NCBI GenBank assembly: GCA_029864565.1
Contig: JAOTTD010000017.1
Location: 1 to 35,369 of the forward strand
Direction of reading: 5' to 3'
Origin: Thermoplasmata archaeon
Lineage (GTDB): Archaea; Thermoplasmatota; Thermoplasmata; UBA10834
Length of the DNA: 35,369 nt
In this document: piece after piece, positions 1 through 35,369 of the stretch
How positions within the stretch are numbered: the stretch's first letter is position 1
How the letters are laid out: every line of letters begins with the position of its first letter
Notes under the pieces: model-generated
The model's database searches: none
What the model saw: only the letters and a program-made list of their open reading frames with translations
What the model was told of the DNA's origin: nothing
Translations under genes and position numbers: made by a program

Positions 1-195
1 GGCGTAGTACGGGGTAATGGCCATCCTCAAGTACTTCATAGAGTTGGCGATCTCCTCCCTCTCCGCATCGGTGAGGTTTATAACCTTGGCCAGCGTGTCG
101 ACATCGGTAATCCTGTTCCTCACCTGCCACTTCCAATCAGACCACTGCTTAGGGCTAACGTCCTTCCAGAGCGGAATGTCCTTGTACTTTCTCAT
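1..195 (-). CDS. kamA: Lysine 2,3-aminomutase, N-terminal part (cut by window edge)
   Basis: The reverse strand encodes 65 in-frame residues beginning at an ATG at 195. They contain WKDVSPKQWSDWKWQVRNRI and end in LRMAITPYYA, which match the N-terminus of the radical-SAM enzyme lysine 2,3-aminomutase (KamA/AblA). This family converts L-lysine to L-beta-lysine with PLP, SAM and a [4Fe-4S] cluster. In archaea the product is commonly acetylated to the osmolyte N-epsilon-acetyl-beta-lysine by AblB. The radical-SAM cysteines and PLP lysine lie outside the window, so catalytic competence cannot be judged. A GGAGGG ribosome-binding site lies 6-12 nt upstream of the ATG. Whether ablB follows cannot be seen. 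Identification rests on recalled family sequence. Confidence 0.87.
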   Translation of the reverse strand, partial: MRKYKDIPLWKDVSPKQWSDWKWQVRNRITDVDTLAKVINLTDAEREEIANSMKYLRMAITPYYA

Positions 196-230
196 GCTCG
201 GCCCTCCAAAGAGTCCCGTTTTTCTTGAGT

Positions 231-250
231 GTATATGATTTTCATATTTA
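231..250 (-). promoter_or_regulatory. Probable kamA promoter
   Basis: On the reverse strand this AT-rich stretch holds two TATA-like boxes, AAATATGA (243-250) and TCATATAC (231-238). They lie about 40-50 nt before the kamA ATG, which gives a short leader that includes the GGAGGG site at 201-207. Which box is used cannot be decided from sequence. Confidence 0.5.
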
Positions 251-292
251 GAGTAAGTGGAGGTTAGAGTAGGAAGAGGGATAGGCGCACTG

Positions 293-308
293 CCGGCCGC
301 GAGGCCGG
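293..308. repeat. GC-rich hairpin with GCGA loop
   Basis: CCGGCC (293-298) and GGCCGG (303-308) are perfectly complementary and enclose GCGA, a GNRA-type tetraloop if transcribed from the plus strand. It lies between kamA and the pseudogene in DNA with no open gene. It could be a relic RNA hairpin or chance; no function is assigned. Confidence 0.4.
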
Positions 309-360
309 TGAAGGCCCACTGCGCTTGCGCTGACGGGGAGGCGCATGGGGCGTCGTATCG

Positions 361-660
361 ACTATAGACGATGTGCGATTCGCCTTGCCAACAGAATATG
401 AGCTGTTTTCACGTATTTCCAGTTATTTCACTCTCGATGGGGCGATTATCCGACCTATCGATGTGGCTGGAGTCGGTTTAGTCGGTGACACTGGAATCAT
501 CGTTATAGAACTGGCTTCGGTCGATTATGTCGAGGACGAACTGCCTCGGACCTGAATCCTTTTGACCCTGGCGGCCGTGACCACTGTCGGCGTCGCCGCT
601 GCCATGAAGATGCGGAAGCCGAAGAATTCGCAGCCCTTGAGACTCAAAGAACCTCTTCCC
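361..660 (+). pseudogene. Decayed C-terminal copy of the downstream surface protein gene
   Basis: In one plus-strand frame this stretch reads ...YELFSRISSYFTLDGAI..., then VGDTGIIVIELASVDYVED, a TGA stop at 553-555, and then ILLTLAAVTTVGVAAAMKMR followed by KPKNSQPLRLKEPLP. The intact protein at 831-4325 ends with VGDAGVIVIDIS, then SPWVWILLIAIAL and GLKMRKPKAPQPMELE. The two therefore correspond across the last half-repeat, the membrane anchor and the basic tail. The in-frame TGA falls where the intact gene has a Trp codon (TGG), consistent with a single-base nonsense change. No signal peptide or upstream domains precede it, and an in-frame stop lies at 331-333. It is best read as the 3' remnant of a tandem duplicate. 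Residual translation from the GTG at 373 to 555 is possible but would lack the anchor. Confidence 0.72.
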
Positions 661-751
661 ATTGATTCATTCTCACTCTATCGAATGTGCCTGCGGCTCT
701 GCCACTCAGTCACATAAGGGTGGAAAAAGCGTCGGTTTTGGCGCTACTGAG

Positions 752-764
752 CATATATGTTATA
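752..764 (+). promoter_or_regulatory. Promoter of the 1164-residue surface protein
   Basis: CATATATGTTATAT is a strong archaeal TATA-like box. A start site about 25 nt downstream would give a leader of roughly 45-50 nt containing the TGGAGGG ribosome-binding site at 817-823. No other gene sits between the pseudogene and 831. Confidence 0.55.
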
Positions 765-830
765 TCCGCGAACCTACTGTAACCTTCCTGGGTAAATCCC
801 TACGGTCGGGGGAAACTGGAGGGCACAAGG

Positions 831-3800
831 ATGGCCAATTCGAGGGCAATTGTGATAATGACAAGTGTATTGCTAGTCATCTCACTGTTTTCTGCAGCTC
901 AGAATGTTGCGGCGTGGGAGAGCATTGATGACGGTTCCATCTCCGAGAGAATTGAAGACTCAGATGGGGATGGGAAGATCAATTCGCTCATCATAGATGT
1001 TCCAATAGTAGGCATCACCTGGCTAGGATATTCGACCTTATACTTGAGAGACTATCTCGAGATTGCTGCGGAACTCTGGAATAGCGATATGACGGAGTAT
1101 GTTAGCCATACGTCCGTGGAGTACGACATAGAAGAGTGGACGATTCTGGAGTCTGCCACAATACCCGTGAGCTTCTCGGGAAGGGACATATCTGCATCGG
1201 GCGTCGAAGGCCCATACCTGGCCATGATAGTGCTCACCCACTTCGTAGTATGGCGAGACTTTCCTGTTATTCCTGTTCAAGCAGAACAGGTTGACTGGGC
1301 AGCCTATACGATAACCGGGGATTACTCATTGTATGATTTCGAAATACCTGAACCATACGAGATGTTGGATTCATCCTACGAGACAATCGATGACGACGGC
1401 GATGGGCTCTGGGATTGGATCAGGGCTCATATGACCATTGATGTCCTCGATACGGAGTTGGTCACTGTGCAGTTGGAGCTGGAACCGGAATTCGGCTCAG
1501 ATGCCTCCATCATATACGGCGAGGAGCACGTGCTGACGGTTGGTGACTCTCAAACGCTGTCAGTCGATATTGACGGTCGCTTGATCAATGGATTCAACCT
1601 GAACGAAAAGAAGTACGCCATACGTGCTTCGATATCGACGACCGATGGATTCGACGCACACGACTGGATCATGACCGACTTCTTCGATGCCACCGATTTC
1701 GAGGATTACCCTGTATCCCTCGAAGGCGCAGTTGGGTGTGAGATGCTCGACGTGAATGATGACGGATTGACTGATTTCTTCAGGATATCGTACAATATCA
1801 CGGTTGACACCACCTCGAAGTACAGGATTCTTACATCCTTGCAGGACCCGAGCGACTATCTCGTGGTATCACCTGAAACCTTTGATGGATACTTGATGGA
1901 GGAGTACGAGGAGACCATTGTTGAGATAATTGACGCCTATTCAATTTACGAAACCGGCTTAGATGGGCCTCTTGATGTCGATATCCTAGAAATCCCCCTC
2001 GCCCATTCGAAATGGCCTGGGTACACAGAGATAACTGGCATTACCCTAGGGAACGGGACCACCGAAGACTTCGACCATGACGAGCTGAATCACCCAGCGC
2101 TGTTATCCATCTCTGGCTTCGTGAAGGACCAGTACGGCGAGGCGATACCGAGCGCCGATATGATGGTCTCAAGCAGCAATGACACGTGGTACTGGTCCGA
2201 AGTATATGTTAGCTGGACGGATGTGAACGGAGAATACACAGCTCTCGGACTCGTCCCTGGACAAGTTACCATACAAGTCGTAGCTGAGGGTTACTTGCCC
2301 CAGGAGATGGAAATTGACAATGTCGAAGAGGACATCTCGGGTGTGAACTTCACTCTTGAGGAGGACGGGCCCAGAGACTCAACGATTTCAGGCACGACTC
2401 TGGATAGGGAATGGAATCCGTTGGCTGATGTCGCTGTAATCCTGTTCATGAAGGACACCGTTCAGAGGTCCGCTCTGCTATACGGAATGACAGTATCGAA
2501 TGCCCTGGGGGAGTACTCGTTCGAAGTCAAAGAAGGCGATTACTTCATTGAGGCAGCGATGATCGACTCCACAGATCCCATGACTCTGGACTACACAGTA
2601 CTCTTGGGCGCTGGGACGGTGACGGTTGCGGAATCCGAAGTGGCACATCTGAATGTCACACTCAACATGACCGCTGACATCGACTCTGACATATACTCCT
2701 GCGATGTCGATCACATCGACCTGTCGTTCGAAGATTGGGAGAAAGGCGCGATGACCATTTCCTGTGCCTTCCCCGAATTGTCAAGTTTCATGCAGTTCGA
2801 ACTCCTGGTTGCGGACTTAGCCATGGGCGATGATGATGGGCTTGTTGACGAGGACGAAATCGAGGGATGGGACTTGAATCTGCAGATGATGGCAATGATG
2901 GATCTCGGCATGCCCCTCACAGCCGCCCAGTCAGGACTGTACTTCCTCGAATCGTTCTGCGTGGATGGAATCGGATATTCCACGCCTTCCGCCGAGGAAC
3001 TCGAATGCACGGGTCCAGACCTAACGGGTTCGGTGTGGGACTTGAGAGAGGATCTGCAAATCACGCTCAGCTTCGATGACATGCAATCGTATTGGGACGT
3101 TCCTGAAGAGGACACTCACAGAATGTACATCGAAGTGGACTATGCCGAAAACGATGGGAGTCCTCCGACGACGATCGACATCGGACCGCCATCGGGGTTC
3201 GTGCTTTTGTCATCAAACGGCCCCGACAACGTCTCCGTAGAGGGCACGAGTCACGTTACCATCATTCCTGGCGAATCCCCGGACTCTGAGAACCTCACCA
3301 GCGTCCTCGTCATGCTCGAGCTCACGAGCGCGACGACCGAAGAAACTGGTTCCATCTGGGGCACTGCAACCCTCCAGGATGAGCTCGACCACTCGGGAGT
3401 ACTTGTCGACCTCCTGAACGCAAACCTCGGTGTTATCAGTTCCGTAACAACGTACTCAACGGGCGAGTATGTGTTCCCCAACCTGGAGCCCGGAGACTAT
3501 CATGTGAGGGCGAGCATGACAGGCTACATTGACTCGTATGGGAGCGTGACCGTCAGCGAAGGCGTCTCATCAGATCTCAATATCGTCCTCTTGCCTGTCG
3601 GAACGGCCGTCGACGATTCGGGCATACAGGGAAGGATCGTCACCGAATCCGGCGCCTCGATTTCGGACGCCACTGTCAACCTATACAATCCATCAGATTC
3701 TGAGACTTCGATGATGACCGCGATTTCAGAATCGGACGGCATGATGGAATTCGAGGAGCTCCAGAGCGGCGAGTACAGGCTCGAAGTGTCCGCGGACGGG

Positions 3801-4325
3801 TTCCACAACGAGACTCTGTACATAGTGCTCAACGCCGGAGAGACGAAGGACATCGGCGATATCGCCCTCATATCGAGCATACCAGTTGGATACATAACTG
3901 GCGCTGTCGAAGACGCCGAGGGCGACCCGGTGACGGAAGTGACTGTGGAGGCCAGGCTCGCAGGCTCGGACGCCGTGATGGCCGAGAATGAGACGAAGTC
4001 GGATGGCTCGTTCGTCATCAGCGGGCTAGAGGATGGCGAATACAATCTGACGTTTATCTTTGACGGAGACATTGTCGCGTACGCGGACGTTGTCGTCGAG
4101 GACTCCGTCGGCGATGCTGGTGTCATCGTAATCGACATCAGCCAAGGAGACGCCGAGTCAGAGGACGATAGAGATTCACCTTGGGTGTGGATTCTGTTGA
4201 TAGCCATCGCCCTCGCGGCCGTGGCGGCTTTTGTCGGGCTGAAGATGCGCAAGCCGAAAGCGCCTCAGCCCATGGAACTTGAGCGGCAAGACGCTCCGAC
4301 GGAGGAGGGACCTCCTCTCCCCTGA
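831..4325 (+). CDS. Large secreted, membrane-anchored protein with carboxypeptidase-regulatory-like repeats
   Basis: The 1164-residue product starts with a signal peptide (about residues 1-28, ending AAQNVAAWE) and ends with a single membrane helix (about 1119-1141, PWVWILLIAIALAAVAAF) plus a short Lys/Arg/Pro tail. Most of the chain should therefore be outside the cell. Acidic loops of the D-x-D-x-D-G type (DSDGDGKIN, DDDGDGLWD, DVNDDGLTD, GDDDGLVDEDE) suggest Ca2+ binding. About five beta-sandwich repeats of the CarboxypepD_reg/Cna-B-like type (ISGFVKDQYGEAIPSA, ISGTTLDREWNPLADV, GRIVTESGASISDATV, ITGAVEDAEGDPVTEV) begin near residue 420. The ribosome-binding site TGGAGGG at 817-823 supports the ATG at 831. 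No catalytic domain is recognised; an S-layer, adhesin or surface-scaffold role is inferred. A decayed copy of its 3' end lies just upstream. Confidence 0.85.
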   Translation: MANSRAIVIMTSVLLVISLFSAAQNVAAWESIDDGSISERIEDSDGDGKINSLIIDVPIVGITWLGYSTLYLRDYLEIAAELWNSDMTEYVSHTSVEYDIEEWTILESATIPVSFSGRDISASGVEGPYLAMIVLTHFVVWRDFPVIPVQAEQVDWAAYTITGDYSLYDFEIPEPYEMLDSSYETIDDDGDGLWDWIRAHMTIDVLDTELVTVQLELEPEFGSDASIIYGEEHVLTVGDSQTLSVDIDGRLINGFNLNEKKYAIRASISTTDGFDAHDWIMTDFFDATDFEDYPVSLEGAVGCEMLDVNDDGLTDFFRISYNITVDTTSKYRILTSLQDPSDYLVVSPETFDGYLMEEYEETIVEIIDAYSIYETGLDGPLDVDILEIPLAHSKWPGYTEITGITLGNGTTEDFDHDELNHPALLSISGFVKDQYGEAIPSADMMVSSSNDTWYWSEVYVSWTDVNGEYTALGLVPGQVTIQVVAEGYLPQEMEIDNVEEDISGVNFTLEEDGPRDSTISGTTLDREWNPLADVAVILFMKDTVQRSALLYGMTVSNALGEYSFEVKEGDYFIEAAMIDSTDPMTLDYTVLLGAGTVTVAESEVAHLNVTLNMTADIDSDIYSCDVDHIDLSFEDWEKGAMTISCAFPELSSFMQFELLVADLAMGDDDGLVDEDEIEGWDLNLQMMAMMDLGMPLTAAQSGLYFLESFCVDGIGYSTPSAEELECTGPDLTGSVWDLREDLQITLSFDDMQSYWDVPEEDTHRMYIEVDYAENDGSPPTTIDIGPPSGFVLLSSNGPDNVSVEGTSHVTIIPGESPDSENLTSVLVMLELTSATTEETGSIWGTATLQDELDHSGVLVDLLNANLGVISSVTTYSTGEYVFPNLEPGDYHVRASMTGYIDSYGSVTVSEGVSSDLNIVLLPVGTAVDDSGIQGRIVTESGASISDATVNLYNPSDSETSMMTAISESDGMMEFEELQSGEYRLEVSADGFHNETLYIVLNAGETKDIGDIALISSIPVGYITGAVEDAEGDPVTEVTVEARLAGSDAVMAENETKSDGSFVISGLEDGEYNLTFIFDGDIVAYADVVVEDSVGDAGVIVIDISQGDAESEDDRDSPWVWILLIAIALAAVAAFVGLKMRKPKAPQPMELERQDAPTEEGPPLP

Positions 4326-4332
4326 CCGGCGT

Positions 4333-5436
4333 TCACTTCTCCTTCCAGGACATCAGCTTGCTCGCCGCGACAAAGACGACGACCGCGATAACGGCCAGCA
4401 CCGCGAGGTTGAGCAAGGCGCTTTCGCTGTTCGAATACACCATCGTGTCTCTGAGCCCCTCGTTCAGGTATGTCAGAGGGATCACCTTGGCGACCAGCTG
4501 GAGATACTCTGGCATCGAGTCCAACGGGAAGAACGCCCCGGACAGGAACATCATCGGGAAGCCGATGGCGTTCGCGACTGCGGCGCCGGATTCCGGGTCG
4601 CGGATGATCACGCCCAAGAGCATGCCCATGGATACGAACAGGAACGCCCCCGCCGCGATGAGCACAAAAGAAATAGGAGTCAGAGTGGTTTCCATGTCGA
4701 ACACCGCTCTCCCGATCGCATAGGTCATCACCAGCGAGGCGACTAAGAGCACCGTGAAGAATATGAACTTCGAGATGAGCCATTCCGACTTGTTTATCTT
4801 CGTGGTCGCAAGGAGCCTGAAATAGCCCCGGTTCCTGTACTCCGCGCATATCGACGTCATGGCGAACAACGAGTTTGTCATGACGGTGATGCCCACGACC
4901 CCCGGCAGGAAGAAGTCCATGTAGTTGAACTCCTCGGCTCCACCCTGACTCACTTGGTACGATACTAGCGGCTCTGCCTCGGTCAGGTTGTAGTTGAGGT
5001 AGGTGATTGCGGCATCCACCGCTCCAACCGCGACGCCGTATGTGCTGCGAGACGGGTCGCCGTAGATAGTCAAGCTCACTTGTCCAGTACCGTTTGCATA
5101 AAGCAAATCATCTATCCCTGTTGTGAAATCCGCAGGGATCACCAGTGCGAGAGGGAGCGAGTTGTCATCGATGTACTCGTTAATGTCCGCATTCACGGGT
5201 ATCGCTTCGATATCCACCAAGCCAGTCCCGTCGAGTATCTCGAGATAAACCTCGGAGTAGGGCCCATCGTCGAGGTTCTGAACAGGCAGGCTGACAGTGG
5301 CGACGTTGTCCCCCGAGAATATCGCGCCGAATATCAAGATAAGCAGAATAGGGAACGCAAACGCGAAGAACGGGCCTGAGACATTCCTGAGGTAGCCCTT
5401 GCCGAAAGCGACCATATCGGCCAGGATCCTGCTCAT
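4333..5436 (-). CDS. ABC-2 type transporter permease
   Basis: This 367-residue membrane subunit has the layout of ABC-2 exporters. An N-terminal helix (FAFAFPILLILIFGAIFSG) is followed by a roughly 130-residue extracytoplasmic region, then about five C-terminal helices including FFLPGVVGITVMTNSLFAM and the re-entrant motif GFPMMFLSGAFFPLDSMPEY. That last motif is typical of the drug/lipid/polysaccharide export family (DrrB/YhiH-like). Its ATG overlaps the stop codon of the ATPase gene by 4 nt (ATGA), so the two are translationally coupled and form one transporter. Substrate cannot be inferred. It runs convergently with the surface protein gene, separated by 7 nt. Confidence 0.9.
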   Translation of the reverse strand: MSRILADMVAFGKGYLRNVSGPFFAFAFPILLILIFGAIFSGDNVATVSLPVQNLDDGPYSEVYLEILDGTGLVDIEAIPVNADINEYIDDNSLPLALVIPADFTTGIDDLLYANGTGQVSLTIYGDPSRSTYGVAVGAVDAAITYLNYNLTEAEPLVSYQVSQGGAEEFNYMDFFLPGVVGITVMTNSLFAMTSICAEYRNRGYFRLLATTKINKSEWLISKFIFFTVLLVASLVMTYAIGRAVFDMETTLTPISFVLIAAGAFLFVSMGMLLGVIIRDPESGAAVANAIGFPMMFLSGAFFPLDSMPEYLQLVAKVIPLTYLNEGLRDTMVYSNSESALLNLAVLAVIAVVVFVAASKLMSWKEK

Positions 5437-6371
5437 TCCTGGAGCACCCCCTCGTCCATTTTCGTGCCCACGAGGCCAAGGAACACATCCTCGAGCGTCT
5501 GCCGTCGTGTGTACATATCCTTGACTGGGAGTTCTATTGATGACAACTTGGCGAATATCGTCCGCATCTCAGACGGATTCGCGACGGGAACCATCACGTC
5601 ACCGTTTGCCTCAGTGGCCTTGATTCCTCTCCTCGTTATCTCTGTCAGGCCGTTCATCCCAACGCCTTCGAGAACCACAACCGTCGTCTTGCCGAATCGC
5701 GATATGAGCTCGGAGGGACTGCCTCGCGCAATTATGTTGCCCCTGTGCATGATGGCCACATCGTCGGAGAGCTTCTCCGCCTCATCGAGGTAGTGGGTCG
5801 TGAGGAATACTGTCGTCCCGCGGCCTCTTATCTCCTCTATCAGCTTCCAGAGGTCACGCCTCGCCTTCGGATCCAGACCGGTGGTCGGCTCGTCGAGGAA
5901 CAGGAGTTCGGGATCGTTGATTAGGGACAAGGCGATGCCGAGCTTCCTCTTCTCGCCCCCAGAGAGTTTCTTGGACATGAGGTTCTTCCTCTCCGACAAC
6001 CCGACGATGTCCAGGAGCTCGGTGATGTCCGTCCTTGTCTTCCGCATGTCGAACAGCTTCGCCCAGTACTCCACGGCCTCGACCGGTTTCAGGTTGTCGA
6101 ACGGCTCGAAGTTCTGCGGCAGGATTCCCACCTTTCCGCGGATTCTTGCGTAGTTCTTCGTGGTATCGGTATCCAGAACCCTTATGTGCCCCCTTGTAGG
6201 CACGCGCAGACCTTCGAGGATCTCGACCGTCGTCGTCTTCCCAGCTCCATTCGGGCCGAGGAGCGAGAAGACCTGCCCACGGTCGATGGAGAAAGATACT
6301 CCGTCAACTGCCATTACGTCAGGTGGATATCTCTTGGCCAAATCCTCAACTTCGATGATTTTGTTCAGCAT
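5433..6371 (-). CDS. ABC transporter ATP-binding protein (DrrA-like)
   Basis: The 312-residue ATPase partners the permease encoded just after it. Visible motifs are Walker A GPNGAGKTT (about 39-47), Q-loop LPQN (about 84-87), signature LSGGEKRKL (136-144), Walker B LLFLDEPTTGLDP (156-168) and the H-switch TTHYLDEA. A C-terminal extension of about 90 residues is typical of the DrrA/CcmA branch of ABC-2 exporters. The start ATG at 6371 is supported by a GGAGGGT site 8 nt upstream and by a TATA-like ATAATATCC at 6421-6430. Energy coupling of export at the inner face of the membrane is established for the family; the cargo is unknown. Confidence 0.94.
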   Translation of the reverse strand: MLNKIIEVEDLAKRYPPDVMAVDGVSFSIDRGQVFSLLGPNGAGKTTTVEILEGLRVPTRGHIRVLDTDTTKNYARIRGKVGILPQNFEPFDNLKPVEAVEYWAKLFDMRKTRTDITELLDIVGLSERKNLMSKKLSGGEKRKLGIALSLINDPELLFLDEPTTGLDPKARRDLWKLIEEIRGRGTTVFLTTHYLDEAEKLSDDVAIMHRGNIIARGSPSELISRFGKTTVVVLEGVGMNGLTEITRRGIKATEANGDVMVPVANPSEMRTIFAKLSSIELPVKDMYTRRQTLEDVFLGLVGTKMDEGVLQE

Positions 6372-6420
6372 TCCAACAACCCTCCGACAGAGCTGTGACC
6401 ATCACATACCAATGCAGGCA

Positions 6421-6430
6421 GGGATATTAT
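6421..6430 (-). promoter_or_regulatory. Probable promoter of the first ABC pair
   Basis: The reverse strand reads ATAATATCCC about 50 nt before the ATPase ATG. This leaves a leader of roughly 25 nt that contains the Shine-Dalgarno sequence. Confidence 0.45.
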
Positions 6431-6492
6431 GATTGTTGCGTTGAGTTCCGCATCCTATCACATCAGGACCCAGGCATTCGTCCGACCATGAT

Positions 6493-6789
6493 CTACTGCC
6501 ATTTGTCCGATGGATAGGACGAGCGGCCGAAGTAGTATGCAACGAGTATCAGCGACGCTATGAACGTGAATAGGACCGTGAAGAAGAACACCACATAGCC
6601 CATTGTTCCAAACCTCGTTATCGACCAGCTTTGCCTGTCCACCCAGGGTATCAGAAAGTTGATGATTGCCGCGTCGAATACGAAGATGGCGATACTCGAT
6701 ACGGCGACTACCGCCCTCCTCCTTCTCCTCCTACCCCGTTCTTCCCGATAAGGAGAGGGATCCAGATCGTCTGTCACCTCGGCGCCCAT
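6493..6789 (-). CDS. Small two-helix membrane protein, function unknown
   Basis: The 98-residue protein has a very basic N-terminal patch (GRRRRRRAVVAV) leading into two hydrophobic helices (VAVSSIAIFVFDAAIINFLI and GYVVFFFTVLFTFIASLILV). The Arg cluster predicts a cytoplasmic N-terminus. I chose the ATG at 6789 rather than the TTG one codon earlier. A TATA-like box on the reverse strand (6809-6818, TTTGAATATG) lies about 25 nt before it and no Shine-Dalgarno is visible, so the mRNA is probably leaderless. I recognise no family. Adjacent genes are the zinc-ribbon membrane protein upstream and the ABC pair downstream, each with separate signals. Confidence 0.62.
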   Translation of the reverse strand: MGAEVTDDLDPSPYREERGRRRRRRAVVAVSSIAIFVFDAAIINFLIPWVDRQSWSITRFGTMGYVVFFFTVLFTFIASLILVAYYFGRSSYPSDKWQ

Positions 6790-6843
6790 CAAAGTCGTTA
6801 AGGGTGTTCATATTCAAAGGCTTCTCGCCATGGAGCGGGCGGG

Positions 6844-7338
6844 TCAGAGAACTTCCTGTTCTCTACTTCCTTCGTATCCCTTTGGCTTGAATTTGCGGCC
6901 ACATCCGGGACACCAGACGGCCCCTGGGCTTATTTGTCGTCCACAGTGCTCGCAGTAGTTCATCGCGCCAGCAGGCACCGGTGGTGTAGATGGTGCAGCC
7001 CACAACGATCTTGGTTCCTCCTTCACGAACAACAGACCGTATAGCACTATGATTGCACCGGCGGCCAGTCCGACCACACCGACTATCCTGACCGTGGAAT
7101 AGTAATCGCGCTGTTTGTCAAACTCTTCTTCGATAATGTCATTGTATGGATCATTGAATGGGAAGAAAGGGTCGAAATCATCGAGAACATCCTGGGCGCG
7201 CTCCAGATTACGCAGCTCAATAGACGACCAAAGAACGACCATGCCAGCTCCCAACATTACCGCAATCCCGACGACGATCAGCGCTTCCCTCAGATTACCA
7301 CCTATGTCATCGATATTGCGGACTCCGTATTTCATCAT
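6844..7338 (-). CDS. Membrane protein with C-terminal zinc ribbon
   Basis: The 164-residue protein has two membrane helices (about 18-40, ALIVVGIAVMLGAGMVVLW, and about 86-108, VRIVGVVGLAAGAIIVLYGL). An acidic loop separates them (FDPFFPFNDPYNDIIEEEF). A C-terminal zinc ribbon, CEHCGRQI...WCPGCGRKF (about 128-152), carries two CxxC pairs. The even number of helices places the ribbon on the same side as the N-terminus, most likely the cytoplasm. The ATG at 7338 is preceded by GGGAGA. Such zinc-ribbon membrane proteins are common and uncharacterised in Thermoplasmatota and methanogens, and no specific role is assigned. A second anchored zinc-ribbon protein lies at 12882-13742. Confidence 0.75.
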   Translation of the reverse strand: MMKYGVRNIDDIGGNLREALIVVGIAVMLGAGMVVLWSSIELRNLERAQDVLDDFDPFFPFNDPYNDIIEEEFDKQRDYYSTVRIVGVVGLAAGAIIVLYGLLFVKEEPRSLWAAPSTPPVPAGAMNYCEHCGRQISPGAVWCPGCGRKFKPKGYEGSREQEVL

Positions 7339-7420
7339 TATCTCCCTGACGGAAGAAGTGTCGCGCTCGTTGGACCCTTGAATGAGTGACCGCCAAAGGC
7401 CTTACGACAGGACATGGAGG

Positions 7421-7494
7421 TGGGGTAGGTCGGATTTGAACCGACGGCCTCATGCTCCCAAAGCACGTATCATGCCAAGCTAAACCACTACCCC
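7421..7494 (-). tRNA. tRNA-Pro (anticodon TGG)
   Basis: The reverse strand folds as a tRNA. The acceptor stem is GGGGTAG/CTACCCC (7 bp) with discriminator A at 7421. The anticodon stem is CGTGC/GCATG around the loop TTTGGGA, with anticodon TGG. The T arm is GTCGG-TTCAAAT-CCGAC. The D arm is weaker. The next bases after A73 read CCT, so CCA is not encoded and must be added post-transcriptionally. No intron is seen. A TATA-like GTTTTATCTC at 7531-7540 lies upstream. Confidence 0.93.
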
Positions 7495-7556
7495 GTAGCA
7501 GCCCTGGCGGTGAAGGGGATTGACAAGGCGGAGATAAAACTATTGGGTCAAGGCTC

Positions 7557-8108
7557 CTAAAGCAGACTCGGGAGCGAGTCGATGAACTTCTCCATCGCCC
7601 TCCCACGGTGCGACAGCTTGTTCTTCTCACCGGTGTCCATTTCCGCGTAGGTCATGGCATGATTCTCGTGGACGAATATCGGATCGTAGCCGAATCCGCC
7701 GCTCCCCTTCATTTCGTCGGATATAGAGCCCTTGGCGACGCCCTTGGCGATGAACGGTTCACCCGCGGGCGCCAGGAAGCCGATGCAGCATTCGAACCTA
7801 GCATCTCGCTGCTGGGCGCCCTCCATCAGGCGGAGAATTCCCTCGCAACCTAATGTCTTGAACGCGTACGAGGAATACACGCCCGGGAATCCGCCAAGGG
7901 AATCTATGAACAAACCTGAGTCGTCGATCATAATCGGACGGTCGTACTTGGAGACGAGCCAAAGCAGTCCGGGTATGATGGTTGACTCGAGTGACGAGGT
8001 CTGCAGCTCAGGATACGGCATCCTGAGATGGTCGAGTTCGAAACCATGCTCCGCCATCTGCTGAGATATCTCCATGAACTTTCCGTCGTTGCTGGTTGCG
8101 AAGGCTAT
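7557..8108 (-). CDS. rdgB: XTP/dITP pyrophosphatase (RdgB/HAM1 family), probably ATA-initiated
   Basis: This housecleaning enzyme hydrolyses dITP, XTP and ITP to monophosphates and pyrophosphate. Family motifs are present: DDSGLFIDSLGGFPGVYSSY, GSGGFGYDPIF and the C-terminal SHRGRA. The conserved N-terminal nucleotide-binding segment IAFATSNDGKF lies upstream of the first ATG (8075). That ATG start would delete it and leave a truncated enzyme of 172 residues. No ATG, GTG or TTG exists in frame upstream. The best-placed codon is ATA at 8108-8106, which overlaps the bud32 stop as ATAG and gives 183 residues, near the family length. An assembly or base-call error at the start codon remains possible. 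Family identity is certain; the start is inferred. Confidence 0.9.
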   Translation of the reverse strand: MAFATSNDGKFMEISQQMAEHGFELDHLRMPYPELQTSSLESTIIPGLLWLVSKYDRPIMIDDSGLFIDSLGGFPGVYSSYAFKTLGCEGILRLMEGAQQRDARFECCIGFLAPAGEPFIAKGVAKGSISDEMKGSGGFGYDPIFVHENHAMTYAEMDTGEKNKLSHRGRAMEKFIDSLPSLL

Positions 8109-8725
8109 TCTTTGCGTGTATACCGCCCCCTCTTCTCGATCTCCTTGACCTTCTTGAGGACATCGAGGCCTCCGGCATAGGTTCCAGCGTACGCATCCTT
8201 CACGATAGCGTAGAGCTCCGACCTAGAATGATGAGCGGAGTGGAAGGCCTCTTCGAGCAGATGCATGTCGACGCCTTTGTCCTCGAGCTCCGATGACTTC
8301 TGCCCAAGCGAGAAATCGATAAGGACTATGCGGTCTCCGTCAAGAAGCATGTTGCTCGTCGTAAGATCACCGTGGACGATATCGTTGGCATGGAGCTTCC
8401 CGGCGATCTCCCCGATCCTACGACACACCCCGTCGCCGTCAACCGATGGATCCTGAAGTGCGTCTTTGACCCTCATGCCCGGCACCTCCTCCATGACAAT
8501 CTTGTTGCCCTCGAAGTCCAGTGAATATATTATCGGCACAGGGATACCCACCTTCCTGGCCTCGATCATCAGCTTGGCCTCGTTCTTAATCCTGAACGAC
8601 TGCAGGGACCGGTCCAATGTAGGGTGCCTGTAGCCCTTGACGACCCTCTGTTTGACGACCACGTCGCGGTCCATCCATCTGGCGGAGTCCAACCTGGCCT
8701 CGGCGCCAATCCTGTGAACGCTCAC
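8105..8725 (-). CDS. bud32: KEOPS complex protein kinase/ATPase Bud32 (stand-alone)
   Basis: Bud32 is the small RIO-related kinase/ATPase of KEOPS, which makes N6-threonylcarbamoyl-adenosine at tRNA position 37 together with Kae1. Motifs include the N-terminal RIGAEARL, the lysine in DVVVKQRVVKGYRHP with the TLDRSL segment, catalytic loop IVHGDLTTSNML and metal-binding IVLIDFSLG. The reading frame is open further upstream, but similarity starts at the GTG at 8725 (VSVHRIGAEARL). A TATA-like CAATCTTATT at 8751-8760 lies about 27 nt before it, which favours a leaderless GTG start and 206 residues. Here the gene is not fused to Kae1, as it is in several euryarchaea. rdgB follows with a 4-nt overlap. 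Confidence 0.92.
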   Translation of the reverse strand: MSVHRIGAEARLDSARWMDRDVVVKQRVVKGYRHPTLDRSLQSFRIKNEAKLMIEARKVGIPVPIIYSLDFEGNKIVMEEVPGMRVKDALQDPSVDGDGVCRRIGEIAGKLHANDIVHGDLTTSNMLLDGDRIVLIDFSLGQKSSELEDKGVDMHLLEEAFHSAHHSRSELYAIVKDAYAGTYAGGLDVLKKVKEIEKRGRYTRKE

Positions 8726-8750
8726 GAGGTTAACGAAAGCCCTTCGGCAT

Positions 8751-8800
8751 AATAAGATTGTCTGATAGCTCATTGCGCACGCATTCGCAATGCTTATCAT
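8751..8800. promoter_or_regulatory. Divergent promoters of bud32 and radB
   Basis: Two TATA-like boxes face outward. CAATCTTATT on the reverse strand (8751-8760) is about 27 nt before the bud32 GTG. TGCTTATCAT on the forward strand (8791-8800) is about 26 nt before the radB GTG. Both distances match leaderless archaeal transcription. Confidence 0.5.
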
Positions 8801-8821
8801 AGACGAGCCCGATGGCGACGC

Positions 8822-9487
8822 GTGACCCGTGTGCCTATCGGCTCTGCCGCCCTCGACGACCTCCTCGGAGGAGGTCTTGAAGGCGGGGCCTTAACACTGC
8901 TTTTCGGCGAGGCCGGCACGGGCAAGACGAATGTCTGTCTTCAGGCCGCCAGGAACGTGACCCTATCTGGTAAGAAGGCGATATACATCGACACCGAAGG
9001 AGTCTCACTCGAGCGGCTGAAGCAGATGTCAGGAGATGACTACGAGAAGGTCATGAAGAACCTGCTGTTCTTCGAGCCTCACTCGTTCGAGGAGCAGGAG
9101 AAGCTTGTCGACAAGGCCTCGAAGCTTGCCGAAAGTGCGGTCGAGGTGGGGATAATCATCCTCGACTCGGCGACCATCCACTACAGACTGACGAGGAAGG
9201 ACGATGAGAAGGGGGTACGGAAATCGCTGAGCCCTCAACTGGCGAGGTTGTTGGTCGTTGCCAGGCACAAGGACATCCCGGTGCTGCTGACTTCCCAGGT
9301 GTATACAGACATCGAGAAGGGCACCTTCGAACCCCTGGGCGGGCACGTGCTGCTGCACAATGCGAAGGCCATCGTTCGTCTGGACAAGGTGGGCTCCAGC
9401 TCAAGGAGAGCGGTGATAATCAAGCATCGACACCTGGAAGAAGGCAGAAGGGCGGATTTCAAGCTGACGAAGACCGGCGTGACCTAA
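8822..9487 (+). CDS. radB: DNA repair and recombination protein RadB
   Basis: RadB is the archaeal RecA/RadA paralogue that acts as a recombination mediator. The 221-residue product begins VPIGSAALDDLLGGGLEGGA and has Walker A GEAGTGKTN (about 29-37) and Walker B VGIIILDSATIHYR. The C-terminal half corresponds to the RecA core (LLVVARHKDIPVLLTSQVY, IVRLDKVG). It lacks the N-terminal helix-hairpin-helix domain that defines RadA, and the short length fits RadB. The GTG at 8822 appears leaderless. The stop codon overlaps that of the convergent idsA gene by 3 bp. Confidence 0.93.
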   Translation: MTRVPIGSAALDDLLGGGLEGGALTLLFGEAGTGKTNVCLQAARNVTLSGKKAIYIDTEGVSLERLKQMSGDDYEKVMKNLLFFEPHSFEEQEKLVDKASKLAESAVEVGIIILDSATIHYRLTRKDDEKGVRKSLSPQLARLLVVARHKDIPVLLTSQVYTDIEKGTFEPLGGHVLLHNAKAIVRLDKVGSSSRRAVIIKHRHLEEGRRADFKLTKTGVT

Positions 9488-10476
9488 GACTTCCTGGAGA
9501 GCATGAAGTCGGCAAACCCCACCAAGATCGTCCTGTGCTTGTCGTCCTTCACCGCTTTGAGCTCTTCCTTGGCCTTCGCTACGAACTCGCTTGCTATCCT
9601 GCTGGCGTAGTCGATTGACCCTACGGCTTCGAGGAGGTCCTTCGCCCTCATCAGCTCCTCCTCTGTCGCGCCCTTCTTTCCGAGGACTGACAGCAACTCA
9701 TCCTTCTGAGGGCTCTTCATCGTGTCCACCGCATGGACAATTATGAGCGTCTTCTTGCCGTTCCTGATGTCGTTCAGCACCGGCTTCCCGAAGGTTTCCT
9801 TTGTTGACCGAAGGTCGAGGACATCGTCCCATATCTGGAATCCGAGTCCAATGAGTCTCCCGTACTCGAACAGCGCCTCCTGCTGCTGCTCTGAAGCACC
9901 CCCGACTATGGCACCGCCCTGGGCTGCGGCGGAGTAAAGGACTGCCGTCTTCCTCTCGATCATCTCCAGATACTCCTCAGGGCTTACGATATCCCTGTCC
10001 TCGAAGTCCAGGTCCATCTGCTGCCCGTCCGCCAGAAGCCTGACGGATCTCGCGAGTATCTCAACGAGCTTGACAACGCCTGAGTCGTCGATGTCGCTGT
10101 CGAGGACCATCTCGAACGCCCTCGCGAACATGGCGTCGCCAGCGAGGATCGCCTCGGGGACGCCGTACTCGTGGTGCACCGTCTTCATCCCGCGTCTTGT
10201 ATCGTCCTCGTCCATCACATCGTCGTGGACCAGTGTGAAGTTGTGTATCATTTCAAGCGCGACGCCGTACGGAATCGCCTTGTCGGCATTGCCCCCGAAC
10301 GCCTCGCACACCATCGTTGCCAGGAGCGGTCTGAGCCTCTTGCCTCCGGCAGCGGGATAGTGTGCCATCGCGGCTCGGAGGTTCACGTTGTCCATCACCT
10401 CGAACGATTGCATCAGCTGGCCGTTTATGATCTTGATGCGGTCCTTGTACTCATCCGGGAACGCCAATCGAATCAC
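9484..10476 (-). CDS. idsA: Geranylgeranyl diphosphate synthase (short-chain polyprenyl synthase)
   Basis: This trans-prenyltransferase condenses IPP with allylic diphosphates to make the C20 precursor of archaeal ether lipids. The first Asp-rich motif is HDDVMDEDDTRRG and the second is GFQIWDDVLDL; both DDxxD sites are intact. The residue five positions before the first motif is Phe (MIHNFTLVHDD) with Thr at position -4. In archaeal type I enzymes this is the pattern of C20 (GGPP) rather than C15 or C25 products; this is an inference from known chain-length rules. The 330-residue length is normal. The GTG start at 10476 overlaps the fni stop as GTGA, so the genes are translationally coupled. 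Confidence 0.93.
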   Translation of the reverse strand: MIRLAFPDEYKDRIKIINGQLMQSFEVMDNVNLRAAMAHYPAAGGKRLRPLLATMVCEAFGGNADKAIPYGVALEMIHNFTLVHDDVMDEDDTRRGMKTVHHEYGVPEAILAGDAMFARAFEMVLDSDIDDSGVVKLVEILARSVRLLADGQQMDLDFEDRDIVSPEEYLEMIERKTAVLYSAAAQGGAIVGGASEQQQEALFEYGRLIGLGFQIWDDVLDLRSTKETFGKPVLNDIRNGKKTLIIVHAVDTMKSPQKDELLSVLGKKGATEEELMRAKDLLEAVGSIDYASRIASEFVAKAKEELKAVKDDKHRTILVGFADFMLSRKS

Positions 10477-11558
10477 TCCATCACGTGGTCAAGCCATTCT
10501 CTCGACATGCCAGTCACCAAAGCGTGAGCCGAAGTCAGTTCGCCAATGCTGGTCGAGCCCACGAGGAACATCGCTGCCCTAAGCTCATCGATGATCATCC
10601 GCACCTCGCGCTCCAGCGGTTCCTGCCCTTTCAACGCGCTTGGCAGCAGTCTGCCTGCCATACCTCCGCATGAGGCGCCAATGCATAGAGCCCTAGCGAC
10701 GTCAAGCCCAGTTCGCAGACCTCCAGTCGCGATGATTGGCAGGCCGACATTGGCGGTCACTACTGAGACGGGTGATGGTATCCCCCAGTCCCAGAAAGCC
10801 TTGCCGATATTCTCCCTCGTGGCATCTCGCGCCATCCTTGCGCGGTAGTACTCGACGGCGGAGAAGCTGGTACCTCCCAGGCCGCCGATGTCCAGGCCAA
10901 GCAGTTTCGTATTCTTCAACTCCAATGCGACCTCGCGCGATATGCCCGCACCTGTTTCCTTGGCCATCACCGGGAGCTTGGAGGCGAACCGCTCTATCGC
11001 AGCGATGCCGCCTCTCGCGCGCGTGTCGCCCTCAGGCTGGACGACCTCCTGTAGGTAATTGAGGTGGATTGCGAGTATATCGGCGCCTATCATCTCCATC
11101 GCGGACTCGCCGTCCTCCAACCCGAGCGGCTCTCCCGACTTCTGTCTGATCAGCTGGGGGAGTCCCAGATTGGCGATCCTGAGGGGGATGTCGAAATCCT
11201 TCACTACCGAGTAGGTGTCGGCCAACTCTGGGTTTTCGAGGGCAGCTCGTTGGCTGCCCACTCCCAGGCCGAGGCCGTACTCCTCCGCAACTGAGGCCAG
11301 TACTCTGTTGATCTCCCTGGCCTTGCCATACCCGCCCGTCATGGCGGAGATCACGATGGGGGCGGAGAGCTTCTTGCCGAAAAGCGTGACGGCAGTGTCG
11401 ATCTCGTCGAGGTCTATCTCTGGCAACGATTTGTGGACGAGTTTGACATCATCCCAGTAGTAGTATCCGGGGCTCAGGTCCTCGTTTGCGCAGATGTCGA
11501 TATGGTCGTGCTTGCGCTTCTCGATAATCCTGTCAGGCCCTTCCTCGCCTTGCGTCAT
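10473..11558 (-). CDS. fni: Type 2 isopentenyl-diphosphate delta-isomerase
   Basis: This FMN- and NADPH-dependent enzyme interconverts IPP and DMAPP. The 361-residue protein shows the family N-terminus (RIIEKRKHDHIDIC), the FMN-barrel strand APIVISAMTGGY, ASVAEEYGLGLGVGSQRA, the loop DIGGLGGTSFSAVE and the phosphate-binding IIATGGLRTGLDVARAL. The ATG at 11558 has an AGGTG ribosome-binding site. It sits 8 nt after the isopentenyl phosphate kinase gene and overlaps idsA by 4 nt. This places IPP formation, isomerisation and chain elongation in one transcript. Confidence 0.95.
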   Translation of the reverse strand: MTQGEEGPDRIIEKRKHDHIDICANEDLSPGYYYWDDVKLVHKSLPEIDLDEIDTAVTLFGKKLSAPIVISAMTGGYGKAREINRVLASVAEEYGLGLGVGSQRAALENPELADTYSVVKDFDIPLRIANLGLPQLIRQKSGEPLGLEDGESAMEMIGADILAIHLNYLQEVVQPEGDTRARGGIAAIERFASKLPVMAKETGAGISREVALELKNTKLLGLDIGGLGGTSFSAVEYYRARMARDATRENIGKAFWDWGIPSPVSVVTANVGLPIIATGGLRTGLDVARALCIGASCGGMAGRLLPSALKGQEPLEREVRMIIDELRAAMFLVGSTSIGELTSAHALVTGMSREWLDHVME

Positions 11559-11566
11559 CCGAACAC

Positions 11567-12358
11567 CTATCCTGGCAACACAGTGGTCGAGGGGATATCC
11601 TCGCCCCTCATAGCGCTCTCCAACCTACCTGGAACATTACCGTTCAGTATGATACACTTTTCGCAGTGGCCCGCAATGGCCAGCATCATCTCCAACTTGC
11701 CGTGTATGCTGCCAGTGACATCCGCACTCACCGGCGCATCTCGTTTCATGCCTGCGATCGCCTCCCTGTCCAATGCAGGTATCAGGCTTGCATCATCTCC
11801 CTTCTTAGGATCGCCCGTGAAAACCCCGTCCACGTCGGCGCAGAAAATCACCTTCCTGGGCTTCAAATGGCGAGCCAGCTCGTACATCATCAGGTCGCCT
11901 GAGCATATCGAGAACCGCATGGACACGTCAGGGACCACATCTCCGAACGTGACGGGCGCAAGGCCGAGTGCCATCGTCTTGTCGATCAGCGTTGGATCGA
12001 AGTCTACGACTTTGCCGCGGTCGAACGACGCTGCCGCCGCAGGCGGCACGGACACCGCACTCACACCGCTGTCGATTAGGGCCTCCAGGACGCGGACGTT
12101 CAGCTCCCTGACGTCCCTCTGGACCAATGCGATCTGCTTCAGCTGCGTCTCTTCCTTGAAACCCTCGTGAAGCCGGTGCTCCTTTGCCAGGATATGCCCG
12201 AACGATCCTGCGCCATGGGCGATTGCCAGCGGCCCTCTCCAAACGCTCAGCTCATGCGCTAGCCGCCTGCACGCATCTTTCCTGAAAACCCTGAGGGTAG
12301 CCTTGTCGGTGATTACGCTTCCGCCCAGCTTGATCAGAGCAACATCACGACCTGACAC
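11567..12358 (-). CDS. ipk: Isopentenyl phosphate kinase
   Basis: This kinase phosphorylates isopentenyl phosphate to IPP in the archaeal alternative mevalonate route. It belongs to the amino-acid kinase fold: N-terminal ALIKLGGSVITDK, AHGAGSFGH with the substrate-binding His typical of IPK, VTFGDVVPD, and nucleotide-binding CADVDGVFTGDP. Length is 263 residues. The GTG at 12358 is preceded by GGGGAGGAG, and a TATA-like CTTTATGATA sits at 12404-12414, so this gene probably leads the ipk-fni-idsA operon. The upstream phosphomevalonate steps are not encoded in the window. Confidence 0.94.
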   Translation of the reverse strand: MSGRDVALIKLGGSVITDKATLRVFRKDACRRLAHELSVWRGPLAIAHGAGSFGHILAKEHRLHEGFKEETQLKQIALVQRDVRELNVRVLEALIDSGVSAVSVPPAAAASFDRGKVVDFDPTLIDKTMALGLAPVTFGDVVPDVSMRFSICSGDLMMYELARHLKPRKVIFCADVDGVFTGDPKKGDDASLIPALDREAIAGMKRDAPVSADVTGSIHGKLEMMLAIAGHCEKCIILNGNVPGRLESAMRGEDIPSTTVLPG

Positions 12359-12403
12359 TAACTCCTCCCCATCGACCGTATGCTGATGGTCGATATGCTT
12401 CGT

Positions 12404-12414
12404 CTATCATAAAG
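12404..12414 (-). promoter_or_regulatory. Promoter of the isoprenoid operon
   Basis: A reverse-strand CTTTATGATA box lies about 50 nt before the ipk GTG. It leaves a leader of roughly 25 nt containing GGGGAGGAG. Confidence 0.5.
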
Positions 12415-12484
12415 GCGTCGAGCTGGGTCAAGGCACGGCCTAACCGCCGTTGAGCATGGCCGGACCACAAGGCCGAATCGTACT

Positions 12485-12757
12485 CTACCTGGCAAGATAT
12501 ATCTCAATAGATGACACGTTGGCGTCGGTTCCGTTCTGTCCAGGCAGGACTTCCGTCTCTATTTTGACGTCCTTGTAGGCCGCATCGCGGATGAAGCGGT
12601 TTCTGACAATCTCCGAGACATCCACGGCCCTGCTTATAGCCCGTCCTCTCGCCTTGATGCAGACATCGTTGCAGCCGCCGTTGAACTGTGAGACGACTGC
12701 GAGGACGTAGTTCATGGTCGCCTTCTTTCCGATGAATATCGTGTTCTCTTCGGCCAT
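12485..12757 (-). CDS. albA: Chromatin protein Alba
   Basis: Alba is an abundant dimeric DNA/RNA-binding protein of archaeal chromatin. The 90-residue protein contains [16 protein letters not shown], with the paired lysines (K11/K12, equivalent to K16/K17 of Sulfolobus Alba) that contact nucleic acid and are targets of acetylation. It also contains [21 protein letters not shown]-like SEIVRNRF and the C-terminal [10 protein letters not shown] very strong ribosome-binding site (GGAGGAGG) precedes the ATG at 12757, and a strong TATA box lies at 12802-12814. Together these suggest high expression. It is monocistronic. Confidence 0.97.
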
Positions 12758-12801
12758 GTCCTCCTCCTAGGGTCCACCCCAGTCGTCCTAGTCTTTGCAC
12801 T

Positions 12802-12814
12802 GTATATATATTAT
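12802..12814 (-). promoter_or_regulatory. albA promoter
   Basis: The reverse strand carries AATAATATATATACA, the most TATA-rich box in the window. It lies about 50 nt before the albA ATG, giving a leader of roughly 25 nt with a GGAGGAGG site. Confidence 0.65.
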
Positions 12815-12881
12815 TCCACGCCCGGCAGGCGTGGCAAATGCAGGAATGCGTAGAATGTATGGCACCAATGTTCGGCGTAAT

Positions 12882-13742
12882 CTACCGTACCTTGGTGCCG
12901 CATTTCCTGCAGAACTTGTCGCTATCTCCGGCCTCTCTGCCGCACTCGGGGCAGAGGGCTTCCTTGGACGCGGGTGCGCCGCACTGGCCGCAGAAATCGT
13001 CGTCGGGCAGGATCATGCTCCTGCACGATGTGCATTTCAGGGCGGCCCCTTCGGTCTCCTCCCTCACCGCCGATGGGCCGAGAGGTATCGTGTCTGAGTC
13101 GGCAACCTCGCTGAGGAACTTCCTCACCTTGACGGCCAATGAGAGTGCTTTGGAGTAATTGCCGCGCTCGAATTCGTCCTCGGCCTTTGACAACGCTTCC
13201 CTTGCGTCAGCGATCTCCTTGCCGTCTTTGGCCGCCTGCGCCAGCTCGTCCCGAGCGGTACCCATCTCGAACTTGGCTGCCAGGTATCCGGATCCCTCAT
13301 CGGCCGGGAGCTTCATACCCTTGTAGGAATCACTGTGGCTCGGACGTCTCTCGGAGCGAACGATCTCCGATGCCAGTAGCTCCAGCGCGTCCGCGTGCTC
13401 GGTTTCAGTCTCGGGCTCCTTCTGCCTTCTGCATCGTTCCAGTTCGATTTTTGCGCTCTCACAGAGGCTCATCGTCTGGCCGTACTCCCCTTGCGAATAG
13501 GCCTCCCTGGCTCTTTTGACCAGCACGCGGGCGTTGCCCAGTTCCGCGCCCTCGCGCGCAACGACATCCAACACCGATGTCATGGTGTGCACGGCGTTGT
13601 GGGCCTCGTCTTTTCGAAGGCTCGCCCTCCTTACCTCCCTCGCCTTGCCCCTCATCACTCTGAGCTCGAAGAACAGCACGAAGGCCAAGAGCAGTATCAG
13701 CACGCCTGTTAGAATCAACTTCTCATCGTAAGTGAGAGCCAC
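12882..13742 (-). CDS. Membrane-anchored helical protein with two C-terminal zinc ribbons
   Basis: Starting at the GTG at 13742 the product has 286 residues. One N-terminal membrane helix (LILTGVLILLLAFVLFFEL, about 9-27) is followed by a basic stretch. About 180 residues of charged helix with TPR-like repeats come next (ARVLVKRAREAYSQGEYGQ, REALSKAEDEFERGNYSKAL). The C-terminus holds two zinc ribbons, CTSCRSM...FCGQCGA and CPECGRE...FCRKCGT. The helical part and ribbons should be cytoplasmic. The frame is open to 13868, but a TATA box at 13779-13789 lies inside that extension, so the upstream part should not be transcribed. GGAG about 9 nt before the GTG supports this start; a TTG at 13766 is an alternative. 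Function unknown. Confidence 0.78.
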   Translation of the reverse strand: MALTYDEKLILTGVLILLLAFVLFFELRVMRGKAREVRRASLRKDEAHNAVHTMTSVLDVVAREGAELGNARVLVKRAREAYSQGEYGQTMSLCESAKIELERCRRQKEPETETEHADALELLASEIVRSERRPSHSDSYKGMKLPADEGSGYLAAKFEMGTARDELAQAAKDGKEIADAREALSKAEDEFERGNYSKALSLAVKVRKFLSEVADSDTIPLGPSAVREETEGAALKCTSCRSMILPDDDFCGQCGAPASKEALCPECGREAGDSDKFCRKCGTKVR

Positions 13743-13778
13743 GGCAGCCAGCTCCGCACCAACCAACGGCCTCTGACG

Positions 13779-13789
13779 CTTATAAACCC
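13779..13789 (-). promoter_or_regulatory. Promoter of the zinc-ribbon membrane protein
   Basis: The reverse strand reads GGGTTTATAAGC, a good archaeal TATA box. It is about 42 nt before the chosen GTG start and is the main argument for rejecting upstream starts. Confidence 0.55.
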
Positions 13790-13932
13790 TTTCGTGTAGG
13801 TACCACGTACCGCATTCAACTTCCAGTGAGAAATGAAGTAAGAGTGGCTGACAGCGTTCCATGCCCACAGCGGGTTCAAACGATGCATTTCACCCTGTAC
13901 CCGAAGGTACCTGGCTAGGACATCTAGCCGTT

Positions 13933-14060
13933 GCGGCCACGAAGCCACGAGGGCCTTGAGATTCCCGAGGGCTCGCGCACCTCAGTACCGCAAAGAACGT
14001 AGGCGGGCTTAACTTCTGGGTTCGGGATGAGACCAGGTGTGGCCCCGCCGCTTTGGCCGT
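13933..14060 (-). rRNA. rrf: 5S ribosomal RNA (unlinked)
   Basis: The reverse strand contains the conserved 5S core. This includes TCATCCCGAACCCAGAAGTT followed by AAGCCCGCC (helices II-III), then GTACTGAGGTGCGCGAGCCC and TCGGGAATCTC (helix IV/loop E). Helix I is best formed by CGGCCA near 14059 and TGGCCG near 13934, and these set the ends to within about 6 nt. No 16S or 23S sequence is adjacent, so the gene is transcribed alone, as known for several Thermoplasmatota. About 12-14 nt between helix V and the 3' strand of helix I appear to be extra compared with typical archaeal 5S. Confidence 0.9.
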
Positions 14061-14093
14061 CAGACCGCTCTTCAGGCGTCTAATAACGATTCC

Positions 14094-14104
14094 GTATATA
14101 AAAT
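14094..14104 (-). promoter_or_regulatory. 5S rRNA promoter
   Basis: On the reverse strand GATTTTATATACGG is a strong TATA box with an A-rich B-recognition side. Transcription about 27 nt downstream would start near 14071, roughly 10 nt before the mature 5S end. Confidence 0.65.
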
Positions 14105-14179
14105 CTTGCCAAATCGCCCGGGGCCCAATCAGGCTCAGTCACATTGATTAACTGGCTGGCAGTTCACAGCAGCGTTATC

Positions 14180-14923
14180 ATGGTCAGGATCGACGCGGTC
14201 ACAATCGACCTTTGGGACACGCTGATACAGGAGGTCCCTCAACGATCCGCGAGAGTGGCCGCTCGCAGACTGGACGAGATCGGGCAGATCCTGGAGTCGA
14301 CCGGATCGCCCTATCCACGAGCGGCCCTGGAGAGGGCGTATTCGATGATGGGAAGTCATCTTGAGGCAATATGGAATAGGCATGAGGACGTGTCCGCAAA
14401 AGAGCAGGTGGTATTCATGCTAGAATGCCTCGATGCCGGACTTCCGGGCGAACTGAAGCGGGCGCTCCTGGATGAAATCGAAGCCGTCTACTCGAATAGC
14501 ATGCTACACCACAGACCAAGACTGCTACCGGGAGCGGCCAAAGCGCTTTCTGCCATGCGGGATATGGGCGTCAAGATGGGGCTGATATCGAACACCGGCA
14601 AGACGCCTGGATCCGTGCTCAGGGTGATGTTGGACCAGATGGGAATCCTGGGATGCTTCCATGTCTCTACGTTCTCGAACGAGGTACGGGAGAGGAAACC
14701 TGCACGCAGGATATTCGAAGTGACCTTGGCTGAGCTCGGAGTCGAAGCATGCAACACTGTACACATAGGCGACAACCTGGAAGCTGACATAGAAGGTGCG
14801 AAGGCTGTCGGAATGCGCGCGATCCTGGTCGGGCTTGAGGCGGGTTCCGGTCACTGTCGCGCAGACGCTTGCGTGTCCGACATAACGGAAGTCACCCATG
14901 CGTTGATTTCATTGCGAACATGA
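14180..14923 (+). CDS. HAD superfamily hydrolase (phosphatase-like)
   Basis: The 247-residue protein shows all four HAD motifs. Motif I is AVTIDLWDTL, with the nucleophile and acid Asp. Motif II is MGLISNTGKT. The motif III Lys lies in VRERKPARRIF, and motif IV is VHIGDNLEADIEGA. A helical cap of about 100 residues sits between motifs I and II, typical of the C1-cap phosphoglycolate phosphatase/haloacid dehalogenase group. I chose the ATG at 14180 because it begins just before motif I (MVRIDAVTIDLWD). A TTG at 14144 would add 12 residues without similarity. The substrate cannot be assigned. The gene converges on the DUF92 gene with a 27-nt gap. Confidence 0.87.
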   Translation: MVRIDAVTIDLWDTLIQEVPQRSARVAARRLDEIGQILESTGSPYPRAALERAYSMMGSHLEAIWNRHEDVSAKEQVVFMLECLDAGLPGELKRALLDEIEAVYSNSMLHHRPRLLPGAAKALSAMRDMGVKMGLISNTGKTPGSVLRVMLDQMGILGCFHVSTFSNEVRERKPARRIFEVTLAELGVEACNTVHIGDNLEADIEGAKAVGMRAILVGLEAGSGHCRADACVSDITEVTHALISLRT

Positions 14924-14950
14924 GCCGTTCGAATGTTATTCCAGATGCCC

Positions 14951-15757
14951 TCACAGAGAGCCGAGAGCGAAGAGCAGTGCGAGCAACGTCCCGAACGCTA
15001 TCGAGATGAAGTTGTTGCCGAGCTTGCCCACCTTGCCGCTCCTCTCCCACGTTGCGCCTATGACGCTGTCTATCTGACAACCCAAGAAGCCGGACAGCAT
15101 GGGTATGAGGAGCGTCCTCGGGCCCGCAAGAAGGTCGGTATCAAGCGCCGCGAAGAGAACATACGCGATTGCGGAGGTGTACGCCGCAGCGACGAAGGCA
15201 ACCAATTGCCCGGTCAGGGAGACCCCGCCGTCCGTGCCCCTCTTGATCCGTCTGAAAGTGGTTATCAGGTACACTCTCGGATCCACGATTCCGATCTCGC
15301 TGGCCGCGGTGTCCGCAGCGGCGACCGCGACCGCGGTTACGAACATGAAACTCGCGACATCCTTCGGGAAGACGTTTGCGGCGGGGTTGCCGTTCGCCAC
15401 CGCCTCCGACACGAAACTCGCGAACGCTATCAGCGTGGGGATAGCCCCGTTGGCGGCTATGTTCCTCCAGTTCCTCTCGCCTTTCCTCCCCTCCTGAAAG
15501 CCTTTCGCCCGCTTCCACTCCAGCCTATACCTTGTGGCCCCGAAGCTCGACAGCAAGAAGACCAGCAGCAGCAGGAGCCACAACACGTTGCCGCATATTC
15601 CGATGACCATACCGACTATGAAGGCTGATAGGGAGCCAGATAGGTCGAAGACGCGCTTGTAATACGATATTCCGGCCATCACCAGGCAGAAGCACGTGAC
15701 TCCCACCAGCGTGACGGTATCAGGGATAGGTAATGCCAACAACTCACCCTGCTTCAC
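14951..15757 (-). CDS. DUF92 family membrane protein
   Basis: The 268-residue polytopic protein has the family signatures KGERNWRNIAANG, AVAAADTAASEIG, RGTDGGVSLTGQLVA, GCQIDSVIGATWE and the C-terminal KLGNNFISIAFGT. About six to seven membrane helices are visible. In plants a DUF92 member (VTE6) is the CTP-dependent phytyl-phosphate kinase; in archaea the family is not characterised. A polyprenyl-phosphate substrate is a reasonable but untested guess here. The GTG start overlaps the stop of the giant FG-GAP/PKD protein gene by 4 nt (GTGA), so it depends on that gene for translation. Confidence 0.88.
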   Translation of the reverse strand: MKQGELLALPIPDTVTLVGVTCFCLVMAGISYYKRVFDLSGSLSAFIVGMVIGICGNVLWLLLLLVFLLSSFGATRYRLEWKRAKGFQEGRKGERNWRNIAANGAIPTLIAFASFVSEAVANGNPAANVFPKDVASFMFVTAVAVAAADTAASEIGIVDPRVYLITTFRRIKRGTDGGVSLTGQLVAFVAAAYTSAIAYVLFAALDTDLLAGPRTLLIPMLSGFLGCQIDSVIGATWERSGKVGKLGNNFISIAFGTLLALLFALGSL

Positions 15758-18700
15758 TTTAGGGTACCCGGGAATGCGGGCGCCCTCGAATAAAGCTTCT
15801 TCATTATGTCATTTACGCCTCTGACGCTGTCGAGGTCACCGTCCCAGTCGGTCAGAGGCTCTCCGAAGCTCTTCTCAATCTCATCGACTACCATCTTCAT
15901 CCGGCCAACGGCTTTCTTCGAGGCCATTCCGTGGAGCACGGCGGCCAGGAACACCTTCTCTCCCTTCTCGATGAGAACTGACTTCTCGCCGAAGTCGAGC
16001 TTCCTGAGGGTGAACGATGTCTCTCCCTTGAACGAGTCCTTGACGAAATCCTGCACCGCAACGAACATGCTCCCAAGGACCTGGTCGTCCATGCCAGGCT
16101 TGAGCCGTCTTGTGCTGTGGGCCATCAGGCGACCGTCGTGATAAATCACGAAAGTCTCATCAACCGCGGTCTTCGTCTCGCGGACGAAGTAAGCCGCGGT
16201 CCCGATGGCCGTCAGCAGTGCCAATGCCAGCAGGTATGGCCACGCGGCGTCTATGAAATGCATCTTGACCGTGGCGGTGTAAATCTCCGTCGTCGCTGTG
16301 TTGCCCGCAAGGTCCTCGATCGTGAACCAGAACTCAATAGTCCCTGTCCTCATTGGCACGTCGGCCACGGCGTAGAACTTGTCCTCTCCGTACGACAACA
16401 TCAACAGATACACCGGCGAGCTCCGTCCCGGAAACAACACGATGAGCGTCACGCCCTGCGAGTCCACGTTCACGTCGTCAACCTCGATCGTCACGTTGAT
16501 CCTGTCACCAGCATACGTCTTGTTCGAAAGCCATAGGAGGATGACCCGGGGGTTCTCGCTATCGATGACTATCTCGATGTCGTTCTTGACGGCGATGTTG
16601 CCGTCCCTGTCTTCTGCGCGCACAACCACCAAGTACGCACCATCAAGCCAATCGGTCGTGTCTATCTCGTACAGTATGGTGAAGTTCCGCTCCTCGTCCC
16701 CATTGACGGAGTACATCACGGAGACGAGTGGCAAGGAGTCGTCGCTTATCGAGAACCTCAGCGGTGTACCGGGGGTGATGACCATGTTGCCGGTCGGAGA
16801 CTTGATTTCGATCTCGGGCTCGAAGAGGCGCAGTTGTCTGCTCATGCAGAGTACATTGCCGTCATCGTCCGTGAGCGTCAAGTTCGCCTGATAGTCACGA
16901 ATCGGGACATATGAGTGCTCGACCGGTTCTGAGGGAGCGCCCACAAGGACTTCGCGCACTCCGTCCCCGAACTCCCACACGACGTTCGATATATCTGGGA
17001 ATGCCTCCGCGAAATGCCCAGCGTCGAAAACGAGCGTCGAAGTCTCGTTAGGGTCTTTCCGAGTCACGATGACCTCGTCGAAAGTCCCGGTCAAATCTCT
17101 GTCGACGACCTCCACCGTTGTGAACGCTATCGCCGAAGATCCTTCGCAATCGATTACTCGTACCTTGGCGGTGTAGTTGCCAGCCCAGTTGTATATGTGG
17201 TACATCGTGCCGTCGTCTGAGTAATCATCCGCCACGAATTCCCCGCCATACGCGATGAAATCCCATTCGTAACCAGCGACGGCGTCGTAGCTCTCCACGG
17301 ACGTCATCAGTTCAACTTCGTCGAACTCGAGGTAAATTCCGGACTCAGGCAATGCCGACAGCGTGACGCTCGGCGGAAGCTCTGCGACATTGAAGTCCAG
17401 CAGGAACTGGTCCGTGTCGCCGTCGGCTTCGGCCATCTCCAGCAGCATATGATACGCTCCGTCGGCGAGAACGAATTCCGTTTCCACCATTGCGTCCGCG
17501 GTTAAGTTGAACGATTCGCTGTAGCTATCAGGTCCGGTAAGAGTCCAAGACCAATCGATGACTCCGTCGAACGAGTCGACGGCTATGAATGTGAATGGCA
17601 CGCCTTCGCCAGGGACGTCGTCGGACAGCACCAGTGATGCATCGGGCCCGATATCGAGGATGGTCAGGTTGACTACGCATAGCGCGAAGTCATCGTCATC
17701 ATCGGTAACGAGAACGGCAACGGAGTGCTCCTCGGAGCTACCTTCAGCGCCGAACACCATGGTGGTGCTGTTCGTAGTCGTAACGAGGTCAGCAACCCAT
17801 TCGCCGCCCTGGTACGAGAAGTTCCATTCGTAGCTGACGATGGGGTCCCAAGGCCCGTCGTTCCACGGGTCGACCTCGACTTCGAAGGAGACGCTCACGC
17901 CTTCATAAGCGGTCGAGGGCGCGATCAGCGTCGCATCTGGACTCATCGACAGGACCTGGAATTCACAGGTGTAGTCCGAGATGGAACCATCGTCGTCAGT
18001 GGCCTCGAGTGTGATTGAGTGTGGTCCGTCGTCGAACACGGCCGTTATGGAGTTCTCCATGCCACTGCTAATGAGGACATCATCGATAGTCCAGTTGAGC
18101 AGAACGATGTCGTCGTACGATGTAGTCGTGTCGTTGAATGTTATCAGCTCGCCCTCGCGAGGGATGGAAGGGGACAGCGTTAGGCTCACATGGGGTGAGC
18201 TGTCTACGACGGTCACCCCGGTGTAAGCGACATCGCTCAGTCCGAGTGGGTCTCTTACCTCCATGACCACATCGAACATGTCGATTTCCATGTATGTGTG
18301 AATGGGGTTCGGCTCCCGGATCCAGTCGGTGTAGTTGCCGTCGCCGAAATCCCATCTGTACTCCATAAACGGTATCTCGGATGCGCCCGTGGTGGCAGAA
18401 CCGTTGAACGTCAAGGGGTCGCCCTGTTGAGTGACATACGGGCCACCAGAATGCGCGACCGGAGCGGAATTCACCTGTTCCCACACGGAGACCGAGTGAG
18501 ATGCTGAGTCGCACACGACGAGGTCGCCTCTATGATCCTGACTCCCGTCTGCAACCATCGCCAAAGTGGGAGAAGCTCCAGCTACGAATGTCATAGACGG
18601 TGTCTTCGGTAGCAATCCATTCTCCTGCCCGTACAAGAAGACGAGGTCGGCGGAGTTGAACATCGCGATCACATCTTTGAATCCGTCATCAGTGGCATCC

Positions 18701-20799
18701 AACAAGGCCACGAAGGAAGGTGCCTCAGGGAAGGCTAGCGTGTCAAATGGCAACGAGGTCGTCCCGAATGACATCTGGTCGAACAAATATGCCATAGGAT
18801 CATCGCTCCTCAGGCCCACGATGTCGTCCCGGCCGTCACCGGTGATGTCTCCGCAGAGTGCAGTCTCGAACTCGCCCACGAAACTCGCTGTCAGATTGAA
18901 GGACTCGGGCATCGACAGCGGGGAGCCATCTTGCTGGAGGATGATGCTGATCGTCCGGGTAGGTCGTGGGTAAGCGATGTCATTCAATCCGTCGGAATCG
19001 AAGTCCCCAATGGCTATCGAAGTCAGAGACCCTCCAGGCAACACTTCTATCTCATATGAGTCGTCGTACATGGATCCATGGCCGGGGTTGACAAACACAT
19101 CTATGGTGCCCTTGTCTGTGGCAACTACGACATCCGGAAGTCCGTCGTCGCTCACGTCTCCGACGGCGATGTCGGTGATGTTGCCGGAGCACTGACACGT
19201 CCAAGTGTCGAACAGTCCAGAGTCCGGACCCGTTCCATCTCCGATGTGAATCGTGAACTCGTCGCCACCAGACTCAGTGGTGAGGACGTCGCAGAAGCCA
19301 TCGACATCCAAGTCACCCACGATGAGCTTTAGTGGTTCATAGGCCAATCCGATGGTCATGATGCTGCCCGAATACGATAGGTGGTAACTAAACGCGTTGC
19401 TGTCAGGATACAGTAGAACGAGGTCCTCGTGATCGTCGCCGTTTATATCCCCAGAAGCCATTGCCGTGGCCTCGTAATTGGCGCTTGTCCATACGGTCAT
19501 GTTGCTGTTCGAGAAGTTATCAGGGCCTGCGAGATACACTGCTATGCTCGACCCGCTCCAATCATCCCGTGCCGATGCAATCGCGATATCGATATTGCTG
19601 TCTGAGTCAAGATAACCGATAAGCGATTTTCTGGGATACGCCCCAGTCGGGAATATGGCATCCGCGCTAGTTCCCCATATGGGCGAAATCGCCCGCTGGT
19701 ACATGCATAGGGCGACGTTCGCGTCTGCCGATAAGATCAGCAAATCGTCCAACCCATCACCATTCAAGTCGTCGACAGTCAAGTCGCTTGGTGAGTGCTG
19801 GAGGGAGCGATTGTAATCTTCCGTGAGGGGGAGCGCGCCGAGGCTCTGGAAAAAGAATCGGACAGAGGATGATTCTTCGGTGCACACCGCGAGATCGTCC
19901 GAGCCATCGCCGTTGAGTCTACCAGCGGCTATCGTTGTCGGGCTACCGTCGATTTCGAGAATCGTGCTAGGCGACATTCCCAACGAGAACGGTTGATGGA
20001 AGACAGTCACTACAGAATCATGGTAATTTCCGATCGCCAGGTCCGTCAGCGAATCCCCGTTTAGATTGCCAGCGACAATCGCATTAGACCCATTTCCTGT
20101 CACAAATGCGCTGTAGGTCGAAAATGACGGTCCTTCTCTCACCTCAACAACACCAGGGGTGGACATAGGGTTAGGGCCCGAGCATGCTATCGCGATGTCC
20201 GGATGAGCGTCGCCCACGAAATTGCCTGATACAATAGAAGTGGGGCTCTCGTAAACTGTAAGATTCCGCAACTCTTCGTGAGTCTCGTCGCTCGTTAGAT
20301 TCAGGACGACAAGTCGGTCAGAGTCAGACTCTGATCTGGCCTTCTCAAGCACAGCAATCTGGTCTTGCCCAATTCCTTTCACGTCTAGTGTTGTCAGCGC
20401 AATTGGAATTCTACCTAGCGAAATATTGTACGAAGGGTAAGTGAGGAAATCACCCTCATCTTGGCCGTAGAACACAGAAATGAATCCTGTCGACCCGCCG
20501 ACGGCAACAACGAAATCCAATCGTCCGTCCCCATTCACATCTGCGAGCGCTGCATCGGTAGATCCGCCAGGAAGCATCAGTGCCCTGGAGATCAGCGGAT
20601 ACTCCTTCAGAGAAGCAGAGGTGTCTATGGGATCGTCAAACTCGACCGACCTAAGATCGGCATGTCCTCCAATCGGCACGGCCACGCCAGAGTTGGGAGT
20701 CGATCGGATGCCCTCGTCCGATGCCTGCGAAATACCAAGAGGCATCAGGAGAGAAGCAACTATGACAACGACCAGCGTCGCCGTCGAGAACCTGTGCAA
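15754..20799 (-). CDS. Giant FG-GAP/VCBS and PKD surface protein with cytosolic C-terminal domain
   Basis: The 1681-residue protein has a signal peptide (about 1-26, TLVVVIVASLLMPLGISQA). Some 13 VCBS/FG-GAP repeats follow to about residue 770. Each carries a Ca2+-loop such as DVNGDGRLD, NLNGDSLTD, DLNGDGLDD, DVSDDGLPD or DITGDGRDD, and together they suggest one or two beta-propellers. From about 775 come several PKD/Ig-like domains (YRWDFGDGNYTDW, YEWNFSYQGG, VVWEFGDGVRE). Then come Ig-like modules, one membrane helix (about 1519-1538, WPYLLALALLTAIGTAAYFV) and about 140 cytosolic residues. The cytosolic part (FVIYHDGRLMAHSTRRLKPG, QDFVKDSF, LTDWDGD) resembles a domain I recall from other archaeal membrane proteins and looks Roadblock/longin-like. 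The start is TTG at 20799, because an upstream in-frame stop at 20818-20820 leaves no other choice. A role in adhesion or sensing is inferred. Confidence 0.87.
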   Translation of the reverse strand: MHRFSTATLVVVIVASLLMPLGISQASDEGIRSTPNSGVAVPIGGHADLRSVEFDDPIDTSASLKEYPLISRALMLPGGSTDAALADVNGDGRLDFVVAVGGSTGFISVFYGQDEGDFLTYPSYNISLGRIPIALTTLDVKGIGQDQIAVLEKARSESDSDRLVVLNLTSDETHEELRNLTVYESPTSIVSGNFVGDAHPDIAIACSGPNPMSTPGVVEVREGPSFSTYSAFVTGNGSNAIVAGNLNGDSLTDLAIGNYHDSVVTVFHQPFSLGMSPSTILEIDGSPTTIAAGRLNGDGSDDLAVCTEESSSVRFFFQSLGALPLTEDYNRSLQHSPSDLTVDDLNGDGLDDLLILSADANVALCMYQRAISPIWGTSADAIFPTGAYPRKSLIGYLDSDSNIDIAIASARDDWSGSSIAVYLAGPDNFSNSNMTVWTSANYEATAMASGDINGDDHEDLVLLYPDSNAFSYHLSYSGSIMTIGLAYEPLKLIVGDLDVDGFCDVLTTESGGDEFTIHIGDGTGPDSGLFDTWTCQCSGNITDIAVGDVSDDGLPDVVVATDKGTIDVFVNPGHGSMYDDSYEIEVLPGGSLTSIAIGDFDSDGLNDIAYPRPTRTISIILQQDGSPLSMPESFNLTASFVGEFETALCGDITGDGRDDIVGLRSDDPMAYLFDQMSFGTTSLPFDTLAFPEAPSFVALLDATDDGFKDVIAMFNSADLVFLYGQENGLLPKTPSMTFVAGASPTLAMVADGSQDHRGDLVVCDSASHSVSVWEQVNSAPVAHSGGPYVTQQGDPLTFNGSATTGASEIPFMEYRWDFGDGNYTDWIREPNPIHTYMEIDMFDVVMEVRDPLGLSDVAYTGVTVVDSSPHVSLTLSPSIPREGELITFNDTTTSYDDIVLLNWTIDDVLISSGMENSITAVFDDGPHSITLEATDDDGSISDYTCEFQVLSMSPDATLIAPSTAYEGVSVSFEVEVDPWNDGPWDPIVSYEWNFSYQGGEWVADLVTTTNSTTMVFGAEGSSEEHSVAVLVTDDDDDFALCVVNLTILDIGPDASLVLSDDVPGEGVPFTFIAVDSFDGVIDWSWTLTGPDSYSESFNLTADAMVETEFVLADGAYHMLLEMAEADGDTDQFLLDFNVAELPPSVTLSALPESGIYLEFDEVELMTSVESYDAVAGYEWDFIAYGGEFVADDYSDDGTMYHIYNWAGNYTAKVRVIDCEGSSAIAFTTVEVVDRDLTGTFDEVIVTRKDPNETSTLVFDAGHFAEAFPDISNVVWEFGDGVREVLVGAPSEPVEHSYVPIRDYQANLTLTDDDGNVLCMSRQLRLFEPEIEIKSPTGNMVITPGTPLRFSISDDSLPLVSVMYSVNGDEERNFTILYEIDTTDWLDGAYLVVVRAEDRDGNIAVKNDIEIVIDSENPRVILLWLSNKTYAGDRINVTIEVDDVNVDSQGVTLIVLFPGRSSPVYLLMLSYGEDKFYAVADVPMRTGTIEFWFTIEDLAGNTATTEIYTATVKMHFIDAAWPYLLALALLTAIGTAAYFVRETKTAVDETFVIYHDGRLMAHSTRRLKPGMDDQVLGSMFVAVQDFVKDSFKGETSFTLRKLDFGEKSVLIEKGEKVFLAAVLHGMASKKAVGRMKMVVDEIEKSFGEPLTDWDGDLDSVRGVNDIMKKLYSRAPAFPGTLK

Positions 20800-20834
20800 A
20801 TGCGTCCCATCCCAGGATTAAGACAGTAGGTTTA

Positions 20835-20903
20835 CTTTTATATGATACTTTCGGAAAAAATGAGCGCCAGGGGATGAGAATATCCAGTCCAAACCTTAAA
20901 TAG
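20835..20903. promoter_or_regulatory. Divergent promoters of the FG-GAP/PKD gene and the site-2 protease gene
   Basis: Reverse-strand TCATATAAAAG (20835-20845) is about 40 nt before the TTG of the giant gene. Forward CCTTAAATAG (20894-20903) is about 27 nt before the protease ATG, consistent with a leaderless protease mRNA. Confidence 0.55.
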
Positions 20904-20925
20904 CGCCATCGCGTACCAAGCGCCG

Positions 20926-22116
20926 ATGAGCCTATCGTTGAAAATCGGGAAAGCATTAGGAATACCCATCTACCTCCACTTCACCTTCCTGATTATATTG
21001 CCTTTGTTCATCTTTTTCTTCTCGACGGAGAGCGCCGAGATATTCGGTGTGACTCTGGGTTTCGGAGGCGCTGACATCAGCGATGGTGCGAAGATTGTCT
21101 TTGGAACCGTCGCCGCGGTTATGTTCTTCGCTGCAGTGCTCGCGCACGAACTCGCGCACTCTTACGTCGCCATCCGGTATGGTGTCAAGATCAAGCACAT
21201 AACGCTCATGTTGTTCGGCGGTGTCGCGTCGATGGAGGAGATTCCGAGGAAGCCATTGGAGGAGCTAAAGATGGCTTTCGCGGGTCCGATGGCTAGCCTG
21301 GTGATAGGTCTGGTGTCATTCGGGGGAATGATGCTCGCCGACTTGCTTGTCATCGGCTCACTGGGCGACAGCATCGTCATACTGCTCGGTCTGACGGGAT
21401 TCTACAACATCCTGCTGGCGGGATTCAACCTACTGCCCGCCTTCCCAATGGATGGAGGCAGGGTACTCAGATCGTTCTTGGCAACGAGGATGTCCTATGT
21501 TGATGCCACCAAGATGGCGACCTCGGTCGCAAAGGTGCTCGCAATCGGCATGGCGGCGGTCGGCTTCTTCTCGAATTTCTTCCTGATACTGATTGCGATA
21601 TTCATCTACTTCGCCGCCAGAGAGGAGGAACGCGCCACCGTCATCGGAGAGAGCCTCGGGGGCTTGGCGGTGAGACAACTTATGTCCGACGCGATACAAG
21701 TGGTCCATCCGTCCATGACTGTCCAGCAACTGCTCGACATGATGATGGCCACGAACAGGACGGGATTTCCGGTAGTCGATTACGGCCTAGTAGGCATCGT
21801 CACCCTCTCCGACACGCGCAGAGTCCCGAAGGATCGTGCCCCCTCGACTCTGATCAGGGACATCATGACGAGGGAGGTGGTCACTGTCCGCCCTGACACC
21901 CCCGCGAGCGATGCGTTCAGGATGATGAGCCAGAAGGACATTGGTCGGCTTATCGTCGTTGACGACCAAAGGAACCTTGTTGGCATCGTCACCAAGAAGG
22001 ATTTCGTCCGAATGGTGGATATAATGGAGGCGCGGAAGAGAGGCACTGCCTGGGGTCAGCCAGGCTGGGATCAGCAGTTTGCGAGGCCGCCTCCTCCGCC
22101 GCCAGCTTATCCTTAG
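20926..22116 (+). CDS. Site-2-type intramembrane zinc metalloprotease (M50) with two CBS domains
   Basis: Family M50 proteases cleave membrane-embedded substrates, often anti-sigma factors or other regulators. This 396-residue protein has the zinc motif HELAH (74-78) in a membrane helix and the third ligand in NLLPAFPMDGGR (Asp176). It has about six helices in total. Two CBS domains follow (about 247-300 and 308-368, LIRDIMTREVVTVRPDTPAS and VGIVTKKDF), which usually bind adenosyl ligands and tune activity. The tail is proline-rich (RPPPPPPAYP). The ATG at 20926 lies about 27 nt after a TATA box with no Shine-Dalgarno, so the mRNA is probably leaderless. The stop overlaps that of the convergent permease gene. 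Confidence 0.93.
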   Translation: MSLSLKIGKALGIPIYLHFTFLIILPLFIFFFSTESAEIFGVTLGFGGADISDGAKIVFGTVAAVMFFAAVLAHELAHSYVAIRYGVKIKHITLMLFGGVASMEEIPRKPLEELKMAFAGPMASLVIGLVSFGGMMLADLLVIGSLGDSIVILLGLTGFYNILLAGFNLLPAFPMDGGRVLRSFLATRMSYVDATKMATSVAKVLAIGMAAVGFFSNFFLILIAIFIYFAAREEERATVIGESLGGLAVRQLMSDAIQVVHPSMTVQQLLDMMMATNRTGFPVVDYGLVGIVTLSDTRRVPKDRAPSTLIRDIMTREVVTVRPDTPASDAFRMMSQKDIGRLIVVDDQRNLVGIVTKKDFVRMVDIMEARKRGTAWGQPGWDQQFARPPPPPPAYP

Positions 22117-23222
22117 CCGGCCAACTGTTTCCTCTTGAAGATCACAGCACTCAATACACAGGTGATGAGCGCGTAAGCGAGCAGCACGATGGCCGCGATC
22201 GCCGGCGTCGGATAGTAGTTGTTGATCTCCATCATTCCTATGTCCATCATCTCATCGACAGGATACGGGTCATGGAGAATGTATGCGATCGTTCCTGCGG
22301 CGAAAGTCACTGAGGCCTCCATCCTGGTACCGGAGATCATCGACACCGAGTCCACGATGGGCAGTATCATGAAGAGCAGGAAGAACGTCAGGACGATGGC
22401 GCCCGTGGTTCCTTTCATAATCGCACTGATGAAGTAGGCGATTCCCATGGTGGCCAAGACGTACTCCACTGCGAACGCCAAGGAAAGTGCGAAGTCGTCG
22501 TCAATGCCCCTTGCGCTTATCAATGACAGGACAGCAACGACAGCGTAGAAAATCAACACGACCACTATGCCCATGCTGATGCTAGCCATGAACTTGCCAA
22601 GGAAGAGTGTCTCCCGCTTGATTGCATTGGGGAAGATCAGGTATCCTGTTCTGGCCTGAAACTCACCCACCAACGAGTCGGCAGCGAATCCAACGGCGCA
22701 GATTACTATCAGTATGGTCACCAAGCTGATGAAGTTCGATTCGAACGACTCTGCGGAGACGTGCCAATCATACGTGGCGGCGATTTCGTACCCGCTGACA
22801 TCCTCCTTGATCAGTACGACATTGCTCGAGTAGCCATCGATATCAACGCTGCGGTAGACCCAATTGGCTCCGTTCTGCGAAGGATACGGCAGACCATCCC
22901 TGGAAAGCTCGAGGGTATCCGGTTCGATGGTATCCCTTTCGATGATCCCGACGTACAGCGCAGAACCAAGATCCGATGATTCGATGCCCGAGAATTCCGC
23001 AGGCAAAATCGCCAGCTCCACATCGCTATCGGTGCCGTTGTAGTCTTCGCCCAGCACAGGTGGCAGGAGATAAATCAGCGCAAGTATGACGCCGACTATC
23101 GCCAATGTTGCCACGAGCCTCTTGGACCTCATATACTTCAGGATCTCGTACTTCCAAACAATGCGCATCTGGTCGAAATCTGACGGGACTGCGTGTGCTG
23201 TTTCGATGTCTCCAGCCATCAT
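22113..23222 (-). CDS. ABC-2 type transporter permease (second pair)
   Basis: The 369-residue integral membrane protein starts with a cytosolic segment (RIVWKYEILKYMRSKRLVA) that is typical of ABC-2 subunits of the NatB/ABC-2_3 type. A first helix (TLAIVGVILALIYLLPPVLG) is followed by a roughly 130-residue outside domain. About five helices follow, including VTILIVICAVGFAADSLVGE with EFQARTGYLIFPN. GAGGTGAGGG precedes tandem ATGs at 23222 and 23219; either could start translation. It follows the ATPase gene by 3 nt. Cargo is unknown. Confidence 0.87.
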   Translation of the reverse strand: MMAGDIETAHAVPSDFDQMRIVWKYEILKYMRSKRLVATLAIVGVILALIYLLPPVLGEDYNGTDSDVELAILPAEFSGIESSDLGSALYVGIIERDTIEPDTLELSRDGLPYPSQNGANWVYRSVDIDGYSSNVVLIKEDVSGYEIAATYDWHVSAESFESNFISLVTILIVICAVGFAADSLVGEFQARTGYLIFPNAIKRETLFLGKFMASISMGIVVVLIFYAVVAVLSLISARGIDDDFALSLAFAVEYVLATMGIAYFISAIMKGTTGAIVLTFFLLFMILPIVDSVSMISGTRMEASVTFAAGTIAYILHDPYPVDEMMDIGMMEINNYYPTPAIAAIVLLAYALITCVLSAVIFKRKQLAG

Positions 23223-23225
23223 CCC

Positions 23226-24152
23226 TCACCTCGACTCCTTGACAAGATCCATGTACATCATCTCCAGGGGCAATCCCACAGGGCTGAACGTCATGATCTT
23301 CAGCCCCAGCCCCTGCATGGTGGCCAGCAGGTCAGCTCTGCCCTCCTCGGGGCCTTCATAAGTGACAACAAAGGTGCGGCCGTTGACCGCTGCGACATCC
23401 CTGATTGCCTCAATGGCGGATATTTTGGATAGTGTCTCGGCGGATATCGAATCCACCGCAGTGACCTCGATCTTTGAAGTTTTGGTGAGCTTCTTCAAGT
23501 TCTCGATATCGTCGTAGACGAGCAGCTTTCCACGCTCGATCAGCGCCGCGCTATCACACGTCTCCTGCACCTCACCCAACAGATGGGAGCTCATGAACAC
23601 CGTGTAATCCTTCTTCTTGAGGCTTTTGATGATCTCCCGCACCTCGACCATGCCGCGCGGATCGAGGCCGCTCGTTGGCTCGTCGAGAATGAGTATCTCC
23701 GGTTCGTGCAGTATCGCCTGAGCGATGGCCAGCCGCTGCTTCATACCCTTGGAGAACTTGCCGATTCTCGTGGTCTTCCACTCAATCATCCTGACCTGGG
23801 ACAAAACATCCTCGCTCCTGATCGCGATTTCCCTGGACGACAGTCCTCTTATCTGTCCGAGGTATGCCAACGTCTCGACCGGCGTCAGATAAGGGTAGAA
23901 TTCAGGCGTCTCGACCACCGCTCCGACATGTGCCAAGGCCTTCTTTGGCTCCTTAGTCACGTCTACGCCGTTGAGCAGCGCGCTGCCACTTGTCGAGGAT
24001 ATGAGGTTAGTGAGTATCTTGATCGTCGTGGTCTTACCAGCGCCGTTCGGTCCGAGGAAACCGATCGTCTTCTTCTTTGGCACTTCGATAGTGAGATCAT
24101 CCACTGCTTTGATCTCGCCAAAAGTCTTGACGAGATGCTCAATTTCTATCAT
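23226..24152 (-). CDS. ABC transporter ATP-binding protein (second pair)
   Basis: The 308-residue ATPase has Walker A GPNGAGKTTT (about 34-43), a signature reading FSKGMKQRLAIAQA (instead of LSGGQ, a variant common in this branch), Walker B ILILDEPTSGLDPRG and the H-switch SSHLLGEV. The frame is open to 24239, but similarity begins at MIEIEHLVKTFGEIKAVDDL. An AAGGAGG site lies 8 nt before the ATG at 24152, so I start there. A TATA box lies at 24204-24213. It pairs with the permease encoded immediately after it; export of a small molecule, peptide or lipid is likely. Confidence 0.93.
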   Translation of the reverse strand: MIEIEHLVKTFGEIKAVDDLTIEVPKKKTIGFLGPNGAGKTTTIKILTNLISSTSGSALLNGVDVTKEPKKALAHVGAVVETPEFYPYLTPVETLAYLGQIRGLSSREIAIRSEDVLSQVRMIEWKTTRIGKFSKGMKQRLAIAQAILHEPEILILDEPTSGLDPRGMVEVREIIKSLKKKDYTVFMSSHLLGEVQETCDSAALIERGKLLVYDDIENLKKLTKTSKIEVTAVDSISAETLSKISAIEAIRDVAAVNGRTFVVTYEGPEEGRADLLATMQGLGLKIMTFSPVGLPLEMMYMDLVKESR

Positions 24153-24203
24153 GGGGCATCCTCCTTCTGAGCCTTCTGAGCTATGCTTCATCGAATCGAA
24201 AGC

Positions 24204-24213
24204 TGATATATAA
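24204..24213 (-). promoter_or_regulatory. Promoter of the second ABC pair
   Basis: Reverse-strand CTTATATATCAG lies about 56 nt before the ATPase ATG, which leaves a leader of about 30 nt containing AAGGAGG. Confidence 0.6.
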
Positions 24214-24242
24214 GTGAATCCGTGGAACTCCGCTTGCAAATT

Positions 24243-24509
24243 CTACCTGCCGATTGCTGAATAGAGCGACTGCGCAATCTTGCTAGCCTCTTCCCTCGTC
24301 TCCACCGGGTGCAGGAGTATCCGACCGTGTGGATAAAGCGTCATCTCGATCTCCTTGCGGACGACAAGCATCACGCCGCGGTTCGAGACTATCTCGTATC
24401 CGTGGTCTCTCAGAAGCCGTTCGCACTCATCCAAGTCGAGGATTACCTTCCTCTTCGGCACGACCTCGAAGGCGTCCGCCTTGCAGGGCTTGATCGCCAT
24501 CAGGTCCAA
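24243..24509 (-). CDS. Conserved small archaeal protein, function unknown
   Basis: The 88-residue soluble protein has two alpha/beta halves: KRKVILDLDECERLLRDHGY followed by EIVSNRGVMLVV, then EMTLYPHGRILLHPVETREE followed by ASKIAQSLYSAI. The second half (strand, YPHGRILL, then a helix starting EEA) resembles the repeat seen in TBP-like folds, but that is a visual impression only. The start is probably the TTG at 24509, 4 nt after GGGGTGA; an ATG at 24500 is the alternative. It follows the nucleotide-kinase gene by 4 nt, so the two are almost certainly co-transcribed. Confidence 0.72.
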   Translation of the reverse strand: MDLMAIKPCKADAFEVVPKRKVILDLDECERLLRDHGYEIVSNRGVMLVVRKEIEMTLYPHGRILLHPVETREEASKIAQSLYSAIGR

Positions 24510-24513
24510 CCGG

Positions 24514-25056
24514 TCACCCCTTCCTCAACAACCCGTCGAGAAGCGCGTCGGTCTGTATCTTCAGCTCGTCGAGCGAGCCCTCGTTGATGATCATGTAATC
24601 GGCCAATGCGATAGCGTCTCCCAGGCCCCATTCGAGCTCCCGCTTGTCACGATGCTCGAACTCGGAGTAATTCGATGGTGAATCCGGTCGGGAACGGCTC
24701 TTCAGTCGCTCGAACCGGGTCTTTGGGGCGGCGTGCACCGCGACGACCTTGAGGGCGTCGCCGAAGGCGCTCTTGAACGCCTTGATCTCATCGGGGCCTC
24801 TGGTGCCATCTATTGCCACAAGGTCGCCGCCGACGAACGGGATCGTCCGCTTCGCCCATACATCCATGCCATACCTCTTCCTCTCCTCATCGGCAAGATT
24901 GCCAACGCTGGCATCCGACAAATCCAGCCTGAACTCCTTCGCCTTCTCGCGTACCATGTCTCCCATCCTGACAATCTTGGCTCCTCTGGCAACGCAGCAT
25001 TTCAGCAGCTCTTCCTTGCCAGAGCCTGGCATACCTGTGGTGACGAGTATCTTCAC
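24514..25056 (-). CDS. UPF0200-type P-loop nucleotide kinase
   Basis: The 180-residue protein has an adenylate-kinase-like P-loop at the N-terminus (ILVTTGMPGSGKEE, about 3-16), MGDMVREKAKEF (31-42) and ERKRYGMDVWAKRTIPFV. The C-terminal helix is preceded by DYMIINEGSLDEL. These are features of the archaeal UPF0200/AAA_18 kinases, sometimes annotated as dephospho-CoA kinase-like or adenylate-kinase-related; the true substrate is not established. GTG at 25056 is the start, with AGGTG upstream. It leads a two-gene unit with the 88-residue protein. Confidence 0.85.
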   Translation of the reverse strand: MKILVTTGMPGSGKEELLKCCVARGAKIVRMGDMVREKAKEFRLDLSDASVGNLADEERKRYGMDVWAKRTIPFVGGDLVAIDGTRGPDEIKAFKSAFGDALKVVAVHAAPKTRFERLKSRSRPDSPSNYSEFEHRDKRELEWGLGDAIALADYMIINEGSLDELKIQTDALLDGLLRKG

Positions 25057-25172
25057 GGCTCACACCTGTACGATACATGCTCGAACTGGCCGATAAACTT
25101 TACAGCGATGCTATCAGGCTCGACAAAGCTGGTTACGCGCCAACGCTTGATATGAGATTTGGGAAGGGCGAT

Positions 25173-26384
25173 TCATCCCATGTCGAGCTTCATTCCGAGG
25201 GCGGGCTCGGCCACGCTGCAGACGGAGTCACGATTGAAGCCCGCTCGAGCCCAGTATCGCGGGCACAGCCCCAGCGCAAGGCAGGTCTCGTAGTCGCTTG
25301 AGTCGTCGAAAGATTCGCTGAACCCGCCTGATGAGGAGCCGCTCCAAGGCTCCGCAGGTCCGTTGGAAATCAGCACGGCATCGAGCTCGGTCATGTCGAC
25401 TCCGGTCTCGTCTGCCGGGAGGGCGGACACAACCGCCATTGGCTCCGCACCATATCTTGCGCATCGCTTGAGTGCTTCCACGATCTCACGGGCGTCCATC
25501 CTGAGCGACGCCATCCTCTCCACTGAAGGCACGTCGTATACGAGGTAGCCTGGCTCCTTATTATCGAAGGTCATCACCTTGGCGTCTTCATACAGTTTGT
25601 AGTAACTCCTGCACGGGAACGGGCAGGCGTAACAGCTGATGTTTCTATGTAACAGCCCTCTGAAATCGTCTCGGCCCGCGGCTTCTGAAAACGAGGCTAG
25701 GCCGTCGTTCGGCCCCAGCAACGCAATCTGCGAGCGCATCAGCGCCAATGATCTGGCGAGATGTTCCTCAGGGTCGAGCAGCTCGAGTTCCCCCATCCCT
25801 CGGAAGGCGACTGCTGACAAACCCATCCTGCCGAGCTCCGCAGCGGCGCCGACCCTATCCTCCCCGCCCCAGTAGTTCATCGTCAGTTGGGACGCGGCGA
25901 GCCCGTGGTCGCCCCATGGGCCGCCGGCGACGACCTGTATCTTCCTATCACCCTGGTCCGAGCGTATCTTGTCGGTGCGCTCCCACGAGTCACACTTGTG
26001 GATCTCGGGCGACGCGACGAACTCGATGATGCCGTCTCTGATCCACACGTATCCGTCCCCGCTTGCTTTTCCGGTGATCACGACGAAGTCAAAGCCAGTC
26101 AACTTGAGTTCCACGCCCATGAAACCCGTCAGCGGGCACATCCTCGTGGGATTCGATTCGGAGTGCGGAATCCGGATGAAACCGGCGCACGATGCCGGCA
26201 CGAGGCTTCCCGTGAGTATGCCCGATGCCAAGGCGAATCCGGCGCCACCAGCGCTCGCGACAGCGGCGTCTATGGTCGCCATCACACCGAACGAGCTCCG
26301 TGTGTAATCGTCTTGGAGCTCGTGCTCCTGCACCTCACCGGAGGATAGGTCAAGCGTAGCGTATCTCCCGTTCACGAGGTGCAT
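25173..26384 (-). CDS. Short, divergent aldehyde:ferredoxin oxidoreductase homologue
   Basis: The AOR family are tungsto- or molybdopterin enzymes that oxidise aldehydes with ferredoxin. The first domain is recognisable (ASGILTGSLVPASCAGFIRI, CPLTGFMGVELKLTGFDFVV), as is DRVGAAAELGRMGLSAVAFR. All four cubane ligands are present: Cys251, 254 and 258 (CYACPFPC) and Cys374 (LGLCPRYW). The protein is only 403 residues against roughly 600 or more in the family. The Cys258-Cys374 gap is 116 residues against roughly 200 in Pyrococcus AOR, and the usual N-terminal GGRGL segment is not obvious. It may be a compact enzyme of altered specificity or a domain-reduced homologue. GGAGG before the ATG at 26384 lies inside the end of the ferredoxin-like gene, so translation is coupled. 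Confidence 0.82.
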   Translation of the reverse strand: MHLVNGRYATLDLSSGEVQEHELQDDYTRSSFGVMATIDAAVASAGGAGFALASGILTGSLVPASCAGFIRIPHSESNPTRMCPLTGFMGVELKLTGFDFVVITGKASGDGYVWIRDGIIEFVASPEIHKCDSWERTDKIRSDQGDRKIQVVAGGPWGDHGLAASQLTMNYWGGEDRVGAAAELGRMGLSAVAFRGMGELELLDPEEHLARSLALMRSQIALLGPNDGLASFSEAAGRDDFRGLLHRNISCYACPFPCRSYYKLYEDAKVMTFDNKEPGYLVYDVPSVERMASLRMDAREIVEALKRCARYGAEPMAVVSALPADETGVDMTELDAVLISNGPAEPWSGSSSGGFSESFDDSSDYETCLALGLCPRYWARAGFNRDSVCSVAEPALGMKLDMG

Positions 26385-26385
26385 C

Positions 26386-26718
26386 TCAATCCTCCACGGC
26401 TATACAGCCAGTCGGGCATATCTTGGCGCACTTCGGGTCGCCATCACACAGGTTGCAGGGCTCTCTCAAGAGTATGGGTTTCGCCCCCGGGCCGCTCGCG
26501 TCAGAAGCCGGCTGGTCCGAGGTCACGCCTTCCGGCCGGACGAAAACCAGCCCCTTCGAAGCGCGCTTAAGCACGAGGCCGAAGTAGTCCGCCTTGTCCT
26601 CAGAATGCAGGATCACGCTCGACGACATCGGCGTGAGCACGCCGTCCCTCTGTAGGCTGCACACCGTCTCGCACAAACCGCAGGCCAAGCAAGCCAACGG
26701 TTCGAAGTGCAGACGCAT
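26386..26718 (-). CDS. Two-cluster [4Fe-4S] ferredoxin-like electron-transfer subunit
   Basis: The 110-residue protein has two four-cysteine motifs 68 residues apart: CLACGLCETVC (Cys10, 13, 16, 20) and CNLCDGDPKCAKICP (Cys88, 91, 97, 101). The latter is of the CxxC-x5-CxxxCP kind found in electron-transfer partners of molybdo- and tungsto-enzymes. The insert carries an RPEG-x(5)-QPASDASG linker. It lies 2 nt before the AOR homologue and 21 nt after pyrI, which indicates that it delivers or accepts electrons for the AOR-like protein and is expressed with pyrimidine genes. The partner assignment is an inference from position. Confidence 0.87.
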   Translation of the reverse strand: MRLHFEPLACLACGLCETVCSLQRDGVLTPMSSSVILHSEDKADYFGLVLKRASKGLVFVRPEGVTSDQPASDASGPGAKPILLREPCNLCDGDPKCAKICPTGCIAVED

Positions 26719-26739
26719 GGCCTTCGTCCCCCATGGAGA

Positions 26740-27195
26740 CTATACGATGTTCTCGGCGATGTCGGTCGTCATGCGGTCACAGTACACGCATCTCAGAGCT
26801 GGAGGCTTCTTGGTCTCGACCACGAACTCGGGCTCCACGGGCTCGTTCTTGTTGGTGATGCATCCCGGGTTTGAGCAGCTCATAATCCCCTTGACCCGCT
26901 CTGGCACCTCAACGACGAACTTCTCGGCGACATTGTAGTCCCTTATGATGTTGATGGTCGCGTCCGGCGATATGAGCGCAATCTTGTCGAGCTCCTTGGG
27001 GTCGAGCTCGCGGTCCTCTATCTTGACTATGTCCTTCCAGCTGTTCTTCTTGCTGGGAACGTGCATGAGCACGCTGACGGTGGAGCTGACATCTCCCCTG
27101 ACACCGATGATCCGCAGAACCTTCAGGGCCATGCCCATCTCGATGTGGTCGATCACCGTGCCGTTCCTTATCGGGGTCACCTTGAACTCCTTCAT
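26740..27195 (-). CDS. pyrI: Aspartate carbamoyltransferase regulatory chain
   Basis: PyrI binds nucleotide effectors and, through a zinc domain, the catalytic trimers of aspartate transcarbamoylase. The 151-residue protein has the N-terminal nucleotide-binding half ([20 protein letters not shown]) and the zinc ligands Cys107, Cys112, Cys136 and Cys139 (CSNPGC...CVYC). Its ATG overlaps the pyrB stop by 4 nt (ATGA). CTP/ATP control is established for the family and is not visible here. Confidence 0.96.
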
Positions 27196-28127
27196 TCGAT
27201 CCCTCCAAGGACCATCGACAGGAGCGCCATCCTCACAGGCACACCGTTGAACGCCTGCTCGAAGTACCTAGCGTGCTTGGTCTGGTCCACATCGGAGCTT
27301 ATCTCATTGACCCTCGGCAGAGGGTGCATGATGATCAGATCGTCCGCTGCGTCCCTCAGGATCGCACTGTTGATCGTGTAGGCCCCTGCGACCTTCTGGT
27401 ACTCCGCCGGGTCGGGAAACCGTTCCTTCTGGATCCGAGTCACGTAGAGCACGTCCGCCTCCTCGATTACATCATCGAGCGAGCTGCTTATCGTCGGTCT
27501 CATTCCCATAGACTCGATGTGCTTGACGTGCTCCTTTGGCATCTGCAGCGTCGGGGGCGCGACAAATGTCAGCTTCGCACCGAACATGCCGAGCGCTTCC
27601 GAAAGCGAGTGCACCGTCCTGCCGTACTTTAGGTCACCGACGATAACCACATGATTTCCCTCGATGCCGCCCTTCTCCTTCATTATCGTGAACAAATCCA
27701 ACAGCGTCTGCGTCGGATGCTGGCCTGCACCGTCGCCCGCATTTATGACTGGCTTCTCAGCGAAGTGGCCCGCCAGTCTCGCGGCGCCCTCTTGCGGGTG
27801 TCGCAGGACGATAACGTCCGAGTACGCGTCCACCATTCTTATGGTGTCCGCCAGCGTCTCGCCCTTCGCGACCGATGAACCCTTGGGCTCGTCGAATCCG
27901 AGGGTGCGCCCCCCCAACCGAGTCATGGCTGCCTCGAAGGACAGACGCGTCCGCGTCGAAGGCTCGTAGAACAATGAGCCCAAGACTCGTCCTTCGAGAA
28001 GATTGCTCTTCTCCTCGCCCTTCGCGACAGGAACCATTCCCTCGGCAACCTTGAGGATATGCTCAATCTGGTCCCGTGAAAAATCGCGAATGGACACTAT
28101 GTCCAAACCTTTCAGACTTCCCGACAT
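27192..28127 (-). CDS. pyrB: Aspartate carbamoyltransferase catalytic chain
   Basis: PyrB condenses carbamoyl phosphate with aspartate in the committed step of pyrimidine synthesis. Signature motifs are [13 protein letters not shown] (carbamoyl-phosphate site), [12 protein letters not shown] and MHPLPRVNE. Length, 311 residues, is normal. The ATG at 28127 has AGGAGG 3 nt upstream, and a TATA box GCTTATATG lies at 28150-28157. The gene leads the apparent operon pyrB-pyrI-ferredoxin-AOR. pyrB is separated from the convergent-side regulator gene by about 60 nt. Confidence 0.97.
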
Positions 28128-28149
28128 CGGCCTCCTAATCGATTGGCGA

Positions 28150-28157
28150 CATATAAG
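28150..28157 (-). promoter_or_regulatory. pyrB operon promoter
   Basis: Reverse-strand GGCTTATATGTCG is centred about 26 nt before the pyrB ATG. That spacing suggests a very short or absent leader even though an AGGAGG is present, so the start site needs mapping. Confidence 0.5.
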
Positions 28158-28187
28158 CCTTTCACGGGCGGCGGACTGACGAGCCGC

Positions 28188-28547
28188 TCAGACGAGGTCG
28201 AAATCGTCTATCGCAGACTTCATATTGTCGATCCAATCGTCTGCGCACTTCTTGAGCTTCTGCCGCAGCTGAGACGGAGGCACTGCGGTGTAAATGTGAT
28301 AATATCCACCCCGGTCGATGTTCTTCGTCTCTCTGAAGGCGAGGCCCGCCCCAACGAGCCTCTGAAGCGCCCTGTATATTGTGCTGCGGTCCTTCTTCAT
28401 AACCGGGACGAGGTCGTCCGCCCTGAGAGAGCCCTTTTCAACGAGCTTTCTGTATATGACAATCTCGAAATCCGAGAGCCCGTACATGCATTTGACGATG
28501 TCCCTGCATGTCGCCTGGCCCGAGAGTATCTTCTGAGGTTCGACCAT
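28188..28547 (-). CDS. Winged-helix transcriptional regulator (TrmB-like) with paired cysteines
   Basis: The 119-residue protein has a short N-terminal segment with Cys14 and Cys20 (ATCRDIVKCMYGLSDFE). A winged helix-turn-helix follows (YRKLVEKGSLRADDLVPVMK, DRSTIYRALQRLVGAGLAFR), then a wing with GGYYHIYTAVPP and a C-terminal helix containing Cys101. TrmB/MarR-type DNA binding is clear from the pattern; a ligand domain is absent. The frame is open to 28658, but a TATA box (28566-28573) lies about 23 nt before the ATG at 28547, so it starts there and is leaderless. It is divergent from the tusA-dsr cluster, and a palindrome lies between them. Redox or persulfide sensing by the cysteines is speculation. 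Confidence 0.83.
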   Translation of the reverse strand: MVEPQKILSGQATCRDIVKCMYGLSDFEIVIYRKLVEKGSLRADDLVPVMKKDRSTIYRALQRLVGAGLAFRETKNIDRGGYYHIYTAVPPSQLRQKLKKCADDWIDNMKSAIDDFDLV

Positions 28548-28565
28548 ATTGCACGCTATTGCCAG

Positions 28566-28634
28566 TTTTATACTTAACCGTTTTGACAAGTGCTCGGGAG
28601 CACGGAAGGCGCAGCACGTGAGAATGTTTATTAG
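28566..28634. promoter_or_regulatory. Divergent promoters of the regulator and the sulfur-relay cluster
   Basis: Reverse-strand GTATAAAAC (28566-28573) serves the regulator, about 23 nt before its ATG. Forward GTTTATTAG (28626-28634) serves tusA, about 24 nt before its ATG. Both imply leaderless transcripts. The 50 nt between the boxes contains the palindrome at 28590-28603. Confidence 0.6.
28590..28603. promoter_or_regulatory. Perfect palindrome, candidate operator
   Basis: GTGCTC-GG-GAGCAC has six perfectly complementary bases on each side of a 2-bp centre. It lies midway between the two divergent TATA boxes, the expected place for a dimeric winged-helix protein to control both its own gene and the tusA-dsr cluster. 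A related half-site, AGCACG, recurs at 28613-28618. Confidence 0.55.
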
Positions 28635-28652
28635 GCGAGAGGCCAATCGCCT
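28633..28652. repeat. Inverted repeat at the tusA start
   Basis: AGGCGA (28633-28638) and TCGCCT (28647-28652) form a perfect 6-bp inverted repeat with an 8-nt spacer, ending at the base before the tusA ATG. If tusA is leaderless the repeat spans the transcription start, so it would act as DNA (a second operator) rather than as an RNA hairpin. Confidence 0.45.
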
Positions 28653-28916
28653 ATGCACGGTAGTGACAATACCGCAGGAGAGATACCTTTGGACAAGGAT
28701 GCGACACTAGACGCGAGAGGTCTGATGTGCCCGATGCCGATCGTGCAGCTAGCCAAGAAAGTGAAGGAGATGAACTCAGGGCAGGTCCTAGAGCTTCTGG
28801 CGGACGACGTGGGGTCGAAAGAAGACGTCCCGGCATGGACGAGCAGGACAGGAAACCAGCTGCTGGGCATGGAAGAGGAAGGCAAGGCCTTCAAATTCTA
28901 CATCAAGATTAAGTGA
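28653..28916 (+). CDS. tusA: TusA-family sulfur carrier protein
   Basis: TusA proteins carry a persulfide on a single conserved cysteine and pass it to DsrE-type acceptors or biosynthetic enzymes. The 87-residue protein has the signature LDARGLMCPMPIVQLAKKVK (Cys26 in CPxP), then GQVLELLADDVGSKEDVPAW and the C-terminal EGKAFKFYIKIK. A 12-residue polar N-terminal extension precedes the domain. The ATG at 28653 is about 24 nt from a TATA box and appears leaderless. It is first of five co-directional genes whose products all fit a sulfur relay. Confidence 0.93.
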   Translation: MHGSDNTAGEIPLDKDATLDARGLMCPMPIVQLAKKVKEMNSGQVLELLADDVGSKEDVPAWTSRTGNQLLGMEEEGKAFKFYIKIK

Positions 28917-28949
28917 GAGCACATACTGGGTGACAATGGAGGCGAAGAT

Positions 28950-29354
28950 ATGGCAGACAAGTTCGTGATGGTGGTAAGCGAGGGCAGTTTCGACAAGGCG
29001 ATGATGCCCCTTATTATGGGAACAACAGCGGCGAGCATGGGCATGGAAGTGCACGTCTTCTACACCTTCTTCGGACTAAAGCTCCTGAAGAAGGGCGTGC
29101 GGCCGAAGCTCAAGGGAATGATGAGCCTGTTCACCGGGATGATCGAGAAGAAGATGAAGAAGCTGAATATTCCGGGGTACGACGAAATGATGCAGCAGGC
29201 GAAGGACCTCGGCGTCAACTTCTACGCGTGCAGCACATCGATGGCGCTGATGGGCGTCGAGCAGAGCGACCTTGCCGACGGCGTCAAGGTGCTAGGAGCG
29301 TCCGCGTTCCTGAACATAGCGGCGGACTCGAAGGTGCAACTGTTCATCGGATGA
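28950..29354 (+). CDS. DsrE2-like sulfur carrier protein
   Basis: The 134-residue protein matches the DsrE2 (DsrE/F-like) family: FVMVVSEGSFDKAMMPLIMG, then AASMGMEVHVFYTFFGLKLL and a conserved cysteine in FYACSTSMAL (Cys94). A basic insert with many Met and Lys residues (about 46-72) is characteristic. DsrE2 proteins are known to exchange sulfur with TusA in sulfur-metabolising prokaryotes. The gene follows tusA by 33 nt, with GGAGGCGA near the start. It could be peripherally membrane-bound. Confidence 0.87.
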   Translation: MADKFVMVVSEGSFDKAMMPLIMGTTAASMGMEVHVFYTFFGLKLLKKGVRPKLKGMMSLFTGMIEKKMKKLNIPGYDEMMQQAKDLGVNFYACSTSMALMGVEQSDLADGVKVLGASAFLNIAADSKVQLFIG

Positions 29355-29362
29355 GGGATTGA

Positions 29363-29665
29363 ATGGTCAAGACCGCATTCATAGTGATTAGGTCACCGCA
29401 GGAGCTAGAATTCACGGAGACTATTCGTCGATTGGCTCAGCAAGATGACGCAAGCGTCATCCTCTTCGAGGACGGGGTGTACAACGCACTCCAGAAGGAG
29501 AGAGCGCAACAGCTCAATGAGGTCGCGGCCGAGGTCATGGTCGCGGTGGACGACCTTGAAGCAAGGGGGTTCTCCGGATCGGATCTCAAGGCTGGGAAGA
29601 CGGCGGACTATGACGACATCGTCGAGATGATTATGGAGCGGACCGACCGAACGGTCACCGTCTGA
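29363..29665 (+). CDS. DsrH/TusB-like protein without cysteine
   Basis: The 100-residue protein has the small Rossmann-like fold pattern of DsrH/TusB: VKTAFIVIRSPQELEF, then ASVILFEDGVYNALQ, VMVAVDDLEARGFSG and YDDIVEMIMER. It has no cysteine and so cannot carry a persulfide itself. In DsrEFH and TusBCD the H/B subunit is structural or accessory in some members. It is a paralogue of 30044-30400 (shared EDGVYNA and DLE-RG segments). It starts 8 nt after the DsrE2 gene with GAGGGATTGA upstream. Confidence 0.8.
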   Translation: MVKTAFIVIRSPQELEFTETIRRLAQQDDASVILFEDGVYNALQKERAQQLNEVAAEVMVAVDDLEARGFSGSDLKAGKTADYDDIVEMIMERTDRTVTV

Positions 29666-29676
29666 GGTGGTGCGCA

Positions 29677-30036
29677 ATGGCCAAGACGATGACGATCATC
29701 TGGAGGTCTGGATCGATGATGGCCATGGATGTCAACGTGGCGACGAAGCTCGCGGCGGCGGCGCTCAAGAAGGGCTACATGGTGAAGATGTTCGGCTACG
29801 GAGAGGGCATAACCGCTGTGAAGAAAGGACAGGCCCCCAAGAGATTTCCGAACGTCGGGGATGATCTCGTGGAACTCGCGGAGGCTGGTGCTGAAATCTC
29901 CCTGTGCGAGACGTGCTACGCTGCGAGGGGATTTCACAGGGGCGAGGAAATCGAGGGAGTGAAGATCGGGAGCCTGACAAACAACCTGTTCCGATTTGTA
30001 TCCGAATCCGACCGGCTGGTGACAATAGCGAGGTGA
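29677..30036 (+). CDS. DsrE-like sulfur transferase subunit with CxxC
   Basis: The 119-residue protein fits the DsrE/TusD branch: MTIIWRSGSMMAMDVNVATK, KKGYMVKMFGYGEGITAVKK and the active-site region ISLCETCYAARGF (Cys77 and Cys80), followed by the C-terminal TNNLFRFVSESDRLVTI. DsrE and TusD carry one catalytic cysteine at this position; the CxxC here adds a second. It starts 11 nt after the preceding gene with GAGGTGGTG upstream. It probably forms a heteromer with one of the neighbouring cysteine-free subunits. Confidence 0.86.
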   Translation: MAKTMTIIWRSGSMMAMDVNVATKLAAAALKKGYMVKMFGYGEGITAVKKGQAPKRFPNVGDDLVELAEAGAEISLCETCYAARGFHRGEEIEGVKIGSLTNNLFRFVSESDRLVTIAR

Positions 30037-30043
30037 TTAGGCC

Positions 30044-30400
30044 ATGGCAGATTCGATGCTAGTAATAGTGACCAAGCCTCCTTATGGCTTAGAGGATGCG
30101 TTCGCCGGGTTGAGGCTGGCGCTCGCAATGAGTGTGAACGGCATGAAGGTCTCGGTCGTCGAGATCGAGGACGGGGTGTACAACGCCGTCGCTGGGCAGA
30201 AGCCGGAAGCTGTGGGGATGCCCTCGAACGTGGACGCTACCACCGAGCTGTACGACTTCGATGTGTCCGTCTACGTCGTCAAGGAGGATCTTGAGCAGAG
30301 AGGCATCGAGGAGTCGTCCTTGGTCGACGGAGTCAAGACCATAAGCAAGGACGACCTCAGAGACCTCTTGGCGGAGCACGACGTGACAACGACGTTCTGA
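30044..30400 (+). CDS. DsrH/DsrF-like protein without cysteine (second copy)
   Basis: The 118-residue protein starts SMLVIVTKPPYGLEDAFAGL, followed by RLALAMSVNGMKVSVVEIED, a DsrF-like opening. It ends VVKEDLEQRGIEESSLVDGV and SKDDLRDLLAE, a DsrH-like ending. EDGVYNAV matches EDGVYNAL of 29363-29665. No cysteine is present. It begins 7 nt after the CxxC DsrE gene and is the last gene of the cluster; archaeosine synthase follows after a separate promoter. Assignment between DsrF- and DsrH-like is uncertain. Confidence 0.8.
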   Translation: MADSMLVIVTKPPYGLEDAFAGLRLALAMSVNGMKVSVVEIEDGVYNAVAGQKPEAVGMPSNVDATTELYDFDVSVYVVKEDLEQRGIEESSLVDGVKTISKDDLRDLLAEHDVTTTF

Positions 30401-30439
30401 AACCCGAATGCGGCACAGGATCAAGGGCCCGTCAATTCA

Positions 30440-30447
30440 TTTTATAG
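30440..30447 (+). promoter_or_regulatory. arcS promoter
   Basis: CATTTTATAGCC is centred about 25 nt before the arcS GTG. This indicates a separate, leaderless transcript rather than read-through from the dsr cluster. Confidence 0.55.
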
Positions 30448-30468
30448 CCTTCCGAGCAATCACTCTCC

Positions 30469-32187
30469 GTGAGATTCGAGATCATCGACAGGGACGGCTT
30501 GGCCAGAACTGGCGAGCTGGATGTGGATGGGATTGCGCATAAGACGCCGGCAATGGCGTTCGTCGACACCTGGAAGTACCCAGCGCCAGAGGGATGCCTC
30601 AAGCTGAGACAGTCGAGCCTCGCCAAGGAGGGGGACATCAGCATCGCCCCCTCAGGATTCTCCAGATTCGCGGATAACGACGACTGTCAAATAGAGGCCG
30701 GCTACCGGGGCTCTCCGTTCGCTGAGAACCGGCACGATAGATGCTACGCCATTCCGGACAACATCTCGGAGCTGATGCTGAACTCACACGCGTTCGTTGA
30801 GGCGGTCGACAGGATCAAGGGGGGCCCGGATCTTCTCAAGCCCGCATTGTTTCCGGTCGCGGGACTGCCCAGCAGACTGGCATTGTTGTCCTACTGCGGT
30901 ATGGACTTGTTCGACTCAATACCTCTGATCATGGCGACTGAGAATGACCTCTATCTGACGACCGACGGCGCGATCCCGTTCGACAAGATCCGCGAGTTGC
31001 CCTGCGGTTGCGTGACGTGCAGTGACGGCATTAATGACAGGCAGGGTCTACTGAGACATAACATATCGGCCGCTGAATCGGAGCTGAAACTCATCAGACA
31101 TCACATAGCCCAAGGCAGACTGAGAGAGCTGGTGGAGAGCAGGATACGCTCCGAGCCTTGGCAGATCCAGTCCCTGCGCCTACTCGACCTCGAGCATGGG
31201 TCGCTTCAAGAGATGCACGCTCCCGTGAAGGGAGCGAAGTTCGTCGCGGGTTCGAAGGAGTCGCTGCACCGTCCTGATGTGGCGAGATGGCGGTCGAGGC
31301 TGATCGAGCGATACCGACGGCCGGAAATGGCCCGCATCCTCGTGCTGATTCCTTGCTCGGCAAGGAAGCCATACTCGACTTCGGCGTCGCACAGACGTTT
31401 CAGAGAGGCGATATGGAACTCTGGCAATGCGCACGAGGTGCACGAAGTGATCGTCACTTCCCCCCTTGGACTGGTGCCGCGGGAGCTGGAACTGTTCTAC
31501 CCCGCACAGGATTACGACATCCCTGTGACCGGCCACTGGGACAGGGACGAGCGCAAGATGGTCGAAGAAAATGTTCGATGGCTTGCGGAGAGCCAGCGGT
31601 ATGACATGGTGATATCTCACCTCGGAGACGAGAGTGACATCGTCAATGCTGTCATCTCCGATTTCACTGACACGTCGCACGGGAAGCCCGGCTCGAGGGA
31701 GAGCCTGACGAAGCTGGAGGAGACGATTCGGGAACAGTCTCCCGAAGACGGGCCCAAGCCCTCCCGGAAATCGCGTGCCGTCGATGATGTAAGTGCGATC
31801 TCGAGGTTCCAGTTCGGCGAACCTGGAGGCGCATTGACCGACGGGGTTCAGGTTAGGGGAAGATGGCCGGATGTGAAGATCTTCGGAAGAGATGTCCAGC
31901 GCGGGGCGATGTCGCAGCGGCGAGGTATGATATCGCTCACCCTCGCAGGCGCTGAGTCGATTGCCACTCGTGACGCCTACTGTGTGCAAATCGAGGATTT
32001 CGTGCCAAAGGGAAATCTATTCGCCATCGGTGTGGAGGGCGCGACGGACGATTTCCGCATAGGTGATGATGTGATCATAAGGCACGAACGGGACATAAGA
32101 GCGGTCGGCGTGGCGCGCATGACACCTGTGGAGATGCGCGCCGCCAACAGGGGCGAAGCCGTGCACATTCGACACTGCGCGAAGTGA
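30469..32187 (+). CDS. arcS: Archaeosine synthase (ArcS/TgtA2)
   Basis: ArcS converts preQ0 at position 15 of archaeal tRNA, in current models by adding lysine to form the archaeosine intermediate. The 572-residue protein has the degenerate TGT-like barrel (KTPAMAFVDTWKYPAPE; no complete catalytic TGT signature recognised). A cysteine cluster CGCVTC follows at about 179-184. The ArcS core signature is ILVLIPCSARKPYSTSASH (about 289-307). A C-terminal PUA RNA-binding domain runs from about 460 (VKIFGRDVQRGAM, DDVIIRHERDIRAVGVARM). Length is typical. The start is GTG at 30469, leaderless. It lies downstream of the sulfur relay but the two share no obvious chemistry. Confidence 0.93.
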   Translation: MRFEIIDRDGLARTGELDVDGIAHKTPAMAFVDTWKYPAPEGCLKLRQSSLAKEGDISIAPSGFSRFADNDDCQIEAGYRGSPFAENRHDRCYAIPDNISELMLNSHAFVEAVDRIKGGPDLLKPALFPVAGLPSRLALLSYCGMDLFDSIPLIMATENDLYLTTDGAIPFDKIRELPCGCVTCSDGINDRQGLLRHNISAAESELKLIRHHIAQGRLRELVESRIRSEPWQIQSLRLLDLEHGSLQEMHAPVKGAKFVAGSKESLHRPDVARWRSRLIERYRRPEMARILVLIPCSARKPYSTSASHRRFREAIWNSGNAHEVHEVIVTSPLGLVPRELELFYPAQDYDIPVTGHWDRDERKMVEENVRWLAESQRYDMVISHLGDESDIVNAVISDFTDTSHGKPGSRESLTKLEETIREQSPEDGPKPSRKSRAVDDVSAISRFQFGEPGGALTDGVQVRGRWPDVKIFGRDVQRGAMSQRRGMISLTLAGAESIATRDAYCVQIEDFVPKGNLFAIGVEGATDDFRIGDDVIIRHERDIRAVGVARMTPVEMRAANRGEAVHIRHCAK

Positions 32188-32369
32188 CCATTTTCACACG
32201 TCCAGACTATTTTCGCCGCGCTCCTCATGCAAGGCTATTGACCACCTTCGCCGATAAGCGTGTCAGATACGAAGGTGTGCGAATGAACGGTGCAGATCAC
32301 TACAGCTGGGAAGAGGTCTACGACCTGTTCGGCTGCAACGCAGAACTCGAGCCTCCTGTTGAGTGCTGA
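32184..32369 (+). CDS. Possible small protein (61 or 28 residues)
   Basis: The region from arcS to the receiver gene (about 370 nt) has only this candidate. A GTG at 32184 overlaps the arcS stop as GTGA and would give 61 residues. A better-supported start is the ATG at 32283, 5 nt after GAAGGTG, which encodes 28 residues with two cysteines (NGADHYSWEEVYDLFGCNAE) and GC-rich third positions. Two stops (TGATAG) end it, and a strong hairpin follows 16 nt later. No family is recognised, and the reading frame could be chance. Confidence 0.33.
   Translation: MTIFTRPDYFRRAPHARLLTTFADKRVRYEGVRMNGADHYSWEEVYDLFGCNAELEPPVEC
32243..32277 (+). promoter_or_regulatory. Possible ribosome-site-sequestering hairpin
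   Basis: CACCTTCG (32243-32250) is perfectly complementary to CGAAGGTG (32270-32277), with a 19-nt loop. The 3' arm contains the GAAGGTG that would serve as the ribosome-binding site of the ATG at 32283. If transcribed, this fold would hide the site. Confidence 0.35.
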
Positions 32370-32384
32370 TAGATGCCATCCCGC

Positions 32385-32416
32385 ATAGGTAGGAGCTTTT
32401 GCTCCCTCCTACCTAT
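32385..32416 (+). terminator. Strong hairpin after arcS and the small reading frame
   Basis: ATAGGTAGGAGC, TTTT, then GCTCCCTCCTACCTAT. The arms pair over 11-12 bp with a CTCC slippage that allows two alternative registers. No long T tract follows, so it may act as an RNA 3'-end stabiliser or processing site rather than as a bacterial-type terminator. Confidence 0.5.
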
Positions 32417-32461
32417 CAAACCATTTCCCATGATATTCTGATGACGACCGTCTACTCGAAA

Positions 32462-32471
32462 GAATAAAATA
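32462..32471 (+). promoter_or_regulatory. Promoter of the receiver-domain gene
   Basis: AGAATAAAATAAG is a TATA-like stretch. Transcription about 25 nt downstream, near 32495, leaves an 80-nt leader before the chosen ATG at 32576. Confidence 0.45.
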
Positions 32472-32575
32472 AGCAGGGGTGGATTCGGCTTCAGCGAAAG
32501 ATGGGATGCACCAGTGGAACTTGATGAGCTTGCTCGCTTGTCCACTATGTCAACATTGCCTTGAGAGGTCGTCGT

Positions 32576-33028
32576 ATGAGCCATCATGGGTTCAGTCTAG
32601 GAGCTTTGAGCAACATGTCAGGAGGATTCGTTTCCAAGGAATCTGGAAACTCGGGTATCTTGGCCAGGATCATAGTCGTCGATGACGAGGATTTCATAAG
32701 GGACCTCTACAGGGACATGTTCGAGTCGAGGGGGCACACCGTGTACTCAGCCAGGAGTGGCGAAGAGGCCATACGGTATCTCAAGACAATGTCCGTCAGG
32801 CCGGATGCGATAATAATGGATCACAGGATGCCAGGCAAGGACGGGATCGAGACGACGAAGGAAATACTCAAGATCGACCCGAACATACCAATCATATTCT
32901 CCAGCGCAGACGAGGACGCACGCAACGACGCGATAAAGGCTGGAGCCACATCATTCTGGACGAAGCCGTTCCCCATACGCATGCTCATAGACGCAACGGT
33001 GGACGTCGTCAAAGCCCGCAAGAACTGA
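32576..33028 (+). CDS. Stand-alone response regulator receiver protein
   Basis: The 150-residue protein is a single CheY-like receiver domain after a roughly 30-residue polar N-terminus. Features are the acidic pair Asp36/Asp37 (IIVVDDEDF), phospho-acceptor Asp82 (IIMDHRMPGKDG), the switch Ser in IIFSSAD and Lys130 (FWTKPF). No output domain is present and no histidine kinase lies in the window, so it acts by protein contact. The ATG at 32576 has GAGAGGT 7 nt upstream; a TTG at 32561 and an ATG at 32615 are alternatives. It ends 5 nt before the convergent pelota gene. Confidence 0.87.
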   Translation: MSHHGFSLGALSNMSGGFVSKESGNSGILARIIVVDDEDFIRDLYRDMFESRGHTVYSARSGEEAIRYLKTMSVRPDAIIMDHRMPGKDGIETTKEILKIDPNIPIIFSSADEDARNDAIKAGATSFWTKPFPIRMLIDATVDVVKARKN

Positions 33029-33033
33029 GAAGG

Positions 33034-34071
33034 CTATGCGATCGGGTACCTGAGGATGGCCGCGATCCCTCCTAGCGATTCCAGTCGCCGGCCCGCCTCG
33101 TGCAGCGAGCTTATGATTACGAACTCACCGCGCGAGTTCTCGACGAGTCTGAGCATGGTATCCGCCTCGTCGGTCCTCACCTTCTCATCCAGGACCAGCA
33201 GCGTCTTCACGGCACCGGCCTCAGCCGCGGTCCTCACAGACTGCATGCCGTAGGCAAAGAGACCGTCAGAGCCGATCTCCGAGAAGAGTTGTTCCACCAA
33301 CCGTGTCTCCCTCGCCACGCGGGAGTTCTCCACAGCCTTTCCTCCGAGGCCCCTCTTCATCGCCTCGTGGACCCCTGCCATGCCTGCCTGACCTGTTGAC
33401 AGTAGGATTATCTCTGATTGGAGATCGGGATGCTTCTCCCTGATTCGGTGAGCCAATGATTCCTTGGTGAAGCCCGGGCCGAGTATCACCAACGGTTCCC
33501 CATTGACGATGGGAACAACCTTGTCGACGACCTCGTCAAGGTAGGCTTCCTCATTGGACTTTGATTCGTACATCTTCCCCTCCGGGTTCCGAGTTATCGT
33601 AGCAGACTCCTTGAACCCGTACTCCCTGGCCATCGCAATGACTGCTTCCGTATCTTCTATGGCGACGAACACGATCGACGGTTTCTCGCTCGCCTCGACC
33701 GCCCTCTTGATCCTCTCCAGATACGCCTGCTTCCATTCCGTCTTGACAATCGTGATATCGTCACCTACGCCTATCATGAGCGTGTGGTGTTGTCCCACAT
33801 CTTGAGGGCCAGACTCGATCTCGCCAAGGAGGCGCAGCCGGTCCTCGGACTCGTGGAACTCCACCTTCTTCACCCTTATGCCCAGCCTCATGCGGATCTT
33901 CTCAGTACGCTCCGGCCTGAGCTTGTCCCCCTTGTCCTCCTTTCGCCTGTAGGTAGAGGCGTATACTAAGTCAGACTCATCCAGTAGATTGCTCATGTGC
34001 CAAAGGTCGTCTATTGTCTCTGGCCGCAGCTTGATCTCATTGGTCCTCGTGTCCTGATGTAGAACTTTCAT
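33034..34071 (-). CDS. pelA: mRNA surveillance protein Pelota (Dom34)
   Basis: Pelota, with aABCE1 and aEF1-alpha, rescues ribosomes stalled on mRNA. The 345-residue protein begins KVLHQDTRTNEIKLRPETID and DLWHMSNLLDESDLVYAST, the eRF1/Pelota N-terminal domain. It continues with the central domain (SIVFVAIEDTEAVIAMAREY) and C-terminal domain (VKTLLVLDEKVRTDE, GEFVIISSLHEAGRRLESLG). The GGQ motif that defines release factor aRF1 is absent, which fixes the identity. The frame is open to 34608, but similarity starts at the ATG at 34071. The upstream extension would overlap the opposite-strand Roadblock gene and is rejected. Confidence 0.96.
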   Translation of the reverse strand: MKVLHQDTRTNEIKLRPETIDDLWHMSNLLDESDLVYASTYRRKEDKGDKLRPERTEKIRMRLGIRVKKVEFHESEDRLRLLGEIESGPQDVGQHHTLMIGVGDDITIVKTEWKQAYLERIKRAVEASEKPSIVFVAIEDTEAVIAMAREYGFKESATITRNPEGKMYESKSNEEAYLDEVVDKVVPIVNGEPLVILGPGFTKESLAHRIREKHPDLQSEIILLSTGQAGMAGVHEAMKRGLGGKAVENSRVARETRLVEQLFSEIGSDGLFAYGMQSVRTAAEAGAVKTLLVLDEKVRTDEADTMLRLVENSRGEFVIISSLHEAGRRLESLGGIAAILRYPIA

Positions 34072-34211
34072 CTCCGGGCTCGTTCGTGCATGACGGTGAC
34101 CCGATATCAAGGCATCGAACCGACACATCGGAGTCTTGGCGCGCCCCGAATCTGAAACCATATGCACTTTTCGCTGGTAGGTGCGAGAATCGCCGAGCGA
34201 TATCTCCCAAG

Positions 34212-34220
34212 GTTTATATT
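34212..34220 (+). promoter_or_regulatory. Promoter of the Roadblock/LC7 gene
   Basis: GGTTTATATTC is a good TATA box. A start about 25 nt downstream gives a leader of roughly 25 nt containing GGGGAGGG (34249-34256). Confidence 0.55.
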
Positions 34221-34264
34221 CTCCGCAGTTCATTTGCAGGCAGTCATCGGGGAGGGACTCGTGC

Positions 34265-34627
34265 ATGGCACAGTATTTAGCTATTGAAGAGACGTTGGAT
34301 GAGCTCCATAAGACGCTTCCATCCGTGTACGAGGCTACGGTCGTGTCGAGGAGCGGCATGCACATAGCTGGCGATTCGCCAAAGGGCGTGCACCTCGAGA
34401 CGTTCGTGGCCATGTCCGCGATACTTCTTGGAGCAGCGGAGACTGCGACGAGCGAGCTCAAGGACAAGCTCCAGTATGTTGCTGTCGAGCTCAGCAGAAG
34501 CAGGATGGTTCTCACAAGCGCCGGCAACAGAGCCCTGCTCGTGCTGACCGCCTCAGATGAGATGTCGACGGAAGAATTGGCCGAGAACGCGGCCAAGTTC
34601 GCGGACATAGTAGCAGGTCAGATCTGA
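34265..34627 (+). CDS. Roadblock/LC7 domain protein
   Basis: The 120-residue protein is a single Roadblock/LC7 domain: LDELHKTLPSVYEATVVSRS, then a strand-helix with FVAMSAILLGAAETATSELK, VAVELSRSRMVLTSAG and NRALLVLTASDE. Such domains dimerise and regulate small GTPases (MglB/Rag-type) or other partners. No Ras-like GTPase gene is in the window. The ATG at 34265 is chosen for the GGGGAGGG site 9 nt upstream; the open frame extends to 34181. It converges with the PHP gene, with 2 nt between the stop codons. Confidence 0.87.
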   Translation: MAQYLAIEETLDELHKTLPSVYEATVVSRSGMHIAGDSPKGVHLETFVAMSAILLGAAETATSELKDKLQYVAVELSRSRMVLTSAGNRALLVLTASDEMSTEELAENAAKFADIVAGQI

Positions 34628-34629
34628 TC

Positions 34630-35292
34630 TCACAGTCTTCTAAATCCGCGGCGCGCCCAGTCGAGATTGGCTTCAGCGGTGCAGACTACGCCCTCGAACC
34701 AGCTCCTGCTTCTGCCGCAGGCCTTCGACCGGCCCTCCACTACGGCTCGTATTATGTCTGCCTCGGTGTCCGCACCCTCCACAACCGTGTACGACCTGCC
34801 AATCTCCACGACCTTATGCGCGTCGCTGCCACCGACTACTGGGAGCTGATTGTCCAGAGCTAGCCTCGAGGCGATTCTGTTTCCGCGGGCGGAGCTTCCG
34901 CCGTTGAGCACCTCTACGGCATCGAATCCTGCGTGTCCAGCGGCATCCATGCCTACGCCAGATCCCAGCCTGGTGGGGTGGGCCGCGACAGCGATGCCAC
35001 CGGCGTTGTGTATCTCCGCTATCGTCTCAATCATCGACAGCCTCCTCGGAACCGGTGCGGAAAGGCCATACCCCAGAATATGTCCTTCAGAACTCGACAC
35101 CTCTATCCCGCGAACGACAACCAACCCCATCTCCGAGCCAAGTTCAGCGGCTTTCGAAGATCCTTCAATTGAGTTGTGGTCGGTTATCGAACATCCGCCG
35201 AGACCGATATCCCTGCAATGCTGGAGTATCTTCTCTGGGTCAGCAGTGCCGTCTGCAGAGAAGGTCGAATGGATGTGTAGATCCAACTTCAT
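34630..35292 (-). CDS. PHP domain metal-dependent phosphoesterase
   Basis: The 220-residue protein has the PHP metal-binding motifs DLHIHSTFSADG (HxH), SITDHNSIEG, a conserved Glu in GIEVSSSEGHILGYGL, AVAAHPTRLG and VVGGSDAHKV. The family hydrolyses phosphodiester or phosphomonoester bonds; related proteins include polymerase-linked PHP domains and nucleoside 3',5'-bisphosphatases. The short form without an insertion resembles the TrpH-like group, and the substrate is not assignable. The ATG at 35292 overlaps the stop of the upstream gene as ATGA, so it is at least the second gene of its operon. Confidence 0.89.
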   Translation of the reverse strand: MKLDLHIHSTFSADGTADPEKILQHCRDIGLGGCSITDHNSIEGSSKAAELGSEMGLVVVRGIEVSSSEGHILGYGLSAPVPRRLSMIETIAEIHNAGGIAVAAHPTRLGSGVGMDAAGHAGFDAVEVLNGGSSARGNRIASRLALDNQLPVVGGSDAHKVVEIGRSYTVVEGADTEADIIRAVVEGRSKACGRSRSWFEGVVCTAEANLDWARRGFRRL

Positions 35293-35369
35293 CGTATTCT
35301 CGCACCAGCGGGTATTTCCCTGTCGAACACAATCTTGACATCATCGGGACCGTGCATCAAGAGAGCCGA
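35289..35369 (-). CDS. 3' end of an unidentified gene (cut by window edge)
   Basis: The reverse strand is open from the window edge to a TGA at 35291-35289. It encodes 26 residues ending HGPDDVKIVFDREIPAGARI and R. The stop overlaps the PHP start codon by 4 nt, the same coupling seen for other gene pairs here, which supports it as a real C-terminus. Too little is visible to name a family. Confidence 0.6.
   Translation of the reverse strand, partial: SALLMHGPDDVKIVFDREIPAGARIR

Follow-up and report, generated by a model that had tools for sequence, protein, structure and literature searches.

A giant archaeal surface protein with a longin-type cytosolic tail and small Ras/Rab-like GTPases as its candidate partners

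The longin domain is a small fold that docks Rab-type switches in complex cells. Longins also place or retain proteins in SNAREs and adaptors, the SNAREs Sec22b and VAMP7 being membrane-anchored, and in the complexes of Arf1 with AP-1 and COPI longin/adaptor subunits act as effectors of GTP-loaded switches. FG-GAP propellers are typical of the adhesive integrin alpha chains, where they form the ectodomain of a single-pass protein, and integrins are controlled inside-out by Rap1 and talin; ectodomains of the FG-GAP/PKD type are common on archaeal surface proteins. In the tri-longin RabGEF, three longins are carried on soluble heterodimers, and the substrates need a basic residue (Lys/Arg) after the switch 1 tyrosine (PMC12383261). 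Rab-like GTPases have been reported in archaea for a decade (PMC4915359, 2016), and Loki longins are already on record, some of them fused to GTPases according to excerpts of PMC4917890. In excerpts of PMC10933270, regulators of the Asgard Rab-like GTPases are described as hard to match and the GTPases of MK-D1 as usually encoded outside operons that contain longin or roadblock genes; neither of the terms ‘transmembrane’ and ‘receptor’ was found in the main text of that paper. A small GTPase is paired with a roadblock-fold regulator in MglA–MglB and in the Streptomyces conservons, both being coupled to a histidine kinase in the conservons (PMC4316618, in extract).

Here we describe a surface protein encoded in a 35,369-nucleotide stretch of archaeal DNA (the window), in which, in contrast to the tri-longin RabGEF, one predicted longin is carried on a transmembrane protein. 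Relative to the longin SNAREs the order is inverted, the ectodomain and membrane helix being followed by a C-terminal longin with no space for a SNARE motif behind it. The FG-GAP propeller and single membrane pass are shared with integrin alpha chains, whereas the short tail of the latter is replaced by a folded longin, and PKD legs are present. Unlike in MglA–MglB and the conservons, the regulator-like domain is a longin rather than a roadblock and is fused directly to the surface protein without a kinase domain. Archaeal longins and Rab-like GTPases are common ground with the Asgard longin, roadblock and Rab-like proteins, but the genes of the two are often neighbours here, which is not usual in MK-D1 as far as the excerpts of PMC10933270 extend. 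Our search of the open literature found no description of a longin-tailed receptor with a small GTPase.

Architecture of the surface protein and its locus

The first-pass annotation had placed a giant propeller/PKD protein at 15754–20799 without naming a strand. The gene is real and lies on the minus strand, with a CDS of 1681 residues running from a TTG start at 20799 to a stop at 15754; since the open frame is longer (1687 residues), the start codon is not proven. The N-terminus (residues 1–26, 20722–20799) is signal-peptide-like by hydropathy, with an inferred cleavage site, and is followed on the same strand by an FG-GAP/VCBS propeller region (residues ~69–765, 18505–20595; Pfam FG-GAP_3, E 1.2e-33 over 7 stretches, and FG-GAP, 5.5e-21 over 5), by the several extracellular PKD modules that had been proposed (residues ~777–1330, 16810–18471, outer limits approximate; PKD_4, E 7.7e-24 over 4 stretches, and PKD, 4.5e-17 over 3) and by an Ig-like Big_13 module (residues 1342–1413, 16561–16776; Pfam E 2.4e-7). 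About 13 calcium loops had been estimated for the propeller region; by eye, 14 are found on the translation, ~50 residues apart between residues ~87 and ~751, most of which were also found by a script pattern together with some spurious ones. Fourteen loops would fit two seven-bladed propellers. The ectodomain contains 246 D+E against 52 K+R residues and 23 N-x-S/T sequons, with no sequon in the tail.

Hydropathy identifies two hydrophobic stretches, residues 1–19 and 1521–1539, and in the AF2 model the second forms one helix (residues ~1515–1542, 16174–16257, minus strand) that leads into an ordered alpha/beta domain. This is consistent with the earlier view that one membrane helix joins the ectodomain to the cytosolic part. 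No kinase domain was found in the receptor by Pfam.

The receptor gene overlaps by 4 bases with a downstream gene for a DUF92 integral membrane protein (14951–15757, minus strand; Pfam E 1.9e-54), which is the neighbour of the window-type receptor in all 16 related loci examined for synteny. The same receptor–DUF92 order is present in genome G083 of family f20, and scanning of two loci (L066 and L068) from records titled Methanomassiliicoccus showed an FG-GAP plus PKD ectodomain whose gene is followed by DUF92. Upstream and divergent lies a gene for an M50 peptidase with CBS domains (20926–22116, plus strand), a relative of which is found at the corresponding position in L065 and in 6 loci of the order, several further loci ending before this point.

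The longin tail and its relatives

Structure prediction of the tail, which the first-pass annotation had proposed for its ~140 ‘Roadblock/longin-like’ cytosolic residues, gave a folded alpha/beta domain of longin type comprising ~125 of these residues (residues ~1545–1669, 15793–16167, minus strand; AF2 pLDDT 76, pTM 0.64), with ~12 residues left to the C-terminus. The two segments highlighted at that stage, FVIYHDGRLMAHSTRRLKPG and QDFVKDSF, are present and correspond to strands 1–2 and helix 1 of the model. Its elements (E33–41, E46–51, H60–77, E86–91, E94–100, E104–111, H116–137, H144–147 and H150–157, the last two helices being short) follow the longin order strand–strand–helix–strand–strand–strand–helix–helix. 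The Roadblock/LC7 layout is not seen, as the soluble helix before strand 1 is absent, only the membrane helix being found there, and further helices follow helix 2.

Structural comparisons agree with this assignment. Longins occupy the top VIA-align rows, the best matches being the longin SNAREs Sec22b (Z 15.5, rmsd 2.5, 126 aligned), Ykt6 (Z 14.2, rmsd 2.5, 126) and VAMP7 (Z 13.2, rmsd 2.6, 119), with Fuzzy (Z 12.9, rmsd 2.7, 123) and a Lokiarchaeal longin (Z 11.6, rmsd 3.3, 128) also scoring well; adaptor sigma subunits are found lower down, and Arf1 complexes are also among the structures. The top Foldseek row is a GATOR1–Gtr–Lam chain, and Sec22b, coatomer zeta, AP-2 and MglB were retrieved at E 2e-5 to 5e-5. 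By sequence, the window tail reached no Pfam family cut-off (up to E 1 there is just one 13-residue match, E 0.2), matched neither the curated longin models of Pfam nor PF03259, and gave no match in NCBIfam. Among its relatives, weak matches were obtained to Fuz_longin_1 (14/38, best E 0.0056; 2/63, best 0.0031), a likeness to the tri-longin RabGEF that joins that of the fold seen with Fuzzy, and to Robl_LC7 (PF03259; 3/38, best E 0.059; 8/63, best 8.8e-5). Sequence searches of the PDB with tail alignments A2 and A4, the latter made of the window tail and 62 of 65 non-redundant tails (three were left out by us), returned nothing meaningful, the best matches being designed proteins at E 0.037 and 0.058. 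On the model, the tail is a longin domain, a more exact assignment than the original one that follows from element order and the top structural rows. A disordered tail is ruled out by the ordered AF2 model, and an enzymatic or purely structural one by the model together with the Pfam and NCBIfam scans.

The same tail is widespread, and a search for it on other archaeal proteins, likewise suggested at the outset, recovered a large family with members in 21 of 21 genomes from the order and 81 of 120 from the class. A separate search gave 510 confirmed relatives, of which the best 80 were looked at. These tails sit on very different ectodomains and on one protein without a membrane helix; a scan of viral contigs found no relatives. 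The window protein has one longin match, two or three being present only in some distant relatives. Across 7 full-length orthologues the tail is the best-conserved part, at 62–79% identity against 24–61% for the propellers, and the receptor gene is therefore more than chance. It is very improbable that the protein is a passive adhesin with an irrelevant tail: although its type of ectodomain is frequent on archaeal surface proteins, the tail is folded, is conserved above the rest of the protein and is reused in many others.

A trafficking or assembly tag is another reading of the fold, in which the longin tail would serve to locate or hold the protein in a surface complex or at a particular membrane site, without sending a signal. 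The closest folds are indeed the longin SNAREs Sec22b and Ykt6, with adaptor sigma subunits further down, and the gene linked to window-type receptors is DUF92 rather than a GTPase. However, the residues after the domain are too few for a SNARE motif, and the linkage of the family to GTPase genes and the co-variation in copy number described below make this reading improbable.

Gene linkage and co-occurrence with Ras/Rab-like GTPases

Genes for longin proteins of several types adjoin genes for Ras/Rab-like GTPases. A small longin protein, which by eye has two membrane helices, is encoded next to a Ras-family GTPase of ~270 residues in 16/16 loci, and a longin receptor of ~1400 residues has a GTPase gene (mostly ~185 residues) directly upstream in 14/14, counting one GTPase split over two frames (L174) and one locus with a partial longin (L049). 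The longin–GTPase arrangement is repeated in all three loci fetched from another family, and giant longin receptors with three to six GTPase genes beside them occur in L184, L186, L187 and L216, loci with multiple GTPases having been picked partly for a nearby GTPase and serving as examples, not statistics. For a third receptor type, just 1 of 11 genes adjoins a GTPase gene, and none was found near the window-type receptor in its 11 loci from the order, part of which are incomplete. The longin and Ras genes in L194 and L195, like the GTPase gene in L225 and L226, were masked by larger frames in the simple gene picker used. No natural longin–GTPase fusion was seen by eye in the locus gene listings; an 818-residue frame in L101 was rejected as a candidate, as it just crosses the longin gene out of frame into the GTPase.

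Proximity exceeds expectation in four single-contig genomes, two of which were entered 100 bases too long in the circular-shift test: a Ras gene is present within 1 kb of 6 of the 37 longin domains against 0.62 expected (1/5000 shifts), within 2 kb of 6 against 0.99 (8/5000) and within 5 kb of 10 against 2.05 (1/5000). Many longin genes stand apart from GTPase genes. This is the case for 16 of the 21 longin domains of the largest genome (>5 kb from any Ras gene), for both longin genes of G013 and for G048 (family f9), where longin and Ras are on different contigs. The window genome has five Ras-family genes, none on the receptor's contig, and no longin was found around its other three GTPase genes, as the whole-genome search had predicted.

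The two families also co-occur. Over the same 120 genomes, a strong Ras match (E ≤ 1e-25) was found in 80 of 81 longin carriers vs 2 of 39 non-carriers; any Ras-family match is present in 13 of the 39, 11 of these being weak. Copy numbers of longin and Ras are correlated (Spearman 0.85, n = 81; 0.78 over 21 family means), where a match is a domain and not always a gene, and where the counts for big genomes are ‘at least’ values from the 30 longin and 27 Ras candidates scored. The genomes are related rather than independent, and the Fisher and Spearman values ignore kinship. Families f9 and f20 include 11 genomes with exactly one longin and one Ras match each.

The partner candidates have a Ras-family G domain (PF00071, E 5.9e-35 and 4.2e-37) with the conserved motifs in alignment. 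They resemble the GTPases of the tri-longin RabGEF in being Rab-like with the F..Y of switch 1, but the Lys/Arg required there (PMC12383261) has a basic counterpart in just 1 of 70 pattern-matched GTPases; nine further GTPases are off-pattern in switch 1, and the eight of these examined are all Tyr-hydrophobic. Among 79 GTPases collected from the loci, none has a cysteine in its last five residues; as such a site for prenylation is missing, the GTPase may be brought to the membrane by the longin protein. A C-terminal extension of the GTPases is predicted to form a four-helix domain (AF model, pLDDT 93; alignment A5 holds 25 of 36 extensions and L179). No function can be assigned to it, as Foldseek returned nothing at E ≤ 0.001 (best 2.6), VIA-align gave no row at Z ≥ 8 (top 6.6, rmsd 3.7, 78 aligned) and Pfam yielded nothing convincing (best 0.0026, 1/26); its fold may nevertheless be a known one.

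Roadblock proteins have to be considered beside the longins. The window encodes a Roadblock/LC7 protein (34181–34627, plus strand; E 4.6e-10), which contains position 34265 and had been named as a candidate partner, and position 32576 falls within a receiver protein; neither gene adjoins the receptor gene. The Roadblock protein is a possible regulator of the same GTPases. Going further, MglB-like Roadblock proteins, this one included, could be the true GTPase regulators and the longin tails partners of Roadblock or bystanders, a proposal compatible with a receptor role that we regard as quite unlikely. Consistent with it, Roadblock genes are present in 14 of the 16 genomes tested, three of those in G034 and G044 are no more than ~250 bases from a Ras gene, and in G072 Ras and Roadblock occur without longin. 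Against it, G083 combines one longin with one Ras gene and gave no match to Roadblock at E 1e-3, G028 has Roadblock without longin or Ras, and longin–GTPase gene pairs are frequent and conserved.

Proposed function and implications

Our results point to a transmembrane receptor whose longin tail probably docks or regulates a small Ras/Rab-like GTPase. Judging from their domain type, the propellers and PKD modules would bind a ligand or surface outside the cell, and the membrane helix would relay the signal to the modelled longin domain, which, as linkage and co-occurrence suggest, would act as a membrane-bound docking or regulating platform for the GTPase. GEF-like promotion of nucleotide exchange, as performed by longins in TRAPP and Mon1–Ccz1, is weakly favoured over GAP action. 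For the window receptor, this GTPase would be one whose gene lies at another place in the genome. The first-pass view of a receptor rather than a passive adhesin gains indirect support from the conservation of the tail, the different ectodomains and a family that travels with Ras GTPases, receptor function itself being inferred; its statement that there is no kinase or known output holds for the kinase, whereas a small GTPase is now a candidate output.

Alternatively, control may run inside-out, with the longin as an effector through which the GTP-loaded switch alters adhesion or clustering of the propellers, making the protein a regulated adhesin and not a sensor. Binding of GTP-loaded switches is established for longins and adaptor subunits, FG-GAP propellers are of the adhesive integrin alpha type, and the linkage evidence fits this direction equally, so that nothing separates it from the receptor reading; the varied ectodomains and the one protein without a membrane helix, however, fit a general GTPase platform better, and we consider the effector role rather unlikely. 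The probabilities that we attach to the receptor reading and its alternatives sum to more than one, as some can hold together.

For the receptor reading, the data suggest receptor–switch pairs through which these microbes sense their surroundings or hold on to them. It is conceivable, though short of what we would favour, that Thermoplasmatota-type archaea possess a class of transmembrane receptors signalling directly via a cytosolic longin to Rab-like GTPases, in the simplest form with a single receptor and a single GTPase in each genome. Such a class would constitute a longin–GTPase signalling system in archaea other than the Asgards, possibly related to the ancestral form of the eukaryotic longin-based Rab regulators, with the longin then part of a surface receptor. 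Window-type genes are found under the record title Methanomassiliicoccus, the genus of the cultured M. luminyensis. Gene order and co-occurrence provide a candidate partner for many archaeal Rab-like GTPases outside the Asgards. If this is right, the longin–Rab pairing would have served surface signalling, outside-in or inside-out, before or beside membrane traffic, and the role of archaeal Rab-like switches would become testable with single genes.

Layout of the receptor and fold of its tail

The longin-tailed surface protein gene (15754-20799, minus strand, TTG start) translates into 1681 residues with no internal stop. A Pfam scan matched FG-GAP repeats (E 1.2e-33), PKD domains (E 7.7e-24) and a single Ig-like Big_13 domain (E 2.4e-7), with no match on the final 140 residues. 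Fourteen calcium-type loops, counted by eye at ~50-residue spacing, would fit two seven-bladed propellers. A single hydrophobic helix (residues about 1515-1542; AlphaFold2 model and hydropathy) lies between an acidic, sequon-rich outside part and the tail. Among relatives longer than 800 residues (86 such long longin frames overall), 52 distinct ones have a helix immediately ahead of the longin, and in 41 of these lysine and arginine are commoner after their helix than before it, matching the expectation for a cytosolic tail. The first-pass annotation had described the layout correctly, with an FG-GAP/PKD ectodomain, one helix and a tail of ~140 residues. Across seven orthologues, identity is 62–79% in the tail, 24–61% in the propellers and 29–66% in the PKD part, the inside being conserved and the outside freer to vary.

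The further claim of a Roadblock/longin-like tail was nearly right, the longin part being borne out by the order of elements in the AlphaFold2 model and by the first rank of Sec22b in VIA-align. With this model, built on 38 aligned tails (pLDDT 76, pTM 0.64), Foldseek found 89 matches in the PDB at E <= 0.001, and Sec22b, coatomer zeta, adaptor subunits and MglB are among the 50 matches listed. VIA-align placed Sec22b at the top (Z 15.5, rmsd 2.5, 126 aligned), then Ykt6 (Z 14.2), followed closely by VAMP7 (13.2), Fuzzy (12.9) and others; comparison with a Lokiarchaeal longin gave Z 11.6. By sequence, weak matches were obtained to Fuz_longin_1 in 14 of the 38 tails (best E 0.0056) and to Robl_LC7 in three, while 63 more diverse tails yielded eight weak Robl_LC7 matches (best E 8.8e-5) and two to Fuz_longin_1; the window's own tail matched neither family. 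Since the sequence link is weak, the evidence for a longin is the fold, and the tail is a predicted longin domain on a model of middling confidence.

Spread and architectures of the family

A search for the same tail on other archaeal membrane proteins, as the first-pass annotation had suggested, uncovered a large family. Within the order every one of the 21 searched genomes has the tail; it occurs in 81 of 120 genomes of the class (up to 26 matches per genome) and, in a phylum-level sample, in 18 of 145. A scan confirmed 510 relatives across named genomes, the best 80 carrying titles of Thermoplasmata/Thermoplasmatota, Methanomassiliicoccales, Methanomassiliicoccus, DHVE2, Aciduliprofundum and unplaced Euryarchaeota or archaea. 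The ectodomains differ, being FG-GAP/PKD, Ig- and cadherin-like, carbohydrate-binding-like, lectin-like or not recognised. Three longin tails are encoded in the source genome: one on the window protein, one on a receptor of ~1400 residues and one on a protein of 194 residues in which two hydrophobic helices were counted by eye.

Other forms depart from this layout. Proteins of ~940-980 residues (L190:8418-11231, L190:11233-14043, L203:8702-11650) lack a predicted membrane helix, and their longin match falls within residues 70-276; the protein that was scanned (L190:8418-11231) combines AAA_16 and TPR, the longin match overlapping the end of the AAA_16 match, and a GTPase gene adjoins each cluster. 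Proteins with two longins in tandem (L204:4743-6467, L205:5292-7022, L206:4334-6100, L207:4959-6605, L210:4492-6312) span ~550-610 residues and have four predicted membrane helices; they adjoin a convergent GTPase gene in two of five cases (L206, L207), and their longin pair resembles a built-in longin dimer. Two or three spaced longin domains occur in large proteins for which no membrane helix is predicted (L191:2291-8806, L198:3923-9874, L199:5135-11053, L202:2913-6995), with CARDB-like segments in both of those scanned (L191, L198).

Association with Ras-family GTPase genes

In the order, a Ras-family GTPase gene (~270 residues) adjoins the small longin gene at 16 of 16 loci, and a different, mostly ~185-residue GTPase is encoded directly upstream of the ~1400-residue receptor at all 14 loci with upstream sequence, the contig ending too early at a fifteenth. 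Three loci were retrieved from another family, and at each of them the genome's single longin gene has its single Ras-family match immediately upstream; a fourth genome carries the two on separate contigs. Of the 11 genes for the order's third receptor type, one adjoins a GTPase gene. Elsewhere, giant longin receptors are flanked by arrays of three to six GTPase genes (L184:3529-9292, L186:1283-4046, L187:2099-4792, L216:3377-6223). The C-terminal extensions of these GTPases fall into two intermingled types, D/V-DFC and ARYC, which may mark heterodimer partners.

An unbiased test on four single-contig genomes (37 longin domains, 5000 circular shifts) counted the domains close to a Ras gene: at up to 1 kb there are six where 0.62 are expected (as high in 1/5000 shifts), at up to 2 kb six where 0.99 are expected (8/5000) and at up to 5 kb 10 where 2.05 are expected (1/5000). 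Proximity within 1 kb is uneven by genome (2/21 in the largest, 3/10, 1/4 and 0/2).

Among the 120 genomes searched for both, a strong Ras match (E <= 1e-25) is present in 80 of 81 longin carriers, and the remaining carrier, a 57% complete genome, has no Ras match. Thirteen of the 39 genomes without a longin have a Ras match, strong in two. A profile of the 63 diverse tails, run against five genomes positive for Ras but negative for longin, detected no longin. Fisher P for strong matches is 2e-27, which overstates the association because the genomes are related. Copy numbers rise in step (Spearman 0.85, n = 81; 0.78 for 21 family means), and 11 genomes of two families have exactly one longin and one Ras match.

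No GTPase gene lies next to the window receptor and none of the five Ras genes of the source genome is on its contig, two of them adjoining the other two longin genes; we therefore infer that this receptor uses a GTPase partner in trans. Its neighbour is a DUF92 membrane protein gene (14951-15757, minus strand), which overlaps it by 4 bases and follows the window-type receptor in 16 of 16 related loci (L054-L068, L201), including Methanomassiliicoccus-titled records. Genome G083 of family f20 keeps this gene order and has a single longin gene, its one Ras match lying on a different contig. Beyond DUF92 lie genes matching an amino-acid kinase, an FMN-dependent dehydrogenase and a polyprenyl synthetase, which we take to be an isoprenoid-lipid cluster. 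The DUF92 protein might be a lipid kinase, and might be tied to the receptor. Elsewhere, the window encodes a large protein of 1164 residues (831-4325, plus strand) with several CarboxypepD_reg and SdrD_B-like modules, and a Roadblock/LC7 protein (34181-34627, plus strand) divergent from an eRF1-like gene. The listed eRF1-like minus-strand frame (33034-34608) runs over the Roadblock/LC7 gene; as the eRF1 match begins only at residue 180, the true start is probably inside the frame.

Possible mechanism and significance

The modelled longin fold is membrane-anchored and conserved across orthologues, and the family is linked to Ras-family genes. A GTPase would dock on the longin domain, with a change that would depend on a ligand. 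The tri-longin mechanism requires Tyr-Lys/Arg in switch 1 (PMC12383261). The archaeal GTPases (n = 70: YI 49, YL 10, YV 4, YT 4, YR 1, YF 1, YA 1) keep the tyrosine, but the next residue is mostly hydrophobic, so the exact tri-longin chemistry is unsupported. The G3-motif glutamine is kept in 55 of 79 GTPases. No prenylatable C-terminal cysteine is present in any of the 79, so membrane anchoring may come from the longin. A long C-terminal extension is present on 36 of 64 GTPases, and the model of its aligned core shows four helices (L034:7600-7851, plus strand, with 25 relatives; pLDDT 93). Cys16, Met26 and Pro43 are invariant in these 26 sequences, and no convincing match was found in Pfam or PDB. 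Roadblock proteins, found in 14 of 16 genomes tested, are possible regulators of the GTPases.

In the sections consulted of earlier accounts, Asgard longins are described, with MK-D1 GTPases generally outside operons with longin or roadblock genes (PMC10933270), and a review gives Lokiarchaeum 41 longin-like domains, some fused to GTPases, with the caution that longins by themselves are no proof of traffic (PMC4917890). Single Rab-like proteins are reported in a Thermoplasmatales archaeon and Aciduliprofundum, the word longin not occurring in the portion consulted (PMC4915359), and MglA/MglB and conservons are covered with longin absent from the pages seen (PMC4316618). Among the entries listed by searches of the open literature, no account of longin-tailed receptors was seen. 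The unexpected finding lies outside the window, in a family of longin-tailed surface proteins whose partners are likely to be Ras/Rab-like GTPases.

Follow-up and report, generated by a model that had tools for sequence, protein, structure and literature searches.

Persulfide transfer at the active cysteine of DsrE-type proteins (Cys78/Cys67) is established in bacteria (PMC3397948, PMC13293266). In Allochromatium vinosum, which carries a type I DsrEFH, DsrH-Cys20 is in addition essential in vivo (PMC3397948). DsrEFH genes are read as sulfur-oxidation markers, and the reported archaeal members of DsrEFH type II sit with dsrMK or qmoAB (PMC13293266). On the regulatory side, thiol chemistry alters the DNA binding of SqrR/BigR/SoxR/sHdrR (PMC12423496) as well as that of SurR and MsvR (PMC7278568).

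We analysed a locus within a 35,369-nucleotide stretch of DNA from a Thermoplasmata archaeon (hereafter, the window). Its gene set is best read, by sequence, as a TusA-DsrE2-TusBCD/DsrEFH-like relay made of tusA, a DsrE2-like gene, tusB/dsrH, a CxxC-containing gene at the tusD/dsrE position and tusC/dsrF, next to a divergent winged-helix regulator. What is new here is that the regulator has conserved cysteines and that conserved, near-unique operator-like sites accompany it. The unit resembles bacterial sulfur relays minus their usual final acceptors, which makes the destination of the sulfur a testable question.

Comparison with described sulfur relays

With the E. coli TusA-TusBCD-TusE system, the locus shares TusA, the B, C and D subunits and the position of the active cysteine, window Cys77 being aligned with TusD Cys78. 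A regulator gene, yheO, also adjoins tusDCB in E. coli. However, TusE is missing from the 25 genomes searched and MnmA matches are weak, the D subunit has a CxxC motif and falls below the TusD model, a DsrE2 is added, the order is B-D-C, and archaeal operator-like sites accompany an unrelated winged-helix regulator.

The likeness to DsrEFH type I concerns the E, F and H subunit families, the active cysteine position and the TusA partner. In contrast, the window H subunit is cysteine-free and thus has no counterpart of DsrH-Cys20, and neither DsrC (25 genomes) nor DsrAB (six family genomes) was found. DsrEFH type II of cable bacteria and sulfate reducers (PMC13293266), compared here by description only, likewise has a co-encoded tusA, a conserved DsrE active cysteine and some archaeal members, but sequence-based tools failed to recognise it, while they do recognise the H- and F-type subunits of the window. 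The Metallosphaera cuprina DsrE3A-DsrE2B-TusA system (PMC4175335) also offers an archaeal TusA-DsrE2 pair with a single-cysteine DsrE2; that cluster lacks a TusBCD set and is linked to Hdr-like genes. Finally, the thiol-responsive regulators cited above are, like the window protein, small DNA-binding regulators with conserved cysteines encoded beside sulfur or redox genes. The window regulator differs in being TrmB/Sta1/Lrs14-like (nearest 3r0a and AbfR2), with cysteines at unrelated positions and a sensing function that is predicted.

Gene content and conservation of the cluster

The preliminary description had placed five sulfur-relay genes on one strand, 7-33 nt apart. All five ORFs were confirmed in place (Table 1; the first as 28653-28916 in its longest form), with successive gaps of 33, 8, 11 and 7 nt, and they are co-conserved. 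The sulfur-relay cluster had been recognised, but the B, D, C set had been missed behind the labels "DsrH-like", "CxxC DsrE-like" and "second DsrH/F-like".

Table 1 Features of the relay locus (window coordinates).
Feature	Position	Strand	Basis
Divergent winged-helix regulator, 119 aa, TrmB/Sta1/Lrs14-like	28188..28547 (ATG 28547)	-	PF01978 TrmB 2.6e-15
Operator-like site 1 (TTGCACGCTATTGCCA), between TATA-like box and ATG of the regulator	28549..28564	.	Conserved in 15 family loci
Putative regulator promoter element, TATA-like CGGTTAAGTATAAAA	28565..28580	-	Role predicted
Putative tusA promoter, TATA-like box (GTTTATTA)	28626..28633	+	Conserved in alignment; role predicted
Operator-like site 2 (TATGCACGGTAGTGACAATACCG), upstream of tusA, at predicted transcription start	28652..28674	.	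Conserved
Shine-Dalgarno-like CAGGAGAG, for the tusA TTG start	28675..28682	+	Role from sequence
tusA, persulfide carrier, CPMP motif	28689..28916 (TTG start); longest ATG ORF from 28653	+	PF01206 8.5e-26
DsrE2-like, one conserved Cys (ACSTSM), DsrE2B-like	28950..29354	+	PF13686 (DrsE_2) 2e-34
tusB/dsrH-like subunit, Cys-free	29363..29665	+	DsrH PF04077; TIGR03011 TusB 59.5 bits, above cut-off 49.2
tusD/dsrE-position subunit, CxxC (Cys77, Cys80)	29677..30036	+	PF02635 DsrE 1.5e-12
tusC/dsrF-like subunit, Cys-free	30044..30400	+	PF02635 2.1e-18; TIGR03010 TusC 8e-18, 64.5 bits, below cut-off 94
arcS TATA-like box, likely leaderless gene	30440..30446	+	TTTTATA or close variant in most of 13 family loci (tusC-arcS gap alignment)

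The sequence traits of a TusBCD/DsrEFH-type set are present: three co-encoded B/H, C/F and D/E subunits, with the active cysteine at the TusD Cys78 position. The active cysteine of TusA is invariant (43/43 sequences), as is that of the DsrE2-like protein (49/49). The latter scores below the NF047629 equivalog cut-off (86.9 versus 210 bits), and its single cysteine suggests a DsrE2B-like protein. At the TusD position, both Cys77 and Cys80 are invariant in 22 sequences. The fold of this subunit matches YchN (1jx7) and DsrE (2hy5_A); its nearest solved relatives are YchN, which has the same CxxC, then DsrE, and the YchN match is better than that to TusD. The window protein gave no TIGR03012 (TusD) match at 1e-3, and D subunits of its relatives reach 26-36 bits, below the cut-off of 89. 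Being closer to YchN than to TusD, it could form a homo-oligomer instead of a TusBCD complex.

The start of tusA is probably TTG 28689, preceded by a Shine-Dalgarno-like GGAGAG, and not ATG 28653. The ATG lies within a conserved operator-like element, is out of frame in locus L060 and has no equivalent in several relatives. Hence the active residue described as TusA Cys26 probably becomes Cys14.

The order regulator<- ->tusA-dsrE2-tusB-tusD-tusC is kept in nearly all loci of the window's family and of Methanomassiliicoccales. Conservation of gene order had been set beforehand as a refutation test, and the proposed cluster was not refuted by it. The unit, present in 47 of 300 class members, is conserved with its divergent regulator not only in the window's family but also in Methanomassiliicoccales methanogens and in a further lineage (L088/L089) whose flanks differ. 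In one genome (G030, locus L024) the gene order is shuffled, yet the regulator stays within the cluster. This recurrence in nearly every relative examined places the cluster beyond chance. Regulator and relay proteins also diverge in step, with distance correlations of 0.80-0.90 obtained without control for host phylogeny; this co-divergence is in part shared host phylogeny. The presence of the unit in methanogens had gone unseen in the preliminary description. That archaea lacking DsrAB or DsrC, methanogens included, have a TusBCD/DsrEFH-like set calls for caution when such genes are read as sulfur-oxidation markers.

Both pyrBI and arcS are further conserved neighbours, arcS lying downstream in most loci. 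Neither was retained as a functional partner: pyrBI is away from the unit in L088/L089, and arcS, which does not adjoin it there or in L092-L096, appears to have its own promoter. The conserved TATA-like box of arcS would mark the downstream operon boundary, so that the five genes likely form one transcription unit.

Regulator and operator-like sites

The ORF of the winged-helix regulator was confirmed, and its proposed dedication to the relay agrees with its being kept beside it in nearly every relative examined. A longer ORF starting at GTG 28658 was rejected, as family proteins align from ATG 28547. The protein scores below the cut-offs of the Sta1/Lrs14-type NCBIfam models (62.9 versus 80 and 48.2 versus 90 bits), and the nearest solved chains by sequence and fold are 3r0a, ST1889 and AbfR2. 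Cys14 and Cys20 are present in 37/37 sequences and Cys101 in 35/37. An invariant cysteine pair, here Cys14 and Cys20, is a trait of sulfane-sulfur-responsive repressors, though not a specific one. Cys20 also occurs in 3r0a, and ST1889 has equivalents of both Cys20 and Cys101; part of the cysteine set is therefore superfamily heritage and not necessarily a switch.

A conserved near-palindrome, TTGCAC-GGTW-GTGCAA, lies between the TATA-like box and the start codon of both divergent genes. The position of site 1 predicts autoregulation of the regulator gene. Within the adjacent promoter element, ACTTAACCGTT is kept both by the family and by L088/L089. An exact pattern search over eight family genomes matched both sites in 8/8, with one stray match elsewhere, and the reversed-pattern control gave zero matches. 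Among the other genomes searched, 8/13 have a single site, at the locus. Methanogens have one copy, before tusA (TTGCACAACCGTGCAAAACCG as the counterpart of site 2), and 18 methanogen loci with the regulator carry it at 0-2 mismatches. At four loci without an adjacent regulator the site is absent, with background-range matches only. Together, the invariant cysteines and near-unique sites predict a dedicated, probably autoregulating, thiol-switched repressor. With a regulator and its near-unique site, one can test directly whether this archaeal regulator family includes a sulfane-sulfur switch. The operator-like element and the cysteine-rich regulator pointing to such a local repressor had been missed at first reading.

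Sulfur route and competing explanations

We favour, as the probable explanation of the locus, a dedicated archaeal sulfur-relay operon under a repressor that sulfane sulfur would release. Gene content, order, conservation, cysteines and near-unique sites are seen in the sequence; DNA binding, repression and the inducer are predicted from them, as are complex formation and the direction of transfer. The CPMP cysteine of TusA would take a persulfide, probably supplied by a cysteine desulfurase of NifS/IscS type or by some other source of sulfane sulfur. Next in line would be Cys77 in the TusD-position subunit, itself predicted to sit in a TusBCD/DsrEFH-like complex with cysteine-free TusB and TusC. 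Cys80 may release the sulfur or shield the site by disulfide formation. By analogy, DsrE2 might assist the relay, against which counts the failure of M. cuprina DsrE2B to bind sulfur in vitro (PMC4175335). The complex would then deliver to an acceptor other than TusE/DsrC or MnmA as known. The regulator would repress tusA and its own gene through the near-palindromic sites and let go once its conserved cysteines are persulfidated or oxidised; the relay, we propose, would thus be made when sulfane sulfur rises. More tentatively, the unit may represent a separate archaeal DsrEFH-type class spanning methanogens and non-methanogens, with a YchN-like CxxC catalytic subunit, a thiol-switched TrmB/Sta1-like repressor, essentially a one-operon regulon and a new acceptor.

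A NifS-type cysteine desulfurase is present (TIGR03402, 543 bits, over the cut-off). On the acceptor side, DsrC/TusE (PF04358) was found in 0/25 genomes and the MnmA search (PF03054) returned weak matches only, mostly short PP-loop fragments, so MnmA was rejected as acceptor; these searches revealed no acceptor, in line with the preliminary description. NIR_SIR/DsrAB-type domains (PF01077) were absent in the six genomes of the window's family searched, which bears out the earlier remark that no sulfur-oxidation gene lies nearby, as far as the DsrAB/DsrC type is concerned. Hence the known forms of the E. coli tRNA route and of the Dsr pathway both fail to explain the unit. The sulfur relay proposed at first stands, and its list of possible roles shortens: tRNA thiolation through E. 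coli TusE-MnmA lacks its parts.

The relay may still serve tRNA thiolation or thiocofactor synthesis, an NcsA/SAMP or ThiI-like archaeal acceptor replacing TusE-MnmA and the regulator following sulfur supply. This is a specific version of the favoured explanation with the acceptor named, and we regard it as possible but doubtful. TusBCD of E. coli acts as a tRNA relay, the desulfurase is encoded in the genome, and the downstream arcS is a tRNA-modification gene. Moreover, archaeal thiolation calls for intermediate sulfur carriers yet to be named (PMC5372739), and the operon is a concrete candidate for them. Beyond the acceptor searches, however, thiolation is widespread in archaea whereas the unit is patchy within the class, and arcS makes archaeosine and has the separate promoter and variable location described above.

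It is rather unlikely that the operon detoxifies or buffers oxidised thiols or sulfane sulfur by means of a CxxC protein whose chief task is to reduce or store persulfides instead of supplying a biosynthetic acceptor. The invariant Cys80 beside the active cysteine, the closeness to YchN, the cysteine-rich dedicated regulator and the fruitless acceptor search would fit, but a full TusA-TusBCD set seemingly exceeds the needs of a buffer, and the conserved neighbourhood showed no partner of the peroxiredoxin or reductase type.

A role in dissimilatory sulfur metabolism (oxidation, disproportionation or polysulfide reduction), with the operon feeding an Hdr-type enzyme, appears improbable. Hdr-like clusters, among others those of Sulfolobales, do come with tusA-dsrE2 (PMC4175335), types I and II of DsrEFH are markers of Dsr pathways (PMC13293266), and three family genomes have 20-26 CCG (HdrB/D-type) domain matches each. 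In G006, however, the two CCG proteins of about 300 aa are encoded far from each other, which is not the layout of an sHdr cluster, and the operon also occurs in MCR-bearing methanogens. The absence of NIR_SIR from the six family genomes and of DsrC from the 25 genomes searched likewise weighs against such a role. The hdrC-hdrB-like genes downstream of the unit in L088/L089 were rejected as operon partners: other genes or a gap separate them from it, and they concern one genus only.

Compared with the dedicated repressor that we favour, a global or unrelated regulator merely adjoining the operon is very improbable: synteny alone is weak, given that neighbours such as pyrBI and arcS are conserved too, but the regulator stays with the unit under different flanks or shuffled order, its site occurs practically nowhere else, and the loci without the adjacent regulator lack the site as well.

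Composition of the relay unit

The five-gene sulfur-relay cluster with a divergent winged-helix gene, as given in the preliminary description, holds: its open reading frames are real, and their families were assigned with Pfam and NCBIfam. Together they recognize TusA, DsrE2-like and DsrE-family members among the relay proteins, as well as a TrmB-type winged helix-turn-helix regulator. In NCBIfam, the TusB/DsrH assignment exceeds the curated cut-off and the TusC/DsrF assignment is below it. When E. coli TusB, TusC and TusD are aligned with the window's subunits, the first cysteine of the CxxC protein (D subunit) occupies the position of the catalytic TusD Cys78, and the CxxC shows no variation across 22 sequences. 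The nearest solved structure by sequence is YchN, then DsrE; a fold search with a confident predicted model (pLDDT 88) again placed YchN on top, with DsrE among the best. TusA carries a single invariant cysteine, as does DsrE2; the window's TusB and TusC contain no cysteine at all. Given these family calls, structural relatives and cysteines, the cluster is a TusA-DsrE2-TusBCD/DsrEFH-like set, whose D subunit departs from TusD toward YchN.

ATG 28653 was rejected as the tusA start: it lies within the downstream operator-like site, is out of frame in the related locus L060, and is missing in several relatives. The probable start, TTG 28689, comes after GGAGAG and would give a TusA of 75 residues with the active cysteine at position 14. 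The window's genome (G000) holds a separate tusA-dsrE pair.

Coordinates of the relay unit and of other features
Feature	Location	Coordinates	Strand	Remark
Five relay genes	window	28653-30400	+	ORFs confirmed
Regulator gene	window	28188-28547	-	ORF confirmed
AFOR N-domain-only protein (403 aa) and ferredoxin-like protein	window	25173-26718
Second tusA, then truncated dsrE2-like gene	L052 (G000 contig 72)	1-667		tusA 371-667, - strand; truncation at contig end
tusB-tusD-tusC-tusA-dsrE2-regulator	L024	1121-3279		single strand throughout
Additional dsrE2-like gene	L075	1244-1603		between tusA and dsrE2
Additional dsrE2-like gene	L081	6881-7240		between tusA and dsrE2
Lone off-locus operator match	G004 contig 11	421197-421211		exact pattern
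HdrC-, HdrB-, HdrA/NuoE-, NuoF-, NuoG-like genes	L089	9361-15913		by eye, motifs
HdrC/HdrB/HdrA-like genes	L088	11185-13789		by eye, motifs
Paired-cysteine methyltransferase	L089	5622-6476		arsenite methyltransferase-like by eye
NifS-type and SufS-like genes	L175 (G000 contig 52)	1465-4025		side by side, divergent

Conservation and neighborhood

A search of relatives found gene order and divergent regulator mostly kept, in the window's family and in methanogens. In the family, both are kept, as far as the contigs extend, in every genome where the locus was found; two family genomes, which have the lowest completeness (65% and 55%), gave no match for the D-subunit gene. When the GTDB representative genomes were scanned, 45 loci emerged, most of them with the window's order; every one lies in a Thermoplasmata-type record, and many of these records carry the name Methanomassiliicoccales. 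Of 300 genomes drawn from the class, 47 have a match at E <= 1e-15. Pairwise distance correlations among the six proteins (0.75-0.90, host phylogeny uncontrolled) would fit a single co-inherited unit.

In most loci, pyrBI and arcS are old neighbors, and in a third lineage (L088/L089) the six-gene unit is kept amid other genes. L024 has a rearranged gene order in which the regulator remains part of the cluster; four loci (L092, L093, L094, L096) have the five genes without an adjacent regulator. Two methanogen loci contain an additional dsrE2-like gene. The AFOR-like and ferredoxin-like pair is conserved in the family, the former at 45-56% identity, below its neighbors'; neither was found at the locus in the genome G054.

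Operator-like sites and regulator cysteines

In the family, a conserved near-palindrome lies between the TATA-like box and the start codon of both divergent genes, a placement that suggests repression. The exact family pattern matched both intergenic sites in 8/8 genomes searched and once elsewhere, in G004; a reversed control gave zero matches. By chance, 0.12 matches are expected in the window alone with one mismatch permitted. Methanogens have a conserved near-palindrome upstream of tusA, present as a single copy, at the locus, in 8 of 13 searched genomes; the other five have none within one mismatch, two of them being without the operon. Eighteen methanogen loci with the regulator match this methanogen form at 0-2 mismatches, and the four regulator-less loci only within the background range (4-8 mismatches). 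The 5-mismatch match of L096, at the expected position, may be a decayed remnant.

Regulator Cys14 and Cys20 are kept in 37/37 sequences and Cys101 in 35/37. Since 3r0a and ST1889 also have Cys20, and ST1889 an equivalent of Cys101, Cys14 alone looks particular to this group. Thiol sensing by the regulator is proposed by analogy with SqrR/SoxR-type and SurR-type switches (PMC12423496, PMC7278568).

Proposed relay function and candidate partners

Title and abstract searches returned nothing on this operon, which full texts may mention. The unit is best read as a sulfane-sulfur-responsive relay, in which sulfur would pass from TusA to the D subunit and on to a further acceptor. Persulfide chemistry of DsrE Cys78/Cys67 is established in bacteria (PMC3397948, PMC13293266). 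By its description, type II DsrEFH (2026) has archaeal members next to dsrMK or qmoAB (PMC13293266). The earlier observation that no dissimilatory Dsr gene lies nearby holds. NIR_SIR had no match in the six family genomes searched, and DsrC/TusE is absent from all 25 genomes searched. Since, in addition, the methanogens carry MCR and it was not found in the searched genomes of the family or the L088/L089 lineage, the unit's distribution follows neither methanogenesis nor a known Dsr pathway. MnmA searches gave weak matches only, mostly short PP-loop.

In L089, Hdr- and Nuo-like genes lie downstream of the unit and a methyltransferase gene abuts the regulator gene; L088 has similar Hdr-like genes. 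Elsewhere in the window's genome, two adjacent genes code for a NifS-type cysteine desulfurase, which scores over cut-off, and for a SufS-like protein.
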